Translations under genes and position numbers: made by a program | Source: Planctomycetales bacterium 71-10 | GTDB lineage: Bacteria > Planctomycetota > Planctomycetia > Isosphaerales > Isosphaeraceae | Length of the DNA stretch: 64,000 nucleotides | Direction: 5' to 3' | NCBI GenBank assembly: GCA_001898385.1 | Contig: MKTT01000094.1 | Location: 1 to 64,000 of the forward strand | The notes under the pieces: model-generated | What the model was told of the DNA's origin: nothing | What the model saw: only the letters and a program-made list of their open reading frames with translations | Databases searched by the model: none | Shown here: in pieces, positions 1 to 64,000 of the stretch | How positions within the stretch are numbered: position 1 is the first letter of the stretch | Layout: each line of letters starts with the position of its first letter

Positions 1-224
1 AGGTGGCTGATCAGGTGGAACCTGCCTTGGATCGACTGGACCAGGTGCGAGTCGCCGCCCTTCCAACCGAACGCGACGACGTCCCGCGTCCGGTAGCTCC
101 GCAGCCATAGCGCGAGGGTCGCCAGGCAGAGGAGCAGCGACATGGCCGCCGTCACGTTCCAGGCCGCCCATCCGGCGCGCTTCAACCGAGGGGCCTTCAT
201 GAGATTCAGCAGAAGCGTCTTCAT
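1..224 (-). CDS. Partial membrane-anchored hypothetical protein
   Basis: The 3' part lies outside the window. The visible 74 residues start with a basic stretch (MKTLLLNLMKAPRLKRAG), followed by one hydrophobic segment at about residues 22-42 (AWNVTAAMSLLLCLATLALW) and then LRSYRTRDVVAFGW. Short proteins with one N-terminal membrane helix and a W-x-RSY motif just after it are frequent in planctomycetes, where their function is unknown; this is recalled from family experience and not from a search. The start ATG is at 224, preceded by a weak GGAAG. It lies just downstream of the membrane protein at 246-824 on the same strand, so the two may be cotranscribed. No function can be assigned. Confidence 0.6.
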   Translation of the reverse strand, partial: MKTLLLNLMKAPRLKRAGWAAWNVTAAMSLLLCLATLALWLRSYRTRDVVAFGWKGGDSHLVQSIQGRFHLISH

Positions 225-245
225 GCGATTTCAGCTTCCGAGGGA

Positions 246-824
246 TCAAGGCAGGAGGCCGAAGAGTCGCGATCCCAGGTACAGGCCCAGCCAGACGAGG
301 CCCAGGAGCCTCCCCAGCCGGTCGTCCCACGCCCTCTCCGGGTTCCAACGCCCCACGAGCATCAGGGCGAGCCAGCCGGACGTGACCCCGACGGCGACGT
401 CCCTCGCCTGGTCGTCGCCCAGATAATCCATCACTTCCACCGTCCAGCGCGGCTGGTAGAAGCGGGGCCTGTCCTCGAACAGCTTGCAGAGCGTCGCCTC
501 CGCGACCCATCCGGCGAGCCGCATCGCCACGACCGATGCGACCGCCGCATGCGCGAAGAGCCCGGGGGCGCCGTCGCGCAGCCGGGCCCGATCCGATCGT
601 CGCATCAGGAGGAGGGCGAGCAAGGGCAGGCTGGAGCCGGCCAGCCCGAGCGACCATGCCATCCGACGCGTCTGCCAGACGTCCCACGAGGGGACGTCGG
701 CGAACCAGCCGCTGAACGCGACCCAGATCCACTGGACCGCGCGGTCGGCCGAGAGCATCAGGGCCGCAGCCACGACGAGGACGACCACATCGCTCAGGTG
801 GAAACGCCGCTCTGAGGAGCCCAT
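246..824 (-). CDS. Multi-pass membrane protein, unknown function
   Basis: This 192-residue protein has about five hydrophobic segments: VVVLVVAAALMLSA near residue 13, LGLAGSSLPLLALLL near 57, LFAHAAVASVVAMRLAGW near 88, VAVGVTSGWLALMLVG near 143 and LLGLVWLGLYLGSRLFGLL at the C-terminus. The last resembles the end of small inner-membrane proteins. A strong Shine-Dalgarno AGGAGG sits 8 bases before the ATG at 824, so the start is well supported. No catalytic motif is visible and I do not recognise the family. It probably forms a transcription unit with the partial gene at 1-224. Confidence 0.65.
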   Translation of the reverse strand: MGSSERRFHLSDVVVLVVAAALMLSADRAVQWIWVAFSGWFADVPSWDVWQTRRMAWSLGLAGSSLPLLALLLMRRSDRARLRDGAPGLFAHAAVASVVAMRLAGWVAEATLCKLFEDRPRFYQPRWTVEVMDYLGDDQARDVAVGVTSGWLALMLVGRWNPERAWDDRLGRLLGLVWLGLYLGSRLFGLLP

Positions 825-933
825 TCGCCGTCCCTCCTACAACAGTAGGCGTCGGCGTCGGCGGCGCGGTGCCGAGTTTCGACCACGGCGGGCCATGCGA
901 GGAGACGTTGATGGAGCGACGCGGCCCGACGTC

Positions 934-1338
934 TCACGCCTCCGGCGTCGGCTCCGGCCTCGCAATCGCCGTGGCGTGGGCGGTGGCGTAGGTCCGGCAG
1001 TGGGCCATGGAGATCAGGACGTCGGCCACCTTGCGGCGGCGGATCACGTCCTTGGCCGGGCCGCCGACCAGGACCATCGGCCGGCCGCGAGGGCCGATGC
1101 GGATCTCGACGTCCGACCAGGAGACCCCCTCGACCCGGCCGGTGCCGAGGGCCTTCATCACCGCCTCCTTGGCCGCCCAGTGGGCCGCGAACTGCTCGAT
1201 GGCGCGGCGGCGGCCCTGGCAGAAGCGGATCTCGCGCTCGGTGTACACGCGCTGCAAGAACTGCTCGCCGTGGCGCTCGATCATGGCACCGATCCGCGGG
1301 CACTCCACGATCCCCGATCCGATCCCGACGATCTCCAT
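934..1338 (-). CDS. acpS: Holo-[acyl-carrier-protein] synthase
   Basis: AcpS transfers 4'-phosphopantetheine from CoA to the serine of acyl carrier protein, activating it for fatty acid synthesis in the cytoplasm. The N-terminus MEIVGIGSGIVECPRI matches the AcpS start, although the usual G-x-D Asp is replaced: GIGSGIVE where most have GIGxDIVE. The signature WAAKEAVMKALGTG carries the Mg/CoA-binding Glu and Lys, and the C-terminal part (DVLISMAHCRTYATAHA) matches the S-L-S-H-x-x-x-x-A-x-A strand. I chose the ATG at 1338, giving 134 aa, because a GAGGGGGAGGGG purine tract precedes it; an in-frame start at 1371 would add a Gly/Arg tail. The G-S-G change in the Asp position is worth noting for activity. 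Confidence 0.9.
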   Translation of the reverse strand: MEIVGIGSGIVECPRIGAMIERHGEQFLQRVYTEREIRFCQGRRRAIEQFAAHWAAKEAVMKALGTGRVEGVSWSDVEIRIGPRGRPMVLVGGPAKDVIRRRKVADVLISMAHCRTYATAHATAIARPEPTPEA

Positions 1339-1544
1339 CCCGCCCCTCCCCCTCGCCCCATCGGAAACCACCGCCCCAGCTTAACGCAGGCCCCGGTCGG
1401 GCGGGTAGGATGCCGACGGTCGCGCCGGCCGCCCCGCCCGTCGGGACCGAAATCGGATCGCCCCCCCGGCCCGCCGCCGCTATACTTCTGGGGACCGACC
1501 CCCGGAACCGGAACCCGGGCGATCCGCCCCGAGCAAGGACCGCG

Positions 1545-3830
1545 ATGGACCTCCTGGCCGACCTGACGCCCCCCCAGCGCGAAGCCGTCCAGCACGTGAA
1601 CGGCCCGCTCCTCGTCCTGGCCGGCGCCGGCTCGGGGAAGACCCGCGTCATCACCCGCCGGGTCGCCCACCTGCTGCGGCAGGGCATCCCCGCGCAGAAC
1701 ATCCTGGCCCTGACGTTCACCAACAAGGCGGCCGGCGAGATGCGCGAGCGCATCGAGGCCATCGTCCCCGGCGCCCGGGTCTGGGTCGGCACCTTCCACG
1801 GCTTCTGCGCCCGCCTGCTCCGGTCGTACGGCTCGCTCGTCGGCCTGGACGCCTCGTACACCATCTACGACCAGGCCGACCGCCTGCGGACCGTCCGCGA
1901 CGTCCTCGACGCAATGGGCGTCGAGGAGTCGCCGATCACCCCCGAGAAGATCGAGGGGGCCATCAGCCGGGCCAAGAACGACCTGGCCACCCCCAAGGCC
2001 CTCGCCCACCGCGCCCGCGACGACAAGGACCGCCTCGTCGCCAAGGTCTACGCCGCCTACGAGGAGCGGCTGAAGGCCGCCTCCGCCGTGGACTTCGACG
2101 ACCTCCTCGTCCACGTCGTCAAGATCCTGAAGGAGCACCGCGACGTCCGCGCCGAGCTGGACGCCCGCTTCCGCTACGTCCTGGTCGACGAGTACCAGGA
2201 CACGAACATGGCCCAGTACGCCATCGTCAAGGCCCTGTCCGTCGACCATCCCAACCTCTGCGTCACCGGCGACCCCGACCAGTCCATCTACGGCTGGCGC
2301 GGGGCCAACCTCTCGAACATCCTGGAGTTCGAGAAGGACTACGCCGCCGTCAAGGTGGTCAAGCTCGAACACAACTACCGCAGCACCAAGAACATCCTGG
2401 CCGTCGCGGACCACCTGATCCACTACAACGTCAACCGCAAGCCGAAGAATCTCCTCACCGAGAACCCCGACGGCGAGCTGGTGAACGTCACCACCTACGC
2501 CCGCGAGACCGAGGAGGCCGAGGGGGTCGCCGGCAAGATCGCGAGCCTCGTCCGCGAGGGGTCGTACAACTATTCCGACGTGGCCGTCTTCTGCCGCATC
2601 ACCGCCCTGACCCGGACCTTCGAGCAGGCGTTCCGATCGGCCCGGATCCCGTACCAGATCGTCGGCGGGGTGTCGTTCTACGAGCGGCAGGAGGTGAAGG
2701 ACGTCGTCTCGTACCTGAACCTCATCAACAACCCCAAGGACGACCTGGCGATGAGCCGGGTCGTCAACGTCCCGCCGCGGGGCCTGGGGAAGACGTCGTT
2801 CGACCACCTGATCGCCTTCGCCCGCGATAACGACCTGACCCTGCTGGAAGCCGCCCGCCGCGCCCGCGAGGCCCCGGGGCTGAAGGAGAAGGCGATCCGG
2901 GCGTTCCTGGACTTCGTCGCCCTGTTCGACGAGCTGACCACGCTCCGCGACCATCCGGCGGAGGTCGTGATCCTCAAGACGATGGAGCGCTCGGGCTACC
3001 GCCAGCACCTCAAGGCCGACTCCAAGGGGGACGGCGAGGACCGGTTGGCGAACCTGGAAGAACTGATCACCGCCGCCCGCGAGTTCGACCTGGAGCACCC
3101 CGGGTCGACGATCCAGGACTTCCTGGCCGACATCACGCTGGCGTCGCCCGTCGACCGCTGGGACCAGGAGACCGGGGCCGTCACCCTGATGACGCTGCAC
3201 GCCGCGAAGGGGCTGGAGTTCCCGGTCGTCTTCATCATCGGCCTGGAGGAAGGGCTCCTCCCCCACAGCCGGGCGTTCGAGAACCCGACCGAGCTGGAGG
3301 AGGAGCGCCGGCTGTTCTTCGTCGGGATCACCCGGGCGCGGAAGGAGCTGTACGTCAGCCGCTGCCGCATCCGGACGTTCCGCGGCCAGCAGCAGGCCAC
3401 GGCGCAGTCGCGGTTCCTGATGGAGCTGCCCGAGGACTTCCTGACCTTCGACGACCGCTCGGGCGTGTCGAGCGTCGAGACCCGCTGGGGGTCGTCGTCG
3501 AGCGGCTACGCGAGCTACGCCCCGCGCCGGCCGCAGCCGTCCCGGACGCCGTCGCCGAGCCCGAGCGGGTTCCGGCTGACCACCGCGGCGCAGCTCGCCG
3601 GCGGGGGCTCGGAGCCGACGGCCCCGCCCAAGCCCGGCGAGCTGGACGCCTTCCGGCCCGGGGCGTCGGTGCTGCACCCGCAATACGGCCTGGGCCGGAT
3701 CATGGCCATCGAGGGCGCCGGGCCGAACCGCAAGGGCCGCGTGGCGTTCACCCTGGCCGGGGAGCGGACGTTCGTGCTCGCGAAGTCCCCATTGAAGCTG
3801 GTGGGCAAGGGCGGCGCGGGGCCGCGCTGA
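1545..3830 (+). CDS. pcrA: UvrD/PcrA-family 3'-5' DNA helicase
   Basis: A superfamily 1A helicase of 761 residues. It unwinds DNA 3' to 5' with ATP, in nucleotide excision repair and at stalled forks or transcription complexes. Visible motifs in order: Q motif LTPPQREAV (7-15), Walker A AGAGSGKT (26-33), Ia TFTNKAAGEM, II VDEYQDTN, III TGDPDQSIYGWRGA, IV LEHNYRST, V VTLMTLHAAKGLEFP, VI EERRLFFVGITRARKEL. The last 50 residues (PGASVLHPQYGLGRI...) form the Tudor-like domain of PcrA/UvrD that contacts RNA polymerase. The region before it, about residues 640-710, is a Ser/Pro-rich linker. The start at 1545 fits the family N-terminus; upstream in-frame ATGs would add a low-complexity tail. pdxJ follows 24 bases later. 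Confidence 0.95.
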   Translation: MDLLADLTPPQREAVQHVNGPLLVLAGAGSGKTRVITRRVAHLLRQGIPAQNILALTFTNKAAGEMRERIEAIVPGARVWVGTFHGFCARLLRSYGSLVGLDASYTIYDQADRLRTVRDVLDAMGVEESPITPEKIEGAISRAKNDLATPKALAHRARDDKDRLVAKVYAAYEERLKAASAVDFDDLLVHVVKILKEHRDVRAELDARFRYVLVDEYQDTNMAQYAIVKALSVDHPNLCVTGDPDQSIYGWRGANLSNILEFEKDYAAVKVVKLEHNYRSTKNILAVADHLIHYNVNRKPKNLLTENPDGELVNVTTYARETEEAEGVAGKIASLVREGSYNYSDVAVFCRITALTRTFEQAFRSARIPYQIVGGVSFYERQEVKDVVSYLNLINNPKDDLAMSRVVNVPPRGLGKTSFDHLIAFARDNDLTLLEAARRAREAPGLKEKAIRAFLDFVALFDELTTLRDHPAEVVILKTMERSGYRQHLKADSKGDGEDRLANLEELITAAREFDLEHPGSTIQDFLADITLASPVDRWDQETGAVTLMTLHAAKGLEFPVVFIIGLEEGLLPHSRAFENPTELEEERRLFFVGITRARKELYVSRCRIRTFRGQQQATAQSRFLMELPEDFLTFDDRSGVSSVETRWGSSSSGYASYAPRRPQPSRTPSPSPSGFRLTTAAQLAGGGSEPTAPPKPGELDAFRPGASVLHPQYGLGRIMAIEGAGPNRKGRVAFTLAGERTFVLAKSPLKLVGKGGAGPR

Positions 3831-3854
3831 CGCCCTCGGATCGAGATCGGAACC

Positions 3855-4616
3855 ATGACCGCGAATGCGAACGCCAAGCCCCCGCACCGGGGCCCCGCCC
3901 GCCTGGGCGTGAACATCGACCACGTCGCCACCCTGCGCCAGGCGCGCCGGGGCGTCGAGCCCGACCCGGTCTGGGCCGCCGCCGCCGCCGAGCTGGGGGG
4001 GGCCGACGGGATCACGATCCACCTGCGCGAGGACCGCCGGCACATCCAGGATCGCGACCTGCGGGTCCTCCGCGAGACCGTCCAGGTCGACCTCAACCTG
4101 GAGCTGGCCGTCGAGCCCGAGATGGTGGCGATCGCCGTCGCGACCCGGCCCGACCAGGTCACGCTGGTCCCCGAGCGCCGCGAGGAGGTGACCACCGAGG
4201 GGGGCCTGGCCGTGGCCTCCCGCCGCGGGGCGGTCGCCGAGGCCGTGAAGCGGCTGCGCGACGCCGGGATCCGCGTCTCGGCCTTCCTGGATCCGGACCC
4301 GTCGGAGATCGACGCGTCCGTCGCCCTGGGGGTCGACGCGATCGAGCTGCACACCGGCCGCTACGCCGACGCCCGCGAGGGCCGCGACCGCGACGCCGAG
4401 CTGGAGGCCCTGCGGGCCGCCGGGGCCCGGATCGCCTCCGCGGGCGTGGGCCTGCACGCCGGCCACGGGCTGGACTACCGCAACGTGGCGGACGTCGCCC
4501 TGATCCCCGGGATGGCCGAGCTTAACATCGGCCACGCGATCGTCTGCCGGGCCGTCTTCGTCGGCCTGGAGGCCGCCGTGCGCGAGATGAAGGCCCGGAT
4601 CGACGCCGCCCGCTGA
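3855..4616 (+). CDS. pdxJ: Pyridoxine 5'-phosphate synthase
   Basis: PdxJ condenses 1-deoxy-D-xylulose 5-phosphate with 3-amino-2-oxopropyl phosphate to give pyridoxine 5'-phosphate, the last ring-forming step of the DXP-dependent vitamin B6 pathway. The 253-residue protein is collinear with the E. coli enzyme: [63 protein letters not shown] and [14 protein letters not shown] are all present, including the His of HLRE and the Glu of EEVTTEGG. It is a (beta/alpha)8 barrel. The 24-base gap from pcrA suggests a two-gene transcript. The first dozen residues are a nonconserved extension. Confidence 0.97.
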
Positions 4617-4741
4617 GGAAGGCCGCCTGCCTCCGCGTGGGCGAATCTTCCCACCGGCCGGCCCCCTCGCGTTTCGAAACGTGAACGCGGGGGGCTCGCC
4701 CTTCCCTGACCCGCCGCCGGGCCCTAATATATTTATGGCTG

Positions 4742-4780
4742 GTATGCGGCGTTGCATACTTCTCATGGCGTCATGATACC
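4742..4780 (+). promoter_or_regulatory. Possible promoter with embedded inverted repeat upstream of dapA
   Basis: A 6-bp inverted repeat GTATGC (4742-4747) / GCATAC (4754-4759) is separated by six bases. It overlaps a possible -35 hexamer TTGCAT (4752-4757), 17 bases from a -10-like GATACC (4775-4780). The stretch is clearly more AT-rich than its surroundings (an AATATATTTAT run lies just upstream). It is about 60 bases before the first possible dapA start, so a repressor- or activator-controlled dapA promoter is plausible. Planctomycete promoter consensus is poorly known, so this is inference. Confidence 0.35.
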
Positions 4781-4782
4781 GC

Positions 4783-4802
4783 AAGAAGTCGTCGAACTTC
4801 TT
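4783..4802 (+). promoter_or_regulatory. Hairpin in the dapA leader
   Basis: A 7-bp perfect inverted repeat AAGAAGT (4783-4789) and ACTTCTT (4796-4802) encloses the loop CGTCGA. It lies immediately after the putative promoter and 36 bases before the first dapA ATG, so it would fall in the 5' leader of the transcript or serve as an operator half-site pair. No known lysine riboswitch architecture is visible. Confidence 0.3.
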
Positions 4803-4837
4803 CATGTGATCGCTCCTGAAATCGACGACGTCCGACG

Positions 4838-5746
4838 ATGGGTGCTTCTTCCATGGCGAGTAAGGGACGGATGTTCGCCGGCTGCACGGTGGCGCTGGCG
4901 ACCCCATTTCGGGACGGCGAGGTCGACGAGGCCGCGCTGCGGGCCTCGGTCGAGTGGCAGGTCGAGCAGGGGACGCCGATCCTCAGCCCGGTCGGGACCA
5001 CCGGCGAGGCGCCGACGCTGTCGCACGCCGAGCACGAGCGAGTGATCGCGATCGTGGTCGAGGCGGCGTCCGGCCGGGCCAAGGTCGTGCCCGGGACGGG
5101 CTCGAACTCCACGACCGAGGCGATCCGGCTGACGAGATTCGCGGCCCGGGCGGGCGCCGACGGGGCGCTGATGGTCTCGCCGTACTACAACCGGCCCGGC
5201 CAGGAGGGGCTCTACCGCCACTTCGCCGCCGTGGCCGAGGCGGTCGACCTGCCGATCGTCCTGTACAACATCCCGGCGCGGACGGGCCGGAACATGGAGC
5301 CCGAGACGATCGAGCGGCTGGCCGCGATCCCGTCGATCGTGGCGATCAAGGAGGCCGCCGGCTCGCTCGACCAGGTCAGCGACATCCTCGCGCGGACCGA
5401 CCTGACCGTCCTCTCGGGCGACGACAGCCTGACGCTCCCGATGCTGGCCGTCGGGGCCGAGGGGGTCGTCTCCGTGGCCGCCAACATCGTCCCCCGCGAC
5501 GTCCGCGGCATGATCGATGCGTTCGAGCGGGGCGACGCCGTCGCCGCGCGGGAGGCGCACGCCCGGCTCTTCCCGCTCTGCCGTGACCTGCTGGGCCTGG
5601 CCCCCAACCCGGTCCCGCTCAAGGCCGCGATCGCCCTGCTGGGCCGCGGCTCCGCCGAGGTCCGCCTCCCGCTCTGTCCGCTGGACGAGGCCTCGCTCGC
5701 CAAGCTCTCCCGCGCCCTGGCCCGCTACGGCCTCCTGGGGGCCTGA
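4838..5746 (+). CDS. dapA: 4-hydroxy-tetrahydrodipicolinate synthase
   Basis: DapA condenses pyruvate with aspartate semialdehyde at the first committed step to diaminopimelate and lysine, in the cytoplasm. The TIM-barrel signatures are present: [10 protein letters not shown] (the Thr pair that positions pyruvate), [11 protein letters not shown] (catalytic Tyr) and VAIKEAAGS with the Schiff-base Lys. Three in-frame ATGs compete: 4838, 4853 and 4871. Family proteins normally begin M-F-x-G-x-x-VAL-x-TPF, so 4871 fits alignment best and puts the Lys at about residue 160. Its purine tract AAGGGA is unusually close, so I list the longest form (302 aa). DapA feeds the peptidoglycan and lysine pathways. 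The neighbouring genes are unrelated. Confidence 0.93.
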
Positions 5747-5789
5747 TCGGCCCCGACGGCCGAATCGGCGTGCCGCGATCCCGAAAATG

Positions 5790-5806
5790 GATTATCATCT
5801 ATAATC
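5790..5806 (+). promoter_or_regulatory. Palindromic AT-rich site, possible ArsR-type operator/promoter
   Basis: The perfect inverted repeat GATTAT (5790-5795) / ATAATC (5801-5806), with a 5-base spacer, contains a consensus -10 hexamer TATAAT at 5800-5805. It sits in the 339-base gap between dapA and the ArsR-type gene at 6086. ArsR-family repressors typically bind short AT-rich dyads overlapping their own promoter, which makes autoregulation a reasonable inference. No good -35 is visible at the expected distance. I see no gene in the rest of the gap. Confidence 0.35.
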
Positions 5807-6085
5807 ATGCGGGCCGAGGGCCCGCCCGACCCGACTCGACCGCTCGTCCGAACGACCTCCTCCTCCCCGACGGGCCCCGCCCCTCTTCGCGACGGCCCGT
5901 CCCCGAAATCAACATCCATTTTTCGCAGCATCACGTCGCGACCCCCGCGCGGTGCGGGGGGATCGGGACGATAGGATCCACGAAGCCCTCTCCGAATTCT
6001 TTCGTCGACGACCGGGGTCGTCGACGCCGTCCGCGAGCCGGCGGACGTCCCCCGAATGCGAACCAATACTGAGAGGATCTCCCTT

Positions 6086-6505
6086 ATGGCCCGCAAGGCG
6101 ACCGCTTCGAACGGCAACGGCAGCGTCAAGGTGGAGGCGGAGGAGACGACGCCCGAGGTCTCGGACCAGTCGATCCGCGAGCTGGCGCAGGTGTTCAAGC
6201 TCCTGAGCGACGAGACGCGGCTCCGGATCCTGTTCTACCTGGCGCTCTCCGAGGACGGCGAGCTGCACGTCACCGAGCTGTGCAACCGGCTGGGGCAGAG
6301 CCAGCCGGCGGTGAGCCACCACCTGGCGCTGCTGCGCGTCTCCAGCCTGATCGAGTCCCGCCGCGAGGGGAAGCACAACTTCTACAGCGTGCGGACCGAG
6401 CACTTCGGCGAGCTGCTGCTGAGCCTGTTCGCCGCCGCCGGCGAGACGCCCAGGAACAAGAAGTACCGATTCCACGACTTCGTGCTGAACTACACCGGCG
6501 CCTGA
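6086..6505 (+). CDS. ArsR/SmtB-family winged-helix transcriptional regulator
   Basis: This 139-residue protein has a charged N-terminal tail of about 30 residues and an ArsR-type winged helix: LAQVFKLLSDETRLRILFYLA, then the recognition region VTELCNRLGQSQPAVSHHLALLR and the wing SLIESRREGKHNFYSV. The classic metal-binding ELCVCDL motif of ArsR/SmtB is absent (HVTELCNRL has a single Cys), so a metal-independent regulator is likely. The start at 6086 has GAGAGG nine bases upstream; an upstream ATG at 6056 lacks a site. The C-terminal KKYRFHDFVLNYTGA is reminiscent of planctomycete-specific members. The target is unknown; the AT-rich dyad at 5790-5806 could be its own operator. Confidence 0.85.
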   Translation: MARKATASNGNGSVKVEAEETTPEVSDQSIRELAQVFKLLSDETRLRILFYLALSEDGELHVTELCNRLGQSQPAVSHHLALLRVSSLIESRREGKHNFYSVRTEHFGELLLSLFAAAGETPRNKKYRFHDFVLNYTGA

Positions 6506-6687
6506 CCCGGGGCCGTCGGTTCGCCTTGACCCCCCGGGGGCTTCGCGGCAGAATGCCCGCGTCGGCCCCCCGGGGCGTGCGGCCCCCGCGGGGAGTGCGG
6601 GGGGCGGACCGCCCGGATGGACCTCGGGCGGGCGCGGTTCAGGGCGTCGGGCCGCCGCTGCGGCGGCGGTGAAAAGGAGTTTCGCCG

Positions 6688-7425
6688 ATGGTGCTCTCGT
6701 CTCGTCTGATCGTCGCGGCCGGCCTGGGCGTCGTGGGGGCCGGGCTGCTGTCCGCCCCGATCCAGGGCCAGCAGGACGCCGCCGTCCGCAAGACCAGCTC
6801 CGGGGCCTCCCAGTTCAAGGCCGGGACCGCGCCGGTCATCGGCACGATCGACCTCGACGCGGTCTTCAAGAGCTACGAGAAGGTCAAGTACGCCAACGAG
6901 GAGTTCCAGGCGGCGATGGTCGCCAAGCGCGGCGAGCTGATGAAGCTCCAGCAGGAGTTCGCCCAGGAGACCGAGGTCCTCCAGCGCTTCGCCCCGGGCC
7001 AGGAGGAGTTCAAGAAGCAGGAGAACAAGCTCACCGAGCTGAAGGCCCGCATCGAGGCCGGCCGGGAGCAGGCCGAGCGCGAGTTCCAGAGCCGCGAGGC
7101 CGAGGCGATGGCCGGCCTCTACAACGAGGTGACCGAGGTCGCCAAGCGGATCGCCCAGGCGCGGAAGATGACCTACGTCATGAAGGTCACGAACCAGTCG
7201 CCTAACGGCACGAACCCGCAGTCGGTCATGGCCGCGATGGCCAACCCGATGATCTACTTCGACCCGATCAACGACATCACGCAGGACGTGATCCACAACC
7301 TCAACCGGGTCTACAAGGACGCCGGCGGCCCGATCGCCAAGGGGACCCCCGCCGCCGGCACCGCCCCCGCCGCCGGCACCGCCCCCGCCGCTGCCGCCGC
7401 CACGCCCAAGTCGAGCGTCCGCTGA
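6688..7425 (+). CDS. OmpH/Skp-family periplasmic chaperone
   Basis: The protein has 245 residues: a signal peptide (LIVAAGLGVVGAGLLSAPIQGQQ), a conserved start strand PVIGTIDLDAVFKSYEKVK at about residues 50-68, a long charged coiled-coil region (about 75-150), and a C-terminal return strand. This is the Skp/OmpH tentacle architecture, which holds unfolded outer-membrane proteins in the periplasm. An AAGGAG Shine-Dalgarno 9 bases upstream fixes the start. The tail after about residue 215 is low complexity with repeats of the unit TPAAG-TAPAAG-TAPA. In many Gram-negative genomes skp lies next to lpx genes, as here, where lpxC-fabZ begins 174 bases downstream. This supports an outer-membrane biogenesis cluster. 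Confidence 0.85.
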   Translation: MVLSSRLIVAAGLGVVGAGLLSAPIQGQQDAAVRKTSSGASQFKAGTAPVIGTIDLDAVFKSYEKVKYANEEFQAAMVAKRGELMKLQQEFAQETEVLQRFAPGQEEFKKQENKLTELKARIEAGREQAEREFQSREAEAMAGLYNEVTEVAKRIAQARKMTYVMKVTNQSPNGTNPQSVMAAMANPMIYFDPINDITQDVIHNLNRVYKDAGGPIAKGTPAAGTAPAAGTAPAAAAATPKSSVR

Positions 7426-7599
7426 GTTGAGCCCGGGCGGGCACCGACCGATTGCCCGCCCCCAGACCTCCCCGGCGCGGACCGACGCCCGCCGCCGGGG
7501 CGACGTCCCGATCATGGACCGAACGGGACCACCACCAGCCCCGGCCTCACATCAGGCGCCGCAACGGCCGCCGAGCCGGGCGAAAGGACCAGGGAAGGC

Positions 7600-8946
7600 A
7601 TGCTCGTCTCCAAGCGCGCCCAGCGCACCCTCGCCCGCGAGGCCGAAGTCGGCGGCGTCGGCTTCTTCCTCGGCGCGGACGTCCGGATGCGGTTCCTCCC
7701 CGCCGAGCCCGACGCCGGCGTCCGCTTCGTCCGGACCGACCTCCCCGGCCGGCCTTCCGTCGCCGCCCGGATCGACCACGTCGTCCCCGCCCAGCGCCGG
7801 ACCGCCGTCCAGGACGGCCCCGCCCGGGTGGAGATGATCGAGCACGTCATGGCCGCCCTGTCCGGCATGCAGGTCGACAACTGCACCGTCGAGATCGACG
7901 CGGCCGAATGCCCCGGCCTCGACGGCTCCAGCCGGGCCTACGTCGAGCTGATCGACTCCGTCGGCGTCGTGGACCAGGACCGCCCGCGCCGGGCCCTGGC
8001 GCTGGAGCGGTCGTTCGTCGTCCGCGAGGGGGACGCCGTCCTCGCCGCCCACCCGGGGGGCTCCGACGGCCTGACCCTGTCTTACCACCTGGACTACGGG
8101 CCGTCGTCCCCCATCGGCAGCCAGGGCTTCCTCCTGGCGATGACCCCGGAGACCTTCCGCGACCAGGTCTCCGCCTGCCGGACCTTCCTGCTGGAGCAGG
8201 AGGCCAAGGCCCTCCGCGCCATGGGGATCGGCCTCCGGACCACCGAGGCCGACGTCCTCCTGTTCGGGCCCGACGGCGTCGTGGGGAACCGGCTGCGGTT
8301 CGCCGACGAGTGCGCCCGCCACAAGGTCCTGGACATGGTCGGCGACCTGGCGCTGCTGGGGATGGACCTGCACGGGTTCGTGGTGGCCCACCGCTCCGGG
8401 CACCACACCAACGCGACGCTGGTCCGCAAGCTGATCCAGGCCGTCGAGAAGGACGCCGGCCGCGACGACCGGCCGAGGCCCCAGCTCCCGGTCCGGCCCG
8501 ACGGCACGATCGACATCCACGGCATCCTCGACATCCTCCCCCACCGCTACCCGATGCTCCTGCTCGACCGCGTCCTGGAGCTGGAGCCGGCGCGTCGCGT
8601 GGTGGGCGTCAAGAACGTGACCTTCAACGAGCCGTTCTTTCAAGGTCACTGGCCCGGCCGGCCGATCATGCCCGGGGTGCTCATCATCGAGGCGATGGCC
8701 CAGGCCGCCGGAGTCCTGATCGCGTCGAGCGTGAGCCGCACGGGCAGGGCCGCCGTGATCGCCTCCATCGACGACGTGAAGCTGCGCAGGCCGGTGGTCC
8801 CGGGCGACCAGCTCCGGATCGAGGTCGACGCGCTGAAGATCAAGCCGGCCTCGGCCAGCGTGACCGCCGCGGCGAGGGTGGACGACGCCCTGGCCGCCCA
8901 GGCCCGGATCCGGTTCGTGCTCATCGACGCCGCCCCGGCCGCCTGA
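7600..8946 (+). CDS. lpxC-fabZ: Bifunctional UDP-3-O-acyl-GlcNAc deacetylase / 3-hydroxyacyl-ACP dehydratase
   Basis: A 448-residue fusion. Residues 1 to about 285 are LpxC, the zinc deacetylase that commits UDP-3-O-acyl-GlcNAc to lipid A. They include E81-H82 in MIEHVMAAL, H241 and D245 in CARHKVLD (zinc ligands) and the AHRSGHHTN loop. Residues from about 303 are FabZ, with HRYPMLLLDR and the catalytic H350 and E364 in GHWPGRPIMPGVLIIE. LpxC-FabZ fusions are known in Bacteroidetes and related lineages. An unusual point: the conserved GLHxG loop near the N-terminus reads GFFLG here (residues 21-25), so its His is absent. The start has a GGGAAGG tract. Both activities serve acyl-chain supply and lipid A, and lpxA follows. 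Confidence 0.95.
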   Translation: MLVSKRAQRTLAREAEVGGVGFFLGADVRMRFLPAEPDAGVRFVRTDLPGRPSVAARIDHVVPAQRRTAVQDGPARVEMIEHVMAALSGMQVDNCTVEIDAAECPGLDGSSRAYVELIDSVGVVDQDRPRRALALERSFVVREGDAVLAAHPGGSDGLTLSYHLDYGPSSPIGSQGFLLAMTPETFRDQVSACRTFLLEQEAKALRAMGIGLRTTEADVLLFGPDGVVGNRLRFADECARHKVLDMVGDLALLGMDLHGFVVAHRSGHHTNATLVRKLIQAVEKDAGRDDRPRPQLPVRPDGTIDIHGILDILPHRYPMLLLDRVLELEPARRVVGVKNVTFNEPFFQGHWPGRPIMPGVLIIEAMAQAAGVLIASSVSRTGRAAVIASIDDVKLRRPVVPGDQLRIEVDALKIKPASASVTAAARVDDALAAQARIRFVLIDAAPAA

Positions 8947-9020
8947 GCGGCCGGGACCGCGACGGCTCGGATGCCGCCCCTTCCCCATCCCCGGACGATC
9001 GGCTGGTAGGAACCCAACTC

Positions 9021-9836
9021 ATGGCCACCATGATCGCTGACACCGCCCATATCGACCCCCGCGCCGAGATCGCGGACGACGTCGAGATCGGCCCTTACTG
9101 CGTGATCGGCCCCGAGGCCCGGATCGGCCGCGGCACCCGGCTGATCGCCCACGTCTGCATCCTGGGGCGCACCACCCTCGGCGAGAACAACGTCGTCCAC
9201 CCCAATTCGGTCCTCGGCGGCGAGCCCCAGGACTACACCTACAAGGGCGAGCCGACCCGGCTGGAGATCGGCGACGACAACACCTTCCGCGAGGGGGTCA
9301 CCGTCCACCGCGGCACCACCAAGGAAGACGGGATCACCCGGATCGGCTCGCACAACTACTTCATGGCCAACGTCCACGTCGGCCACGACTGCCTGCTGGG
9401 CGACCGCATCCTGATCGCCAACAACACGATGCTGGCCGGGCATATCCACATGGATTCCTACGCCACGGTCTCCGCCGGCGTCGGCCTCCACCAGTTCGTC
9501 CGCGTCGGCAACTACAGCTACGTCGGCGCCCTGACCCGCGTCTACCACGACGTCCCCCCGTTCATGCTCGTCGAGGGGAACCCCTCCAAGGTGCGCTGCA
9601 TCAACATCGTGGGGCTCAAGCGGCACGGCATCGCCGCCGACGCCATCACGGCCCTGCACGAGGCCCATCGCCTGATCTACCGCGCCCGCATGGCCGCCAA
9701 GCAGGCCCAGGAAGTCCTGGAAGCCCACGGCCAGGTCTGCCCGGAGGTCCGGCGGCTCCTCGACTTCATCGACTACCAGCAGCAGGGCCGCCACGGCCGC
9801 GGTCGCGACCGCGCCCGGCTCTCGGCCTCGGCCTGA
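9021..9836 (+). CDS. lpxA: Acyl-ACP:UDP-N-acetylglucosamine O-acyltransferase
   Basis: LpxA transfers a 3-hydroxyacyl chain from ACP to the 3-position of UDP-GlcNAc, the first step of lipid A synthesis. The protein (271 aa) shows the hexapeptide-repeat left-handed beta-helix (IDPRAEIADDVEIGPYCVIGPEARIG...), the catalytic His in HVGHDC (second His, residue 122), GLHQFVRVG and NIVGLKRHG, then a helical C-terminus. The start could be 9021 or the second Met at 9030. The gene is 74 bases after lpxC-fabZ and 54 before the Gfo/Idh gene. The last 20 residues are an Arg-rich tail not typical of the family. Confidence 0.95.
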   Translation: MATMIADTAHIDPRAEIADDVEIGPYCVIGPEARIGRGTRLIAHVCILGRTTLGENNVVHPNSVLGGEPQDYTYKGEPTRLEIGDDNTFREGVTVHRGTTKEDGITRIGSHNYFMANVHVGHDCLLGDRILIANNTMLAGHIHMDSYATVSAGVGLHQFVRVGNYSYVGALTRVYHDVPPFMLVEGNPSKVRCINIVGLKRHGIAADAITALHEAHRLIYRARMAAKQAQEVLEAHGQVCPEVRRLLDFIDYQQQGRHGRGRDRARLSASA

Positions 9837-9890
9837 CCGCCGACGCCGGCCCGCCCGAAGGATCGCCTTGAGACACGGAGAGTCCGACCG

Positions 9891-11000
9891 ATGAAACCGC
9901 TGCGCGTCGCCGTCGTCGGCGTCGGCCACCTGGGCCGCCACCACGCCCGGATCCTGGGCTCCTTGCCGGGCGTCGAGCTGGTCGCCGTGGCCGATTCCCG
10001 CCCCGAGCAGGCCCGCGCCATCGCCGAGGGCCTGGGGACGCGGGCCGTCGCCGACTATCGCGAGCTGATCGGCCGGGTGGACGCCGTCTCGATCGCCGTC
10101 CCGACCGTCCTCCACCGCGAGGTCGCCGGGGCGTTCCTGGAGGCGGGGATCCCGGCGATGGTCGAGAAGCCGCTCGCCGGCACGGTCGCCGAGGCGGAGG
10201 AGCTGGTCGACCTGGCCCGCTCGACCGGGGCGACGCTCCAGGTCGGCCACGTCGAGCGGTTCAACCCGGCGCTGGACGCCCTCCGCGAGTCTCCCCTGCG
10301 GCCCAAGTTCCTCAGCGGCGAGCGGATGGCCGTCTACACCTTCCGCTCGACCGACGTCGGCGTGGTCTTCGACCTGATGATCCACGACATCGACCTGGTC
10401 CTCAGCCTGGTCGACTCGCCGGTGAAGTCGGTCTCGGCCGTGGGCGTGGCCCTCTTCGGCGACCACGAGGACGTGGCCGACGCCCGCATCGAGTTCGAGA
10501 ACGGCGCCGTCGCCAACCTGTCCGCCAGCCGCGCCAGCTACGCGACCTCGCGGAAGATGCGGGTCTGGGGGGCCGAGGGATACGCCTCGCTCGACTTCGG
10601 GGCCCGCCGGGCGACCGTCGTCCGCCCGTCCGACGAGTTCCTCGCCGGCGGCGTCGACCTGGAAGGGGTCGACCTGACGAAGCCCGCCGCGATCAAGGAC
10701 CACCTGTTCGGCAAGGTGCTGCGGGTCGACCAGGTCGAGCCCCCGGCGTGCGACCAGCTCACGATGGAGCTGCAAGACTTCGTCGCGGCCGTCCGCGACG
10801 GCTCCCGCCCCCGGGTCACCGGCGAGGCCGGCCTGGAGGCCGTCCGCGTGGCCGACCGGATCGTCCGCAGCCTGGACGCCCACCGCTGGGAGGCCGACGC
10901 CCCCGTCCCTTCGGCCCCGGCCCAGCCGGCCTCGATCCTCCGCGGCCCCCACGCCTGGCGAAAGGCCCCCGCCGAGCGCCGGCCGTCCGCCCTCGGCTGA
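9891..11000 (+). CDS. Gfo/Idh/MocA-family NAD(P)-dependent oxidoreductase in the lpx cluster
   Basis: A 369-residue dehydrogenase with the Rossmann motif VVGVGHLGRHHARIL at the N-terminus, the family Glu-Lys-Pro (VEKPLA) near residue 94 that holds the catalytic Lys, and the C-terminal alpha/beta substrate domain with GHVERFNPAL. The substrate is presumably a nucleotide sugar. A Gfo/Idh enzyme directly after lpxA is a recurrent arrangement. In Acidithiobacillus the cognate enzyme GnnA oxidises UDP-GlcNAc at C3 and a transaminase GnnB then makes UDP-GlcNAc3N for LpxA. No aminotransferase gene lies beside this copy, so a GnnA role is only a hypothesis. The C-terminal 35 residues are Pro/Ala-rich and variable. 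Confidence 0.85.
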   Translation: MKPLRVAVVGVGHLGRHHARILGSLPGVELVAVADSRPEQARAIAEGLGTRAVADYRELIGRVDAVSIAVPTVLHREVAGAFLEAGIPAMVEKPLAGTVAEAEELVDLARSTGATLQVGHVERFNPALDALRESPLRPKFLSGERMAVYTFRSTDVGVVFDLMIHDIDLVLSLVDSPVKSVSAVGVALFGDHEDVADARIEFENGAVANLSASRASYATSRKMRVWGAEGYASLDFGARRATVVRPSDEFLAGGVDLEGVDLTKPAAIKDHLFGKVLRVDQVEPPACDQLTMELQDFVAAVRDGSRPRVTGEAGLEAVRVADRIVRSLDAHRWEADAPVPSAPAQPASILRGPHAWRKAPAERRPSALG

Positions 11001-11176
11001 CCGCCCCGCGGCGGCGCTTGCCAGGTGCCGAGGGTATCGATTACACTATCTCCGTCGAGGCCTGCGCCCGGAGTCCGGCCGTCTCGTCCGGCCGACCCGC
11101 GCGGGATGTGCTGCGACCGCCCCCGCGGCGGTCCTTTCCTTTTTCTTCTACCGCGAAGCGACGCAGGATCCGTTCG

Positions 11177-11467
11177 ATGGCCAAAGACGCCAAGAAGTCC
11201 AAGGACGCCGCCGAGGCCGCCCCGGCCGCCGAGAAGGCCCCCGAGGCCCCCCGCCAGCCGGCCGACCCGCGCCTCAAGTACGTCAAGAAGTTCCACGGCC
11301 GCTTCCTGCCCCGCGGCCCCCTCCGCGACCGCCACACCGCCCTCTTCGCCCGCTGGAACAGCGGCGAGGACCACGGCGGCGTCACCGTCGAGGAGCTGAA
11401 GTCCCTCTTCGAGGACTGGAAGGTCTCCCGCGAGAAGGGCCCCAAGAAGAAGGCCGCCACCGCCTGA
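11177..11467 (+). CDS. Small conserved basic hypothetical protein
   Basis: This 96-residue protein has a Lys/Ala-rich N-terminal tail (about 35 residues, histone H1-like composition) followed by a compact charged core, YVKKFHGRFLPRGPLRDRHTA and FARWNSGEDHGGVTVEELKSLFEDW, and a Lys-rich end. There is no signal peptide or membrane segment. The ATG at 11177 is the only sensible start; the upstream 180 bases contain a mid-length noncoding leader. I recognise no family. The well-formed terminator hairpin just after the stop supports it as an independent gene. Confidence 0.6.
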   Translation: MAKDAKKSKDAAEAAPAAEKAPEAPRQPADPRLKYVKKFHGRFLPRGPLRDRHTALFARWNSGEDHGGVTVEELKSLFEDWKVSREKGPKKKAATA

Positions 11468-11479
11468 GCGAACGAGATC

Positions 11480-11522
11480 ACGCCCGGCCTCCGCCCCTCG
11501 TTCGAGGCGGCGAGCCGGGCGT
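11480..11522 (+). terminator. Probable terminator hairpin after the small basic gene
   Basis: The stem ACGCCCGGC (11480-11488) pairs with GCCGGGCGT (11514-11522), and the interior CCTCG/CGAGG pairs around TT. The hairpin begins 13 bases after the stop at 11467. The following TCTC is only weakly T-rich, so the release step may rely on stem strength. Confidence 0.5.
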
Positions 11523-11570
11523 TCTCATGCGCCGGGGTGCCGAGCGATCGGAAAGCCGACACCGATCAAT

Positions 11571-11979
11571 GTCCCCTCTCCCGCCGGGAGAGGGCGGCCG
11601 CGCAGCGACGGGTGAGGGTCGCCGGAATTCGGGGGGCATAGCGGACTCGCCTGGACCGAAACAAGCCGTGGCCACCCCTCGGTTTTCCTGACCGTCGCGG
11701 ATTTTGGGGCGGCCATCGTAACGGCCTTCCCCCCCTCGCGGGGGAAGGTGGCCCGAAGGGCCGGATGAGGGGGACGACGAGCGCGGGGGCCGCCGGGATC
11801 CCAAGCCGGTCGGGCGGGCCTTCGAAGCCCGATGGAGCCCGTGCTCCGCGTCCCCCTCATCTGACGCCTTCGGCGTCTGTCTTCCCCCGCGAGGAAGGCG
11901 TCGATCGCAGCGGCCGTCCCGAGATCCGACGACCCTCACCCGGCCCTTCGGGCCGCCCTCTCCCGGCGGGAGAGGGGAC
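11571..11979. repeat. Nested palindromic repeat cluster (type B arms around a type A core)
   Basis: The gap between 11467 and 12015 holds no gene. Type B arms are in opposite orientation: 11571-11632 (GTCCCCTCTCCCGCCGGGAG then AGGGCGGCCGCGCAGCGACG) and 11926-11979 (CCGACGACCCTCACCCGGCC then CTTCGGGCCGCCCTCTCCCG...). Between them, about 11721-11906, is a copy of the element found with terminal repeats at 13.7 and 61.7 kb: left half CTTCCCCCCTCGCGGGGGAAG-like hairpin plus GGCCCGAAGGGCC, right half the inverse. The copy here lacks the recognisable CCTTTGGA-type termini. Short ORFs over this region only read through the palindromes. Confidence 0.85.
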
Positions 11980-12014
11980 CTCGAAGCGCGACGGGCTCAT
12001 CGGGTCGCCGCCTC

Positions 12015-13295
12015 TCAGGCGTAGACCCGCATCTCCTTCTCGCGGACCTGGGCCCCGTGCTCCAGCAGGAAGTTGAGGCAGCGGCGGGGGAGGCGGCACT
12101 GGATGACGACGCGGTCGTTCTCATCGTCGTAGGCGCGGTCGTGGACCTGGGCGTGCTGGGCCAGGTAGGCCAGGACGCGGCCGTCGGCGACGCTCGTCTC
12201 GACCTCGACGTCCATCGCCGATTCCAGCAGGGCCAGGCGGACGGCGTGCTCCAGGGCGTCCAGCCCCTCCCGCTTCGCGGCGCTGATGCAGACCGAGTCG
12301 CGATGGTGGGCGCGGAGGACGTCCAGATACGAGCGGTCGGGGACCTTGTCGGCCTTGTTCAGGACGAGCAGGGTCGGGTGGTCCTTCAGGCCGAGTTCCT
12401 CCAGGACCTCGACCACCGCCTGCACCTGCATCTCGGCGTCCGGGCTGGAGGCGTCGACGACGTGCAGCAGCAGGTCGGCCTGGCGGGCCTCTTCGAGCGT
12501 CGCCTTGAACGAGGCGACGAGCGAGTGCGGCAGGTCGCGGATGAACCCGACCGTGTCCGACAGCAGCGCCGCGCCGCCGCCTCGGAACCGCCACTTGCGG
12601 GTCCGGGTGTCGAGCGTGGCGAACAGCTTGTCCTCGACCAGCACCCCGGCGTCGGTCAGGGCGTTCATGAGGGTGCTCTTGCCGGCGTTGGTGTAGCCGA
12701 CGAGCGAGACCGTGGGGAAGTCCCCGCGGCCGGCGACCTCGCGCTCCTTCCTCGACTGGATCTTGCCGAGCTTCGCCTTCAGCTCCTGGATGCGGTGGAC
12801 GACCAGCCGCTTGTCCTCTTCGAGCTGCTTCTCGCCCGGGCCGCGGACGCCGATGCCCCCCTTGTAGCGCGACAGGTGGGTCCACATCCGCTTCAGCCGC
12901 GGCATGGCGTATTCGAGCTGCGCCAGCTCCACCTGGAGGTGGGCCTCGTGGCTGCTGGCGTGGACGGCGAAGATGTCGAGGATGACCTCGGTGCGGTCGA
13001 CGACCTTGACGCCCAGTTCCTTCTCCAGGTTCCGGGTCTGGCCGGGGCCCAGGTCGGAGTCGAAGACGACGACGTCGGCCTCGAACGCCTCGACCAGCCC
13101 CTTCAGCTCCTCGACCTTGCCCGAGCCGATATACGTCGCGACGTCCACCTGCTGACGCTTCTGGAGCATCGTCCCGACCGTCTCCAGGCCGGCCGTCTTG
13201 GCCAGGCCGCGGATCTCGTCCAGGGGGTCGTCGGTGTTGTACACGGCCCCCGGCAGGATGACCCCGACCAGGATCGCGCGCTCCCGATTCCCCAT
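12015..13295 (-). CDS. hflX: GTPase HflX
   Basis: HflX is a ribosome-associated GTPase that splits stalled or heat-damaged 70S ribosomes. The sequence shows the N-terminal HflX domain with GSGKVEEL near residue 57, the hallmark GPGEKQLE (152-159) preceded by RYKGGIGVR, then the G domain: P-loop GYTNAGKST (200-208), switch DTVGFIRDLPHSLVASFKAT, NKAD. The C-terminus is a short domain ending CLNFLLEHGAQV. I start at the ATG at 13295 (426 aa), where MGNRERAILVGV matches the family; a GTG at 13367 would add 24 nonconserved residues. Shine-Dalgarno signals are weak at both. Confidence 0.93.
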   Translation of the reverse strand: MGNRERAILVGVILPGAVYNTDDPLDEIRGLAKTAGLETVGTMLQKRQQVDVATYIGSGKVEELKGLVEAFEADVVVFDSDLGPGQTRNLEKELGVKVVDRTEVILDIFAVHASSHEAHLQVELAQLEYAMPRLKRMWTHLSRYKGGIGVRGPGEKQLEEDKRLVVHRIQELKAKLGKIQSRKEREVAGRGDFPTVSLVGYTNAGKSTLMNALTDAGVLVEDKLFATLDTRTRKWRFRGGGAALLSDTVGFIRDLPHSLVASFKATLEEARQADLLLHVVDASSPDAEMQVQAVVEVLEELGLKDHPTLLVLNKADKVPDRSYLDVLRAHHRDSVCISAAKREGLDALEHAVRLALLESAMDVEVETSVADGRVLAYLAQHAQVHDRAYDDENDRVVIQCRLPRRCLNFLLEHGAQVREKEMRVYA

Positions 13296-13729
13296 ACGCT
13301 CGTTTCGGCTCGTGTCGATCAAGTGGGCTGGTTCCTCGCTTCTGGCAGGATGGATCGCGGAGGGCACGCGCCCGGGCGCGGCCGGATTCTAATGAGGCCG
13401 TCGACGGGCGTCAACGACGCCCGCCTCGCTCCCCAATCCTTACTATACGTCTAGACGCCATCCGCCGCCCCGGGGTTCGCCCCCGACGCGCCGATTCCCC
13501 GGTCGACGGTCGACGCCTCGCCCGAACGGCGTCGCGTCGCGTCCTCCGCCCCCCGTGGCTCCGTTCGTCGGCCGACGACCACCCGTCATTCGACACAACC
13601 CCATTATCTACAAGCAACTTACAGACAGAACCCTGCGGGTCCGTTCGTCGATTTCGAATCAAGAATCGACACTCCTCGCGGGACACCGCCGGGATCGACG
13701 TAAGTCTTTGGAAGTGATAGTGGCCGGGC

Positions 13730-13992
13730 GTGCCTTTGGAGTTCGGCGGATCGCGTCGGAGGTTGAGGGGGCGTCATGACGGCCTTCCCCCCTCGCGGGG
13801 GAAGGTGGCCCGAAGGGCCGGATGAGGGGGAGGACGAGCGCGGAGGCCGTCGGATCTCGCATCGGGCCCGGACGGGCGGGCCTTCGAATCCCGACGGCGC
13901 CGGTGCTTCGCGTCCCCCTCATCCGACCGCTTCGCGGTCTGTCTTCCCCCGCGAGGGGGGAAGACGCTGATCGACAAATTCCAAAGGCTCAC
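13730..13992. mobile_element. MITE-like element with terminal inverted repeats, copy 1
   Basis: The intergenic region 13296-14258 has no convincing gene. Inside it is an element with terminal inverted repeats GCCTTTGGAGTTCG (13732-13745) and CAAATTCCAAAGGC (13975-13988). The body has a left half with a C5/G5 hairpin (CTTCCCCCCTCGCGGGGGAA) and GGCCCGAAGGGCC, a variable core of about 90 bases, and an inverse right half with GACCGCTTCGCGGTC and CTTCCCCCGCGAGGGGGGAA. It is alignable over its whole length with 61669-61937. No transposase is encoded, so it would be non-autonomous. No clear target-site duplication is visible. Confidence 0.8.
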
Positions 13993-14258
13993 CCCAGTGG
14001 CCCGGCCGGGCCACCGCCCTCGATCGATCCCGGTGGAGTCGAGTGCGGAGGCTCAAGGATTTCGGCGCTCGCCGCGGGTTGCGTCCCGATCTCGACGCTC
14101 CGGCGTCGACGCTCGGGCCGATGGCGGCGTCCGACCTCGAGTGACGACCGGATTGTCAAAGATCCGAGGGCGCGTGCCCCTCCATCTCGGTATGGTCGCC
14201 GGGCGGGTCGTTCGGATTTCACGATTCCAATTTTCGCGCCCGGACGGGGCCGTCGAGG

Positions 14259-15146
14259 TCAGCCCAGGACCTTGCGCGGCTGGACGAGGCGGCCGTCGGC
14301 CTCGCCGAGGGCGACGAGGCGGCCGTCGGGGGCGATGAGGGCGACCTCGGATCCGGGCGCGGCCTCGCCGGGGACCTTCCGGCCGAGGCGGACGTCGGCC
14401 AGGGCCGCGTCGTCGAGCGGGACGCGCGGCAGGTCGGCGACGGCGTCGAGGGCGGGGCGCAGCAGGCCGGCGAGCGCGTCGCGGTCGAGGTCGGAGGGCG
14501 CCAGCGCCTCCTCCTGCGTGAAGACCCCGATGCGGGTGCGGGCGAGCGTCTCCATCACGGCGCCGCAGCCCAGGGCCTCGCCCAGGTCGCGGGCGATCGA
14601 GCGGATGTAGGTCCCGCTGCCGCAGCGGACCTCGACCTCCAGCGCGGGCCAGTCGTAGGCCAGGATCCGGATCTCGTCGATGCGGACGGGCCGGGGGGCC
14701 AGGTCGACGTCCTCGCCGGCGCGGGCCAGCTCGTAGGCGCGGCGGCCGTCGACCTTCAGGGCCGAGTGCGCGGGGGGGAGCTGCATCACCTCGCCCACCA
14801 GGGCCGCCAGGGCCGCCTCGATCTCCGCGAGGGCCGGGGCGCGGGGGTCGGGCGTGGGGACGACGACGCCGTCGACGTCGTGGGTGTCGCTCCGGGCACC
14901 CAGGCGGAACGTCGAGCGATAGGTCTTCCCCATGCGCTGGACGTACTCGATGAGCCGCGTGGCGGGGCCGACGCAGATCACCAGGACCCCGGTCGCCAGC
15001 GGGTCCAGGGTGCCGGCGTGGCCGGCCTTCACCTTCCTGGGCAGCAGGCGGGCGACGCGGTTGACGACGTCGCGCGAGGTCACGCCGGGGGGCTTGTCCA
15101 GGTTCAGCACGCCTTCCCAGGTCGGGGTTCCGTCCACGTCCAGCAT
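14259..15146 (-). CDS. truB: tRNA pseudouridine(55) synthase
   Basis: TruB isomerises U55 in the T-loop of tRNAs. The protein (295 aa) carries GVLNLDKPPGVTS, the catalytic motif GHAGTLDPLATGVL with Asp48, the YRSTFRLGARSDTHD region, PPAHSALKVDGRRAYELAR and GTYIRSIARDLGEALG. A C-terminal PUA-like segment closes with ALGEADGRLVQPRKVLG. The start ATG at 15146 overlaps the stop of the upstream SGNH hydrolase by one base (TGATG), which implies translational coupling. An apparent upstream extension of 57 residues in this frame is a shadow of that gene. Confidence 0.95.
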   Translation of the reverse strand: MLDVDGTPTWEGVLNLDKPPGVTSRDVVNRVARLLPRKVKAGHAGTLDPLATGVLVICVGPATRLIEYVQRMGKTYRSTFRLGARSDTHDVDGVVVPTPDPRAPALAEIEAALAALVGEVMQLPPAHSALKVDGRRAYELARAGEDVDLAPRPVRIDEIRILAYDWPALEVEVRCGSGTYIRSIARDLGEALGCGAVMETLARTRIGVFTQEEALAPSDLDRDALAGLLRPALDAVADLPRVPLDDAALADVRLGRKVPGEAAPGSEVALIAPDGRLVALGEADGRLVQPRKVLG

Positions 15147-16825
15147 CAGTTCGGCCGTCCTTCGGGTGCGAATGAGGGGAGGCCGACGGCGTCGATCGCC
15201 GCCCCCTCCCGGAGTTTGCGGGCGGCCTCGGCGAATCGCCGGGATTCGGCGAGCCGCCGGGCCGGGTCGTGGCGATATCCCGCCACGCGACGGTCGTGGA
15301 GGCTGGTCCGCTCGCACGCCTCCGCCAGCCGTTCGGCGTCGATCCCGAAGCGGGCGACGCAGCCGGCGACGTCGGGCGCGGGGACGGCGGACCAGCCCCC
15401 TCCGAACTCCCTACGGGCTTCCAGCCCGCGTAGGACAGCGGCGGCCAAAGCGACGTAGCCGCGGAGGTTCGGATGATGCGTGTCCTCGATCACGTCGCCG
15501 CCCAGCCAGCCGGAGGGGCTGGCGGCGATCAGCTCGCGGCGGCCGTCGATCAGGATGCAGCCGGGCCGGCGGGCGGCGACGCGGCGGTAAGCCTCGCGGA
15601 ACGGGGCCTGGCAGCGGATCGGCAGGCCGTCGCGGTCGAGCGCCGCCAGGAACTCGGCCGCGGCCTCCTCCCGCTTCCCCTCCGCCCGCAGCCGCTCGCC
15701 GATCCGGTAGTGGGCCTCGGCGAAGCCCGGATGACGCCGCGCGACGTCCCGATAGACCTCCAGGGCGCGGCCGGGTTCGGTCGCCTCCAGGGCGCGGGCC
15801 CGGTGGATCGCGTCGGCGATCCGGGCGCGCTCGGCGGCGTCGACGCCCGGCTCGACGGTCGAGCGGCCGGGCTCGTAGTCGGCCTCGTTCGCCGGGGGGA
15901 TGATGAGGATCGGCCGCGCCCCGATCCGCCCGCACCAGGCGACGACGGCGTCGAGCCGGGCGGAGAAGTCGTCGAGGACCGCGGCGTACTCGGCCGGGGC
16001 GCACAGCGGCGGGTCGACGACCTGGTGGCGATCCTTCAGCGACGGCGGGGCGTCCAGGCGGTTCTTGCTGATCAGCTCGCGGACCAGGCCGACCAGCGGC
16101 GACGCCGCGTCCAGCCGGTGGACGGCCCGCGCCAGGGCCGACGACGATTCCAGGCCGACCTCATGCGCCCGGTCCTCCTCGAACCGCGCGGCGAACTCGT
16201 TGTGGCCCGAGTAGATCACGACGGCGTCCGGCCGGCGGGCGATCGCGGCCAGCTTGGCGTGCTGCTGTTCCAGCGAGTCGCCGAGCCAGGCCAGGGTCTC
16301 GACCTCGAAGCGCCGCGACGGCACGGCCTCGCCCAGCTTCCACGCGACGATCTGGCCCACGGAGACCCACGGCCGATACGGCTCGCCCAGGGCGCTCGAC
16401 CCGCCCAGGACGAGGATGCGGTAGGTGCCGGGGTCCTCGGGCGGGAACGACGTGGGGAGGGCCGGGAAGCGATGCATGCCCGCCCGGACGGCCGCCGCGC
16501 CGGCCTCCAGGGCGGCCAGGGCCGCGAGGCAGGAGAGGCCCAGCAGCGCCAGCCGGCCGAGCCGCGCCGCCGGGAGTCGCCGACGTCGGGCGCGGATCGC
16601 GGCCCAGGCCAGGAACGGGGTCGCGGCGCCTCCCAGGGCCAGGACGATGCGGACGACGATCGCGCCGGAGAGGGCCGCCTCGGCGACGGCGGCGCGGGCG
16701 GCCCGGGGCAGGATGGGCCACCACCCCGGGAGGACGACGGCGGCGACCGTCGCGAGGGCGACGGCCGTCGCGCCCGCGCCCAGAGCGATCGCGCGGCGGG
16801 CCGACGTCGTTCCGGGCATGGTCAT
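15146..16825 (-). CDS. Membrane-anchored SGNH/GDSL-like hydrolase with TPR segment
   Basis: This 559-residue protein has four hydrophobic N-terminal segments (residues about 10-33, 45-75, 88-112), then an SGNH hydrolase fold: block I ILVLGGSSALGEPY (about 137-150), block III IYSGHNEF and block V DTHHPNLRGY, giving the Ser, Asn and Asp-x-x-His of the active site. Between III and V is a TPR-like stretch (ALEVYRDVARRHPGFAEAHYR...). This arrangement is seen in exported esterase or acetyl-transfer modification enzymes. The substrate is unknown; an envelope polysaccharide is a guess. It is coupled to truB by TGATG. The long TPR insertion between catalytic blocks is the odd feature. Confidence 0.75.
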   Translation of the reverse strand: MTMPGTTSARRAIALGAGATAVALATVAAVVLPGWWPILPRAARAAVAEAALSGAIVVRIVLALGGAATPFLAWAAIRARRRRLPAARLGRLALLGLSCLAALAALEAGAAAVRAGMHRFPALPTSFPPEDPGTYRILVLGGSSALGEPYRPWVSVGQIVAWKLGEAVPSRRFEVETLAWLGDSLEQQHAKLAAIARRPDAVVIYSGHNEFAARFEEDRAHEVGLESSSALARAVHRLDAASPLVGLVRELISKNRLDAPPSLKDRHQVVDPPLCAPAEYAAVLDDFSARLDAVVAWCGRIGARPILIIPPANEADYEPGRSTVEPGVDAAERARIADAIHRARALEATEPGRALEVYRDVARRHPGFAEAHYRIGERLRAEGKREEAAAEFLAALDRDGLPIRCQAPFREAYRRVAARRPGCILIDGRRELIAASPSGWLGGDVIEDTHHPNLRGYVALAAAVLRGLEARREFGGGWSAVPAPDVAGCVARFGIDAERLAEACERTSLHDRRVAGYRHDPARRLAESRRFAEAARKLREGAAIDAVGLPSFAPEGRPN

Positions 16826-16958
16826 CGCGGGTCCGGCCCCGGTCCCGGGCGTCCGCCCCGGGGCGTCCGCGCCCCACGACGCGACGGGCGCCCGACGACC
16901 TTGATTGTACGACGCCGTCGCGCGGCGACCAACCCGGACCGGCGGGCGGATGGCCGGG

Positions 16959-18839
16959 TTACTTCATGCCGGGCTCGGCGGCGCCGGCCGTGCGGCGGCC
17001 CTGGGAGACCTTCACGTTGGCCATGCCCCGCAGCGAGGCGGCGTCGTCGTCGTGCTTCACGGTCACCTCGCACGTCCCCACGCCGTCGTCGGCCTTCACG
17101 GCCTTCACCTTCACGCCGAGGACCATCGAGGCCCCCGGGCCGATGCGGTCGATCCTGGGAAACTGGACGAGGATGTTCTTGCCTTCCGGCTTCATGTGGC
17201 CCTCCCCCTCGGGGCCGCCGGTCGTCTCGGTGGGCTGGAGGTTGTCGGACAACGCGGCGACGACCTGGACCCCGGACGCCTCCTTCTTGCCGTAGTTCTG
17301 GAGCTTGATGAGGAACATGGTCTCCCCCCCCTCGTCGACGACCCGCTTGCGCTCGTAGACGATCAGGTCGAGGTCGGCCATCCCCTGCACGTCGGTCGAC
17401 CGCTTCTGGAGCTGCTTCGAGACGCCGTCGGCCTTGGCCTCCGCGGTCACCTCGTAGTAGCCGACGTCGCGCAAGCGGACCTCGAACGGGAGGACGCGGG
17501 GCTTCAGCGCGGGGTTGGTCGGGTCGGTCGGCGGCAGCTCGGGGATCGTCCAGACCAGGCGCTGGGCCTTGCCGTCGTAGACGGCCCCCTGGGGCGCGGC
17601 CACGAGCTTGCCGTTGACCGGCAGGGCGACGGAGACCTGGACGTTCTTCGCCGGGGCCGTGCCGGGGTTCTCGACGGTCACGCTGTACTGGCCGACGGTG
17701 TCCGTGTAGCGCTTCTCCGGGGCGGCGAGGTCGATCTTGAGCTTGGGCTCGACGACGTCGACGGCGCGCTCGAGTTCGGCGTCGGCCGCGTTGAAGACGA
17801 CGTCGGGGCTGGTGGCCTTCACGGTGCAGGTCTGGCGGCCTCCCTGGGTGGTGTCGACCTGGAGCGTGGGGAGGTCGTAGCGGTCGCCGGGGCCGAGGGA
17901 CTCGATGGGATGCTCTAGGCTGTTCTCGTCGCTGCCCACGATGCTCTCGTGGCGGAGCCCCGGGCTGAGCTTGGCCTGGACCAGGATGTTCCGCGCCGGG
18001 CCGTCGCCGGTGTTGGTGACGGAGATCTTGTAGTCGACCGCCTTCCCCTTGAGCTGCCTGGCGACGCTGGGCGCCTGGACGACCTCGACCTTGAGCTTGG
18101 GCTCGCGGACGAGGCTGCGGGCCTTGCTGCCGGCCCGGAAGGTGACGGTCGCCGCGTGGTCCATGTGGACGACCTGGGTGGGCGTCACCTGCATGGGGAT
18201 CTTCTTGCTCGCGCCGGCGGGGAGCGTCCCCAGCTTCCAGACCAGGATCCCCTGCTCCACGGCCCCGGGCTCGGGGGGGACGGTGCTGGAGACGAACTTG
18301 AGGCCCGGGGGCAGCTCGTCGCGGACGGTCACGTCGAAGGCGTCCGAGGAGCCGGCGTTGGCGACGAGGATGACGGCCGTCGCCGGCTTGTTCAGGTTCA
18401 TCTCCGCCGGGGCCTGGACCTCGACGTCGACGACGACCTCGTGGCGCCCCAGCGGCAGCCGCTCGGGCGACGTGATGAACCCGCCGTCGGACTCGGCCGG
18501 GGCCGGTGCCGGGGCGGCGGCGGGGGCCGCGGCCGGCGCGGGGGCCTGCGCCCGCTCCACGGCGTCGTCCTGCAAGGGCTCCGCGGCCTGGGGGCGCTTC
18601 GGCTTCGGGGCGACCGGTGCCGGGGCGGCGTCCATGTCCGGGGGGACGGGCTGCGCCGGCGGCAGGTCGGCGGGCGGGGGCTCGTCGGCCCCCGCGGGGA
18701 GGTCGATGGGCGTCAGCGGGGCCGGCTCCTGGGCCTCGACCGGGTCCGCCAGGGGGTCGGCCTGCGCGCCGAGGAGGCGCGCCGGGCCGCAGGCGACCAG
18801 CAGCGCCATGCCGAGCAAGAAGACGAGTCGCCGGCCCAT
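16959..18839 (-). CDS. Secreted DUF11-repeat surface protein
   Basis: A protein of 626 residues. The N-terminus GRRLVFLLGMALLVACGPAR is an export signal; LVAC could be a lipobox, with a signal peptidase I site after GAQA as the alternative. A Pro/Ala-rich stretch (about residues 25-125) follows. Then come about four DUF11-type Ig-like repeats, each with a strand like VTVENPGTAPAKNVQVSVALP, ILVANAGSSDAFDVTVRDEL and VTNTGDGPARNILVQAKL. DUF11 domains occur in large cell-surface proteins of planctomycetes and archaea, probably in cell-cell or matrix roles. A strong AAGGAGGGG tract lies before two nearby ATGs (18848, 18839); spacing favours 18839. Confidence 0.8.
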   Translation of the reverse strand: MGRRLVFLLGMALLVACGPARLLGAQADPLADPVEAQEPAPLTPIDLPAGADEPPPADLPPAQPVPPDMDAAPAPVAPKPKRPQAAEPLQDDAVERAQAPAPAAAPAAAPAPAPAESDGGFITSPERLPLGRHEVVVDVEVQAPAEMNLNKPATAVILVANAGSSDAFDVTVRDELPPGLKFVSSTVPPEPGAVEQGILVWKLGTLPAGASKKIPMQVTPTQVVHMDHAATVTFRAGSKARSLVREPKLKVEVVQAPSVARQLKGKAVDYKISVTNTGDGPARNILVQAKLSPGLRHESIVGSDENSLEHPIESLGPGDRYDLPTLQVDTTQGGRQTCTVKATSPDVVFNAADAELERAVDVVEPKLKIDLAAPEKRYTDTVGQYSVTVENPGTAPAKNVQVSVALPVNGKLVAAPQGAVYDGKAQRLVWTIPELPPTDPTNPALKPRVLPFEVRLRDVGYYEVTAEAKADGVSKQLQKRSTDVQGMADLDLIVYERKRVVDEGGETMFLIKLQNYGKKEASGVQVVAALSDNLQPTETTGGPEGEGHMKPEGKNILVQFPRIDRIGPGASMVLGVKVKAVKADDGVGTCEVTVKHDDDAASLRGMANVKVSQGRRTAGAAEPGMK

Positions 18840-19015
18840 GATGGTCATCCCCTCCTTGGGACGCCCTCCCCGCGAGCGACGCGACGGGGCGGGACTGAGT
18901 GCGAGGCGGTCGGGTCGGGTCCGGCCGGGGCGTCCCGGCGCGCATCGACGCGCGCCCGACGCGGCGGGCCGATCCGTCGCCGGAGTGATAGCACAGGCCG
19001 GGGGGGCCGGGAAGG

Positions 19016-19954
19016 TCAATCCGCGGCGATCTCGGCCGCCAGCCGCCGCGCCAGGGCCTCGGCGTCGTCCCCGGGGCCGACCTCCACCCGGCGCACCTCC
19101 GCGAGCCCCCGGAACCACGTCGCCTGCCGCTTGGCGAACTGCCGCGTCCGCGCCTGGATGCGGGCGACGGTCGTCGGCAGGTCGGCCTCGCCCGCGAGGT
19201 GTTCGATCACCTCGCGATATCCCACCCCCTGCTCCGCCACGCTCCCCATCGGCCGGGGGGCCGATCGGAGCCGGCGGACCTCGTCGACCAGCCCGGCCTC
19301 GAACATCGCCAGCACGCGGCGGTCGATCCGGTCGTGGAGGGTCGGCCGGGGGTGGTCCAGGGCGAAGACCTTCGTCGCGGCCGGCGCGGGGCGGTCGTGC
19401 TCGCGCTGCAGGGCGCTGAAGGGGGAGCCGGTCAGCTCGATCACCTCCAGCGCCCGGACGATCCGGCGGCGGTCGTTGGGGTGCAGCCGCGCGGCGGTCG
19501 CCGGGTCGAGGGCCGCCAGCCGGGCGTGCATCGCGGCGTCGCCGACCGCCAGGGCCTCGGCCTCCAGCCGGCCGCGGACCTCCGGGTCGGCGCCGGGCCC
19601 GTCGAACAGGCCGCGGAGCATGGCCTTCAAATACAGGGCCGTGCCGCCGACGAACAGGGCCCGACGCCCGCGCGACTCGACGTCGCGGATCGCTCCGAGC
19701 GCCCATTCGCGGTAGATCGCGACGCTCGCCGATTCCCACGGGTCGAGGACGTCGATCAGGTGGTGCGGCACGCCCCCGCGCTCGTCCGCCGTGGGCTTGG
19801 CCGTGCCGATATCCATGCCGCGATAGAGCGTCATGGAGTCCAGCGCCAGGATCTCGGCGTCGAGGATCCGGGCCAGGTGGACCCCGACCGCCGACTTGCC
19901 CGAGGCCGTCGCGCCCGTCAGGTAGATCGCCCGATGCTCCGGCGCGAGGCTCAC
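19016..19954 (-). CDS. miaA: tRNA dimethylallyltransferase
   Basis: MiaA adds a dimethylallyl group to N6 of A37 in tRNAs reading codons that begin with U. The protein (312 aa) carries the P-loop GATASGKS (14-21), ALDSMTLYRGMDIGTAKP with the catalytic Asp/Thr region, ERGGVPHHLIDVLDPWE, GGTALYLKAMLRGLFDGP and the C-terminal RTRQFAKRQATWFRG. The start is a GTG at 19954 that overlaps the stop of the upstream glycosyltransferase (GTGA), so it is translationally coupled. The larger frame upstream of this GTG is a shadow of that gene. Confidence 0.95.
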   Translation of the reverse strand: MSLAPEHRAIYLTGATASGKSAVGVHLARILDAEILALDSMTLYRGMDIGTAKPTADERGGVPHHLIDVLDPWESASVAIYREWALGAIRDVESRGRRALFVGGTALYLKAMLRGLFDGPGADPEVRGRLEAEALAVGDAAMHARLAALDPATAARLHPNDRRRIVRALEVIELTGSPFSALQREHDRPAPAATKVFALDHPRPTLHDRIDRRVLAMFEAGLVDEVRRLRSAPRPMGSVAEQGVGYREVIEHLAGEADLPTTVARIQARTRQFAKRQATWFRGLAEVRRVEVGPGDDAEALARRLAAEIAAD

Positions 19955-21675
19955 CGGCCGCCCTCGCGCATGGCCCGCTCCAGGTCCTCGTAGCGGAAGA
20001 CCCAGACGAGCGGGACGCCCAGCTTCGTCACCGTGTAGGCCGGCCTCGCCCCCGCGATCAGGGCGCGGTCCCAGGGGTTCAGGGTGCCCGGCCGGTTCTG
20101 CACGACGTACCAGAGCGGCGCGCCCGGGTCGATCGGCGCGATCCCCCGGGGGAGTTCGCCGAGATCGCGGAGGTAGATCCACGAGTTCGGGAACGTCGCG
20201 AACCGGATCGTCCGCCCCGAGGGCGTGTTCTCGCGGAGGAAGGCCCGCGCGCCGGGGTCGAGGGCGTCCCAGTAGAACGTGGGCTCCATGCCGAGCCGGG
20301 TCGCGCCCGGGAGGCCGCCGACGATCGGGCTGTAGTACGACAGCGGGAACGGCATCATCACCGCCAGCGACACGGCCCCTTCGGCCAGGCCCAGCCCGAC
20401 CACCCACCGCGACGCCCGGCCGATCCACTCCCGGAGTTGCACCACGCCCGGCCCCGCCAGCAGCGCGAGCACGCCGAAGGCCGGCAGGAACAGGCGGACG
20501 CCGTCGTGGCCCGGGGTCTTCGGCATCGCGCGCAGGAGCAGCAGGAATGCCCAGTGGCCCAGGAACAGGAGCAAGATCGGCTCGACCTTCCACCGCCGCA
20601 GCGCCCGCCAGGCCCCCGCCAATCCCAGCGCCAGGAAGCCCACGGGCGTCGCGAAGATCGTCAGGACGATCGTGTTGTAGGGCGGCAGCGACTCCCTCGG
20701 CGTGTTGTAGATCGTCCCGAGGAACTGGACCGGGATCGGGATCGTCTCGGCCCGCGAGAGGTTGGAGGCGAAGAACCGCCAGGGCCCGGAGATCGGCTCG
20801 GCCCACCACGGCGGCTGGAGCAGGTACGCGACCGCCAGCCCGGCCAGGCCGCCGAGGGCCAGGAACCGGAACGCCCAACGGTCGCGGTAGATAGCCGCCC
20901 AGACCAGGAACGGGATGGGGATGAACCAGCCGGTGAGCTTGTCGGCCATCGCGCAGCCCAGCGCGACGCCGAACGCCCCGGCCCAGGCGGACCGGTTCGA
21001 CTCCCGGCCGGCGACGAACGCGAAGATCGCCAGCAGCCAGAGGCACGACAGCGGGCCGTCGTACGAGGCGTAATGCCCGTGCGCGAACAGGTGCGGGTGC
21101 AGCGCCCAGGCCCCGGCCGAGGCCGCCGCGGCCCACCAGCCCCAGCGCCGGGCGACGAAGTGGAACAGCGCGCCCGCGACGGCCGAGAACATCAGGATCG
21201 GCCCCAGCCGGCCTCGCTCCAGGTCGGGCCGGCCGGGCGTCAGGACGTCGCCGACCAGGCCCAACAGCGCGTAGAACGGCGGGTGGCCGTGGGGCTCCTC
21301 GCGGGCGAACGGCCAGAACCAGGCCAGGACCGCCGGGTCGAACAGGAGTTCGCCCCGCGTGTCCCTCCGATCGGGCGACACGGGGAACGCCCCCTGCTGC
21401 TGCACCAGCTCGATCGCCGGGGGCGACCAGGTCGCGGCGAAGCCGGCCGGGTCGCGCAGGGCCCGGAACCAGGAGCGGAGCCGGGCCTCGCGGCCGAGGG
21501 TGTAGCTCTCGTCCCAGACGATCGCCAGCCGGGGCTCGGTGGCCAGCATCAGGATCAGCGTGGCCGCCCCGACCAGGGCCGAGGCCGCGAACAGCCGCGC
21601 ACGCGAAGGCCCGGGGGCCGCGGCGTCGTCCGCCGTCGCTCCCGGGCCGCCGGGTTTCGATTCGATCCCGCTCAA
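19951..21675 (-). CDS. GT-C family glycosyltransferase, ArnT/PMT-like integral membrane protein
   Basis: A 574-residue protein with about 10 membrane segments. The first luminal loop has the acidic DES of GT-C enzymes (AIVWDESYTLGREARLRSW), where the Asp-Glu pair acts with a polyprenyl-phosphate sugar donor. Further hallmarks: HPHLFAHGHYASYDGPL and PEPTLIDL-like C-terminal soluble region with LWYVVQNRPGTLNPWDR. The family transfers sugars to proteins or lipids on the outer face of the membrane. Its acceptor here is unknown. The gene is the first of a coupled pair with miaA (GTGA overlap), which looks like chance gene packing and not a pathway. The following GNAT gene starts 540 bases upstream. 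Confidence 0.8.
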   Translation of the reverse strand: MSGIESKPGGPGATADDAAAPGPSRARLFAASALVGAATLILMLATEPRLAIVWDESYTLGREARLRSWFRALRDPAGFAATWSPPAIELVQQQGAFPVSPDRRDTRGELLFDPAVLAWFWPFAREEPHGHPPFYALLGLVGDVLTPGRPDLERGRLGPILMFSAVAGALFHFVARRWGWWAAAASAGAWALHPHLFAHGHYASYDGPLSCLWLLAIFAFVAGRESNRSAWAGAFGVALGCAMADKLTGWFIPIPFLVWAAIYRDRWAFRFLALGGLAGLAVAYLLQPPWWAEPISGPWRFFASNLSRAETIPIPVQFLGTIYNTPRESLPPYNTIVLTIFATPVGFLALGLAGAWRALRRWKVEPILLLFLGHWAFLLLLRAMPKTPGHDGVRLFLPAFGVLALLAGPGVVQLREWIGRASRWVVGLGLAEGAVSLAVMMPFPLSYYSPIVGGLPGATRLGMEPTFYWDALDPGARAFLRENTPSGRTIRFATFPNSWIYLRDLGELPRGIAPIDPGAPLWYVVQNRPGTLNPWDRALIAGARPAYTVTKLGVPLVWVFRYEDLERAMREGGR

Positions 21676-21694
21676 GGGCCGCTCCGATCCGGGA

Positions 21695-22216
21695 TCAGGC
21701 GGGGGCCAGCGCCAGGCCGCGGGCGCTCGCGCCGGCCGGCTCGGCGGGCCTGGAGATCGGGACGTGGGAGCGGATCAGGGCCACTTCCTTGCAGTTCGGG
21801 AACAGCGGGCAGCGGACGCACTCGTTCCAGATCTTGTGGGGGAGATCGGCCTTGTCCATCTGGTCGTAGCCGCAGCGCTCGAAGAAGCCGACGGCGTAGG
21901 TCAGGGCGAAGACCGAGTTGATCTCCAGCTCCGTGGCCTGCTCCCAGCAGGCGTCGACCAGCCTGCGGCCGATGCCGGTCCCCTGGGCCTCCTCGGCCAC
22001 GGCGAGGCACTTCAACTCCGCGAGGTCCTCCCAGAACACGTGCAACGCCACGCAGCCGACCACCCTGCCATCCTCATCGAGGGCCACGAGGAACTCGCGG
22101 ATCGATTCGTACAGTTCGCCCATGGACCTGCGGATCATGACCTTGCGGTCCGCGAACTTGCGAATCAACTCGTAGATGGCGGGGACGTCGCCGACGCGGG
22201 CGGGGCGGATGTTCAA
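21695..22216 (-). CDS. ArgA-like short N-acetyltransferase (GNAT)
   Basis: This 173-residue GNAT protein has the acetyl-CoA site AEEAQGTGIGRRLVDACWEQA (Q/R-x-x-G-x-G/A near residue 82) and the C-terminal Cys signature LPHKIWNECVRCPLFPNCKE. That Cys pattern is typical of the short N-acetylglutamate synthase group, which makes the first intermediate of arginine synthesis and replaces the long ArgA in several phyla. The function is inferred from the signature. The C-terminal 25 residues are a nonconserved Ala-rich tail. The start ATG at 22216 is preceded by AGGGAGG. Confidence 0.8.
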   Translation of the reverse strand: MNIRPARVGDVPAIYELIRKFADRKVMIRRSMGELYESIREFLVALDEDGRVVGCVALHVFWEDLAELKCLAVAEEAQGTGIGRRLVDACWEQATELEINSVFALTYAVGFFERCGYDQMDKADLPHKIWNECVRCPLFPNCKEVALIRSHVPISRPAEPAGASARGLALAPA

Positions 22217-22411
22217 TCGAGGGACCTCCCTTTTCGGCCGTTCAGCCGTTTAGCACGGGGCTCCGATGGACCGGGACGCACTGCTGCAAACCCGAGGCCG
22301 ATCCCGCGCCGCGCGCGAGATCGCGGATCCCGCGCGAGGATCCGCGTGAAAGAATATTCTAGACGGGCCGGCCGCGGAATCAAGCGGTGTTCCGGCGGGG
22401 CCCGGGCGTCC

Positions 22412-23047
22412 TCAGCGCATCGCGGCCTCGTCGGCCGCGGCCTTGGCGGCGACGGCCTGGGCCTCGCGGTACGGCAGGACGTTCTGGGCGTAGTACTGGA
22501 CCATGGTGCGGTAGTCGGGCCCGTGGTTGACCTTCACCAGGCCGAACCCCTTGGAGACTTCCTCGCTCGCCTGGTCCAGGGTCCAGCCGCAGTACTTCGT
22601 CCGGTAGGCGATCTGGGCCATGGAGACCCGGTTCAGGCCGTGGTGGCAGTGGAAGAAGATCGGGTAGTTCGCCGGGTCGTTCAGGACGGCGGCGGCCTCG
22701 TCGAGGATCTCGAAGATCGTCTTGGGGACCGCCTCGTTGCGCTGGTCGATGATCGGCTTGTGGATCCAGGTGATCCCCAGCTCCTTCGCCAGGGCCCGCT
22801 CCTTGACGGCGATGGCGCTGTCGTAGGGGTGCGCCAGGGCCATGATCGTCTTGATGTTGCAGTCGCGGGCGATGCGCCGCATCGGCCACTCTTTCTGCCA
22901 GGCCCCCCGGTAGATCTTGCCGGGGACGACCTCCGCGAACTGCTCCGCGAAGACGTAGTCGTGGCCGTGACGCCAGAGCTGGTGGCAGGCGAGGCCGGTG
23001 AGGCCCACGCCCAGGGTGGCGCGCAGCCATTTGCGACGATTGGTCAT
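22412..23047 (-). CDS. Membrane-anchored tyrosine/dual-specificity phosphatase-like protein
   Basis: The protein (211 aa) has an Arg-rich start and one hydrophobic segment (TNRRKWLRATLGVGLTGLAC) that may be a Tat-like or uncleaved anchor. The catalytic loop HCHHGLNRVS, with Cys134 and Arg140, fits the HCx5R signature of cysteine phosphatases. Residues 40-60 (VVPGKIYRGAWQKEWPMRRI) match the N-terminal strand of dual-specificity phosphatase-like bacterial proteins (YRSGQ motif). Substrate unknown; a phosphoprotein, phosphoinositide or nucleotide is possible. The start ATG at 23047 makes the anchor the N-terminus; an upstream frame extension is low complexity. The intergenic stretch 23048-23361 (314 bases) shows no gene. 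Confidence 0.75.
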   Translation of the reverse strand: MTNRRKWLRATLGVGLTGLACHQLWRHGHDYVFAEQFAEVVPGKIYRGAWQKEWPMRRIARDCNIKTIMALAHPYDSAIAVKERALAKELGITWIHKPIIDQRNEAVPKTIFEILDEAAAVLNDPANYPIFFHCHHGLNRVSMAQIAYRTKYCGWTLDQASEEVSKGFGLVKVNHGPDYRTMVQYYAQNVLPYREAQAVAAKAAADEAAMR

Positions 23048-23361
23048 CGGGCGATTGCTCCCTGTCGGCCGGCCGGCGGCATCCCGTCCGCCTCGGCGTA
23101 CTCCCCTTCCCTGGGGCGGCTCGCCCGCACCCCGGAGGGGGGCGCGGGCGGCGAATCCTAGCAAGGGTCGACCCGCCCGACAAGGCGGAGGTCGGCCTCC
23201 CTTTCGGCATCGGCCGGGCCGGGCGGCGAGTTGAGGAAAAGCGACGCGCCGGGGTGCCGGCCGGATTTCGACGTCGTCAAATCCGGCCCCCTTGGTATTC
23301 TCCGAGACGCCCCCTAGGATGGATCGACGTCGGCGAAGGATGGCCGGAGGGACGTTCGGCG

Positions 23362-24831
23362 ATGATGGAACAGGCGATTCGGAAGGCCGTCCGGTTCGAC
23401 GCCCCCTCGGCCGCGACGATGGCGGAGCAGACCTTGCTGGCCCGACCCGACCGACATCTCGGCCCCGCCTCCAAGGTCGTCGGCCTCTATCAATCGGTGA
23501 TGCGGCGCACGCTCGAACACTTCTTCCCGGACTCCGTGCTGGAGATCCAGGGGGACCGCAGCATCATCGACTGGGACGTCGTGATGCAGGAGGCCCCCTA
23601 CCGCCTCACCGACGACCCCGACCGCCTGGCCATCGAGATCGAATGGCGGGGCACCCGGCTGACCTTCCAGCCCGGCAGCCCCGTCCCCCTCTTCCCGGCC
23701 GAGCGGCGGATGATCGACGTCATCGTCGCCGCGCTGGACCATCGCTTCCGCGCCCTGTTCGACCAGGACATCGCCGACCGCTTCGAACGCTTCAACTACC
23801 TGACCGAAGACCTCATCATCGCCGACTTCCTGGATTCCGTGGAGTCCTTCCGGATCCCGGCCGCCCTGGAGGCGCTGCGGGTCGCCGCGCTCTCCACCTA
23901 TGAGAACAAGCGAGTGACCACCGGCGCCCTGCTGCTGGGGACGCCGCACGACCCGACCACCCCCGGCCGCGAGAACCTCCAGGGCGCCCCCCAGTTCAAC
24001 GCCCGCCTCACCGCCATCAAGGGCTTCCACCGCCTCTGCGACGGCGTCCGCACCGTCTTCGTCGTCGACCCGCAGGGCGAGCTGGTCCGGATCGCCGACG
24101 TCGCCGAGTGGGCCGAGCGCACCCAGATGCGGCGCTGCCAGGCCCACCTCTGCCCCCGCCCCTACCAGGCCCACGCCCGCGCCACGATCTCCGGCGGCCA
24201 CGTCTGCCTGGTGCTGACCCCGTCGCAGGAGATCAAGGTCTTCGCGCAGGGGGAGCTGGCCTTCAGCTTCAGCGACGGCCGCTGGCGGCTGCTGGACGTC
24301 CCCACCAAGTTCGCCGTCTGGCGCGAGGCCGTCGAGCGCGACGGCGACGGCGACCTGGCCCGCCGCCTGTTCCAGGCGGCGCTGAACCTCAGCGAGGCCC
24401 GCGTCGGCGCGCTGCTGGTCGTCGCCCGCGACCCCGAGAAGTCGGTCCCCCAGCTCATCGCCCCGGTCGACCGCATGGCCGAGGAGGTCGCCGTCGACGA
24501 CCCCCAGGATCCCGAGAACCTCTCGCCCCGCCTGGCCAAGCGGGCCCTCCACCACGCCGTCCGCGGCATGGCCGTCGACGAGCTGGAGCCGACCGTCCTG
24601 GAGGCCATCGCCAGCCTCGACGGCGCCGTCGTCGCCGCCCCCGACGGCCGCCTGCTCACCTTCGGCGCCATCCTCCGCATCAACCCCGAGGTCCTGGACC
24701 TCGGCCGGTCCGTCCAGGGCGCCCGCACCCTGGCCGCGCTGGCCGCCTCGCAATTCGGCCCCGTCCTGAAGGTCAGCGAGGACGGCTACGTCACCATGTT
24801 CCTCAAGGGCCGCCGCGTCTGGGAGTTCTGA
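23362..24831 (+). CDS. Protein with divergent DisA/DAC-like nucleotide-cyclase domain
   Basis: This 489-residue soluble protein ends in a domain that aligns with diadenylate cyclases: VGALLVVARD (strand iGALIViER), then about 80 residues later SLDGAVVAAPDGRLLTFGAIL carrying the catalytic-type D420-G-A, then GARTLAALAAS and a final LKVSEDGYVTMFLKGR (VSEEtG-x-I). In true DAC enzymes the second motif is G-T-R-H-R; here it is G453-A-R-T-L, so the RHR triad is broken. Residues 1 to about 330 form an unrecognised probable sensor region of the kind reported in front of such divergent DAC domains. GGAGGG precedes the ATG pair at 23362/23365. It may make or bind a cyclic dinucleotide, or be inactive. 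It is convergent with the DUF4058 gene. Confidence 0.65.
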   Translation: MMEQAIRKAVRFDAPSAATMAEQTLLARPDRHLGPASKVVGLYQSVMRRTLEHFFPDSVLEIQGDRSIIDWDVVMQEAPYRLTDDPDRLAIEIEWRGTRLTFQPGSPVPLFPAERRMIDVIVAALDHRFRALFDQDIADRFERFNYLTEDLIIADFLDSVESFRIPAALEALRVAALSTYENKRVTTGALLLGTPHDPTTPGRENLQGAPQFNARLTAIKGFHRLCDGVRTVFVVDPQGELVRIADVAEWAERTQMRRCQAHLCPRPYQAHARATISGGHVCLVLTPSQEIKVFAQGELAFSFSDGRWRLLDVPTKFAVWREAVERDGDGDLARRLFQAALNLSEARVGALLVVARDPEKSVPQLIAPVDRMAEEVAVDDPQDPENLSPRLAKRALHHAVRGMAVDELEPTVLEAIASLDGAVVAAPDGRLLTFGAILRINPEVLDLGRSVQGARTLAALAASQFGPVLKVSEDGYVTMFLKGRRVWEF

Positions 24832-24839
24832 CCCGCGCC

Positions 24840-25604
24840 TCACGACGGCCGCGGCAGGAACTCCCGCGCCCACGCCTCGTCCTCGGGCGACAGCGGCGGG
24901 TCGGGCGGCCCCTCATAGATGCGGAACTGGTAGGCCGCGTCGTCGTAAGCTTCGTCCAGGGCGGCCTTCAGGTCCAGCCTCGCGTCCGCGTCCGGCTCGC
25001 GCAAGGGCACGGGGATGACGGGCAGCGGGTCGCGCAGGCCGATCGGCCAGAAATCGACCTCGGGCCCGCGTTCCGTCCGGCCGACCAGCACCGAATAGGC
25101 GCAAGGGGGGCGGCCCAACACCGGCATCGGCGGCTCCCCTCGGAGGAGGTCGATCTCCACGAGGTTGACGCCGCCGGCCCGGATCGCCGCCCGCTTGTTG
25201 AGGTAGCTCGTCCGGTTGTCGCCCCGGCGCTTGTTCGTCGGGCTCAGCAATTCCAGGACGGTAATCAGCTCCTCGCTCCGGCCGTCCACGATCTCAAGGT
25301 AGGGGAGCCGTTCGACGTCCTCGTCGGGGAGCCGGAGCCGGACCGGGGCGGCGATCTCGACGGCCGTGGGACGGACGCTCGTCTCGTCTCCCCGATAGGT
25401 CACGCCCAGGTCGGGCCGGAAACGCCCCCGGGCCTCCACCCCTTCCTCGTGGATGTAGACGTTCTCATCGATCTTGACGGCGTACCGCGGCGAGACCTGT
25501 CGGACGAGTTGGCGGCGCAGCAGCGGTAGGTACGCCGAATGGAAGTCGTGCCAAACGTCGGGGCGTTCCAGCCACGGGTTCATTCCGGGGAACGGCGAGG
25601 GCAT
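24840..25604 (-). CDS. DUF4058 family protein
   Basis: A 254-residue protein whose start, MPSPFPGMNPWLERPDVWHD, is diagnostic of DUF4058. The rest (FRPDLGVTYRG, ELLSPTNKRRG, LVEIDLLRGE) fits the conserved core, which has a PD-(D/E)xK-like strand pattern with D and E-x-x-S-P-x-N-K. The biochemical role is unknown. The ATG at 25604 matches the family start exactly, so the 22 residues upstream in frame are excluded. Members are often present in many copies in cyanobacterial and planctomycete genomes, suggesting spread by transfer. The gene converges with the DAC-like gene 9 bases away. Confidence 0.9.
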   Translation of the reverse strand: MPSPFPGMNPWLERPDVWHDFHSAYLPLLRRQLVRQVSPRYAVKIDENVYIHEEGVEARGRFRPDLGVTYRGDETSVRPTAVEIAAPVRLRLPDEDVERLPYLEIVDGRSEELITVLELLSPTNKRRGDNRTSYLNKRAAIRAGGVNLVEIDLLRGEPPMPVLGRPPCAYSVLVGRTERGPEVDFWPIGLRDPLPVIPVPLREPDADARLDLKAALDEAYDDAAYQFRIYEGPPDPPLSPEDEAWAREFLPRPS

Positions 25605-25697
25605 GGCGAAACTCCCGAAGGGCCCGGCGACGATCGACGGCCGGCGTCGCGTCGTGTTCGAGGATAGCACGGCGACGGCCCGGTCGTCTGCCTCGGC

Positions 25698-25961
25698 TCA
25701 GCCGCGGGGGGGGTAGGCGCCGCACGACTTGCGGACGACCAGGCGCGGGGTGAGCCGGATCGTCCGCGGCGGGAGTTGGGGTCGGCGATGCGGCCGCAAG
25801 GCGACGGCGGCGATCTCGCGACGGGGCTGGTGGATGCTCGTCGGCGGGGCCGAGAGGAGCGTCGCATAGCGGACGTCGTCGAAGCCCACCGGGCGGATGA
25901 AGCCCGGCGGGGCGGCCGGGCCCCGGGCCGCCACCGCCTCGGCCGCTCGCCCGAGCCCCCC
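25698..25961 (-). pseudogene. C-terminal remnant of a LacI/GalR-family regulator
   Basis: The minus frame reads, toward its stop at 25698, VGFDDVRYATLLSAP then TSIHQPRREIAAVAL and LPPRTIRLTPRLVVRKSCGA, which is the end of the sugar-binding domain of a LacI-type repressor. Upstream of VGFDD the reading degenerates (GPAAPPGFIRP in place of the usual ERGLxVPxDVSV), and between AVAL and LPPRT about five residues are missing. No DNA-binding domain is found in the 476-base gap 25605-26080. I treat it as a decayed gene. Confidence 0.7.
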
Positions 25962-26010
25962 CGGCCGAGACGCCCACTCGATACCGGGACGAGCCCTCTT
26001 TCGAAAAGGA

Positions 26011-26051
26011 CACGGCCGGCTGCGGGATGAACCGCAGTCGGCCGGGCCGTG
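26011..26051 (-). terminator. Rho-independent terminator of the Cys-rich gene
   Basis: A strong hairpin: CACGGCCGGCTGCGG (26011-26025) pairs with CCGCAGTCGGCCGGGCCGTG (26032-26051) around GATGAA. It lies 30 bases after the stop at 26081 on the minus strand and is followed on that strand by TCCTTTTC, a short T-rich run. Confidence 0.65.
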
Positions 26052-26080
26052 CGTCGGGCGATCGTTCGATCGCGCCTCGC

Positions 26081-26497
26081 TCAGTTCTGCGGGGCGGCCA
26101 GCGCCTGCGGGGCGGCCAGCGCCTGCGGGGCGGCGTAGACCTGCTGCGGGGCGGCGTAGACCGGGGCGGCCTCGTAGGCGACCGTCTCGGTGCAGACCGG
26201 GGCGGCCTTCTTGTGGCAGCCAAGGCCCTTGAACTTCGGCAGCGAGCAGTTCAGCTTCGGCAGGCTGCAGTGCAGCTTGGGAAGCGTCGGCATCTTGAAG
26301 CAGGACTTCTTGGGGGCGCAGGTCTCGACGACCGGGGCCGGGGCGCAGACCGGGGCCGGCTCGCAGACGACGGGGGCGGGGGCGCAGGCCGTGGTCGGGG
26401 CCGCGCAGGCCTTCTTGCCGTGACACGCCTGGGCGCTGCCGCCGAGGACGAAAGAAACCAGAGCGCCGAGGGCGAGGCCCAGCAGGTGCCGCTTCAT
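26081..26497 (-). CDS. Secreted Cys/Pro-rich repeat protein
   Basis: A 138-residue protein with a clear signal peptide (KRHLLGLALGALVSFVLGGS then AQA), a Cys-rich mid-region and tandem low-complexity repeats: CAPAPV/CEPAPV units, the repeat LPKLHCSLPKLNCSLPKF, then VYAAPQQVYAAPQ and ALAAPQALAAPQ. About a dozen Cys suggest disulfide or matrix cross-links after export. The first of two ATGs (26506) is only 0-1 bases from GGAG, so the second (26497), with a 9-base spacing, is preferred. Similar small Cys-rich exported proteins are common in planctomycetes, with unknown function. It has its own promoter candidate and terminator. Confidence 0.75.
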   Translation of the reverse strand: MKRHLLGLALGALVSFVLGGSAQACHGKKACAAPTTACAPAPVVCEPAPVCAPAPVVETCAPKKSCFKMPTLPKLHCSLPKLNCSLPKFKGLGCHKKAAPVCTETVAYEAAPVYAAPQQVYAAPQALAAPQALAAPQN

Positions 26498-26559
26498 CTT
26501 GCACATCTCCAGGGATTCACAGGGGGAGTATCGGTGGGATATCGAGTCGTACCGTTCAA

Positions 26560-26580
26560 CCCGGTGGAGGAACCACCGGG
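26560..26580 (-). promoter_or_regulatory. Leader hairpin upstream of the Cys-rich gene
   Basis: CCCGGTGG (26560-26567) and CCACCGGG (26573-26580) form a perfect 8-bp stem with a 5-base loop, 63 bases before the start at 26497. In the minus-strand RNA the loop reads UUCCU. It falls between the candidate promoter at 26618-26646 and the gene, so it is probably part of the 5' untranslated leader. No effect on expression is known. Confidence 0.3.
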
Positions 26581-26617
26581 AAGGACTTCGGTGGTGTCGC
26601 AGGGGTGTCTGAGACGT

Positions 26618-26646
26618 AGGGTACATGATGAATCCCCGGATGCCAA
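26618..26646 (-). promoter_or_regulatory. Candidate promoter of the Cys-rich gene
   Basis: On the minus strand a TTGGCA -35 (26646-26641) is 17 bases from TACCCT (26623-26618). The -35 matches well; the -10 shares only T-A and the final T. It is the best fit in the 369-base gap between this gene and the divergent gene at 26867, which otherwise holds no gene. Confidence 0.3.
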
Positions 26647-26866
26647 CCCCCCAGGTCCACGTTCCCGGAAAAGTCCGGCTAAACCGCGTCAAATCCAGCA
26701 AAGCTCACATATCCGGCAATCCGATCCAACTCCCCATCCCCCGGATCTTCCGACGTCATCGGCCCCAACTCGCGAAAAAACGCTGAAGTTTGGACCGCCC
26801 CGGCCTCGCGATTTATGATGGCCGCCTCGCCTCCCTCCCCGTGCGACCCCCCCGAGGGCCCTCCCC

Positions 26867-28351
26867 ATGACACGCCTCGCGACGCTCGCGATCGCCGCGG
26901 CCCTGGCCTCCGCGCCCGCCTCGTCCTCCGCCGCGGACGATCCCGCCCCCGCCCGGGTTACGGTCCGGCCGGCCGACGACGGCCGGGCGCTGGTCAACCC
27001 GGACATGGGGTGGACGCTCCATTTCTACTCCAACATCATCGCCAACTACGGGTCGAAGCTCGAAGCGTCGGACACGCTCGACGACTTCCCCGGCCTCTCC
27101 ACGGTCTACCTGCGGGTCCCCTGGTCGTTCCTGGAGCCGGAGGAGGGGCGGTTCAACTGGTCGCTGTTCGACACCCCCGCCCGGCGGTTCGGGGCGAAGG
27201 GGCATAAGATCGCGATCCGGGTGACGTCCACCGAGAGTTGGATGCGCGACGCGACGCCGCGCTGGGTGCAGGAGGCCGGCGCGAAGGGGGTGAACTTCAA
27301 GTTCGGCGACGGCCCCGCGCCGGACGGGCCGTTGTGGGAGCCGGACTACCGGGACCCGGTGTTCCTCGCGAAGCTCGACGCCTTCCTGGCCGCGATGGCC
27401 CGGCGCTACGACGGCAACCCGGACGTGGCGTTCGTCGACGTCGGATCGTTCGGCATGTGGGGGGAGGGTCACACCGGCTTCGGCGCCCAGCTCGACGACG
27501 CGGCGACCCTGGCGGCGGTCAAGGTCCACGTCGACCTCTACGCGGAGCACTTCAAGCATACGTTGCTGGCGATCAGCGACGACGTCGCCGGCCCGACCCG
27601 CCCCGGCGCGCGCCAGCCGGCCACCGACTACGCGCTCTCGAAGGGGGTCACGCTCCGCGACGACAGCATCCTGGTCCAGCCGCCGCCGGACTCCTGGTAT
27701 CACGCCGAGATGGCCGCGGCCTTCTGGCCGAAGCTCCCCGTCGTGCTGGAGCACGAGCACTACGGCTCCTCCAGGATCCGCAAGGCGTGGAGCGGCGACC
27801 TGCTCATGAAGTCGGTGGAGGATTATCACGCGAGCTACATGTCGATCCACTGGTGGCCGCGGGTCGAGCTGGAGGAGAACCGCGCGGCCATCGACCGGAT
27901 CAACCGCCGCCTGGGCTACCGGCTCCAGCTCCGCGAGGCGTCCTGGCCGCGCGAGGCGCCGCTGGGGGCCCCCTTCGCCTTCGAGGCGACCTGGGCGAAC
28001 GCGGGCGTCGCGCCCTGCTACCCGGGGGGCTTCGTCGCCCTGACGCTCAAGGACGAGAAGGGCGGCATCGTCTCGGTGAACGTCGACGAGGCGTTCGACG
28101 TCCGTTCCCTGGAGGTCGGCCCGCCCGACGCCGCGCCGACGCGATCGGTCCGCTCCGAGGTCACGGTCGCCCTACCCCACCGCGACCCGCTGGGCGTCTT
28201 CACCGTGCCGACGAAGCCCGGGGCCTACGACCTGTTCATCTCCGTCGGCCGCCGCGACGGGGCCCCCGTCCTGGCCCTCCCCCTGCCCGACGACGACGGC
28301 GCCCGCCGCTACAAGCTGGGGCGGATCACGCTGACCGAAGCGGCGCGATGA
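26867..28351 (+). CDS. Secreted DUF4832-type protein with glycosidase-like barrel
   Basis: This 494-residue protein has a signal peptide (LATLAIAAALASAPASSSAA). A probable TIM barrel follows, of the type seen in beta-galactosidase-like glycoside hydrolases (NPDMGWTLHFYSN, LRVPWSFLEPEEGRFNWSLF, SFGMWGEGHTG with a candidate catalytic Glu, and VLEHEHYGSS). The C-terminal beta domain includes EATWANAGVAPCYPGGFVAL, typical of DUF4832. It probably acts on an extracellular or periplasmic polysaccharide; the substrate cannot be read from sequence. The start ATG has only a weak site. Together with the fucosidase and sialidase-like genes it fits a polysaccharide-degrading lifestyle. Confidence 0.75.
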   Translation: MTRLATLAIAAALASAPASSSAADDPAPARVTVRPADDGRALVNPDMGWTLHFYSNIIANYGSKLEASDTLDDFPGLSTVYLRVPWSFLEPEEGRFNWSLFDTPARRFGAKGHKIAIRVTSTESWMRDATPRWVQEAGAKGVNFKFGDGPAPDGPLWEPDYRDPVFLAKLDAFLAAMARRYDGNPDVAFVDVGSFGMWGEGHTGFGAQLDDAATLAAVKVHVDLYAEHFKHTLLAISDDVAGPTRPGARQPATDYALSKGVTLRDDSILVQPPPDSWYHAEMAAAFWPKLPVVLEHEHYGSSRIRKAWSGDLLMKSVEDYHASYMSIHWWPRVELEENRAAIDRINRRLGYRLQLREASWPREAPLGAPFAFEATWANAGVAPCYPGGFVALTLKDEKGGIVSVNVDEAFDVRSLEVGPPDAAPTRSVRSEVTVALPHRDPLGVFTVPTKPGAYDLFISVGRRDGAPVLALPLPDDDGARRYKLGRITLTEAAR

Positions 28352-28573
28352 TGGGTTCGTCCGCGGCGAAAGCGGGAAGCCGTCCGCGCGTTCCGGCCGA
28401 AGTAAACCATTCTCCAAAAACAACCTACAACACGTAAACCGCCCCCGGAATTTGGCTCCGTTCGTCGGACTCGTCATGAGTTTTCGGCAGCCCCGGCTCC
28501 CTACGCCGAGGCCCCCTCCCCCGCCAAGTAGAGACATTTACACATCTAATTAGCCTAGAATTTCGAGGCTGAA

Positions 28574-28613
28574 GGGGACCTAAAGTCCCCTCTCCCGGCG
28601 GGAGAGGGGACTT
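28574..28613. repeat. Perfect palindrome with a competing hairpin (type B)
   Basis: The 594-base gap 28352-28945 lies between convergent genes and has no coding signal. It contains a 31-bp near-perfect palindrome at 28583-28613, with 14-bp arms AAGTCCCCTCTCCC and GGGAGAGGGGACTT around GGC. Its left arm can instead pair with GGGGAC at 28574-28579 through GTCCCC at 28585-28590. The arm sequence matches the type B repeats at 11.6 and 31.2 kb. A bidirectional terminator role is inferred from its position. Confidence 0.75.
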
Positions 28614-28945
28614 CGATCATCCTCACATCCCGCCAGATTTCAGGTCGAAAATCTGTAGCCATGTCCACGAGGGGGGGGCCATCCTCGCGCCCGAGTGATT
28701 ATGTAAGCCATGCCGAACCGCGTCGCCCTCCGGGCCGCCCCATCCCGACGGGGGCGGAGCTTCCGATCGCCCCGCGTCCGCCCTCGATCCGTCCGGGTTG
28801 TCAAGGAGCCGGCCGGGCTTGCGACCCGTCCACGTGGGACGATCCGCGGTCGGGACGGCCGGATTTCATCTTTCCGCGAGGAATTCGAAACGACGCCGCC
28901 CCGCCGGTCGCGAGGATGGGCGGGGCGGCGGGGATTTCGCAAAAC

Positions 28946-30259
<1,314 letters not shown>

Positions 30260-30469
30260 AGAGACTCCGTCCAGGTTCCCTGGATCTTCAAAAAAGGCGT
30301 TCGATGGGTGGGAGGGGGCCCGGGGGAGCCGGGGAGCCCCTCGCGGCGAGCCGATGCGCCCGCGGGCCGGCCCCGTCGGGCCGGGCGACCTCCCCCGGGG
30401 GAGCGGGGGGGCCCGTCCCCTCCACGTTAACCCCGGGATTGAAGGACGACAATATTGGACTCCGCGCCG

Positions 30470-31102
30470 TCAGGGCCCGGCGAGGGTCAGGCGGAATCGG
30501 GCGTCGGCGGCCGGGGCCAGGGCGTCGAGCCAGCCGGCGGCCATCTTCGCCAGGCGGTCGACCGTATCCTTGCCCGAGCCCCTGGCGACGGCGGCGACGC
30601 GGCCGTGGGGATCGACCAGGAAGTGCCACGGCCCGCCCGAAGGCTCCACCCCGAACGAGCGGGGGGCGTCGGCCCCGGCCAGGTAGAGCGGCAGCTTCCC
30701 CCGGTACGGCTCCAGCGACGCGCGGGCGAGCTCGGGGCCGAGGCCGTCGGCCGCCGCGACGGCCATGCCGAAGCGGGGGTCGTCCTTCAGCCGCCCCCAC
30801 GCCGACGCCAGCTCGGGGAGGACCGGGGCCGCCTCGGCCGGCTCGGCGGGGAGGAAGACGAGCCAGAGGATCCGCCCCTCCATCCCCAGCAGCAGCCGCG
30901 AGCCGTCGTCGTGCAGGCCGGCGAGCCGGGTGGGGGGCATCGGCTCGCCCACCCGGACGGGCCTGGCGAACAGCCCCGGCCCGAACCGCAGCCACGCCGC
31001 CCCCGCCAGCAGGGCCAGCGCCACGGCGGCCAGGGCCAGGTTGAAGCGGTCGGGCGCGCGGGGCGCGTCGTCGTCCGTCCAGGCCGCGGGTTCGGTCGTC
31101 AT
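30470..31102 (-). CDS. Membrane-anchored redoxin-fold protein lacking the active-site Cys pair
   Basis: A 210-residue protein with one N-terminal membrane segment (LALAAVALALLAGAAWL), then an AhpC/TlpA-like thioredoxin fold: VGEPMPPTRLAGLHDDGSRL, WLVFLPAEPAEAAPVLPEL and HFLVDPHGRVAAVARG. In TlpA/ResA proteins the loop after the first strand contains WCxxC; here it is LPAEPAEAAP with no Cys, so redox catalysis is unlikely. It may be structural or bind another partner. GGGGAG precedes the ATG. The divergent/convergent context gives no pathway. Confidence 0.65.
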   Translation of the reverse strand: MTTEPAAWTDDDAPRAPDRFNLALAAVALALLAGAAWLRFGPGLFARPVRVGEPMPPTRLAGLHDDGSRLLLGMEGRILWLVFLPAEPAEAAPVLPELASAWGRLKDDPRFGMAVAAADGLGPELARASLEPYRGKLPLYLAGADAPRSFGVEPSGGPWHFLVDPHGRVAAVARGSGKDTVDRLAKMAAGWLDALAPAADARFRLTLAGP

Positions 31103-31236
31103 GGACGGGCTCCCCTGGAATCGCGAGGTCCGGCCGCCGCGGCACGAGCACGAACGAGCCGATGCCGATCATCCTTCTCCCACGAGGGGAGGAGGCGCCA
31201 ATCCCGTTTGGCGCGAGATTTCGAGCGATCCTTGGC

Positions 31237-31502
31237 GTCCCCTCTCCCGCCGGGAGAGGGCGGCCGCGCAGCGGCGGATGAGGGTCGTCGCAGCGCGGAG
31301 GGCATGCCGGGCATGCGGGCGCCGGGAGCGCCATGGCGGCGTCGAAGGGTGGTCCGGGCGGTCCGCCCGGACGTCCCCATGCGAAAGCCTTCGACGTCCG
31401 GGCGGACCGCCCGGACCACCCCCAGCCCTCCTACGCTCCATCCGAACTCCGGCGACCCTCACCCGGCCCTTCGGGCCACCCTCTCCCGGCGGGAGAGGGG
31501 AC
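31237..31502. repeat. Nested palindromic repeat: type B arms around a type C core
   Basis: The 544-base gap 31103-31646 holds no gene. Type B arms lie in inverse orientation at 31237-31290 and 31449-31502 (GTCCCCTCTCCCGCCGGGAG and its inverse). Between them is type C: a GGGTGGTCCGGGCGGTCCGC left half (31347-31376) and its inverse (31393-31421), the same unit as at 43541-43615. A further degenerate type B half lies at about 31570-31595. The same B arms surround a different core at 11.6 kb, so B and the cores seem to move or expand independently. Confidence 0.8.
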
Positions 31503-31646
31503 GTCTGCGCCGGGCCGGCCATGGCCTATCTTGCCCAAAATCCGGGTCGAAAAGTTGTGTCCACATCTCTGCCCGGTGGGAGAGGGGACTTCATGCCGGC
31601 TTCCTCCGCCTTCCTATGCTAGTCGCGCCGAACAAGACTTAACTCG

Positions 31647-33002
31647 TCAGTCCCGTGGCATCGGGACGGGGACGTCCACCGCGATGATCGTATCGTAGGG
31701 GGCGCGGGCGTCGTCGGGAATGGTCAATTTGACGCCCTCGGGGACGATCTCCTTCTTCAGGGGGGTCGTGCCGCCGAGCGGGAGGGCGACGGCCTCGGCC
31801 AGGGCCTCGGGGAGGACGACCTCCTTCGCGTCGGGCTTGAGGACGTGCAGGTAGATCGTCGGGGCCCGGCCGCCGGACGTCCCGCGCGACGTGGTCACGC
31901 CCCAGGGCTGGGGGGGGATCGGGCCCTTGCGCGTGCCGTAGACGGCCTTGCCGTTGGCCTCGAGCCAGCGGCCGAGGGCGAGCAGGCGCTCGGCCGCCTC
32001 CGGGGGGATCGTGCCGTCGGGCTTCGGGCCGACGTTCAGGAGCAGGTTCGCCCCCCGCCCGGCCGCGCCGACGAGGGCGTGGACCAGCTCCTCGGGCGAC
32101 TTGTAGGCGCGGTCGCCGGAGTCGTAGCCCCAGGAGCGGTTCATGGTGAGGCAGGTTTCGAGCGGCAGGGCGGCCGTCGCCTCGGCCTTGTTGAAGCCGG
32201 CGGAGTTCTCGCCGGGGAGGTCCTGTTCGAACATCTGGAAGTCCTCGCCCGGGAACGGGGCGACGTGGTGGTTGTTCCCCGCCAGCGCGCCGGGCTGGAG
32301 TTCGTGGATGAGCCTGTAGGTCCCCTCCAGGTCCCAGGCGGCGTCGGGGGCGTCCCACCAGCCGTCGAACCAGATCCCGCCGATCTCGCCGTAGTTGGTG
32401 CAGAGTTCGCGGACCTGGCCCTGATAGTAGGCGACGTACCTGGACCAGTCCCCCCCGGGCTCGCGGCCGGCGGAACGGCCGGTCTTGCCCAGGGGGAAGT
32501 AGTCGGGATGATGCCAGTCCAGGAGCGAGTAGTAGAAGAACAGCTTGATGCGATTCTTGCGGCAGGCGTCGGCGAGGGCGCGCAGGGGGTCCTTCGCGTA
32601 GGGCGTGGCGTCGACGACGTCGTAGTCGGTCAGCTTGCTGTCGAACATGGCGAAGCCGTCGTGGTGCTTGGCCGTGACGGTGACGTAGCGCACGCCGGCG
32701 GACCTGGCGAGCTTGGCCCACTCCTCGGCGTCGAACTTCGTCGGGTTGAACTGGGGCGGGAGCTTGCGGTACTCGGCGACGGGGATCTTGTCGTTGTTCA
32801 TGACCCACTCGCCCTTGCCCAGCAGCGAGTAGACGCCCCAGTGGACGAAGAGGCCGAATTTGGCGTCCTCGAACGCGCGGCGGGCGGCGGCGTTCGGGGA
32901 CTCGGGCGCGGGGGCGTCCTGGCCCCGGGCGGCCCCGGCGACGGTCGTCGCGACGATCGCGGCCAGCAGGGCGCCGGCGGCGAGCCGATCTCGCGTGCTC
33001 AT
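31647..33002 (-). CDS. Secreted alpha-L-fucosidase (GH29)
   Basis: The protein has 451 residues: a signal peptide (LAAGALLAAIVATTVAGAARG then QDA), then the GH29 barrel with KFGLFVHWGVYSLLGKGEW, VRYVTVTAKHHDGFAMFDS, the nucleophile motif GGIWFDGWWD (Asp near residue 213) and NLLLNVGPKPDGTIPPEA. These are hallmark retaining alpha-L-fucosidase motifs. A beta-sandwich C-terminus follows. It releases terminal alpha-L-fucose from glycans outside the cytoplasm, consistent with degradation of algal or host polysaccharides. The ATG at 33002 gives a proper signal peptide. Confidence 0.93.
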   Translation of the reverse strand: MSTRDRLAAGALLAAIVATTVAGAARGQDAPAPESPNAAARRAFEDAKFGLFVHWGVYSLLGKGEWVMNNDKIPVAEYRKLPPQFNPTKFDAEEWAKLARSAGVRYVTVTAKHHDGFAMFDSKLTDYDVVDATPYAKDPLRALADACRKNRIKLFFYYSLLDWHHPDYFPLGKTGRSAGREPGGDWSRYVAYYQGQVRELCTNYGEIGGIWFDGWWDAPDAAWDLEGTYRLIHELQPGALAGNNHHVAPFPGEDFQMFEQDLPGENSAGFNKAEATAALPLETCLTMNRSWGYDSGDRAYKSPEELVHALVGAAGRGANLLLNVGPKPDGTIPPEAAERLLALGRWLEANGKAVYGTRKGPIPPQPWGVTTSRGTSGGRAPTIYLHVLKPDAKEVVLPEALAEAVALPLGGTTPLKKEIVPEGVKLTIPDDARAPYDTIIAVDVPVPMPRD

Positions 33003-33234
33003 GATCCTCCTCCCGGAGCGGGCCCGCCCCGCGGGACGCCGCGGCGGCGGGGCCCGACGCGCGCCATGATAGCCGGCGCGACCGCGTCGGGGGCGGGAAA
33101 TGCGCCGGCCGGGGCGAATCCTCGTCCGGGCGCCGCCGATCCGTCGCTACTCTCCCATTGAGGGGATGGACGAGACGAGCGCGGGCCGGCCTTTTGGATG
33201 GCCCGCGGGACGACGGCGAGGGAGACGGCCGGAG

Positions 33235-34740
33235 ATGGCGACCGCGACGACTCCGAAGGGACAGGCCCCGGCGATCATCCCCCTGCTGACGGGCGAGCCG
33301 TCGGACGCCCCGGCGCCGGCCGCGCCCCGGCGACGCCCGTGGCGCAAGGCGGCGGCGACGGCGCTCGCGCTGGTCGCGGCGGGGGGCGCGGCGCTGGCGG
33401 AGAGGTCCGGGATCCTCCACGCCAAGGCGGCGCCCGTCACGCCGCTGTACCGCGCCGTCCGGACGCAGCTGCCGATCACCATCGACGCCCGCGGCAGCCT
33501 GGAGAGCGGCAAGAACCGCGAGGTGATCAACCGGGTCGAGGGCCAGAACACGATCCTGTTCATCGTCCCCGACGGCACCCTCGTCAAGAAGGGGGACCTC
33601 CTCTGCGAGCTGGACTCCTCCGCGATCCGCGACAAGCTGATCGCCGAGCGGATCACCATCCAGCAGGCCGCGGCCGAGGTCGACGCCGCCGTGAAGACCC
33701 GCGAGGTGGCCGAGTTCGCCCTCCGCGAGTATGAAGGCGGCACCTACCCCCAGGCCCGCCAGAACGCCGAGATCGCGCTGAAGACCGCCGAGACGAACCT
33801 GACCCAGGCCGCCGGCCGGTTCGAATGGTCGTCCCGGATGCACGCCCAGGGGTTCATCGCCAGGTCCCAGACCATCGCCGACCGCGACTCCAAGGCCAAC
33901 TGCGAGATCACCCTGGACCGCACCAAGGGCCAGATCCACGTCCTGGAGGATTACACCCGGCGCAAGAAGGTCATCGAGCTGACCGCCGCCGTGCAGAAGG
34001 CCCGCAGCGACGAGCTGTCCAAGCAGGCCAAGCTCGCCCTGGAGGAGACCAAGCGGAAGAAGTACGAGACGCTCGTCGAGCGCTGCAAGATGACCGCGCC
34101 GATCGACGGCCTGGTCGTCCACGCCAACGACGGCATGATGCGGCCGGGGGCGACCCAGGAGATCATCCAGGACGGGACCACGGTCCGCGAGAACCAGACC
34201 CTGCTGCGGATCCCGGACGTCTCCCAGATGCGGGTGAACGCCAAGCTGGACGAGTCGGTCGTGAGCCGGGCGGCCCCCGGCCAGAAGGCCCGGCTGCGGA
34301 TCGACGCCCTCCCCGGCGTGGTGCTGCAGGGCCGGGTGACGACCGTGCAGTCGATGTCCGACCCGGTCAACCGCGACTTCCCCGAGGCCCGCTTCTACAC
34401 CGCCATGATCGCCATCGACGGCGCGCCGACCTCGCTCCGGCCGGGCATGACGGCCAAGGTGGAGATCCTCGCCAGCGAGGCCGACGGCGTGCTCGCCGTC
34501 CCCATGAAGGCCGTCCTCCAGGCCCGCGGCGAGACCTTCGTCTACGTCGGCGGGGCCGGCGGCGCCATGCTCCGCCGCGGCGTCCGCCTCGGCGGCTGCA
34601 ACGACGAGCTGATCGAGATCGTCGAGGGCCTCGGCGAGGGGGAGGTCGTCTCCCTGAACCCCATGGCCGTCATGACCGAGGACGAGAAGCGCCAGGCCTT
34701 CTCCGCCCTCGACGCCCCCGCCGCCGACGACTGGCGCTGA
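33235..34740 (+). CDS. HlyD/RND-type periplasmic adaptor (membrane fusion protein)
   Basis: A protein of 501 residues with one N-terminal membrane anchor (KAAATALALVAAGGAALAE, about residues 33-52), a biotinyl-lipoyl-like half, a long helical hairpin (about 135-265, ALREYEGGTYPQARQNAEIALK...), then the lipoyl second half MTAPIDGLVVHANDG, a beta-barrel and the YVGG membrane-proximal domain. This is the adaptor of a tripartite efflux or ABC export system. No transporter or outer-membrane gene is next to it, so it acts with partners encoded elsewhere. The start at 33235 removes an Arg-rich upstream frame. GAGGGAG lies before the ATG. Confidence 0.88.
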   Translation: MATATTPKGQAPAIIPLLTGEPSDAPAPAAPRRRPWRKAAATALALVAAGGAALAERSGILHAKAAPVTPLYRAVRTQLPITIDARGSLESGKNREVINRVEGQNTILFIVPDGTLVKKGDLLCELDSSAIRDKLIAERITIQQAAAEVDAAVKTREVAEFALREYEGGTYPQARQNAEIALKTAETNLTQAAGRFEWSSRMHAQGFIARSQTIADRDSKANCEITLDRTKGQIHVLEDYTRRKKVIELTAAVQKARSDELSKQAKLALEETKRKKYETLVERCKMTAPIDGLVVHANDGMMRPGATQEIIQDGTTVRENQTLLRIPDVSQMRVNAKLDESVVSRAAPGQKARLRIDALPGVVLQGRVTTVQSMSDPVNRDFPEARFYTAMIAIDGAPTSLRPGMTAKVEILASEADGVLAVPMKAVLQARGETFVYVGGAGGAMLRRGVRLGGCNDELIEIVEGLGEGEVVSLNPMAVMTEDEKRQAFSALDAPAADDWR

Positions 34741-34790
34741 CCGCCCACCGCGGGGCCCCGGCGATCCCGAGGCCCGCGGTGCGGGCCCGC

Positions 34791-35582
34791 TCAGCCGCGA
34801 CGCCGGCGGGCCGCGGCGGCCAGGCCCAGGGCCGTCGCCGGGCCCATCAGCGCCAGGGCCGACGGCTCGGGGACGACCGAGCCGGCGACGGCGAACGTCG
34901 GGCTGAAGTTGTTGAACGCCAGGCCGATGTTGTCGGTCTTCTCCCCCACGAAGGTCAGGCGGATCGACGTCACGCCGTCGGGCAGGTCCTTGAAGCCGAA
35001 CAGCCACGGCAGGCTGTCCAGGCCGTCCGGCCCCCCGACGCCCTGCGGCGAGAGCAGGGTGCGGAGCACGGAGCCGGCGGCGTCCAGGACGTCCACCCGC
35101 CAGCGCTCGCCGGCGTCGACGTCCCAGATCTCGCCGGAGAACTCGCGGATCGCCTGCGCCGTGTCGTACGCGATCACGAACGGCCCCGGCAGCACGCCGA
35201 TGCCGTCGGGCTGGCGGAGGAAGAACCGGCCGAGCTGCGCCCCGTACCCCCGCCGCGCCCGGTCGAACGTCCCCGCGCCGACCGTGCTGGAGGCGAACCC
35301 GTCGAACCCGCCGTCGTCGTCCTCCCCGACCTCCTCGAACCGGGGGAGGACGTCCACCCCGTCGTCGTAGGCGTCGTTCCCGTTCGCGTCGAAGAAGAAG
35401 CGGACCGTCCCGCCGCCCGAGAGCGAGTAGGGGTTGCCCAGCCGCGCGTCGTCGCCCGGCGCGGCCCCGTTCGGGCGGGTCTCGAAGTCGATCATGTCCC
35501 CGGCGAGGGCGGCGGCCGGGGCGCAGGCCAGGCAGCCGAGGGCGACGAAGGAGGCGATTCGCGGGGGGGTCGGTCGGGGCAT
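34791..35582 (-). CDS. PEP-CTERM sorted exported protein
   Basis: A 263-residue protein with a signal peptide (RIASFVALGCLACAPAAALA then GDM), a beta-rich body with FFFDANGNDAYDDG calcium-type acidic loops, and the PEP-CTERM signal at the end: VPEPSALALMGPATALGLAAAARRRRG (PEP motif, transmembrane, basic tail; listed here in pieces VPEPSALAL and ALGLAAAARRRRG). Such proteins are processed by an exosortase and displayed or released in biofilm matrix. The body resembles DUF-type C-terminal lectin-like folds but I cannot name it. AGGAGAG precedes the ATG at 35582; an upstream frame extension is ignored. Confidence 0.85.
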   Translation of the reverse strand: MPRPTPPRIASFVALGCLACAPAAALAGDMIDFETRPNGAAPGDDARLGNPYSLSGGGTVRFFFDANGNDAYDDGVDVLPRFEEVGEDDDGGFDGFASSTVGAGTFDRARRGYGAQLGRFFLRQPDGIGVLPGPFVIAYDTAQAIREFSGEIWDVDAGERWRVDVLDAAGSVLRTLLSPQGVGGPDGLDSLPWLFGFKDLPDGVTSIRLTFVGEKTDNIGLAFNNFSPTFAVAGSVVPEPSALALMGPATALGLAAAARRRRG

Positions 35583-35722
35583 GGGGGCTCTCCTGGGGAT
35601 GCCGGGCGACGCCCGCGGGAAAAACGCGACGTCGTCGCCCGCGAGCGGGCGCGACGTTAGGATGGGGGCGTCCATCCAACATGACGAACCGGATTGACTC
35701 CAGGCCCGGCGAGGGGCGCGTC

Positions 35723-36334
35723 ATGAGGCCGAACGAGGGCGAGACGACCGACGGCGCCCTGCTGGAGCGCCTGGGCGACTGGGCCGACCACGCGGCCTGG
35801 TCGGCGTTCGTCCGCCGCTACGACGGGCCGATCCGCCGGGTCGTCGCCTCCTATCGGTTCGACGCCCACGAGGCCGAGGAGGTCTGCCAGCGGATCTGGA
35901 TCGAGCTGGCGGGCCGGATGCGCGGCTATCGCTACGACCCCTCGCGGCGGTTCCGCGCCTGGCTGACGCGCCTGGGCCGCTCCCGCGCCGTGGACCACTG
36001 GCGGCGTCGCGAGGCCGAGCGGGCGCGCGCCGGGGCCGGATCGGCCGGGGTGCCGGCCGAACTCCCCGCGCCGGGGCCGGCCGAGGACGACGGCGGCCCG
36101 CGGCCCGCGCTGCTGCGGCGGGCGGCGCGGATCCAGGAGGCGGTGAAGGCCCGTGTGGACGCCCGGACGTGGGACGTCTTCTGGCGGATCGCCGTCGACG
36201 ACGAGGCGGTCGCCGAGGCGGCCGAGGCCGCCGGGATCTCCTACGCCGCGGCGTTCGCCGCCCAGAAGCGCGTGCGCCGGATGCTCCGCGAGGAGGCCGC
36301 CCGGGCCGAGGTCGACGCGGGGGCGACGCCGTGA
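35723..36334 (+). CDS. ECF-type RNA polymerase sigma factor
   Basis: A 203-residue protein with sigma region 2 (AWSAFVRRYDGPIRRVVASY, AEEVCQRIWIELAGRM, FRAWLTRLGRSRAVDHWRRR) and a diverged region 4 (AVAEAAEAAGISYAAAFAAQKRVRRMLRE). Region 4 helix-turn-helix is preserved in shape. It is the ECF class that planctomycetes pair with membrane Ser/Thr kinases: the stop overlaps the GTG start of the kinase gene (GTGA). It presumably directs transcription of a signal-responsive regulon. GAGGGG precedes the ATG at 35723; an earlier ATG at 35681 has no ribosome site. Confidence 0.88.
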   Translation: MRPNEGETTDGALLERLGDWADHAAWSAFVRRYDGPIRRVVASYRFDAHEAEEVCQRIWIELAGRMRGYRYDPSRRFRAWLTRLGRSRAVDHWRRREAERARAGAGSAGVPAELPAPGPAEDDGGPRPALLRRAARIQEAVKARVDARTWDVFWRIAVDDEAVAEAAEAAGISYAAAFAAQKRVRRMLREEAARAEVDAGATP

Positions 36335-38808
36335 CCCCCGCCCCCCCCTGCCCGGCCCCCGAGGCCCTCCGCCGCCTGGGTGCGGACTCGCTCGACGCCC
36401 CCGCCTTCCGAGAGCTGGAGGCGCACGTCGCCGCCTGCGCCCCGTGCCGGGCCCTGCTGGAGCGGCTCGCCCGCGCCGACGCCACCGAGACGGCCGCCGG
36501 CCCCGTCGACGCGCCCGCGACCGTCCCGCCGATCCCCGGCTGCATCCTGGGGGCGGAGCTGGGCCGCGGCGGTTGGGGCGTGGTCTACGAGGCGGAGCAG
36601 CCGAGGCTGGGGCGGCGCGTCGCCGTGAAGGTCCTCGCCGCGGCCCCGGACCTGGACGCCCGGGCGCGCGGGCGATGGCTGCGCGAGGCCCGCGCCGCGG
36701 CGAAGGTCCGGCACCCGAACGTCGTCCGCCTGCACGACGCGGGCGAGCACGCCGGCCGGCTCTACCTGGTGTTCGACCTAGTCCCCGGCGGCAGCCTCCG
36801 CGACCGGGCCGGCGGCCCGATCCCGCCGGCCGACGCCGCGCGGCTGGTCGAGGCGATCGCGAGGGCCGTCGAGGCGATCCACCGCGCCGGGCTGCTACAC
36901 CTGGACGTCAAGCCGGCGAACATCCTGATGGACGGCCCCCCCGGCGCGGGCTGGGGCGCCCTGACGCCCATGCTCTCCGACTTCGGCATCGCGCGCGAGG
37001 CGACGGAGGCCGTCGGGGAGCCCGGCGCGTCGGGGACGCTGGCGGGGCGGGGGACGCCCGCGTACATGGCGCCGGAGCAGGTCGCGGGCCGGCCGGGGAC
37101 GATCGGCCCGGCGGCCGACGTCTTCGCGCTGGGGGCGACCCTCTACGCGCTGCTGGCCGGCCGGCCGCCGTTCCAGGGGGCGACGGCGATCGAGACGCTG
37201 GACCTGCTGCGGACGACCGAGCCGCCGCCGCCCCGCGCCCTGGCGCCGAAGGTCCCGCGCGACCTGGAGACGATCTGCCTGAAGGCGCTCCAGAAGGCCC
37301 CGTCGCGGCGCTACGCCTCGGCCGCGGCCCTGGCGGACGACCTGTCGCGGTGGCGCGAGGGCCGGCCGATCCGGGCGCGGCCGGTCTCGGCGGCCGGGCG
37401 GGCCGCGCGATGGTGCCGCCGCCACCCCGCGCCGGCGGCCCTGGCCGTCGCGCTCGCCGCCACGGCGCTGCTGGCCCTGGCCGGCCTGGCCTCCCTCTGG
37501 CGGCGCTCCGAGCGGCAGCGCGACCGGGCGGAGGCGGCCCTGGCGCGGGCCCTCCAGGGGGAGGAGGCGGCCGACCGCGTGGCCGTCGACCTGGTCGCCA
37601 TGCTCCGCGACTCCGTCGAGGCCCCCGAGCGGTTCGTCAGCCAGCGCAGCGACGACGCCAGCCGCGCCATCCTCGCGCTGACGGCCGACCTCCGCCGCAC
37701 GCCCGAGCTGGCGGCGCGGCACGCGGCGGCCCTCTCCGCCCTGGAGCTGGAGCTGGCCCTCCTGCGCACGACCCGCACCGACGAAGAGGGGGCGCGCCGG
37801 CTGCTCGACGACGCGGTGGGGCTGCTGGCCGTCCGCCCGGCCGGCGGGCGCGACGCCGACGCCGACGTCCGCCTCGCCGAGGCCCTCCTCCGCCGCGCCG
37901 AGCTGGACGGCCGGACGGGCCGCGTCGCGGGGGCCGCGGCCGACGGCCGCCTCGCCGCCCGGGCGCTGGCCCCCCACGCGGGCGACCCTCGCGCCTGGGA
38001 CGGGCTGGTCGACCTGCACCTCGTCCACCTGTACATCGCCGACCGCATGACCCAGCACGGCGACCACGAGGCCGCCGCCCGGCTGGCCCGCGACCGCGCC
38101 GCCGAGGCCGGGGCGTCCGCCCGACGCCACCCCGACGACCCGATGCTCGGCCTGCTCGCCCGGCTGGCGAGGGCGGAGGCCGCGGCCGGGCCGCCGCGAT
38201 CGGCGACGAGCTGGTCCCGGGAGGCGTTCGCGAGCTTCCCCGGCGGCGTCGGCGTGCCCCGGAGGCTGGCGAGCCTCCTGGCCGACGCCCACGCCCAGGA
38301 ACTCTGCGACGCCGCCCGCGCCTCGGTCGCCGAGCGGGCCGACGCGACGGCGACGGCCGCGCGGCTCCTCGCCGAGATCGACTCCCGCGCCCTGGTCCTC
38401 GACGCCGGCCCCCGCTTCCGCGCCGACGTCATGGAGTGCCTCAGCCAGGCCGGTTGCGTCGCCGCGCTGGAGGCCCGCCGCGGCGGGCGGCTCGACGACG
38501 CCCGCCGCCACGCCGGCTGGATGGTCGCCCTGGGAGGGATGCTGACCGGGCGCGGCGACGACGCCTCGGCGGCGCACGTCATGATCAGCCGCGCCCGCGA
38601 GCAGGAGGCCAAGGTCGCCTGGGCCGTGGACGACCGCGCCGCCGTCGACCGCGCCCTCCGCGCCGCGCTGGCCGAGGCGACCCTGGCCTTCGACGCCGCG
38701 CCCGACGACCTGACCCCCCGGGTCCTGATCGCCGGCATCCGCGAGAAGTACGCCCGCTTCGCCGCCGCCGAGCCCGAGCGCCCGCGCCCGGCCGAAGCCC
38801 CGCGATGA
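36331..38808 (+). CDS. Ser/Thr protein kinase with N-terminal anti-sigma-type zinc motif
   Basis: An 825-residue protein starting at GTG 36331, overlapping the sigma gene stop. Residues 32-39 read HVAACAPC, an H-x3-C-x2-C as in zinc-binding anti-sigma (ZAS) domains. A Hanks-type kinase follows: ELGRGGWGVVYEAEQ loop, Lys100 in VAVKVLA, catalytic Asp192 in HLDVKPANILM (Leu in place of Arg, so a non-RD kinase), DFG at 217, APEQ. A single membrane segment at about 371-393 (LAVALAATALLALAGLAS) leads to a long helical region, perhaps TPR-like. The combination suggests that the kinase holds or controls the cotranscribed sigma factor; that is inference. Confidence 0.88.
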   Translation: MTPAPPCPAPEALRRLGADSLDAPAFRELEAHVAACAPCRALLERLARADATETAAGPVDAPATVPPIPGCILGAELGRGGWGVVYEAEQPRLGRRVAVKVLAAAPDLDARARGRWLREARAAAKVRHPNVVRLHDAGEHAGRLYLVFDLVPGGSLRDRAGGPIPPADAARLVEAIARAVEAIHRAGLLHLDVKPANILMDGPPGAGWGALTPMLSDFGIAREATEAVGEPGASGTLAGRGTPAYMAPEQVAGRPGTIGPAADVFALGATLYALLAGRPPFQGATAIETLDLLRTTEPPPPRALAPKVPRDLETICLKALQKAPSRRYASAAALADDLSRWREGRPIRARPVSAAGRAARWCRRHPAPAALAVALAATALLALAGLASLWRRSERQRDRAEAALARALQGEEAADRVAVDLVAMLRDSVEAPERFVSQRSDDASRAILALTADLRRTPELAARHAAALSALELELALLRTTRTDEEGARRLLDDAVGLLAVRPAGGRDADADVRLAEALLRRAELDGRTGRVAGAAADGRLAARALAPHAGDPRAWDGLVDLHLVHLYIADRMTQHGDHEAAARLARDRAAEAGASARRHPDDPMLGLLARLARAEAAAGPPRSATSWSREAFASFPGGVGVPRRLASLLADAHAQELCDAARASVAERADATATAARLLAEIDSRALVLDAGPRFRADVMECLSQAGCVAALEARRGGRLDDARRHAGWMVALGGMLTGRGDDASAAHVMISRAREQEAKVAWAVDDRAAVDRALRAALAEATLAFDAAPDDLTPRVLIAGIREKYARFAAAEPERPRPAEAPR

Positions 38809-38818
38809 CCGCCGCCCG

Positions 38819-39322
38819 TCAGCCGGCGCGGCGCCTGGGGGCCGGGCGCGGCGCGGGGGCGGCGATCGGCGCGGCGAACTCGGCGCGGAGGGGGGACTCC
38901 AGGGCCTCGAAGTCCGCGAACCGCATGAGGAAGCCCTCCAGCCGGGTGTGGCCGGGGAAGACGATCTCCGGCCCGGCCAGCGAGGGGTCGACCACGGTCG
39001 CGACCCCGAACAGGCCGCCGAACGGCGGCGGGGCCCCCGGCTCGCACGTCGGGAACCGTCGGGCGACCTCCGCCGGCGTCGCCAGGCGGACGTCCGCGGG
39101 ATCGACCCCCAGCGCCGCGGCGAGCCGGGCGAAGTCGATCCGGGCCGTCGCCGGCAGGACCGCCAGCCGCTCCTCGCCCCCCGCCCGCACCAGGACGGCC
39201 TTGGCCACCCGACGGCCCGGGACGTGGAGGCTCGCCGCCAGACGCCCCGCCGAGGAGGCCGGGGCGTGCAGCAGGTGCTTGAACCAGACACGACGGCTGC
39301 GGAGATACTCGGTGAGATACAT
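38819..39322 (-). CDS. YbaK/ProX-type aminoacyl-tRNA deacylase
   Basis: A 167-residue protein of the YbaK/EbsC fold, which hydrolyses mischarged tRNAs such as Cys-tRNAPro. Recognisable parts are the N-terminal strand VWFKHLLHAPASSAGRLAAS, then HVPGRRVAKAVLVRAGGEERLAVLPAT with the conserved Lys of VAKAVL, and EPGAPPPFGGLFG (glycine loop near the active site). The specific tRNA target cannot be inferred. A Pro/Ala/Arg tail ends the protein. GGGAGGCG precedes the ATG. The gene is convergent with the kinase (11 bases apart). Confidence 0.88.
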   Translation of the reverse strand: MYLTEYLRSRRVWFKHLLHAPASSAGRLAASLHVPGRRVAKAVLVRAGGEERLAVLPATARIDFARLAAALGVDPADVRLATPAEVARRFPTCEPGAPPPFGGLFGVATVVDPSLAGPEIVFPGHTRLEGFLMRFADFEALESPLRAEFAAPIAAPAPRPAPRRRAG

Positions 39323-39513
39323 CGGCGTCGCCTCCCTTGGGGTGGGTCCTCGCCCGAAGTATAAGCGTCTGCGGCGCCGCCGGGGCCTCGCGGCAGGCTT
39401 TTCGGCATCGGCAAATCCGGCGCAATCGCCAAAGATTCCTCAAGCCTCTCTCAAGACGCCCGGCGAGGTTGCCGACCGCCCGCGGTTCGAACCAATTCGC
39501 CCCGGGATTCGTC

Positions 39514-39542
39514 TTCAGTACGGGGGGGAAACCTCCTATCAT
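39514..39542 (+). promoter_or_regulatory. Candidate promoter of rnpB
   Basis: TTCAGT (39514-39519) and TATCAT (39537-39542) are spaced 17 bases apart. The expected start of transcription, 6-8 bases after the -10, coincides with the 5' strand of helix P1 of RNase P RNA (39549 onward), which is independent support. The -10 differs from TATAAT at one base; the -35 is weak. Confidence 0.6.
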
Positions 39543-39547
39543 GATGA

Positions 39548-40096
39548 AGAGGGCTCGCGGCGGGAGCGATGATCGCCGCGGCGCCCCAGGGCGGCTCGGA
39601 CCCGCCGGGGAGACCCGGCGGTTGCGGGACGGCCTGGGGGACGTGCCGCGGAGGAAAGTCCGGACTCCGCAGGGTGCGGTGGTGGGTAACGCCCACCGTC
39701 CGGCGTTCGCGCGCCGGATAGGGAAAGTGCCACAGAAAGCAAACCGCCTCGGCGGCGGGGCCTCGGCCCCAACGTCGCGGTAAGGGTGAAACGGTGAGGT
39801 AAGAGCTCACCAGCAGGCCGGGCGACCGGCCTGGCTCGGCAAACCCCACCGGGAGCAAGACCAAATAGGGGAGCAGCGGGAGACAGCGTCGGCGAGCGGG
39901 ATCCGGGCGACCGGGCCTCGCGAACCTTCGTCCCGCACGGGCCGGCCCGGCCCGTCATCGACTCCCGGGTAGGTCGCTCGAGGCGTCGGGAGACCGACGT
40001 CCCAGAGAAATGATCATCCGAGGCCGGACGGGACGGTCCCCGTCCCCCCGACCTCGACAGAATCCGGCTTACGCCGCCCGCCGCGACGCCCTCTCA
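39548..40096 (+). ncRNA. rnpB: RNase P RNA (type A)
   Basis: RNase P RNA is the catalytic subunit that removes 5' leaders from pre-tRNAs. Diagnostic conserved blocks occur in order: GGAGGAAAGTCCGGACTCC (P4 and CR-I), ATAGGGAAAGTGCCACAGAAA, GGTAAGGGTGAAACGGTGAGG then TAAGAGCTCACCAGC, CAAACCCCACCGGGAGCAAG then ACCAAATAG, CCAGAGAAATGATCATCC and the 3' ACAGAATCCGGCTTA. Long-range pairings can be traced: P1 between 39549-39564 and 40077-40093 (GAGGGC and GCCCTC ends), and P2 GATGATC (39568-39574) with GATCATC near 40011-40017. P18 is an extended hairpin at about 40019-40056. At about 550 nt it is longer than the usual 380-440. No ORF-based annotation covers it. Confidence 0.95.
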
Positions 40097-40101
40097 TCAT
40101 C

Positions 40102-40129
40102 CTCGCCCCCGGCGCCTGCTGGGGGCGAG
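40102..40129 (+). terminator. Terminator hairpin after rnpB
   Basis: CTCGCCCCC (40102-40110) pairs perfectly with GGGGGCGAG (40121-40129) around a 10-base loop, directly after the P1 3' strand. There is no T-run after it, so termination may be stem-driven. Confidence 0.55.
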
Positions 40130-40167
40130 TCCGCGCGCGGAACCCGCTTGCGGAGATTAGCCCGCCT

Positions 40168-40192
40168 ATTCTCCGCAGATCTTGCGGAGAAT
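40168..40192. repeat. Inverted repeat downstream of rnpB
   Basis: ATTCTCCGCA (40168-40177) and TGCGGAGAAT (40183-40192) form a perfect 10-bp inverted repeat with the loop GATCT. A third partial copy TTGCGGAGA lies at 40148-40156. It marks the boundary between the RNA gene and the degraded Fic-family remnant. Function unknown. Confidence 0.5.
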
Positions 40193-40208
40193 CGACGGAT
40201 GTCCGACA

Positions 40209-40375
40209 ATGGGGAAGCTCACGTCATCGAAGTGGGCGAAGCTCGCCAAGTGCTCCCCGGATACGGCCCTCCGCGACATCCTCGACCTCGTGCAGCGAGG
40301 GGTCCTGGTCAAGGACGCCGCGGGGGGGGGCGGAGCACGAGTTATTCGCTGGCCGGGCCGCCGCGGGCCGGATGA
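40209..40375 (+). pseudogene. C-terminal remnant of a Fic-family protein, frameshifted
   Basis: The first frame reads KLTSSKWAKLAKCSPDTALR then DILDLVQRGVLVKDAAGG. The reading continues in another frame as GRSTSYSLAGPP. Together these are the winged-helix end of Fic-domain proteins, normally VLVKDxGGGRSTSYxL. The shift falls in a run of nine G at 40322-40330; 11 bases separate the two frames where 9 or 12 would be needed. No Fic HPFx(D/E)GN(G/K)R motif or N-terminal part is present upstream, where rnpB lies. The stretch to 40483 shows nothing else. Confidence 0.7.
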
Positions 40376-40483
40376 CGCTCCCGTCCGCCCGTCGGTCCTT
40401 GTCGCGCCTTGCCGAGCGCCCAACGCTTACGGAGGCTCGCGAATTCACATCGCCCCGGATCGCCCCGCCGATCCAGGCGGGGA

Positions 40484-40957
40484 TCACCAACGGCCGGGCA
40501 GGCGGGACAGGAAATTATTCAGGTCCGCGTGAACGTCTTCGATCTTCATGCCGGTCGCACTGCCCGAAAAATTCCGATGCACCAGATTATTTCGATGCCT
40601 TCGAACGAGCTGCGCCCCTTCGGTCACGCTCGGATGGATCTTCCGGTGGTCGCCGATCTCCTCGATCATCACGTCGCCGTCGGCTCTCCTGCTTTCGTCG
40701 CTCTGCAGGAGCTTCCAGTATGAGACGACCGCGCCTTCGAAAACAGAATACATCCTGATGATGTATGTACCCTGGATGTGATGGCCGGCTGCGTTCCTTT
40801 CCACCGCGGCCAACGCATCCCACCCCCTGTCTTCCGTAAGTCGATGGATCTCGTCCGGCTCGGCTTGTTCCAGGAGATCGAGGGCGATCTGCGCGGCGTG
40901 ATATTCCCGCAGCGTCGATTTCACGCGGATTTGCCAATCCAGGAGCCTATTCGGCAT
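40484..40957 (-). CDS. HEPN-domain protein (candidate RNase)
   Basis: A 157-residue, all-helical protein. The key motif is RNNLVH (Arg122-Asn123...His127), the R-x4-H with polar second residue that forms the catalytic site of HEPN ribonucleases, preceded by the helix GTYIIRMYSVFEGAVVSYWKLLQ. The ATG at 40957 overlaps the end of the upstream gene by 11 bases; a TTG at 40975 is an alternative. Base composition looks lower in GC than the flanks. Function is inferred from fold and motif: an RNA-cutting effector of a toxin-antitoxin or defence module, with the overlapping gene as partner. The exact HEPN subfamily is not recognised. Confidence 0.6.
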   Translation of the reverse strand: MPNRLLDWQIRVKSTLREYHAAQIALDLLEQAEPDEIHRLTEDRGWDALAAVERNAAGHHIQGTYIIRMYSVFEGAVVSYWKLLQSDESRRADGDVMIEEIGDHRKIHPSVTEGAQLVRRHRNNLVHRNFSGSATGMKIEDVHADLNNFLSRLPGRW

Positions 40958-41390
40958 CGTCGGCGATCGCCTCAAGGACCCGGACCAAATTGCCTCGATT
41001 CAGATCGAGGGTTTCTTCGCTCTTGGCCCCCGTCGCATCGGCGAATGTGTAGTGAATCCTCCAGGCGCCGTCGGTGTGATACAGGCTGGCGATATCATCG
41101 TAGGCGGGCATCAAATACAGATCCACGACCCCGTCGGCTCCGGGCGCGAACGGTGAAATCGGTTCGAGGAGGAGGCGAGTGAAATGCCTCTGTAGGAGCA
41201 GGCCGGGGGCCTGATACTCGCCCAGGGTCGAGTCGTCCATGGACTTGCTGATCTTCCGGGTCGACCACTCGTCAGGGAGCCAGGAGACGACTGTCCCCAC
41301 CAAATCTTCGAGTGAACGGACCCAGGCCTCTCGTTTCGCCTCGGACTCCTCGCCCTGGGGCCTTCTCGCCCGGATTCGCTGGTCGGCCAT
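40947..41390 (-). CDS. Unknown protein overlapping the HEPN gene, possible partner
   Basis: A 147-residue protein I do not recognise. The N-terminal 35 residues are charged (DQRIRARRPQGEESEAKREA). The body (VVSWLPDEWSTRKISKSMDD, APGLLLQRHFTRLLLEPISP, VDLYLMPAYDDIASLYHTDG, WRIHYTF) looks like an alpha/beta fold of about 110 residues. An AAGGAGAG site before the ATG at 41390 supports translation. Its stop lies inside the HEPN gene (11-base overlap), so the two are translated from one message. In HEPN modules the gene so placed is often the antidote or the regulatory partner (for example MNT nucleotidyltransferase), but no GSxxxxxD motif is present here. Confidence 0.55.
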   Translation of the reverse strand: MADQRIRARRPQGEESEAKREAWVRSLEDLVGTVVSWLPDEWSTRKISKSMDDSTLGEYQAPGLLLQRHFTRLLLEPISPFAPGADGVVDLYLMPAYDDIASLYHTDGAWRIHYTFADATGAKSEETLDLNRGNLVRVLEAIADDAE

Positions 41391-41578
41391 CGGTTCTCTC
41401 CTTACGACGTGCGAAGCGCGGCCTCGACCGGCGACTCTCACGGCGGTATCGCGAATGGACCGGCCCGCTGTTGGACATGGTCCCACTCATCGCCGCCTAC
41501 CGCAAGGTCTCCGCTCCCCTTATCATGGCGGTCGAGACGCCCTCGTCGTGCGGGCGCGAATCCCGGAGGAGGCTCCCC

Positions 41579-42979
41579 ATGATGCGACCCCTCGCGCGGT
41601 CGACGGCCCTGATCCTCGGCGTCCTGGCGACGGGTTCGGCCTTCGGGCAGGCGTCGAAGGACGTCATCAAGGACGCGGAGGATCTCCGCGGCCGGATCGC
41701 GACCGAGTTGAAGGCCACGAGGCCGGACTTCGTCGTGTTCGTGCCGAAGGTCCGCGAGGGGGAGGTCGCCGACACCGGGAACGAGCACTTCCTCGCCTTC
41801 GACGGGCCCGACGGCTCGCTGATGGCGGTCTGGACGCAGTCGTCGGTCGAGAACTACTCGGCCGCCCTGCCGCCGGACCAGCACATCGCCTTCGCCCGCA
41901 GCGACGACGAGGGGAAGACCTGGACCGAGCCCCGCATCATCGCCGGCCCGAAGAAGCCCGGCGACGGCCGCATGGCGAGCTGGGGCTACCCGCTGGTCTC
42001 GAAGAAGGGCCGCATCTACGTCCTCTACAGCCAGCACATCGGCAAGTACGACACGTTCTTCCACCATACCGGCCTGCTGAAAGGCATCGTCAGCGACGAC
42101 GCCGGGAAGACGTGGTCCGAGCCCCAGGACGTCCCGGTCGCGCGCAGCCAGCACGACAACCCCGACCCGACGATGCCGCCGAACATGCTCTGCTGGCAGA
42201 AGCCGCTCCGGCTGGGCGAAGGCGGGAAATACCTGGCCGGCTTCACGCGCTGGACCAGCTACGCCGTGATCCCCAACCCGCTCAAGGACTGGCGCGCGGC
42301 CGACGCCCGGGTCGAGTTCATGCGGTTCGAGAACGTCGACGACTCGCCCGAGCCCCGCGACCTGCGGATCTCGTGGTTCGCCCGCGACGACGACGCCCTG
42401 ACCGCCCCCTTCCCGGGCCACCCCGAGCGCAGCGCGTGCCAGGAGCCGTCGATCGTGAAGCTCCCCGACGGCCGGCTGTTCGTGGTGATGCGGACGGCGA
42501 CCGGGAGCCCGTACTGGTCGCAGAGCAAGGACGGCGGCGAGACCTGGACGAAGCCTCGCGTCCTGCTGCGCGAGGACGGCGGGGCTCCCCTGCTCCACCC
42601 GCTCTCGCCGTGCCCCATCTACGACGTCGGCGGCGAGGCGGCGGGCAGCGGCCGGTACGCCCTCTTCCTGCACAACCACGACGGCCACTACCAGGGTTTC
42701 GGCCCGGCCGACACCGGCAAGCACCGCCGCCCGATCCACCTGGCCGCCGGCCGGTTCCGGCCCGACGCCGACCAGCCCGTCTGGTTCGACGAGCCGCGCC
42801 TCTTCATGGACCACGACGGCGTCCCCCTGGGCAAGCCCGGGACGCCGGGGCGGCTCGACCTGGCGATGTACGCCAGCTCGACCGTCCGCGACGGCCGCGC
42901 GGTCCTCTGGTATCCCGACCGCAAGTTCTTCCTCCTCGGCCGCGTCATCGGCGAGGAGTGGTTCCGCCCGGCTCCGTGA
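41579..42979 (+). CDS. Exported sialidase-like beta-propeller hydrolase
   Basis: A 466-residue protein with a signal peptide (PLARSTALILGVLATGSAFG then QAS) and three or more Asp-box repeats: SDDEGKTW, SDDAGKTW and SKDGGETW, with the sixth-blade pattern of sialidase/BNR families. Candidate catalytic residues lie in EPSIVKLPDGRLFVVMRT. It probably cleaves a glycosidic bond of an acidic sugar outside the cell, though many planctomycete BNR proteins are uncharacterised. GGAGGAGG lies before two adjacent ATGs (41579/41582). The stop overlaps the convergent Pro-rich gene by about 35 bases. Confidence 0.8.
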   Translation: MMRPLARSTALILGVLATGSAFGQASKDVIKDAEDLRGRIATELKATRPDFVVFVPKVREGEVADTGNEHFLAFDGPDGSLMAVWTQSSVENYSAALPPDQHIAFARSDDEGKTWTEPRIIAGPKKPGDGRMASWGYPLVSKKGRIYVLYSQHIGKYDTFFHHTGLLKGIVSDDAGKTWSEPQDVPVARSQHDNPDPTMPPNMLCWQKPLRLGEGGKYLAGFTRWTSYAVIPNPLKDWRAADARVEFMRFENVDDSPEPRDLRISWFARDDDALTAPFPGHPERSACQEPSIVKLPDGRLFVVMRTATGSPYWSQSKDGGETWTKPRVLLREDGGAPLLHPLSPCPIYDVGGEAAGSGRYALFLHNHDGHYQGFGPADTGKHRRPIHLAAGRFRPDADQPVWFDEPRLFMDHDGVPLGKPGTPGRLDLAMYASSTVRDGRAVLWYPDRKFFLLGRVIGEEWFRPAP

Positions 42980-43376
42980 GCCCCGGCGCGGGGGGGATCG
43001 GCACGTTCCAGAGCGGAGTGTAGGGCATCGGCGCGGGGCCGCCTTCCATCGCCCGGAAGGCCGGCACGACCATCCTCGGGTCGAGGTCCGGCCGGGCCCG
43101 ATGGATCATCGCCTCGTCGATCCCCGCCGGCGCGGGGACGACCATCGGCGGGAGGGCCGGCGGTGGGAGAGCCGGCGGGGGCGTCCACATCCGAGGCGCC
43201 GTCGGCCGGAACGGCGGCCGGCGGAAGTTCGGCGGCGCTTGCAGGTATCCGAACCCGTTCACGCCCGCCAGCAGGGCGACGAGCACGGGTGCGGCCCCCA
43301 GGAACCTTCGCCCTCGCGCCCTCGGGGCCTTCGATCGACGCTCCTCGAAATCCGGATCGATGCGACGGGTCGTCAT
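42945..43376 (-). CDS. Pro-rich single-pass hypothetical protein
   Basis: A 143-residue protein with a basic start (RRIDPDFEERRSKAPRARGRR), one hydrophobic helix (FLGAAPVLVALLAGVNGFGY), then a Pro-rich tail with PPPALPPPALPPMVVPAPAG and a more ordered C-terminus HRARPDLDPRMVVPAFRAME. A strong AGGAGG site before the ATG at 43376 supports expression. Its 3' end overlaps that of the convergent sialidase-like gene by 35 bases. I do not recognise a family; the Pro-rich linker suggests a periplasm- or wall-spanning segment. Confidence 0.55.
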   Translation of the reverse strand: MTTRRIDPDFEERRSKAPRARGRRFLGAAPVLVALLAGVNGFGYLQAPPNFRRPPFRPTAPRMWTPPPALPPPALPPMVVPAPAGIDEAMIHRARPDLDPRMVVPAFRAMEGGPAPMPYTPLWNVPIPPAPGLTEPGGTTPRR

Positions 43377-43540
43377 GGCGTCCTCCTGGATCGGGGGCCT
43401 ACCTCCATCACGTCCGGGCGGTCGGTTTCTTAGGGGGGTCCTCGACGAATCCCGCCCATACCATGACTATGCGCGCGGGGCCGCCTCAACCGCAATCGAT
43501 GGGATATCGTTCTCGAACCCGGATGGGGCGAATCCTTCAC

Positions 43541-43615
43541 GGTGGTCCGGGCGGTCCGCCCGGACGTCCCCATCCCGAACCCCCTCGACGTCCGGGCGGA
43601 CCGCCCGGACCACCC
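43541..43615. repeat. Palindromic repeat, type C
   Basis: A left half GGTGGTCCGGGCGGTCCGCC then CGGACGTCCCC (43541-43572) and the inverse right half (43587-43615, GACGTCCGGGCGGACCGCCC then GGACCACCC) are separated by 14 bases. It is the same unit as the core of the 31.2-31.5 kb cluster. It occupies the 318-base gap between 43376 and 43695, which has no gene. Apparent ORFs with VRADRPDHP-like text are translations of this repeat. Confidence 0.8.
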
Positions 43616-43694
43616 GTCGCCACGAAGGCCGGGGCGAAATCCAGGATCGAGAGCGCCCCCCGATCGATCGCCTCGATGTCGATGGGGCCGACCG

Positions 43695-44717
43695 TCAGGC
43701 GTCCGCCGCGAGCGCCGTCACCGCGTCCAGCGGGACGCGGACGAGGCCGGAGCCGGGCGCGGGCTCCAGGGAGAGGCCGTGTTCGAGGTCGACGTCGACG
43801 AGTCGGCCGGCGAGGACGCCGGTCGGGGTGGTCACGCGGACGGGGCGGCCGAGGTGCTCGCAGCGCGAGCGCCAGGCGGGGGCGAGGGCGGAGGGGCCGT
43901 CGCGCAGGCCGACGTCGTACCAGTGGTCGAGGCGGCGGAGGAGGTCGCGGGCCAGTTCGGAGCGGTCGAAGGTGCGGCCGGCGAGGAGGCTCAGGGACGT
44001 GGCCGAGTCGCGCAGGTCGGGCGGGAACGCCTCGGCCGGGACGTTCACGTTCAGGCCGATGCCGACCACCGCGGCGGCGGGGCCGTCGGGCCGCAGGACG
44101 CGCTCGACCAGCACGCCGCAGAGCTTGCGGCCGTCGACGCGGACGTCGTTGGGCCACTTGACGAGCGCCCGGCGGCCGGTGCGCTCGGAGGCCAACTCGG
44201 CCGCGGCGATCGCCCCGACGAGCGTCAGCCAGGCCGTCCCCGCGCCCGAGTCACCGGCGGCCGGCGCCAGACCCTCGGGCGGGAACAGCAGGACCGACGT
44301 CAGCAGGCTCGACCCCGCCGGGGCGACGAACGATCGGCCACGGCGGCCCCGGCCGGCGGTCTGCTCCTCGGCCAGCACCGCGAGGCCGTCGTTGGCCTCG
44401 GTCGACGCCCCCCGCGCGGCGAGGTCGTTGGTGCTCTCCACGCGGCTCCAGACGGCTACGCGGCGGCCGACGCGGAGCGTCCCCAGCTCGTGCTCGATCT
44501 GGTCCGGGCAGAGCCGGGGCGACGGCCCTCGGTAGGCGACCGCGCCGTCGACGCGCTCCAGGTCGAAGCCGAACGCCGCCAGCGCGTCGACGGCCGCGGC
44601 GACCGCGCGCGGGTCGCCGGGGAGGTCGTCGATTCGGACGAACCCCGAAGCGGCGCGGAGGCGGTCCAGCAGCGCGACGTCGAGCGCCGGCGGCGAGGGG
44701 TCGGCCCAGGCGGTCAT
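43695..44717 (-). CDS. birA: Biotin--[acetyl-CoA-carboxylase] ligase
   Basis: BirA activates biotin as biotinyl-AMP and transfers it to the carrier lysine of acetyl-CoA carboxylase. Present are VESTNDLAARG, EEQTAGRGRRGRSFVAPAGS (the adenylate loop GRGRRGR), LVKWPNDVRVDGRKLCGVLVE and a C-terminal SH3-like segment. An N-terminal helix-turn-helix like that of repressor-type BirA (LDRLRAASGFVRIDDLPGDP...) is present but degenerate, so a regulatory role is uncertain. Its start overlaps the nadC stop (ATGA), so the two genes form a coupled pair. Confidence 0.94.
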   Translation of the reverse strand: MTAWADPSPPALDVALLDRLRAASGFVRIDDLPGDPRAVAAAVDALAAFGFDLERVDGAVAYRGPSPRLCPDQIEHELGTLRVGRRVAVWSRVESTNDLAARGASTEANDGLAVLAEEQTAGRGRRGRSFVAPAGSSLLTSVLLFPPEGLAPAAGDSGAGTAWLTLVGAIAAAELASERTGRRALVKWPNDVRVDGRKLCGVLVERVLRPDGPAAAVVGIGLNVNVPAEAFPPDLRDSATSLSLLAGRTFDRSELARDLLRRLDHWYDVGLRDGPSALAPAWRSRCEHLGRPVRVTTPTGVLAGRLVDVDLEHGLSLEPAPGSGLVRVPLDAVTALAADA

Positions 44718-45613
44718 GGGGCCTCGAACGTCGCGTCGAAGGCGACGTCGAGCGCCACGGCCGAATGCGTCAGCGCCCCGACGCTGATCCGGTCGACGCC
44801 CGCGCGCGCCCTGTCCCCGATCGTGGCCAGCGTGATCCCGCCGGACGACTCCAGCAGCACGCCCGGGGCCCGCGCGTCGCGGCGTCGGACGGCCTCGGCG
44901 AGCGCCTCCGGGCCCAGGTTGTCGACCAGGACGACGTCGGGCCCGTGCGCCAGCGCGACGTCGAGCTGGTCGAGCGTGTCGACCTCGACCTCGATCGTCG
45001 TCCCCGGCGGGGCGGCGGCGCGGGCCGCGGCGAGGGCGCGGGGGATCGGGTCGCCCTGGGCCTCGGCGGCGAGCCAGGCCAGGTGGTTGTCCTTGATGAG
45101 CACGGCGTCGTACAGGCCGATGCGGTGGTTCGAGCCGCCGCCGCAGCGGACGGCGTACTTCTCCAGGATCCGCCAGCCGGGCGTCGTCTTGCGGGTGTCC
45201 AGCACCTTCGCGCGGGTCCCCCGCACCTCGGCGACGAACCGCGACGTCAGCGTGGCGACGCCCGCCAGGCGCTGGACGAAGTCGAGGGCCGTCCGTTCGA
45301 GGGTGAGGATGGAGCGGTAATCTCCCTCGATCTCGGCGACGAGGCCGCCCGCTTCGAGGGCGTCGCCGTCCTCTTTGTAGGGCCGCCAGCCGGGGACGTC
45401 GAACTCCTCCAGGAGCATGGCGACGATCGGCAGCCCGGCGAGGACGCCCGGCGCGCGGGCCACGAGCCGGGCCGACCCGCGGGCGCTCGCCGGGATGACG
45501 GCCGTCGTGGTGAGGTCGCCGCGGTCGCCGAGATCCTCGGCGAGGGCCATCCGGATCAGCTGGCGGGCGTTGGCGCGCTCGGCGTCGCCGAAGCCGGGGT
45601 CGGGGCGGGGCAT
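44714..45613 (-). CDS. nadC: Nicotinate-nucleotide pyrophosphorylase (carboxylating)
   Basis: NadC converts quinolinate and PRPP to nicotinate mononucleotide in de novo NAD synthesis. The 299-residue enzyme shows ALAEDLGDRGDLTT at the start, ERTALDFVQRLAGVATLTSR, VLDTRKTTPGWRILEKYAVRCGGGSNHRIGL (in pieces: TRKTTPGWR, GGGSNHRIGLYD), VLIKDNHLA and EVEVDTLDQLD, all quinolinate-site motifs. GAGAGGA lies before the ATG at 45613; a GTG 10 codons upstream is disregarded. It is coupled to birA by an ATGA overlap. Confidence 0.95.
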   Translation of the reverse strand: MPRPDPGFGDAERANARQLIRMALAEDLGDRGDLTTTAVIPASARGSARLVARAPGVLAGLPIVAMLLEEFDVPGWRPYKEDGDALEAGGLVAEIEGDYRSILTLERTALDFVQRLAGVATLTSRFVAEVRGTRAKVLDTRKTTPGWRILEKYAVRCGGGSNHRIGLYDAVLIKDNHLAWLAAEAQGDPIPRALAAARAAAPPGTTIEVEVDTLDQLDVALAHGPDVVLVDNLGPEALAEAVRRRDARAPGVLLESSGGITLATIGDRARAGVDRISVGALTHSAVALDVAFDATFEAP

Positions 45614-45639
45614 GGTCGTCCTCTCGTCGCGACGGGGTG

Positions 45640-46686
45640 TCACTCGGGCTCCCGCTTGCCGCCGAGGGGCTCGTCCCGGGGCCTGGCGAGGCCGGCGGAA
45701 GCGCCGGATTCCAGGATCGGCGTGTCGACCTCCACGCGGTCGGCGGGCGCGTCGCCGCGGAGGGAGCGGGCGACGACGTTGACCCCCTTGCGGAACAGGC
45801 GGTCGGTGGCGTAGACCCCGGCCGCGGCGTACTCGCCGATGGAGGACTGCGTCCTGGCGGACGTCTCGTTGTCCGTGTAGCCGGCGATGACGAAGGGGCG
45901 ATCGGCCCTGAGGCTCATCATGGCCTGGTCGGCGGCCAGGAGCGAGGCGCCGTCGGCGGCCAGGACGAGCGTGACGCCGGCGTGCGCCTTGACGGCCTCG
46001 GCGACGGCCTCGGCGGCGGCCTTGGCGTCGTCGCCGACGGCCGCCTCGTCGACCTGCTCGACTCCCGCGCCGCGGAGCGCCTCCTTCAGCGCGGCCGCGC
46101 GATCGTCGATGAACGGGTCGGCCCCGGGCCGGGCGATCACGAGGGCCCCGGACTTGGGGTCGAGCCCGCCGTTGGTCGCGTTGCGGGCGGCCAGCTCGAC
46201 CAGGCGGTCGGCCGACGCCTTGAAGGGCCGGGGCGCGATCACGACCAGGCGGCCGGGCCCGGCCGTGGGCTCGCCCAGCGGCCGGCCGACGGCCACGACG
46301 AGCAGCCCCTTCGCCCTCGCCTCGGCGACGGCCTTATCCAGCTCGGCGTCGGGGGCGGCGGGGGCCTCGACGACGATCGCCGGCGGCTGGCGACGGGCCG
46401 CCTCGCGGACGGCCTGCGCCTGTCCGCCCTCGGCCGGCTCGGCCACCTGGACCTTCATCGTCTCCAGCCCGGCCTGGACCAGCGAGCCCGCCTTCACGGC
46501 CTCGGCGAGCGCCCTGTCCGACCTGGGGATGGGGACGACCTCCAGGACCTTCGTCCCGGAGCGGACCACGTTCCCCCGCGCGGCCTTCGACGTCGCGGAC
46601 GGCGGCGGCCCGCTGCATCCCGAGATCACGGTCGCCAGCACAACGCCGATCCCAAGCCCCACCCTGCCTCGTCCGAGACGCGCCAT
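45640..46686 (-). CDS. Periplasmic-binding-protein-like lipoprotein
   Basis: A 348-residue protein with a lipoprotein signal: GIGVVLATVISGCSG, lipobox VISGC. The body has the alternating alpha/beta pattern of type I periplasmic binding proteins (RbsB/LacI-like): ALAEAVKAGSLVQAGLETMK, ARAKGLLVVAVGRPLGEP, RNATNGGLDPKSGALVIARPG and DQAMMSLRADRPFVIAGYTDN. The ligand is probably a sugar or related small molecule. No ABC transporter genes are nearby. It lies 26 bases upstream of nadC on the same strand, so it may share its transcript, but a functional link is not evident. Confidence 0.75.
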   Translation of the reverse strand: MARLGRGRVGLGIGVVLATVISGCSGPPPSATSKAARGNVVRSGTKVLEVVPIPRSDRALAEAVKAGSLVQAGLETMKVQVAEPAEGGQAQAVREAARRQPPAIVVEAPAAPDAELDKAVAEARAKGLLVVAVGRPLGEPTAGPGRLVVIAPRPFKASADRLVELAARNATNGGLDPKSGALVIARPGADPFIDDRAAALKEALRGAGVEQVDEAAVGDDAKAAAEAVAEAVKAHAGVTLVLAADGASLLAADQAMMSLRADRPFVIAGYTDNETSARTQSSIGEYAAAGVYATDRLFRKGVNVVARSLRGDAPADRVEVDTPILESGASAGLARPRDEPLGGKREPE

Positions 46687-46766
46687 GCTCTCTAGCCTCT
46701 CTCCAACGACGCGGCGGCACATAATCCGTTCAGCTTTGCCATCCCGTCAGGCCTATCCAGTGGATT

Positions 46767-47237
46767 CTATTTCAATTGTTCCAGAAGCCGTTCCAATTCC
46801 TCGACGGCGCGGACGACGTTTTTATAGTAGTTTTGCATGGCGACGAAACCGATGCCAACGCTCTTTCCATGTGCAATAGCATGTCTCACGTTGACGACGC
46901 CGTCGATTGCATCCTTCATCTCGCCCAGAATCGCGAGGCTGAATCGGCTTCCATGCTCCTCACCGAATTCTTGGATCAACTTGACGATCTTATCCGAATT
47001 CGCGTTCGTGAAACGATCGACGCGACAGGCGGCGAATCTCGCCACGGCAGGGGTCGCCCGCGGCCCCAGGAATTCTGCGACGAGCACCTGTACCGAAACC
47101 TCGATGAAACCCGAGACTAGAACGCACAAATAGCGAGACAGATGATTCAGAAGTTCATCATCACCCCCGTGTTTGCCGGCCATTGCAAACACCGAATCAA
47201 TGCGTTGCTTGTGGCTGACGACATTTCGATTCTTCAT
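46767..47237 (-). CDS. HEPN-superfamily nuclease coupled to DUF262 protein
   Basis: A 156-residue all-helical protein. It has LSRYLCVLVSGFIEVSVQVLV (about 33-53), a region with SDKIVKLIQEFGEEHGS, and the RHAIAHG motif with Arg118 and His123 (R-x4-H). Text around the motif (NVRHAIAHGKSVGIGF, then YYKNVVRAVEELERLL) closely matches the RiboL-PSP/MAE_28990-type HEPN proteins, which are predicted RNases of defence and stress modules. The polar residue after Arg is His in place of Asn. The ATG overlaps the DUF262 stop (ATGA). Composition looks lower in GC than the flanks. Activity is inferred, not shown. Confidence 0.75.
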   Translation of the reverse strand: MKNRNVVSHKQRIDSVFAMAGKHGGDDELLNHLSRYLCVLVSGFIEVSVQVLVAEFLGPRATPAVARFAACRVDRFTNANSDKIVKLIQEFGEEHGSRFSLAILGEMKDAIDGVVNVRHAIAHGKSVGIGFVAMQNYYKNVVRAVEELERLLEQLK

Positions 47238-48379
47238 GGCATAGATGCAAAAGCCTCTATTGCGAGGGCCAGTCGCTTAGCAACGCTCGTCTCGGAGGTC
47301 GTCCCGGATTCGATGAACGTGACGAATTCGGCGTTCCCCTTCAATGCCTGAAGTTGCACTGCGAAGTCGGTTGGATCGGAGACGGGGCCGGCGGCGAGAC
47401 GTTTTGCCACTCCCACCGCGACCGCATCAAATAGCGCGGCATTGATCGTCGACTTCGTTCTAAACGCTTCGGCACCCAGGGTGGAGTCGATCGTGCGGAC
47501 CATGTCTTCGAACAGCTTCGCAAATCTTGCGGCCTCGTCATCCCGGAGCTTGCGATGTTCTTCGGCGAAGCGATTCAAGAACTCCTTCATCGGTTTTGCA
47601 TATCGATCGGCATCGTGATACAAGGCAAGAAACCTCAAAATCAATTCTTGATCGCGCAGACGGGACGACGGTTTTCCGCCGAAGAGTCGACGCCAGACGG
47701 CGTCCTTATTCAAGCGATCCAGCAGGTCGATGAACTTTCCATGAAAGATGCAGCTGCGAATCTCCTGAGGAAAAAGTTGCACCCCGCCGGTGTTGAGCCT
47801 TTCGAAGATGTCGTAGACGGCACTCGGCCCGACTCCCGCCGGGGCTGAGGCTGGGGGCGACTCCTGCTTCACGATTATTGCGTGGATGATCGAATCGTCT
47901 AGCGCGATCCGGTCTCGCTCGTCCAGACTTTCACGGGAACGGCCTTCAAACCGCGAGCGAAGCCCACACAATTTGAAAGCCCGCTCGTCCGGCTTAAATA
48001 TGCCTTCATAGTAGTATTGAAGAGTCAGCAAACGCTGCTGGCCATCGATCACGAGAAGCTTGCCGGTTTCTTCTTCCCTCATCATGAAGATGGCGGGCAC
48101 AGGCAGGTTGAGCAAAAGCGATTCGACGAACCGTGACGCCCTGTCAATCTTCCAGACATAACGACGCTGATACTTCGGAATAATGATGCTCTTATCCCGA
48201 AGCCGTCGCACCAGCCCATCGACGAGGTAGTCTGCCCCGTAGCTTGAGATCGAGTACTCCTCGGGGCTCGAAGTCTCAATTCCTAAGTCGGCGTTCTCTT
48301 CAACGCGAATCTTTGAGCCTCGCCTTTCACCATTCTGCCCCCGTGCCTCGGCTTGGCCGGACGAATTTCGCTTGACCAT
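47234..48379 (-). CDS. DUF262 (GmrSD N-terminal-like) protein
   Basis: A protein of 381 residues. Residues 65-80 read IIIPKYQRRYVWK, then DGQQR (112-116) inside LLVIDGQQRLLTLQYY, then FERLNTGG (192-199) and QEIRSC (205-210). These are the signatures of DUF262, the ParB/Srx-like nucleotide-handling domain found in GmrS and other antiphage proteins. The C-terminal half is helical, without a visible HNH (DUF1524) nuclease, so the HEPN protein encoded next is likely the effector. GAGGA lies 9 bases before the ATG at 48379; a start at 48427 is possible. The pair is translationally coupled. Confidence 0.85.
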   Translation of the reverse strand: MVKRNSSGQAEARGQNGERRGSKIRVEENADLGIETSSPEEYSISSYGADYLVDGLVRRLRDKSIIIPKYQRRYVWKIDRASRFVESLLLNLPVPAIFMMREEETGKLLVIDGQQRLLTLQYYYEGIFKPDERAFKLCGLRSRFEGRSRESLDERDRIALDDSIIHAIIVKQESPPASAPAGVGPSAVYDIFERLNTGGVQLFPQEIRSCIFHGKFIDLLDRLNKDAVWRRLFGGKPSSRLRDQELILRFLALYHDADRYAKPMKEFLNRFAEEHRKLRDDEAARFAKLFEDMVRTIDSTLGAEAFRTKSTINAALFDAVAVGVAKRLAAGPVSDPTDFAVQLQALKGNAEFVTFIESGTTSETSVAKRLALAIEAFASMP

Positions 48380-48493
48380 GAGACGAGATCCTCGGAAAGC
48401 ATCGTAGAAGCGGAGGCGAATCGACACCCATTCGGAGACGCTAGCTCTATCGTGACATGGGCCTTAGTCTTCGGCAAGGCAGTGTCTTTGCCC

Positions 48494-50548
<2,055 letters not shown>

Positions 50549-50770
50549 CGCGTGCGGGCCTCGTCGCGGCTGGGGGACTTCCCTTATGAACGTCGGTCCA
50601 GGCCGTCCAAGTATACCGGCGAGAGGCGGAAAAGTCTCGGGCGAGGGGGCCGCGGACGTTCGTGAAAGGGGCCGAGCTTTCGCCGGCCGGGGTCCTGGCG
50701 GATAATCGATGAGGACGATATGGGTCATCGGGACGGCAGGCCGGATGCGAATCATCTCCGAGACGACGCC

Positions 50771-51208
50771 ATGAAAGTTCCGGCCGCCCGCACGACGCCC
50801 GCCGGGTCCTACATGCGGCTCGTGCGGACCTTCCCGCTGACGCCGATCCGCGACGACGACCACGTCCGCGACGCCTCGAAGATGCTGGCCTACGTCCTCT
50901 CGCTGGGCGAGGAGGATCCGGGCGTGGTCGATTATCTCGAAGTCCTCACGAGCCTCGTCGAGTCATACGAACGTCGCGCTCCCATCCCGGACGGCTCGCC
51001 GGCCGACGCCCTGGCCGCGTTGATGGAGCAGCGGGGGCTGACCCCGGCGCAGGTCGCGACGGAGGCCGGGACCGGCCGGGTATCGCTGACGAACGCCCTC
51101 CGAGGCACCCGCCCCTTCTCCGCCGCCCTGGCCGTCCGCCTGGGAGACTTCTTCGGCGTCGCCCCGCGCGTCTTCCTGCCGGACCGCCGCGACGAAGGGC
51201 CGAGGTGA
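50771..51208 (+). CDS. HigA-like XRE-family antitoxin, orphan
   Basis: A 145-residue protein. The N-terminal region ([16 protein letters not shown] and [16 protein letters not shown]) is the conserved HigA-type extension, followed by a Xre helix-turn-helix ([20 protein letters not shown] then [18 protein letters not shown]). It would repress its operon and neutralise a HigB/RelE-type toxin. No such gene is found in the 220 bases upstream or downstream, so it is an orphan or regulates in trans. The start is uncertain among three in-frame ATGs; 50771 gives the usual spacing before the PLTPI strand. Confidence 0.75.
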
Positions 51209-51311
51209 ACGAATCCGGCCGACGACCGTCCCGGGCGTCGGCCTTGCCATCCGGCCGGCGAGGCGCCACCATCGAAGGGCCGCAGGACGACGCCCACCTT
51301 CGGAGCCCGCC

Positions 51312-52517
51312 ATGACCGCGACCGCCCGCCGATCCCTCCTCCAGATCTTCGTTCTCGCCCTGACGTTCGCTTCCGTCCCCGCGTTTGAAGCCCACGCCCA
51401 GGCCCCGCCGGCCGGCCGACCTCGTCGCGATGCGGGGGCGGCGCTCAGGTTGGGGGACGTCGGCTCGGCGGTGGAGGACCTCCAGCGTCGGCTGAACCTG
51501 AAGCTCCAGCCGTCGCCGGGGCTCGACCCCGACGGCGACTACGGCGAGGCCACCCGCGCGGCGGTCTCGCGGTTCCAGCGCGAGAAGGGCCTGCCGACGA
51601 CCGGCGTCGCCGACGAGGCGACCCGCAAGGCGCTGGGGGACGAGAAGCTCCCCGAGCCCGAAGTTCCCTCGCCCGAGGTCGTCAACGCCGAGGCCCCCGC
51701 CCGGAAGCCGGCCGACGCGATCGACGGCCCGCCGTTCGTCTCGGCCAAGGCGTGGGCGATCGCCGATGGCCGCACCGGGGAAGTCCTCTGGGGCGACCGC
51801 CGGGACGAACCGCTCCCCATGGCCAGCACCACCAAGATGATGACCGCCCTGGTCGTCGGCCGGATCATCCAGGCCGACCTGAAGGCGCTCCATGAGGTCG
51901 TCACCTTCTCCGAGCGCGCCGACCGGACTCCCGGGTCCACCTCCGGCGTCCGCGCGGGGGAGAAGCTGCCGGTCGAGGAGCTGCTGTACGGGATGATGCT
52001 CCCCTCGGGCAACGACGCCACCGTCGCATTCGCCGAGCACTTCGGCGGCCGGCTCCCGGGCGAGGGCGAGCCCTACGACCGCTTCATCGCCGCGATGAAC
52101 AAGACGGCCGAGGAATTGGGCCTGGCCCACACCCGGTTCGCCAACCCCCACGGCCTCCCCGCCGACGACCACCACGCCGGTGCCGGCGACCTCGCCCGGC
52201 TGGCGTTCGCCCTGCTCAAGGACCCGGTGCTCGCGAAGGTGGTCGACACCCCCAGGCGCGGCTGCACGCTGGAAAGCGGCTCGGGAGACCGGCGAAACGT
52301 CGTGTGGAGCAACACGAACCGGCTGCTGGGCATCGATGGATACGACGGCGTGAAGACCGGCACCACGAACGCGGCCGGCAATTGCCTGGTCGCCAGCGGA
52401 CGTCATGGCGACGATCGGCTGATCGTGGTTGTCCTGGGCGCAACGACGTCGGACGCCCGCTACATGGACGCCCGCAACCTGTTCCGCTGGGGCTGGAACC
52501 GCCGGGCCGGCCGCTGA
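51312..52517 (+). CDS. D-alanyl-D-alanine carboxypeptidase with peptidoglycan-binding domain
   Basis: A 401-residue exported peptidase of the S11 family. Signal peptide: SLLQIFVLALTFASVPAFEA then HAQA. A PG_binding_1 domain follows at about residues 44-110 (LRLGDVGSAVEDLQRRLNLK, DGDYGEATRAAVSRFQREKG). The catalytic domain has SxxK as STTK (MASTTKMMTALV), SxN as SGN (MLPSGNDATVA) and KTG (GVKTGTTNAAG). It trims the terminal D-Ala of peptidoglycan stem peptides. GGAG lies before the ATG. Both this and the S13 enzyme at 61.9 kb indicate that the cell makes peptidoglycan. Confidence 0.93.
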   Translation: MTATARRSLLQIFVLALTFASVPAFEAHAQAPPAGRPRRDAGAALRLGDVGSAVEDLQRRLNLKLQPSPGLDPDGDYGEATRAAVSRFQREKGLPTTGVADEATRKALGDEKLPEPEVPSPEVVNAEAPARKPADAIDGPPFVSAKAWAIADGRTGEVLWGDRRDEPLPMASTTKMMTALVVGRIIQADLKALHEVVTFSERADRTPGSTSGVRAGEKLPVEELLYGMMLPSGNDATVAFAEHFGGRLPGEGEPYDRFIAAMNKTAEELGLAHTRFANPHGLPADDHHAGAGDLARLAFALLKDPVLAKVVDTPRRGCTLESGSGDRRNVVWSNTNRLLGIDGYDGVKTGTTNAAGNCLVASGRHGDDRLIVVVLGATTSDARYMDARNLFRWGWNRRAGR

Positions 52518-52533
52518 TCGCGACGAAGCCCGA

Positions 52534-52890
52534 TCATCGCCCCCGCGGCCCGACTCGCAGATGGGGGGCCAGCCGCGCGAGCGTCGCGGGGCCGACGCCC
52601 CGGGCGCGGCGTGCGAGGTCGGGCAGGTCGACGAACGGGGCCTCCGACCGACGGGCGTCGATCTCGGCCGCCAGCGCCGGGCCGACGCCGGGGAGGGCCG
52701 AGAGGGCCTCGACCGGTGCCGAGTTGACGTCCAGGACCAGGGCCGGCGGGCGCGCGGGCTCGGCCCGTCGCGAGGGGGCGAGGGCGGCGACCGCCAGCCC
52801 CGAGCCCATCGCGAGGGCCGTCAAGACGCCCCGCGCGGCCGGCGACCAGGGGCCGACCGGCGGGGGCGTGATTTTCTTGAGATCGGCCAT
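52534..52890 (-). CDS. ComEA-like helix-hairpin-helix protein
   Basis: A 118-residue protein with one N-terminal hydrophobic segment (AARGVLTALAMGSGLAVAAL) and a C-terminal (HhH)2 pair: LDVNSAPVEALSALPGVGPA then LAAEIDARR, and VDLPDLARRARGVGPATLAR. This is the ComEA fold, which binds double-stranded DNA without sequence preference and is exported in competence systems. No other competence gene is near. It converges on the carboxypeptidase gene, with 17 bases between the stops. Confidence 0.82.
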   Translation of the reverse strand: MADLKKITPPPVGPWSPAARGVLTALAMGSGLAVAALAPSRRAEPARPPALVLDVNSAPVEALSALPGVGPALAAEIDARRSEAPFVDLPDLARRARGVGPATLARLAPHLRVGPRGR

Positions 52891-52975
52891 GGCCCCCCGC
52901 CGGTCCGCGAGCGTCGCGCCCGTCGCGGGTCGAACTTACGCCGACGGTCGCGCCGGCCGCAAGCCCGTCGCCCGA

Positions 52976-53446
52976 TCAGATCGGCCCGCGCCGGAAGCGA
53001 TGGAAGCCCAGGCCCGCGACGAGGATCGCCGCGGCGAACATCAGGATCGAGGCCGGCTCGGGGACGGACGTGGGGACCTGCGGCACGGGCGTCGGGTCCA
53101 CGACCGTCCCGCCGCCGGGATCCGGCGGCGGCTGTATCGGCGTCGTGGGCGGGACGACCGGATTCGTCGGGTCGCCGGTCGGCCCGCGCATGTGCCCCTT
53201 CCAGCCGTCGATCACCTGCTGGACGGGCGTAGACGGAGGCGTGGCCCCCTGCGCGGCGATCATCCGGCCGATGTTGGGGTGGTAGAAGTTGAAGCGACTG
53301 GCGTTGAGGTCGTGGCGGAACTCCAGCATCCGCCACATCCGCGTATCCGGGAGCTGGCCCCCGTGCGCGGCCTGATAGTTCTGGGCCGCGAAGATCTGCC
53401 CGGCGTGCTGGATCTCCCATTTGGACGGGGGGACGATGAAACCCAT
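52976..53446 (-). CDS. PEP-CTERM protein without recognisable signal peptide
   Basis: A 156-residue protein ending in VPEPASILMFAAAILVAGLG then FHRFRRGPI, a textbook PEP-CTERM signal, preceded by a Pro/Thr/Gly-rich stretch. The N-terminus MGFIVPPSKWEIQHAGQIFA is amphipathic, not a signal peptide, and a strong AGGAG site lies directly before its ATG, so a missed upstream signal is unlikely. The body (MLEFRHDLNASRFNFYHPNI) resembles no family I know. How it would reach the exosortase is unclear. Confidence 0.65.
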   Translation of the reverse strand: MGFIVPPSKWEIQHAGQIFAAQNYQAAHGGQLPDTRMWRMLEFRHDLNASRFNFYHPNIGRMIAAQGATPPSTPVQQVIDGWKGHMRGPTGDPTNPVVPPTTPIQPPPDPGGGTVVDPTPVPQVPTSVPEPASILMFAAAILVAGLGFHRFRRGPI

Positions 53447-54422
53447 GGTCGCGACTCCTCGGCCCCCCTCGGGGCACCCCTATTTCTTCCGTGAAACCCA
53501 AGCCGACCGGCTCGCCGCTTCACTTCAGAACACAAGTTGAATCCCAGTGGCGAGTGATTTTCGATCCGAACCCCCGAGGCGCGCACCATCCCCGCCAAGC
53601 CCCCCGACGATCGGGTCGTCGGGGCCGGCTCGTCGAGTCGGGGCCTCGGGGCCCGCCCTCCAGTCATGGGAGGCGGGCCGATTCGTTCTTGCCTTCCTGC
53701 GGCCAGCTTCCGCCGATTCGCGGCGGACGGACGGCCGGGCGGTCTTCCGGATGCCCTCGGTCGTCCGTCCACGTTCTACCAGTTTCTACGAACCAGCCAA
53801 GGCCGTTGTGCCATTCCTGCGGGCGAAAGCTCATGATTGCGCTCACTCAAGACGACAGGAATCTCGCCGTGTTGCAAAAAATCAAAGCGGGCCGTTGAAA
53901 CCTCGCGTTGCCGCCTAAACGGGACGACACCGACCGCCGTCCGAGCCTTACATGGGCCGACTCGCGGGACAGGACCGTCGGCCCGGCCCGTTGCGGGGAC
54001 GTCGAAGGGTGGGGACGTCGCCTCCTCAAGCGATGGGAAGTTTGATGCGAAGTAAGAGGACGGCGATGACCGCGTAGGCGGCCGAAGGGCCGTCGGCGGA
54101 CGCGATCCGTCCGCGGATACGATCGACGCGACCCGGGCCGAGGTTTCACGCCCGGGGGGGATGGGTGGAGAAAATGGTTGACGAAAGGCCCCGGATGCTT
54201 GGAGGGGGTCGGCGGGCGCTGTAGACTCGGCGACGAGTCCACGCCAGACCGCCCGCGGCCGAGCGATTCGCGCCGCGGCCCCCTTGCTCGCCCCGCATCG
54301 CAGACGGAGACACGCCGCAGGAGTCGCCCGGCACGCCCCCCCGCCCGCCCGATGCGTCCCCCCCTTTGGACCGCCACGCGTCCGGGGCCGGTGCCGCCGA
54401 TCGATCCGACGAGGAGCCGCGC
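53447..54422. other. Intergenic region of 976 bases, no gene recognised
   Basis: Short frames exist on both strands, but none has a ribosome site and conserved content together. On the minus strand at about 54030-54130 a short run reads AYAVIAVLLLRIKLPIA with a stop, which could be the end of a lost membrane protein. I see no tRNA, terminator or repeat family member here. Confidence 0.4.
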
Positions 54423-55277
54423 ATGGCCGACGTCCCGCCCCCGAAGGCCCGCCTTTGCGAGCGCCCGCCCGCCCGACGCGCGGCGGGTCGTCGTCTCGCG
54501 ATGGTGCTGGCGGCCGGGGCCGTCGCCGCGTCGGCGTCGGGCGCGTCGGGGGGATGGGCTGGCGATCCGTCGCGACCGGGTCAGAGTGTGGGAGCCGCCG
54601 GCATGTGGGGACCTCATTCCGGGCCGTTGTTGACCGAATACTACGAGGCGTTCCTGCGCGACCGCGACCTCGCCCGGTTCCGCGAGCGGGTGGCGGCCCG
54701 GTACACGGAGGAGACGCTCTGCCGGGTGCTGGGGGCCTCGCCCCAGGCGTCGGCCCGGCGCGGGGCGGTCCTCGCGCTGGGGGTCCTGGGGACGTTCGAG
54801 GGCTGCAACGCCCACCTCGGCCGCGCCCTGCGCGACGACGACGCGGTGGTCCGCACGATGGCCGAGCGCGCCCTCTGGGTCGTCTGGTTCCGGGCCGATT
54901 CCCCGGAGAACAACCAGGCGCTGGAGGAGGTCCGGGCGCTCGTCGGGGCCGAGAGGCTGGACGAGGCCGTCGATCGGGCCTCGCGGCTGATCGCGCGGGC
55001 CCCGCGTTTCGCCGAGGCATACAACCAGCGCGCCATCGCCTACTTCAAGCAAGGCCGGTTCGCCGAGAGCGCCGAGGACTGCATCCGGACGCTGACCCTC
55101 AACCCCTGCCACATCGGCGCGCTGGGGGGCCTGGCCCAGTGCCAGCTCAGCCTGGACCAGCCGCGCGAGGCGCTGAAGACCCTGCGCCGCGGCCTGAAGC
55201 TCCAGCCCCACAGCGAGGGCCTCAACGAGCACGTCCGGATGCTCGAGGCCCGGCTCGAATCCGACGGCCCCCGCTGA
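54423..55277 (+). CDS. Secreted HEAT/TPR-repeat protein
   Basis: A 284-residue protein with a signal-like N-terminus (RLAMVLAAGAVAASASGASG). Residues about 98-150 carry HEAT-like helices (ARRGAVLALGVLGTFEGCNA, VVRTMAERALWVVWF), and about 165-265 hold TPR repeats (RFAEAYNQRAIAYFKQGRFAESAED, HIGALGGLAQCQLSLDQPREALKTL). It is probably a protein-interaction scaffold outside the cytoplasm. GAGGAG before the ATG at 54423 fixes the start. The small gene at 55296 follows 18 bases later and may be cotranscribed. Confidence 0.75.
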   Translation: MADVPPPKARLCERPPARRAAGRRLAMVLAAGAVAASASGASGGWAGDPSRPGQSVGAAGMWGPHSGPLLTEYYEAFLRDRDLARFRERVAARYTEETLCRVLGASPQASARRGAVLALGVLGTFEGCNAHLGRALRDDDAVVRTMAERALWVVWFRADSPENNQALEEVRALVGAERLDEAVDRASRLIARAPRFAEAYNQRAIAYFKQGRFAESAEDCIRTLTLNPCHIGALGGLAQCQLSLDQPREALKTLRRGLKLQPHSEGLNEHVRMLEARLESDGPR

Positions 55278-55295
55278 CCGACGAGGCCCCGCCCC

Positions 55296-55640
55296 ATGGG
55301 CGTCCCCTACCGCGACCTCATCGAGCCCGCGCCGATCGACGGCGTCACCTGCATGGTGCAGGTCGCGCGCCTCTACGGCTTCGACTGGGCCCTGTTCCGC
55401 GACGACGACCTGGCCGAGCTGGCGGAAGCGTACGGGAAGCTCCCGGGCGTCCAGGACGCGCCCGCCGGCCCTCGGCCCGCCTGGTTCGGCGACGACGAGG
55501 ACGTCCCGCCGTCCCTGACGGCGGAAGAGGAGCCGCGCGGGCTGCTCGTCCGCGGCGTGCTCCCCGAGGCCGACTGGCGGCTGTGGGACGAGCGGTTCCG
55601 GGCCGCGACCGCCGCGCTCCCGGCTCGCAAGCTCGGCTAG
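55296..55640 (+). CDS. Small acidic hypothetical protein
   Basis: A 114-residue soluble acidic protein (VPYRDLIEPAPIDGVTCMVQ, LFRDDDLAELAEAYGKLPGV, PSLTAEEEPRGLLVRGVLPE, DWRLWDERFRAATAAL). No motif or family is recognised. It starts 18 bases after the HEAT/TPR gene on the same strand, which argues for one transcript. There is no signal peptide. Confidence 0.5.
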   Translation: MGVPYRDLIEPAPIDGVTCMVQVARLYGFDWALFRDDDLAELAEAYGKLPGVQDAPAGPRPAWFGDDEDVPPSLTAEEEPRGLLVRGVLPEADWRLWDERFRAATAALPARKLG

Positions 55641-55655
55641 ATCGGCGGACATCCC

Positions 55656-55724
55656 GTAGGCTGGGTCGCGACCCAGCCCGCGCGAGCCACGGCCTCCTCA
55701 GGGCTGGGTCGCGACCCAGCCTAC
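55656..55724. repeat. Palindromic repeat, type D
   Basis: GTAGGCTGGGTCGCGACCCA then GCC (55656-55678) and its inverse complement GGCTGGGTCGCGACCCAGCC then TAC (55702-55724) are separated by 23 bases. Each half is itself a palindrome (CTGGGTCGCGACCCAG). It lies just after the stop at 55640 and before the convergent CbiA-like gene, in a gap of 138 bases. Confidence 0.75.
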
Positions 55725-55778
55725 AAAGGCGACCCGGAATTTCGGCCGTGACAAAGCACCAGCCGGCCCGACGGCGGC

Positions 55779-57209
55779 TCAGGCGTCGCGCCCGCGGCGA
55801 TCCTCCGGGCGGCGGACGATGGTCGGCCGGACGAGGGACGGGTGGTGCGGGCCGGCGAAGGCCGAGACGACCTCCGGCAGGGCCGCCAGGTGGAGGTGCA
55901 CGAAGCTGCCGACGGCGTGGTGGCGGAAGTAGAAGTCGCCGTCGCCCGAGAGCCGCCCGGCGCACGAGGGGCACTCGAACGCCGCGGGGTTGAACGTGAG
56001 GTCCCAGCGCCCGCTGCGATACCCCCGGACCTCGGTCCCGCGGAGGCCGAGCCAGGAGTCGCGCGAGAGGGTCCGGACGACGCGCTCGGGGGGCCTGGGG
56101 GCGGCCGAGAATTCGGAGTCCACGGGGAGGATCCCCGCGCCGGGGAACCGCACGCCGTCGACGACGATCGACCGGCCGAGGTAGGCGGAGCCGCCCCCCT
56201 CGGTGTAGATCCGCTGGCCGCGGCAGACGTGCTGGCGCAGCGCGGCGGCCATGCTGAAGTTCGACGCCAGCTCGGCCGCGTAGCGGTCCGCCAGCCCGCA
56301 GCCGATCATGACGAGGTCGACGCCGTCGGGGAGCGAGCCGTCGTTGAGCGGGGAGAACTCGACGAGCTGGGCGCCCATCGCGGCCAGGGCCTCGAAGGTG
56401 TCCGGGAAGTAGCAGCCGAACGCCTCGTCGCGGGCGTAGGCGACGCGGAACGCCGAGGCCCCCGCGGGCCGGCGCCGGGCCGGGCGCTCGACGTGCTCGG
56501 GGTACGGCCGGCTGGCGGCCAGGGCGTCGATCGCCTCCAGGTCGGCGTGGCGGAGGAAGCTGGCGGCCAGGGCCTCGACCGCCTCGCGCGGGAACGTCCC
56601 GGGGGGGGCCGACTCGACCTCGCGGCGGGCGGCGGGGAGCAGGTCCACGGCCCCGACGACCGGGAGGCCGCTGTTCAGCCGGACCAGCCGCCGGCACCGC
56701 TCCAGGTCCTCGGCCGACTCCACGCCGTCCAGGATCACCGCGGCGGCCTCCCGCGGCAGGCGCGGCAGGTGGAACGTCCCGCAGCGGAAGCCGGCGACCG
56801 GGGCCACGGCCACCACCGGCAGCTCCAGCAGGCCGACCAGCGGGCCCAGGTCCCCCGAGGGGGGCCCCGCCGGCCAGGCCCCGCAGGGCGAGGGGGCGTC
56901 GACCGCCCCCGCGACGGCGCACGGGCCGTCGAGCGTCCCCTCGACGACGCCCAGGTCGGCCGAGCGGACGCCGCCGGCCAGGAGCGTCAGGCAGACGTCC
57001 GGGGGCATCAGCCAGGTGTCCAGGTGGCGGCCGGGCATCCCCGTCGCGTGGGCGACGACCTCGGTGGGGGTGGGGCAGGCCCGCGTGCGGAAGTGCTGCA
57101 CCCGCCGGCCCCTCGCCGTCAGGCCGGCGATCAGGGCCAGGCCCGCGATCGACGGGTCGGGCCCCGACGTGGACGTCGCCAGGGCGATGCGGGGGACGGG
57201 CGTCGTCAT
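55779..57209 (-). CDS. CbiA/CobB-like protein lacking catalytic residues
   Basis: A 476-residue protein that aligns to cobyrinate a,c-diamide synthases. The N-terminal P-loop region reads ATSTSGPDPSIAGLALIAGL (residues 11-30), where enzymes have GxxSGxGKT, so no ATP-binding GKT remains. The C-terminal glutamine amidotransferase half contains AYARDEAFGCYFPDTFEALA, FSPLNDGSLPDGVDLV and, in place of the YAECGG nucleophile elbow, YTEGGGSAYLG (Gly338 where Cys is expected). The downstream GSFVHLHLAA His region is kept. With both active sites disabled it is likely noncatalytic or works by another chemistry. No cobalamin genes are nearby. The intergenic stretch 57210-57568 shows no gene. Confidence 0.8.
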   Translation of the reverse strand: MTTPVPRIALATSTSGPDPSIAGLALIAGLTARGRRVQHFRTRACPTPTEVVAHATGMPGRHLDTWLMPPDVCLTLLAGGVRSADLGVVEGTLDGPCAVAGAVDAPSPCGAWPAGPPSGDLGPLVGLLELPVVAVAPVAGFRCGTFHLPRLPREAAAVILDGVESAEDLERCRRLVRLNSGLPVVGAVDLLPAARREVESAPPGTFPREAVEALAASFLRHADLEAIDALAASRPYPEHVERPARRRPAGASAFRVAYARDEAFGCYFPDTFEALAAMGAQLVEFSPLNDGSLPDGVDLVMIGCGLADRYAAELASNFSMAAALRQHVCRGQRIYTEGGGSAYLGRSIVVDGVRFPGAGILPVDSEFSAAPRPPERVVRTLSRDSWLGLRGTEVRGYRSGRWDLTFNPAAFECPSCAGRLSGDGDFYFRHHAVGSFVHLHLAALPEVVSAFAGPHHPSLVRPTIVRRPEDRRGRDA

Positions 57210-57568
57210 GGGAATTTGCGATCCACCACGCCGAGCGAACGCCCCGACGCTCGACACCGAAATGTTTCAAACCGGCCCAGGGGCATGGTGTGCTCCCCTC
57301 GTCGTCGCCGCGGGCTCGGACGCCGGTCGGGTCGGGGGCCCCGCGGGCTCGTCGCCGCCGGAGATCCCGGCCCCGGGGCCTTCCACCGGCCCGTCCCAAT
57401 GATAGGGGAGCCACCACCCAGGTCAAGGCGGCGGGGGGCGGCCGGCGGGCGCGAATCGCCTTGCCGGGCCGGCGGGCGGCGGGTAGTCTACGCCCCGCCC
57501 GGCGCACGGATGGACGGCGGGCCGATTCGCGTCACCATGAGCCCAGACTTCGGGAAGGACCCCGCGCG

Positions 57569-59704
57569 ATGTCGCAATCCGGAACAGAACGCCGCCCCGC
57601 GCGATTCGACGTCCGCGCGGCGGCGGCGGCGGCCGTCATGTTCGGCCTCCTCGGCGGCGGCGACGCCGAGACCCAGCAGGCCGGCAAGCCCTCCGCCGAC
57701 GGCCATTCCCGCGAGGCCCAGGCCGACGCCACCCCCGCGCCGGCCCGCGACTCCAGGCCGAAGCCCGCCCGCCCCGAGGGCGTCGGCACCATCCCCAAGC
57801 TCCCCGAAGTCGCCCCGCCCCGGCCCGCACCGGCCCCGGCCCGCACCCGAACCCAGGCCGCGAAATCCGTCGAGAAGCCGCCGACCTCGAAGGCCGAGGC
57901 CGAGCCGCCCGCGAAGGACCCGGCCGAGGCCGCCCCCGCGAAGGCCGACGAGGCCCCGGCGAAGCCCCAGGCCCCTTCGCCGGGCTCCGGGCCCCTCTCG
58001 GCCGAGGACCTCCAGACCATCCGCGCCGGCGCGACCGCCCGGCTCAAGGAGCTGGCCCCGCCCGCCGACGGCTCCGACCAGGGGGACGCCGACCCCGCGC
58101 GCAAGGTCGCCGACAAGGCGCTCGCCGAGATCCTGGAGGGCCGCCTCCGCAAGCTCGACGACTACGACAAGCTCGCCGCCGAGCTGGCCGAGGCCGCCAA
58201 GCCCGACGCCGACCCCGCCCGACGGATCGCCGAGGGCCGGTCGGAGGTCGCCGACCTGGAGGCCCGCGCCAGGCAGCCGATCGCCGAACTCATCCCCCCG
58301 CAGTTCCGCGACGGGGCCCCGATCGACCAGGCCGCCCAGGACCAGATGCGGGAGATCATCGCCGCGACCAAGAAGGACGTGGCCGACAACCAGGCCAAGA
58401 TCGACGCCGCCCCGGCCGAGCCCGAGAAGGAGGCCAAGGCCCCGATCGCCGCCCTCAAGGCCGAGCGCGACAAGGTCGCCCAGAACCTCGACTCGATCAA
58501 GGCCCGGGCCGAGGCCCACGCCGACGCCCCCCCCCCCAAGACCGCGGCCGAGCGGGCGACGGCCGAGGAGCGGGCCGTCGACCTCCGCATCGACGCCGCC
58601 GTGGAGTCCCTGCGGCTCCAGCTCGCCGAGCGCAAGATCGAGCGGACCGCCAGGGCCGCCGAGGCCGCGACCGTCGACCGCGCCCGCTGGGTCGCCCGGA
58701 TCAAGGTCGCCCGCAGGATGCTGGAGCCGATGGAGGCCCGCTTCCGCAAGATCGCCGAGGCCCAGGAGCACGACCTCCAGCGCAAGGCGCAGACCGAGCA
58801 GGCGAAGGCCGGGCGCGAGCGGGACCCGATCCAGCGCTACCGGGCCGAGCGCCAGGCCGAGCTGCTGGACCTGGAGGCGGCCGTGGTCAAGTCGAAGCAG
58901 GCCGCGACCGTCAGCGCGAAGCCGTCGCTGGAGGACATGACCAAGGAGGCCATCGTCGCGGCCAAGAACTTCGACCGGATCAAGCTGATCGTCGAGGGGG
59001 ACGACAAGCAGGCCGGGCGGCTCGACGTGATGGGCATCAACGCCGACTACAAGCGGCTCCAGCCCGAGCGCCGCCGGATCGAGCGCGAGGAGCGGGCCGT
59101 GGTGGAGAAGCGCCTGGCCGACTACTCGAACCTGCTGGCGAGCGTCGAGCTGAACCAGATCGAGGACGCGCTGCTCGACCAGATCGACCTGGACGACCTG
59201 CTGGACCGCCTGCCGTCGAACCGCCACGAGGAGGCGACGCGGGCGTGGAAGGAGCTGGAGGAGAGGCACACCGAGCTGCTGAAGGAGCGCCGCGCCGCCC
59301 TCACGTCGCTGGTGCAGCGGGAGGCCGACACGCTCGACCAGATCGACCGCCGGCTGGGGATCCTGGAGGAGGAGACGAGCTTCATCCGGACCCACCTGTT
59401 CTGGGTCCGCGACCAGGATCCGATCGGGTCGATGACGGTGAGCCTGGCCGCGGGCGAGGCCAGGCGGCTGGCCCGGGTGGCCATCGGCCTGGCGCACGCC
59501 TCGGCGACGACCTCGGGATGGAAGCCGACCACGCCGGAGTTCCTGGCGGCCGGGGCGTTCGTCCTGGCCCTCCCGCTGGGGATCTTCCGGGCCCGCCGCG
59601 CCCTGAAGCGGCGCCTGGAGCCGATGCTCCCCGCCCCGCCGCCCCCCGCCGCCGCGCCGGCCGGGCCGGCGGTGGACATGAACCCCGTCGTGCCCCAGGG
59701 CTGA
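57569..59704 (+). CDS. Coiled-coil sensory half of a split MscK-like channel
   Basis: A 711-residue protein with a signal-like N-terminus (VRAAAAAAVMFGLLGGGDA), a Pro/Ala/Lys-rich stretch to about residue 150 and long charged coiled coils (about 150-640). At the end there is one membrane segment (TTPEFLAAGAFVLALPLGIF, about 660-680) and a basic tail. This matches the periplasmic MscS_porin-type domain and first helix of large MscK/MscM channels. The gene is 36 bases from the MscS-domain gene, and the two together equal a full MscK. Start 57569 has GGGAAGGAC upstream. Confidence 0.7.
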   Translation: MSQSGTERRPARFDVRAAAAAAVMFGLLGGGDAETQQAGKPSADGHSREAQADATPAPARDSRPKPARPEGVGTIPKLPEVAPPRPAPAPARTRTQAAKSVEKPPTSKAEAEPPAKDPAEAAPAKADEAPAKPQAPSPGSGPLSAEDLQTIRAGATARLKELAPPADGSDQGDADPARKVADKALAEILEGRLRKLDDYDKLAAELAEAAKPDADPARRIAEGRSEVADLEARARQPIAELIPPQFRDGAPIDQAAQDQMREIIAATKKDVADNQAKIDAAPAEPEKEAKAPIAALKAERDKVAQNLDSIKARAEAHADAPPPKTAAERATAEERAVDLRIDAAVESLRLQLAERKIERTARAAEAATVDRARWVARIKVARRMLEPMEARFRKIAEAQEHDLQRKAQTEQAKAGRERDPIQRYRAERQAELLDLEAAVVKSKQAATVSAKPSLEDMTKEAIVAAKNFDRIKLIVEGDDKQAGRLDVMGINADYKRLQPERRRIEREERAVVEKRLADYSNLLASVELNQIEDALLDQIDLDDLLDRLPSNRHEEATRAWKELEERHTELLKERRAALTSLVQREADTLDQIDRRLGILEEETSFIRTHLFWVRDQDPIGSMTVSLAAGEARRLARVAIGLAHASATTSGWKPTTPEFLAAGAFVLALPLGIFRARRALKRRLEPMLPAPPPPAAAPAGPAVDMNPVVPQG

Positions 59705-59740
59705 GCCGAGCGTCCACGTTTCGCGAAGGACACCGTCGTC

Positions 59741-61654
59741 ATGCTGGCCGTTCGATCCCTGCTGATGGGCGTGCTCTGGGCCTCCGCCTGGCCGCTGTAC
59801 CTGGCCGCGATCGCGCAGGTCGCGCGGCTCGGCCCGTGGCCGAAGGCGACCGGGGCCCTGGCCGCCACCGTGCTGAACGCCCTGGCCATCGGCCTGTTCG
59901 CCCGGGTGCTGGGCGCCTGGTTCTTCAAGCCGGGGGGCTGGTGCGAGCGCTACCTCGTCACGCCGCCGAGCGTCACGCGGCAGTTCCGCTACGCGGGGCG
60001 GCTGCTGATCGTGGCGGCGATGGCCCTGCTGGTGCCGATCCACCTGTTCGCCAACGGCGAGATCTCCCACCAGGGGACCGCCGTGACGGCCCCGGCGCTG
60101 TCGCGGTTCCTGTTCCTGGCGTTCGAGCTGATCGTGCTGGCGTCGCTGGCCTACCACCTGCGGCCGGGCTCGCCGCTGATGACCTGGATCAACCCCGACG
60201 TCCCGACCGCGGGCGAGCCCGAGCCGGGCGCCGAGGGGGCCGCCGCGGCGCCGGTGGTGGTGGTCTCGCGGCAGCCGTTCGGCTCGGTGGGCGAGGCGTG
60301 GGTGACGTGGTGCTGCCGCCGGGCGCGGATGATCGCCCGGCTGATGGTGGCCTTCGGCGTGGTCGTGGTGATCCTGGACGTGCGCGGCTACGGCTTCGCG
60401 TCCTCGCGGCTGGCGATGGGGGGCGTGGAGAGCCTGGGGGTCTTCGCGCTGTCGTGGGCCATCCACCGGGTCGTCGCCCGCCTGATCGCCTGGCGGCTGC
60501 GGGCCGACGCGCGAACGAACAGGCTCTGGGCCTCGGCCGCCTCGCTCTGGTCGGCCCGCGCCCGGGGCGCGCACGCCGCCGCAACCGCCCCCGGCGCGAA
60601 GCCCGCCGAGCCGGTCGACTGGACCCTCCGCGCCTCGCGGGCGTCCACGTTCACGATCGTCCTGCTGGCCGTGGCGATGCTCGGCTGGATCTGGGGGATC
60701 GACCCGGCGCTGCTGGACTTCCTGTCCAAGCAGCCGCTCCCGTGGAAGGCGGCCGGCGGCCGGCAGGTCGTGCTGGGGGACGTGGCCCTCTCGCTCTCCG
60801 CGGCCGTCACGGGCGTCCTCTCGTGGCGGTTCATGCCGGCGATCCTGGCCTTCGCGCTGTTCCGCCGCCTCCCCGAGGACCCGGGCGTCCGCTACGCGAT
60901 CGTCTCGCTCGCCCGCTACGCCGCCATGGCCCTGGCCGTCACGGTCGCCCTCCAGGCGATCCACTTCGACCTGTCGCAGATCAGCTTCCTGCTGGCGGCG
61001 CTGGGCGTCGGCCTGGGCTTCGGCCTCCAGGAAGTCGTCTCCAACTTCATCTGCGGCCTGATCCTGCTGCTGGAGCGGCCGATCCGCATCGGCGACACGG
61101 TCTCCGTCGGCGGGACGACCGGCAAGGTCGACCGCATCAACACCCGCGCCACCACGATCATCAACGGCGACAACCAGTGCATGATCGTCCCCAACCGCGA
61201 GCTGATCACCGGCAAGATCGTGAACTGGACGCACAAGGACAAGATCATGCGCGTGGCGATCCGGGTCGTCGTGGCGCACGACTCGGACGTGGACGGGGTG
61301 ACGTCGCTGCTGCTGACGATCGCCAAGTCCGACTTCGACGTCCTCTCCCGCCCCGCCCCCTCGGCCGCGCTGGAGGAGCTGGGCGAGTCGGGGATGATCT
61401 TCGGGATGTCGGTCTTCGTGGCCGACCCGGGCCTGATGGGCGGGGCCAAGCACCGGATCTGCAAGGCGATCCGCGAGCGGTTCGCGATGGCGGGGATCGC
61501 GCTGGCCAGCCCGATGCGCGAGATCACGCTGGCCGGCCTGCCCGAAGAGCTGACGCGGCTGATCGGCGACCGCCGGATCCGCGGCGACGAGGCCGAATCG
61601 TCGCCCCGCGGCCCGCATCAGGCCGTCGAGTCGCGGGCGGCCGCCGGGGGCTGA
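59741..61654 (+). CDS. MscS-family mechanosensitive channel (pore half)
   Basis: A 637-residue integral membrane protein with about eight helices before the MscS core. The pore helix and channel domain are clear: LLAALGVGLGFGLQEVVSNF then ICGLILLLERPIRIGDTVSV and GTTGKVDRINTRATTIINGD, then the cytoplasmic cage (NRELITGKIVNWTHKDKIMR) and a C-terminal alpha/beta part. It gates efflux of solutes when membrane tension rises on hypo-osmotic shock. The upstream gene supplies the periplasmic part that in E. coli MscK is fused. Its stop is 15 bases before a MITE-like element. Confidence 0.9.
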   Translation: MLAVRSLLMGVLWASAWPLYLAAIAQVARLGPWPKATGALAATVLNALAIGLFARVLGAWFFKPGGWCERYLVTPPSVTRQFRYAGRLLIVAAMALLVPIHLFANGEISHQGTAVTAPALSRFLFLAFELIVLASLAYHLRPGSPLMTWINPDVPTAGEPEPGAEGAAAAPVVVVSRQPFGSVGEAWVTWCCRRARMIARLMVAFGVVVVILDVRGYGFASSRLAMGGVESLGVFALSWAIHRVVARLIAWRLRADARTNRLWASAASLWSARARGAHAAATAPGAKPAEPVDWTLRASRASTFTIVLLAVAMLGWIWGIDPALLDFLSKQPLPWKAAGGRQVVLGDVALSLSAAVTGVLSWRFMPAILAFALFRRLPEDPGVRYAIVSLARYAAMALAVTVALQAIHFDLSQISFLLAALGVGLGFGLQEVVSNFICGLILLLERPIRIGDTVSVGGTTGKVDRINTRATTIINGDNQCMIVPNRELITGKIVNWTHKDKIMRVAIRVVVAHDSDVDGVTSLLLTIAKSDFDVLSRPAPSAALEELGESGMIFGMSVFVADPGLMGGAKHRICKAIRERFAMAGIALASPMREITLAGLPEELTRLIGDRRIRGDEAESSPRGPHQAVESRAAAGG

Positions 61655-61668
61655 CGCGGCCAGCCCGT

Positions 61669-61937
61669 GTGTGCCTTTGGAATTTGGCGGATCGCGTCGG
61701 AGGTTGAGAGGCCATCATGACGGCCTTCCCCCCTGGCGGGGGAAGGTGGCCCGCAGGGCCGGATGAGGGGGAGGACGAGCACTATGGCTGTCGGGATCCC
61801 GAGCCGGTCGGACGGGCCTTCTCGCCTCCCGACGACATCCGTGCTTTGCGTCCCCCTCATCTGACCGCTTCGCGGTCTGTCTTCCCCCGCGAGGGGGGAA
61901 GACGTCGAACGCCGACCGCCGAATTCCAAAGGCACAC
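61669..61937. mobile_element. MITE-like element with terminal inverted repeats, copy 2
   Basis: Terminal inverted repeats of 22 bp with one mismatch are at 61669-61690 (GTGTGCCTTTGGAATTTGGC then GG) and 61916-61937. The body matches the 13.7 kb copy: CTTCCCCCCTGGCGGGGGAA and GGCCCGCAGGGCC at the left, and GACCGCTTCGCGGTC plus CTTCCCCCGCGAGGGGGGAA at the right, with a divergent core of about 90 bases. It exactly fills the gap between the convergent channel and carboxypeptidase genes (15 and 16 bases from their stops). No coding capacity for a transposase. Confidence 0.85.
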
Positions 61938-61953
61938 CCGCCGGCCCGGCCGG

Positions 61954-63660
61954 TCACTTGCCGCCGAGGGGGCGGTCGGCCGGCGGGGGGGCGGGGCCGT
62001 CGCCCAGGTAGAACGCCTCGCAGAGCCGGCCCAGGAGCTTGCCGGCGTCGGCCGTGGTGGGGACCTTGCCCCCCTCCCGGGCGTCCAGGATCACGCCGTT
62101 GAGGAAGAAGGCGATGACCAGGGGCCGGCCGGCGGCCGTCTCCATGTAGCCGGCGAGGCCCTTGGCGGTGAGGAGCCGCCGGCCGATCAGGGCGTCGGAG
62201 ACGAACATGGTCCCCGTCTTGGCCCGGGCGTGGCCGCGGGCCGGGCTGTCCTCGGCGACGGCCTTGGCGAGCGTGCCGTCGCGGCCGAGGATCGGCAGCG
62301 CGGCGTCGTAGGAGGCGAAGTCGGGGCGGGCGGCCATGGCGCGCAGCAGCGTCGCCGCGGCGCGAGGGGTGGCCATGTCGGCCCACTCGCCCCCGGCCCC
62401 GCCGCCGAACGAGACCGTCAGCGGGTCGAGGCCGAGCTCCTTGAGGATCTCCCCCTCGCGTCTCAGGCCGGCGGCGAGGGTGCGCTCCCCCTTCTTCGCC
62501 GCCAGGAGCATCGGCAGGGTGCTGGCGTGGAGGTTGTGGCTGACCTTGAGGATGACGCGGGCGAACTCCCGGAACGGCGGCGAGGTGTACTCGGCCACCT
62601 TGGGGAGGCCGGAGACGGCCGACCGCGGCGGCAGATCGGCCTCGGGGTTGTCGGCCAGGGGGGACGCCTCGACCCGGACGCCGCGGCGGCCGAGGGCCTC
62701 GATCATCAGCGTGCGCGCGAACGAGGCGGGGTCGTCGACCTCGACCGTCTCCACGAACGACTCGGACCCGGCCGGGACGAGCCCCCGGACCTCCAGCCGG
62801 CGGGGGCCGACGAGCCGGACGCGGACCTTCGGCTCGCCCTCGGCCGCGGTCTCCACCCGGGCGTCGACGGCCAGGTACTGCGTCGGCGGCGAGATCGTCA
62901 CGGAGGCCGGATCGCCCGCCGCCTTGCCGGGCGCGACGACCACGTCGACGAGGTTGTCGTTGATCATGATCGGCGAGACCCTCTCCGGCCCGCTCCCCGA
63001 GCTGGGGGCCCGGTCGAAGAGGCGGGCGTCGACGACGACCTCGCCGGTGATCTTCCGGACGCCGGCCGCCTGGACCTCGCGGGCCAGGTGGTCCAGGCCG
63101 GCGAGCGGGTCGCACTTCAGCAGGACCTCGGACGCCTTGCCGCCGGAGGTGTAGATGTGGTCCTCGTCGGCGAACTGGAGCTTGCCGTCGGGGCCGGTGC
63201 GCCCGCCCATCGCCGGGTCTCCCTGCGCGACGAGGATGAGGTCGCCGTTGAGCGTCCCGCGGTCGTCGACCGCCCCCCGACGGACCAGGGGCGTCTGGAA
63301 GCGGTGGTCGGCCCCCAGGTCGACCATCGCGGCGGCCGTGGAGAAGAGCTTGGCGACCGAGGCGGTCGAGAACAGCTCGTCGGCGTTCTTCTCGTAGACC
63401 GGCTCGCCCGTCCTGGCGTCGACGACCAGGATCCCCCAGTGGGCGTTGCGGAACGTAGGGTCGTCGAGCACGGCCTTGACCCGGTCGGGCAGCGTCGTCG
63501 CCGCGGCCCCGGCCGGCTCCGCGCCCGCCGGGACCGGCGCCTGGCCCCGCGCCGAGGCCGATGCGGGGCCCGTCGCGACGGCCGCCGCGACGGCGAGCGC
63601 GCCGCAACCCCGAACCCACCCGGAACGCCCGCCGATCGCTCCCAATCCGGCCTGCTGCAT
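61954..63660 (-). CDS. dacB: D-alanyl-D-alanine carboxypeptidase / endopeptidase (S13, PBP4-like)
   Basis: A 568-residue exported penicillin-binding protein with signal region WVRGCGALAVAAAVATGPAS. S13 motifs: SxxK as SVAK (STASVAKLFSTAA), SxN as SHN (VSHNLHASTLP) and KTG (AKTGTMFVSD), with the inserted domain between (GDLILVAQGDPAM, VVVDARLFDRAP). It trims or opens peptidoglycan cross-links. The ATG at 63660 precedes the signal peptide; an upstream frame is low complexity. It converges on the channel gene across a MITE. Confidence 0.9.
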   Translation of the reverse strand: MQQAGLGAIGGRSGWVRGCGALAVAAAVATGPASASARGQAPVPAGAEPAGAAATTLPDRVKAVLDDPTFRNAHWGILVVDARTGEPVYEKNADELFSTASVAKLFSTAAAMVDLGADHRFQTPLVRRGAVDDRGTLNGDLILVAQGDPAMGGRTGPDGKLQFADEDHIYTSGGKASEVLLKCDPLAGLDHLAREVQAAGVRKITGEVVVDARLFDRAPSSGSGPERVSPIMINDNLVDVVVAPGKAAGDPASVTISPPTQYLAVDARVETAAEGEPKVRVRLVGPRRLEVRGLVPAGSESFVETVEVDDPASFARTLMIEALGRRGVRVEASPLADNPEADLPPRSAVSGLPKVAEYTSPPFREFARVILKVSHNLHASTLPMLLAAKKGERTLAAGLRREGEILKELGLDPLTVSFGGGAGGEWADMATPRAAATLLRAMAARPDFASYDAALPILGRDGTLAKAVAEDSPARGHARAKTGTMFVSDALIGRRLLTAKGLAGYMETAAGRPLVIAFFLNGVILDAREGGKVPTTADAGKLLGRLCEAFYLGDGPAPPPADRPLGGK

Positions 63661-63797
63661 CTGCTGGTCCCCCGCGCGTCGCCCGCCCCCGCCCGCGGCC
63701 GCGCGATCCGTCCACACGCGCCGGGCCGTCGGTGCGGCCAGTATAGCGGAACGGGCCCGCCCCCCGCAGCGCCCGCCGCGAGGGAGGGGGGGACGCC

Positions 63798-64000
63798 TCA
63801 GGAGGCGCGGCGACGCCTCGCGATCGCCAGGGCCGCCCCGCCGAGGGACGCGATCGCGGCCGGGATCGCGGCGGCGGGCTCGGGGGCGGATCCGGGCGCG
63901 GCCCCGGGGACCACGAAGCCGAACTCCGCCGTCTCCGTGGCGTAGACCGGATTCCCGTCGTCGTCGTACCTCAGGCCGGTCACGCTGACCACCCCGCCGA
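63798..64000 (-). CDS. PEP-CTERM protein, C-terminal part (5' end outside window)
   Basis: The last 67 codons are visible. They end in APEPAAAIPAAIASLGGAAL then AIARRRRAS, a PEP-CTERM signal (PEP, hydrophobic helix, basic tail). The preceding VTGLRYDDDGNPVYATETAE suggests an exported beta-rich domain. The start lies beyond base 64000. Confidence 0.7.
   Translation of the reverse strand, partial: GGVVSVTGLRYDDDGNPVYATETAEFGFVVPGAAPGSAPEPAAAIPAAIASLGGAALAIARRRRAS

Follow-up and report, generated by a model that had tools for sequence, protein, structure and literature searches.

Insertion sequences (ISs) of the ISKra4 family are expected, following ISfinder, to end in GGG and to duplicate 8–9 bp of their target. 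In the scheme of Guerillot et al. (2014, PMC3942029) the family is p-MULT 4, and promoter targeting was found only in its ISKra4 group; ISs of this group with near-perfect inverted repeats have promoters on both sides, and the ISMich2 group is the one with a split-frame transposase. TnGBS and related ISs (TnGBS / ISLre2 elements, p-MULT 3) insert 15–17 bp upstream of the −35 region (PMC3942029). Among short gene-less repeats, Correia/NEMIS, Nezha and ERIC are bounded by terminal inverted repeats (TIRs), structured and intergenic (lists in PMC3733652), and REP/BIME elements and CGTC-tagged palindromes are built of palindromic units in tens to hundreds of copies (PMC3733652).

Here we describe a planctomycete repeat that combines traits of these systems. 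We analysed a window of 64,000 nucleotides, part of contig C94 in the 7.7-Mb draft genome (158 contigs) of Planctomycetales bacterium 71-10. The evidence supports the presence of a gene-less mobile element of about 270 bases with MITE character. With high confidence we read its roughly 50 genomic copies as DDE-type MITEs that would be moved in trans by an ISKra4-family transposase and inserted upstream of promoters, with a REP-like interior that was captured and then amplified. Near-perfect ends with GGG, a target-site duplication (TSD) in the 8–9 bp range and a position ahead of promoters that either end may face are shared with the ISKra4 family, and the transposase of the candidate partner matches NF033572 with a score slightly under the cut-off; unlike members of that family, the MITE carries no transposase. 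The two-frame (−1) gene of the candidate partner resembles the ISMich2 group, for which PMC3942029 records no promoter targeting. TnGBS and ISLre2 likewise insert upstream of the −35 box, but they use another transposase family and insert mostly in one orientation, whereas the MITE lies about equally in both. From Correia/NEMIS, Nezha and ERIC the element differs in its ends, its probable parent transposase, its promoter-distance bias and a REP-like core that is independently genus-wide. This core, like REP/BIME, is an inverted palindromic pair present in tens to hundreds of copies, but each of its units is about 60 nt long and forms two hairpins, and in the source species the pair appears to have been captured between DDE-transposon ends.

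Two copies with both ends lie in the window. Copy 1 (269 bp, 13726–13994, plus strand; profile match E 1.2e-78) is located between hflX (12015–13367) and truB (14259–15317), both on the minus strand and named from NCBIfam. Its left TIR spans 13726–13748 on the plus strand (TIR pattern and alignment) and its right TIR 13972–13994 on the minus strand (TIR pattern, end count and alignment), and it is flanked by the 8-bp TSDs TAGTGGCC (13718–13725) and CAGTGGCC (13995–14002), which match at 7 of 8 positions. Copy 2 (273 bp, 61667–61939, plus strand; E 4.1e-83) sits between the stop codons of two convergent genes, for an MscS-like channel (ending at 61654) and a PBP4-like carboxypeptidase (ending at 61954). 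Its TIRs, both recovered by pattern and alignment, occupy 61667–61689 (plus) and 61917–61939 (minus), and its TSDs, again matching at 7 of 8 positions, are GCCAGCCC (61659–61666) and GCCGGCCC (61940–61947). The cores, REP-like inverted pairs on the plus strand that are present genus-wide without TIRs, extend over 13779–13966 and 61720–61905. In copy 1 the pair includes 53-nt inverted arms at 13784–13836 and 13911–13963, and RNA folds reach z-scores of −8.8 and −12.4.

The limits of both copies are fixed by the alignment of 45 copies together with the TSDs. The earlier note, written from the letters of the window, had located these copies correctly at 13730–13992 and 61669–61937, a few bases short of their true extents; the TIRs it gave as 14 and 22 bp are real but are in both cases a 23-bp TIR trimmed by 2–4 bases, and the inverse hairpin halves it described are present. 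The TIR pattern occurs four times in the window, against 0.14 matches expected by chance. The note read these copies as a non-autonomous transposable element with its transposase elsewhere in the genome, a reading that the whole-genome data bear out, as described below; the separate, older REP-like core and the targeting of sites upstream of promoters escaped it.

An initial whole-genome search gave 40 scored copies, and whole-genome recovery followed by alignment gave 45 non-identical copies with both ends, 261–293 bp long. The aligned copies start with GGG and finish with CCC (GGGTGTGCCTTTGGAATTTGGCG ... CGCCAAATTCCAAAGGCACACCC), and the alignment defines a 23-bp TIR, GGGTGTGCCTTTGGAATTTGGCG. 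The genome-wide search for the terminal repeat that the earlier note had called for finds 55 forward and 55 reverse ends, compared with 1 and 5 for the reversed pattern. These copies are short, number at least 45, have matching TIRs and lack a transposase gene, which are the marks of a MITE. Target duplication is confined to a single length: across the 45 copies, identity between the 8-bp flanks is 0.70, where shuffled pairs of flanks give 0.34 (at most 0.41 over 500 shuffles), while at lengths of 3–7 and 9–14 bp it stays at 0.29–0.38, inside the shuffle range even for the biggest excess, at length 5 (0.38 against 0.33). The duplication is perfect in 12 copies and matches at 7 or more of 8 positions in 23 of 45. 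The flanks vary from copy to copy, so that the copies are not parts of longer identical duplications, which the note had named as a contrary outcome along with a lack of empty sites.

Such an empty site is found for copy 2. In the congener G004, the flanking genes adjoin as convergent neighbours, and both the element and a second TSD are missing there. For copy 1 the flanking genes are conserved and the intergenic region is not, so the site gives no base-level comparison, and what can be inferred is no more than the element's absence from the congener G002. Among 44 other genomes of the family (5 of the genus and 39 more), the TIR yields only isolated matches with one mismatch, in five genomes. 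Since the TIR is otherwise missing from these 44 genomes, the TIR-bearing form is particular to the source species within the sampled set. Across 84,980 species the exact TIR had no match; outside the source genome its degenerate form matched only the distant planctomycete MAG UBA4732, twice.

The left and right ends of one copy share variants more often than in shuffles (TIR columns 12, 15 and 19; 45 copies). Over four variable columns, own-end agreement is 127/180, compared with 113/180 for the ends of the nearest relative and 99 (sd 5) at random, a comparison that serves as a lead only, the columns having been picked beforehand. Intra-element conversion, selection on structure or subfamilies could each account for this agreement.

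The core behaves differently from the ends. It covers element positions 52–236 as paired, inverted, palindrome-rich halves, and core pairs without TIR ends are found in all five congeners, in which the half motif has 36–173 matches per genome (control 0). The source genome holds 201 half-motif matches, so most of its palindromes lie outside MITEs. Because the core is common throughout the genus without those ends, it is older than its TIR setting; judged by this distribution, the hairpin halves are a genus-wide REP-like inverted pair and not derived from a transposon. One core hairpin carries compensatory changes, from CG to GC in 11 of 40 copies and from GC to CG in 19 of 40. Apart from half-core matches, the plasmid collection contains just one full-core match, of 172 bp, on a congener's plasmid, NZ_CP011274.1 (Planctomyces sp. 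SH-PL62), which has the same coordinates in G002. The half unit (e.g. 13784–13832) is also about 84–92% identical over some 50 bases to repeats on plasmids of Shinella and Rhizobium, hosts far from the Planctomycetes.

A third copy in the window (11683–11908, plus strand; nhmmer E 7.3e-57, profile positions 15–246 of 273) consists of the core and a remnant of the left arm, its ends being lost. It keeps GGCCATCGTAACGG, which intact copies (L010, for example) have unchanged in their left arm; this is a left-arm sequence of the MITE and is not in the core-only copies inspected. Because part of the left arm is retained despite the lack of clear ends, the copy is probably a decayed MITE. The earlier note, which placed it near 11721–11906, saw its halves and the lack of visible termini correctly. 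A second inverted palindrome pair (CCCTCTCCCGCCGGGAGAGGG...; 11566–11599 and 11951–11984, 94% complementary) flanks this copy, giving two different REP-like pairs, one inside the other.

A full-length relative with matching ends, which the note had suggested looking for, is present. The NF033572 profile detects one full-length element in the source genome (L154, contig C87) and one in G004 (L155). The source element (L154:1423–2832, 1410 bp) has the ends GGGTGCCCCTTTAGAAYTTGGC, written as the pair GGGTGCCCCTTTAGAACTTGGC / GGGTGCCCCTTTAGAATTTGGC, and an exact 8-bp TSD, CCGCGGCC, on both sides; its sister in G004 (1420 bp; 86% identity over 1352 bp) has the ends GGGTGTGCCTTCGGAAGTTGGC / GGGTGTGCCTTTAGAAATTGGC and likewise an exact duplication, GGTCGGAA. 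An inverted-repeat and duplication search made without the TIR sequence chose the same ends. Compared with the MITE consensus, the right end of L154 matches at 21 of 24 positions and the left end at 19 of 24; with the MITE's own four ends excepted, the other 24-mers of the window reach at most 16. In the comparison of the IS with the MITE, no clear shared sequence was seen beyond the ends.

In both genomes the transposase is split between ORF1 (90 aa) and an ORF2 that lies in the −1 frame, with an overlap around CCCC(C/A)AAAAC. This is the frame layout of the ISMich2 group, with two ORFs in the −1 sense, and the frameshift itself is predicted. The NCBIfam ISKra4 transposase model matches L154 with E 1e-57 for the fused frames and 1e-55 for the second ORF alone, covering profile positions 25–412 of 422 at 184–196 bits (curated cut-off 205; next family 45 bits). 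As the score falls slightly below the cut-off, we name the partner only as a putative ISKra4-family IS and give no subgroup. Its GGGTG ends and exact 8-bp duplications agree with the family. With matching ends and equal TSD length in the same genome, L154 is the probable autonomous partner of the MITE. Because it is the only recognisable full-length copy in the source genome and its left end is off by 5 of 24 positions, the amplification may really have been driven by a cousin of L154. A pattern search of the source genome found no full-length element with ends identical to those of the MITE. One long pair with TIR ends, C83:46180–47701, was considered as the parent element and rejected, being a MITE copy (L051:1177–2706, G000:C83:46176–47705) split by an IS110-family element (PF01548, NF033542). 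The latter interrupts the hairpin of the core at GGATGAG^GGGGAC; REP sequences are known targets of IS110-family elements (PMC1525189, PMC11208160).

We then turn to the position of the copies relative to promoters. Sites resembling TTGACA / 15–19 / TATAAT were scored outward from every MITE end with a simple consensus, not with the software of PMC3942029. At a score of at least 9, a −35 box starts 13–19 bp outside an end in 31 of 45 copies (control mean 1.4, maximum 4); counted over 12–19 bp, the copies number 31 of 45 at this score and 20 of 45 at a score of at least 10. At the latter threshold, the 5-bp bin 16–20 bp from the junction collects 22 matches and the other bins 0–3; this peak at one position argues against a general intergenic bias. 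The promoter lies on the left in 17 cases and on the right in 15, with only one copy having both. By the same scoring, the window copies at 13726 and 61667 have no promoter at the expected distance. The G004 IS also has a TTGACA box about 17 bp beyond its end, and the IS of the source genome a weaker site. The promoter-targeting ISKra4 group is characterised by insertion 13–17 bp from a sigma-A promoter at more than 20% of sites, a share that the MITE copies exceed at both scores. Regions upstream of promoters are the target of MITE insertion.

In the mechanism that we propose, the 23-bp MITE ends would be bound by a transposase of the ISKra4 family (Mutator-like, p-MULT 4). The enzyme would cut out or copy the MITE and integrate it with a stagger of 8 bp. 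It would prefer sites that place one end about 13–19 bp upstream of the −35 box in a promoter of the sigma-70 type, and because the two ends are nearly identical, either may face the promoter. The interior is no shortened transposon: genus-wide REP-like inverted palindromes would have landed between transposon ends, and the captured pair would have been amplified along with them. We infer from sequence comparison both mobilisation in trans by the L154 transposase and the manner of core capture, as well as any effect on the neighbouring promoter.

This reading has to be weighed against others. RAYT/IS200-type transposition, by a tyrosine transposase, leaves no target duplication. If the whole element were a REP/BIME repeat spread in this way, the TIRs would be its outer palindrome, and the occurrence of the core pair without ends in five congeners and in the source genome would fit. 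The clear 8-bp TSDs contradict such an origin for the TIR-bearing element, its ends match a DDE-type IS with an 8-bp duplication of its own, and these ends, unlike the core, are limited to the source species within the family. We regard this explanation as highly improbable, a purely REP-type account of the TIR-bearing element being ruled out by the duplications, while the core alone may have spread by RAYT/IS200-type transposition. The element might also be kept mainly as a regulatory structure, an insulator or RNA hairpin beside promoters, and not as a transposon. Its very stable fold, the compensatory core changes, the agreement of its ends above both shuffles and nearest neighbours, and its adjoining promoters would all suit such a role, but the promoter distance equals the known insertion specificity of these transposases, the window copies are not beside promoters, and covariation can be mimicked by related copies; we therefore find a regulatory role improbable.

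A closer question is which transposase was at work. The MITE could owe its amplification to a different ISKra4-family transposase from that of C87, now lost or lying in assembly gaps, for instance one like the G004 copy, whose IS ends match the MITE consensus at 20 of 22 positions against 18–19 of 22 for the source genome's own IS. The assembly is a draft of 158 contigs and holds a second ISKra4 fragment at C138:6719–6838. Against this, the C87 element is full length, with an exact TSD and a right end matching at 21 of 24 positions, and we consider another source possible but doubtful.

A comparable case is found in UBA4732, which has about 15–30 ends of the MITE class. At loci L134–L153, ends of the same class (GGGTGTGCCTCTCGATTTAGGC) surround at least four unrelated palindromic interiors; the complete elements are short and palindromic, with interiors unrelated to that of the window MITE. 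The few copies available show possible 8–9 bp duplications and, at several junctions, strong promoters with a −35 start 15–19 bp outside. No ends resembling its MITEs were found at this genome's own ISKra4-type genes. UBA4732 appears to represent a parallel MITE radiation. We offer tentatively the wider proposal that ISKra4-type ends repeatedly capture host-specific REP-like palindromes, here and, with different palindromes, in UBA4732, and deliver folded cassettes to a fixed position upstream of promoters, the two ends of each copy being kept matched by selection or repair. If this is true, the transposase would spread structured sequence through the genome and place it at promoters. The recurrent association of transposon ends and REP-like palindromes offers a concrete way for such palindromes to spread.

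No description of an ISKra4-driven MITE was found in the open-access literature searched, judged by title and abstract; each ingredient is already known, and the combination appears unreported in that literature. By its ends, duplication length and insertion site, an anonymous repeat of a planctomycete is linked with one particular family of transposases, and the promoter-upstream targeting of ISKra4 and TnGBS elements becomes visible in a MITE. Natural insertions at a set distance from promoters number in the dozens and make the transcriptional effect directly testable. The window also contains a bacterial RNase P class A RNA at 39616–40087 (Rfam RF00010, 198 bits), the sole match of an Rfam scan over its length.

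Follow-up and report, generated by a model that had tools for sequence, protein, structure and literature searches.

Catalysis by diadenylate cyclases (DACs) is reported to require two DAC domains placed head-to-head (PMC8573169). In Leptospira CdaA, the D172A and R203A substitutions are described as abolishing activity and S222A as roughly halving it (PMC12974146), and in Mycobacterium tuberculosis DacA the change of RHR to AAA is described as abolishing ATP binding as well as activity (PMC3328451). A DAC can also be tied to anti-phage defence, as in DS-2 (DefensePredictor; NF053872), which is a CBASS with a phospholipase, a cGAS and a DAC, the DAC being reported as needed for defence (PMC13092281). 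DS-2 is the closest tested precedent for some of the proteins described below.

The window analyzed here, the 64,000 nucleotides at positions 1 to 64,000 of contig MKTT01000094.1 from Planctomycetales bacterium 71-10, encodes a relative of these enzymes that is predicted, from profile comparisons and structural models, to consist of an N-terminal part, a cryptic degenerate DAC-fold domain or pseudo-DAC (D1), and a DAC domain that lacks the His of the GTRHR motif (D2). Like the members of the DAC family PF02457 (DisA, CdaA, CdaS, CdaM/DacM and DacZ), it would have the DAC fold and it has the DGA motif, the Gly-x-Arg element and the Ser of the S-E-E stretch; it differs from them in that the GTRHR His is replaced (mostly by Thr), in an invariant Lys before V-S and Asp-Gly instead of E-T-G, and in the second, degenerate DAC domain that is apparently fused in front. 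In contrast to DisA, in which an N-terminal DAC domain is followed by a linker and an HhH domain, its DAC domain is C-terminal and Pfam recognizes no other domain. CdaA has N-terminal transmembrane helices, whereas the highest hydropathy over 19 residues in this protein is 1.34, and it matches neither DacZ_N nor DacZ_P, unlike a DacZ-type protein of the same genome (L003), which does. The DACs to which Pfam assigns a 'probable sensor' domain (DACNV, DACNH, DacZ_P and others) likewise have an extra N-terminal domain before a C-terminal DAC, but the protein in the window matches none of their N-terminal models and its own extra domain is predicted to be DAC-fold. A phrase search of open papers, which did not extend to the standard survey of DAC architectures (Galperin 2023, J Bacteriol), found no description of a pseudo-DAC fused in tandem to a His-less DAC.

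The gene lies at 23362-24831 on the forward strand, where the frame is open throughout from an ATG start and encodes 489 amino acids plus the stop codon; a G-rich stretch, GGAGGG, stands immediately 5' of the ATG. A reverse-strand frame of 519 amino acids across the same region (23314-24873) was set aside as a GC-rich shadow ORF. A promoter and terminator scan found none of either. The earlier note had quoted VGALLVVARD, SLDGAVV, LKVSEDG and GARTL from the translation, all of which are found in the 489-residue protein, and its numbering of D420-G-A and G453-A-R-T was right. Beyond the DAC domain, Pfam recognizes no domain in the protein and no output domain; there was no PADLOC match, no match to PDB sequences by phmmer up to an E-value of 10, and in NCBIfam a sole sub-threshold row for NF053872 (E 0.15).

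D2 comprises residues 328-489 (24343-24828, forward strand). The Pfam DAC model matches residues 339-483 with an E-value of 3.1e-6 and 27.2 bits, just over the gathering score of 27, and its score falls below the cut-off in some orthologues (15.2 bits in one, L013). When profiles were compared with hhalign, the D2 family matched the DAC profile with a probability of 98.9 and an E-value of 1.6e-17, and in a tree of D2 domains and 37 other DACs the D2 family is set apart from the others by a branch supported at 99/97, the details being unsure owing to several long branches. The C-terminal region is therefore DAC-like, as had been proposed from the letters alone, and by these comparisons D2 is a divergent DAC domain homologous to DACs. 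The profile scores, together with the conservation described next, rule out a chance resemblance.

To define this conservation, 56 members from three bacterial phyla were aligned, comprising 46 from Isosphaeraceae (32 orthologues, including the protein in the window, and 14 of a paralogue type) and 10 others; these are the fetched loci after removal of identical C-termini, and are thus fewer than all family matches. The DGA motif (residues 420-422, 24619-24627, forward strand) is conserved in 56/56. Two of the members end before the GART stretch, hence the denominator of 54 for the positions that follow. GART (residues 453-456, 24718-24729, forward strand) is the equivalent of GTRH, and its Gly and Arg are present in 54/54, its Thr456 in 50/54, and a His at the motif position in none. 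In the equivalent of the (V)VSEETG strand, KVSEDG (residues 470-475, 24769-24786, forward strand), the Lys, Ser, Asp and Gly are found in 54/54. The residues present in 54/54 over this part of the alignment are G453, R455, A458, G466, K470, S472, D474 and G475. Residues D420, R455 and S472 align by motif with D172, R203 and S222 of Leptospira CdaA.

It had been said that the RHR motif of the C-terminal domain is broken. The absence of the His holds across the family, and D2 departs from the GTRHR or GXRHRXA motif in just this way, the Gly and Arg being kept and the His absent in all 54; 'broken' overstates the case, as the DGA Asp, the first Arg and the SEE(T) Ser are family-wide and the His alone is consistently lost. 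In planctomycete DacZ-type proteins the motif reads GTRHW, GTRHE or GARHW (also GARHWAA), so ordinary proteins of this type can likewise carry A for T and lack the second Arg. With that second Arg of RHR variable even among DacZ-type proteins, what has changed family-wide is His to mainly Thr, plus the new invariant Lys. The altered motif is thus a family-defining feature and not a product of decay. A second planctomycete family of DAC-like proteins without the His was also observed, in which GAR(Y/F)NSA replaces GTRHR (L101, L103, L104, L107, L108, L117 and L118).

The residues upstream of D2 had been taken as some 330 residues of unrecognized, probable sensor. This description stands for about residues 1-156, which hold no recognized domain, and gives way for residues 157-327 (D1; 23830-24342, forward strand), which probably form a second DAC-fold domain. 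A cross-phylum profile of the family over residues 160-327 matched a 37-sequence DAC profile in hhalign at 84.4% (E 7e-6, score 40.7), collinear across nearly the whole domain at a loose alignment threshold, and six reversed-profile controls scored 11.4-15.4. The N-terminal part (about residues 1-159, 23362-23838, forward strand) had no similarity to the DAC profile in the same comparison (0.2%, score 12.0). The match of D1 was obtained with the cross-phylum profile only, an earlier one built from few close sequences having given 0.4%, and a direct profile comparison of D1 with D2 was non-significant (2.4%). AlphaFold2, given seven D1 sequences of which none is a known DAC, returned for D1 alone a best model of five with a pLDDT of 58 and a pTM of 0.58, the other four having pLDDT values of 40-45. 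With this model as the query, the best 50 PDB rows in Foldseek were all DACs (DisA, CdaA, DacM and CdaM), the best row having an E-value of 3.9e-4 and a probability of 1.00, with TM-scores of 0.37-0.52 when normalized by the query. In VIA, rows 1-40 were likewise all DACs at Z-scores of 7.1-8.9, of which those under 8 can reflect a common arrangement; the best was 9y4s_F (4.2 A over 132 residues) and the next row after the DACs, an unrelated fold, fell to a Z of 2.4. It is this gap to the next fold that makes the case for D1 persuasive, and D1 is predicted to take a DAC-like fold at moderate model confidence. The full-length AlphaFold2 model had a pLDDT of 38.5, and a fold search with it gave no meaningful match and no DAC above row 23.

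D1 has invariants of its own, namely Glu181 of a TYEN motif (residues 179-182, 23896-23907, forward strand), present in all 55 members that cover the site, and the Trp of Arg307-Trp308 at the end of the domain (24280-24285, forward strand), present in 56/56. Opposite GTRH in the profile alignment stands P265-R-P-Y, so D1 would be without the ATP-binding Arg and His. As D1 is probably a second DAC-fold domain beside D2, the protein can be described as a tandem DAC. Among side observations, the DACNV domain, a 'probable sensor' in Pfam, matched D1 weakly but in register at 20.6% (E 0.0011; reversed control 0.3%) when the N-terminal parts of such proteins (L087, L139-L158) were compared, a suggestive result only, by which the N-terminal domain of DACNV proteins may be a cryptic DAC too.

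Both domains have been kept by selection, as judged by dN/dS values against five of six orthologues, which range from 0.22 to 0.46 in D1 and from 0.13 to 0.38 in D2 (the sixth comparison was saturated). Most substitutions in the two domains are synonymous. A marginal Pfam score and a lost His are what one would expect of a decaying, non-functional DAC duplicate; this purifying selection, the columns that are invariant across phyla and the presence of the gene in 40/45 genomes of the family make such decay extremely improbable, and the conservation found refutes the reading of the gene as a pseudogene.

Known DACs act only as head-to-head pairs, so pairing of D1 with D2 inside one chain would be the most likely arrangement, and we assign a probability of roughly one in two to the reading that, by analogy, they form an internal pseudo-heterodimer with one nucleotide site. 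D1 and D2 would pair in cis, like the two halves of mammalian adenylyl cyclase. The C1 and C2 domains of the mammalian transmembrane adenylyl cyclases are a fused pseudo-heterodimer with one degenerate half; the likeness to the tandem DAC is one of proposed principle only, fold and chemistry being unrelated. D2 would hold the single ATP-type site, whose residues Asp420, Arg455 and Ser472 are invariant across the family members covering them. D1, which is predicted to have neither the ATP-binding Arg nor the His, would be the structural partner that closes the D2 site, and may also offer a regulatory or second-substrate site. At the D2 site, the output would probably be either the sensing of a nucleotide or a regulated reaction that yields a dinucleotide (or transfers adenylate). 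Against this reading stand the low pLDDT of the full-length model, the non-significant direct match of D1 to D2, and the effect reported for the RHR to AAA change in M. tuberculosis DacA.

The absence of the His from all 54 members is also what would be expected of a receptor without catalysis, in which D2 binds a nucleotide (ATP, c-di-AMP made by the two DacZ-type enzymes, or another) and signals through D1 and the N-terminus. In view of the effect reported for the RHR to AAA change in M. tuberculosis DacA (PMC3328451), loss of the His in D2 may abolish catalysis, and the genome also encodes two canonical DACs with the GTRH motif. A pure receptor would have no need of the catalytic Asp, yet Asp420, Arg455 and Ser472 are invariant and Lys470 and Asp474-Gly475 are newly so, and Pfam recognizes no output domain through which a signal might pass; we regard a receptor as possible, and hold it only tentatively. 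It is somewhat more doubtful that the protein is an ordinary c-di-AMP synthase, in which the D2 domains of two chains pair head-to-head, D1 is a scaffold, and Thr or Lys470 takes the place of the His. D2 does retain the Asp and the Arg, each of which is reported as essential by single substitution in Leptospira CdaA (PMC12974146), but a mere scaffolding role would hardly account for the DAC-fold partner that nearly all members carry in cis, and the loss of the His is universal.

The tandem DAC is a core gene of the Isosphaeraceae, with a match in 40/45 genomes; four of the five without one belong to one genus and the fifth is a fragmented assembly. The protein had been called unusual outside the DisA or CdaA setting, which does not agree with this near-universal presence. 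All six of the named loci that were fetched encode full-length or near-full-length relatives of 57-87% identity, the closest being that of Paludisphaera soli (87%). The genome of the window also encodes a paralogue of 46% identity on contig 137, a third and distant tandem relative on contig 37 (L134:15783-16976, reverse strand; 34.6 bits, E 5.5e-10 by phmmer), the two ordinary GTRH DACs, which are DacZ-type, and one DACNV protein. The GC3 of the relative on contig 37 is below that of its neighbours, so it was possibly acquired; a plasmid search with this paralogue as the query found none. A DHHA1 search did not discriminate phosphodiesterases.

Across the phylum, a single-sequence search matched 3/294 genomes, the window's own included, and a profile search matched 34/246, most of the weak rows being other DACs on inspection and six genomes scoring above 100 bits. 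Outside the phylum, plasmids of Agrobacterium vitis, Paracoccus albus and Vescimonas fastidiosa carry relatives, of which that of Paracoccus is cut short close to insertion sequences. Another relative is encoded on a gut contig deposited as 'Bacteriophage sp.' (L126, MT837587); judged by eye, this record resembles bacterial gut DNA, as it encodes a large secreted protein whose repeats are S-layer-like. Searches of viral contigs yielded no relatives with tandem DAC queries and none with canonical DAC queries.

The gene neighbourhood bears on the proposal that the protein belongs to a conflict system. A divergently transcribed gene for a Y_phosphatase2 or DSP-type phosphatase (22412-23164, reverse strand) is conserved in 6/6 loci, the next genes being, in 5/6 of the named loci, those for a GNAT protein and a PMT_2 glycosyltransferase. 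In the window, a DUF4058 gene lies directly downstream of the tandem DAC gene and convergent with it (24840-25670, reverse strand). The conserved Y_phosphatase2, GNAT and PMT_2 neighbours mark a stable chromosomal setting and not a defence island. SMODS (CBASS) cyclases, sought with the PF18144 model only, occur in 2/45 Isosphaeraceae genomes and are absent from that of the window. With its syntenic, housekeeping-type neighbours and no SMODS cyclase, a conflict-island gene in this genome is not supported.

Some distant relatives present another picture. On the A. vitis plasmid, the gene for a relative of 426 amino acids (L125:8362-9642, forward strand) is convergent with an operon (9760-14162, reverse strand) encoding a patatin, a DncV-like cyclase, ThiF and Mov34, a layout that we take to be that of a type II CBASS. 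In one planctomycete (G131), the relative (L129:8940-10352, reverse strand) is the last gene after those for PglX, Fic, PglZ and BrxL on the same strand, and is the tail of a BREX operon. A further relative, at a contig end (G052), has a Fic gene nearby. Those of Vescimonas and of three planctomycete genomes (G137, G194 and G024) have no recognized defence gene nearby, the latter three adjoining permease-like and sulfatase-like genes (named by eye). The link to defence is therefore real in two distant cases and absent in others, so that the proposal of a conflict system is borne out by some of the distant relatives but not by the conserved neighbourhood of the gene in the window.

In the A. 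vitis case, as in DS-2, the DAC is tied to CBASS. The protein in the window is not a DS-2 member, scoring 10.4 bits against the NF053872 cut-off of 630 (9.1 and 8.8 bits in its own genome); the similarity to that model is weak and confined to the surroundings of DGA (E 0.013-0.15), and its genome has no CBASS cyclase by PF18144. The CBASS and BREX neighbours of the two distant relatives, and the reported need for the DAC in DS-2 defence (PMC13092281), would be explained if the protein were an accessory of an anti-phage system, either CBASS or BREX, much as the DAC is in DS-2. We consider this improbable in the face of SMODS cyclases in two of the 45 Isosphaeraceae genomes against tandem DACs in 40, housekeeping-type and syntenic neighbours in the window, the position of the A. 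vitis gene outside the CBASS operon, and the absence of defence genes beside the relatives in G137, G194 and G024. Under the pseudo-heterodimer reading, the tandem DAC of the Isosphaeraceae would act as a constitutive signalling protein next to the two ordinary cyclases of the DacZ type, and a link of this design to CBASS or BREX would be confined to certain distant lineages.

A broader and unlikely extension of the pseudo-heterodimer reading is that these proteins are a cross-phylum class of single-chain pseudo-heterodimers, in which a disguised D1 and a catalytic, His-less D2 make a product other than c-di-AMP that would serve core signalling in some bacteria and anti-phage signalling in others, and that the N-terminal 'probable sensor' domains of other DACs (for example DACNV) are cryptic pseudo-DACs as well, with pairing in cis as a general means of control. 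The c-di-AMP biology of planctomycetes appears to be little studied. If the pairing of D1 with D2 is correct, the tandem DAC would be a natural heterodimer with both halves fused and one nucleotide site, in which the contributions of partner, regulation and choice of product could be separated. In this way, planctomycetes would gain a distinct signalling enzyme, one related by descent to proteins that stand beside CBASS and BREX.
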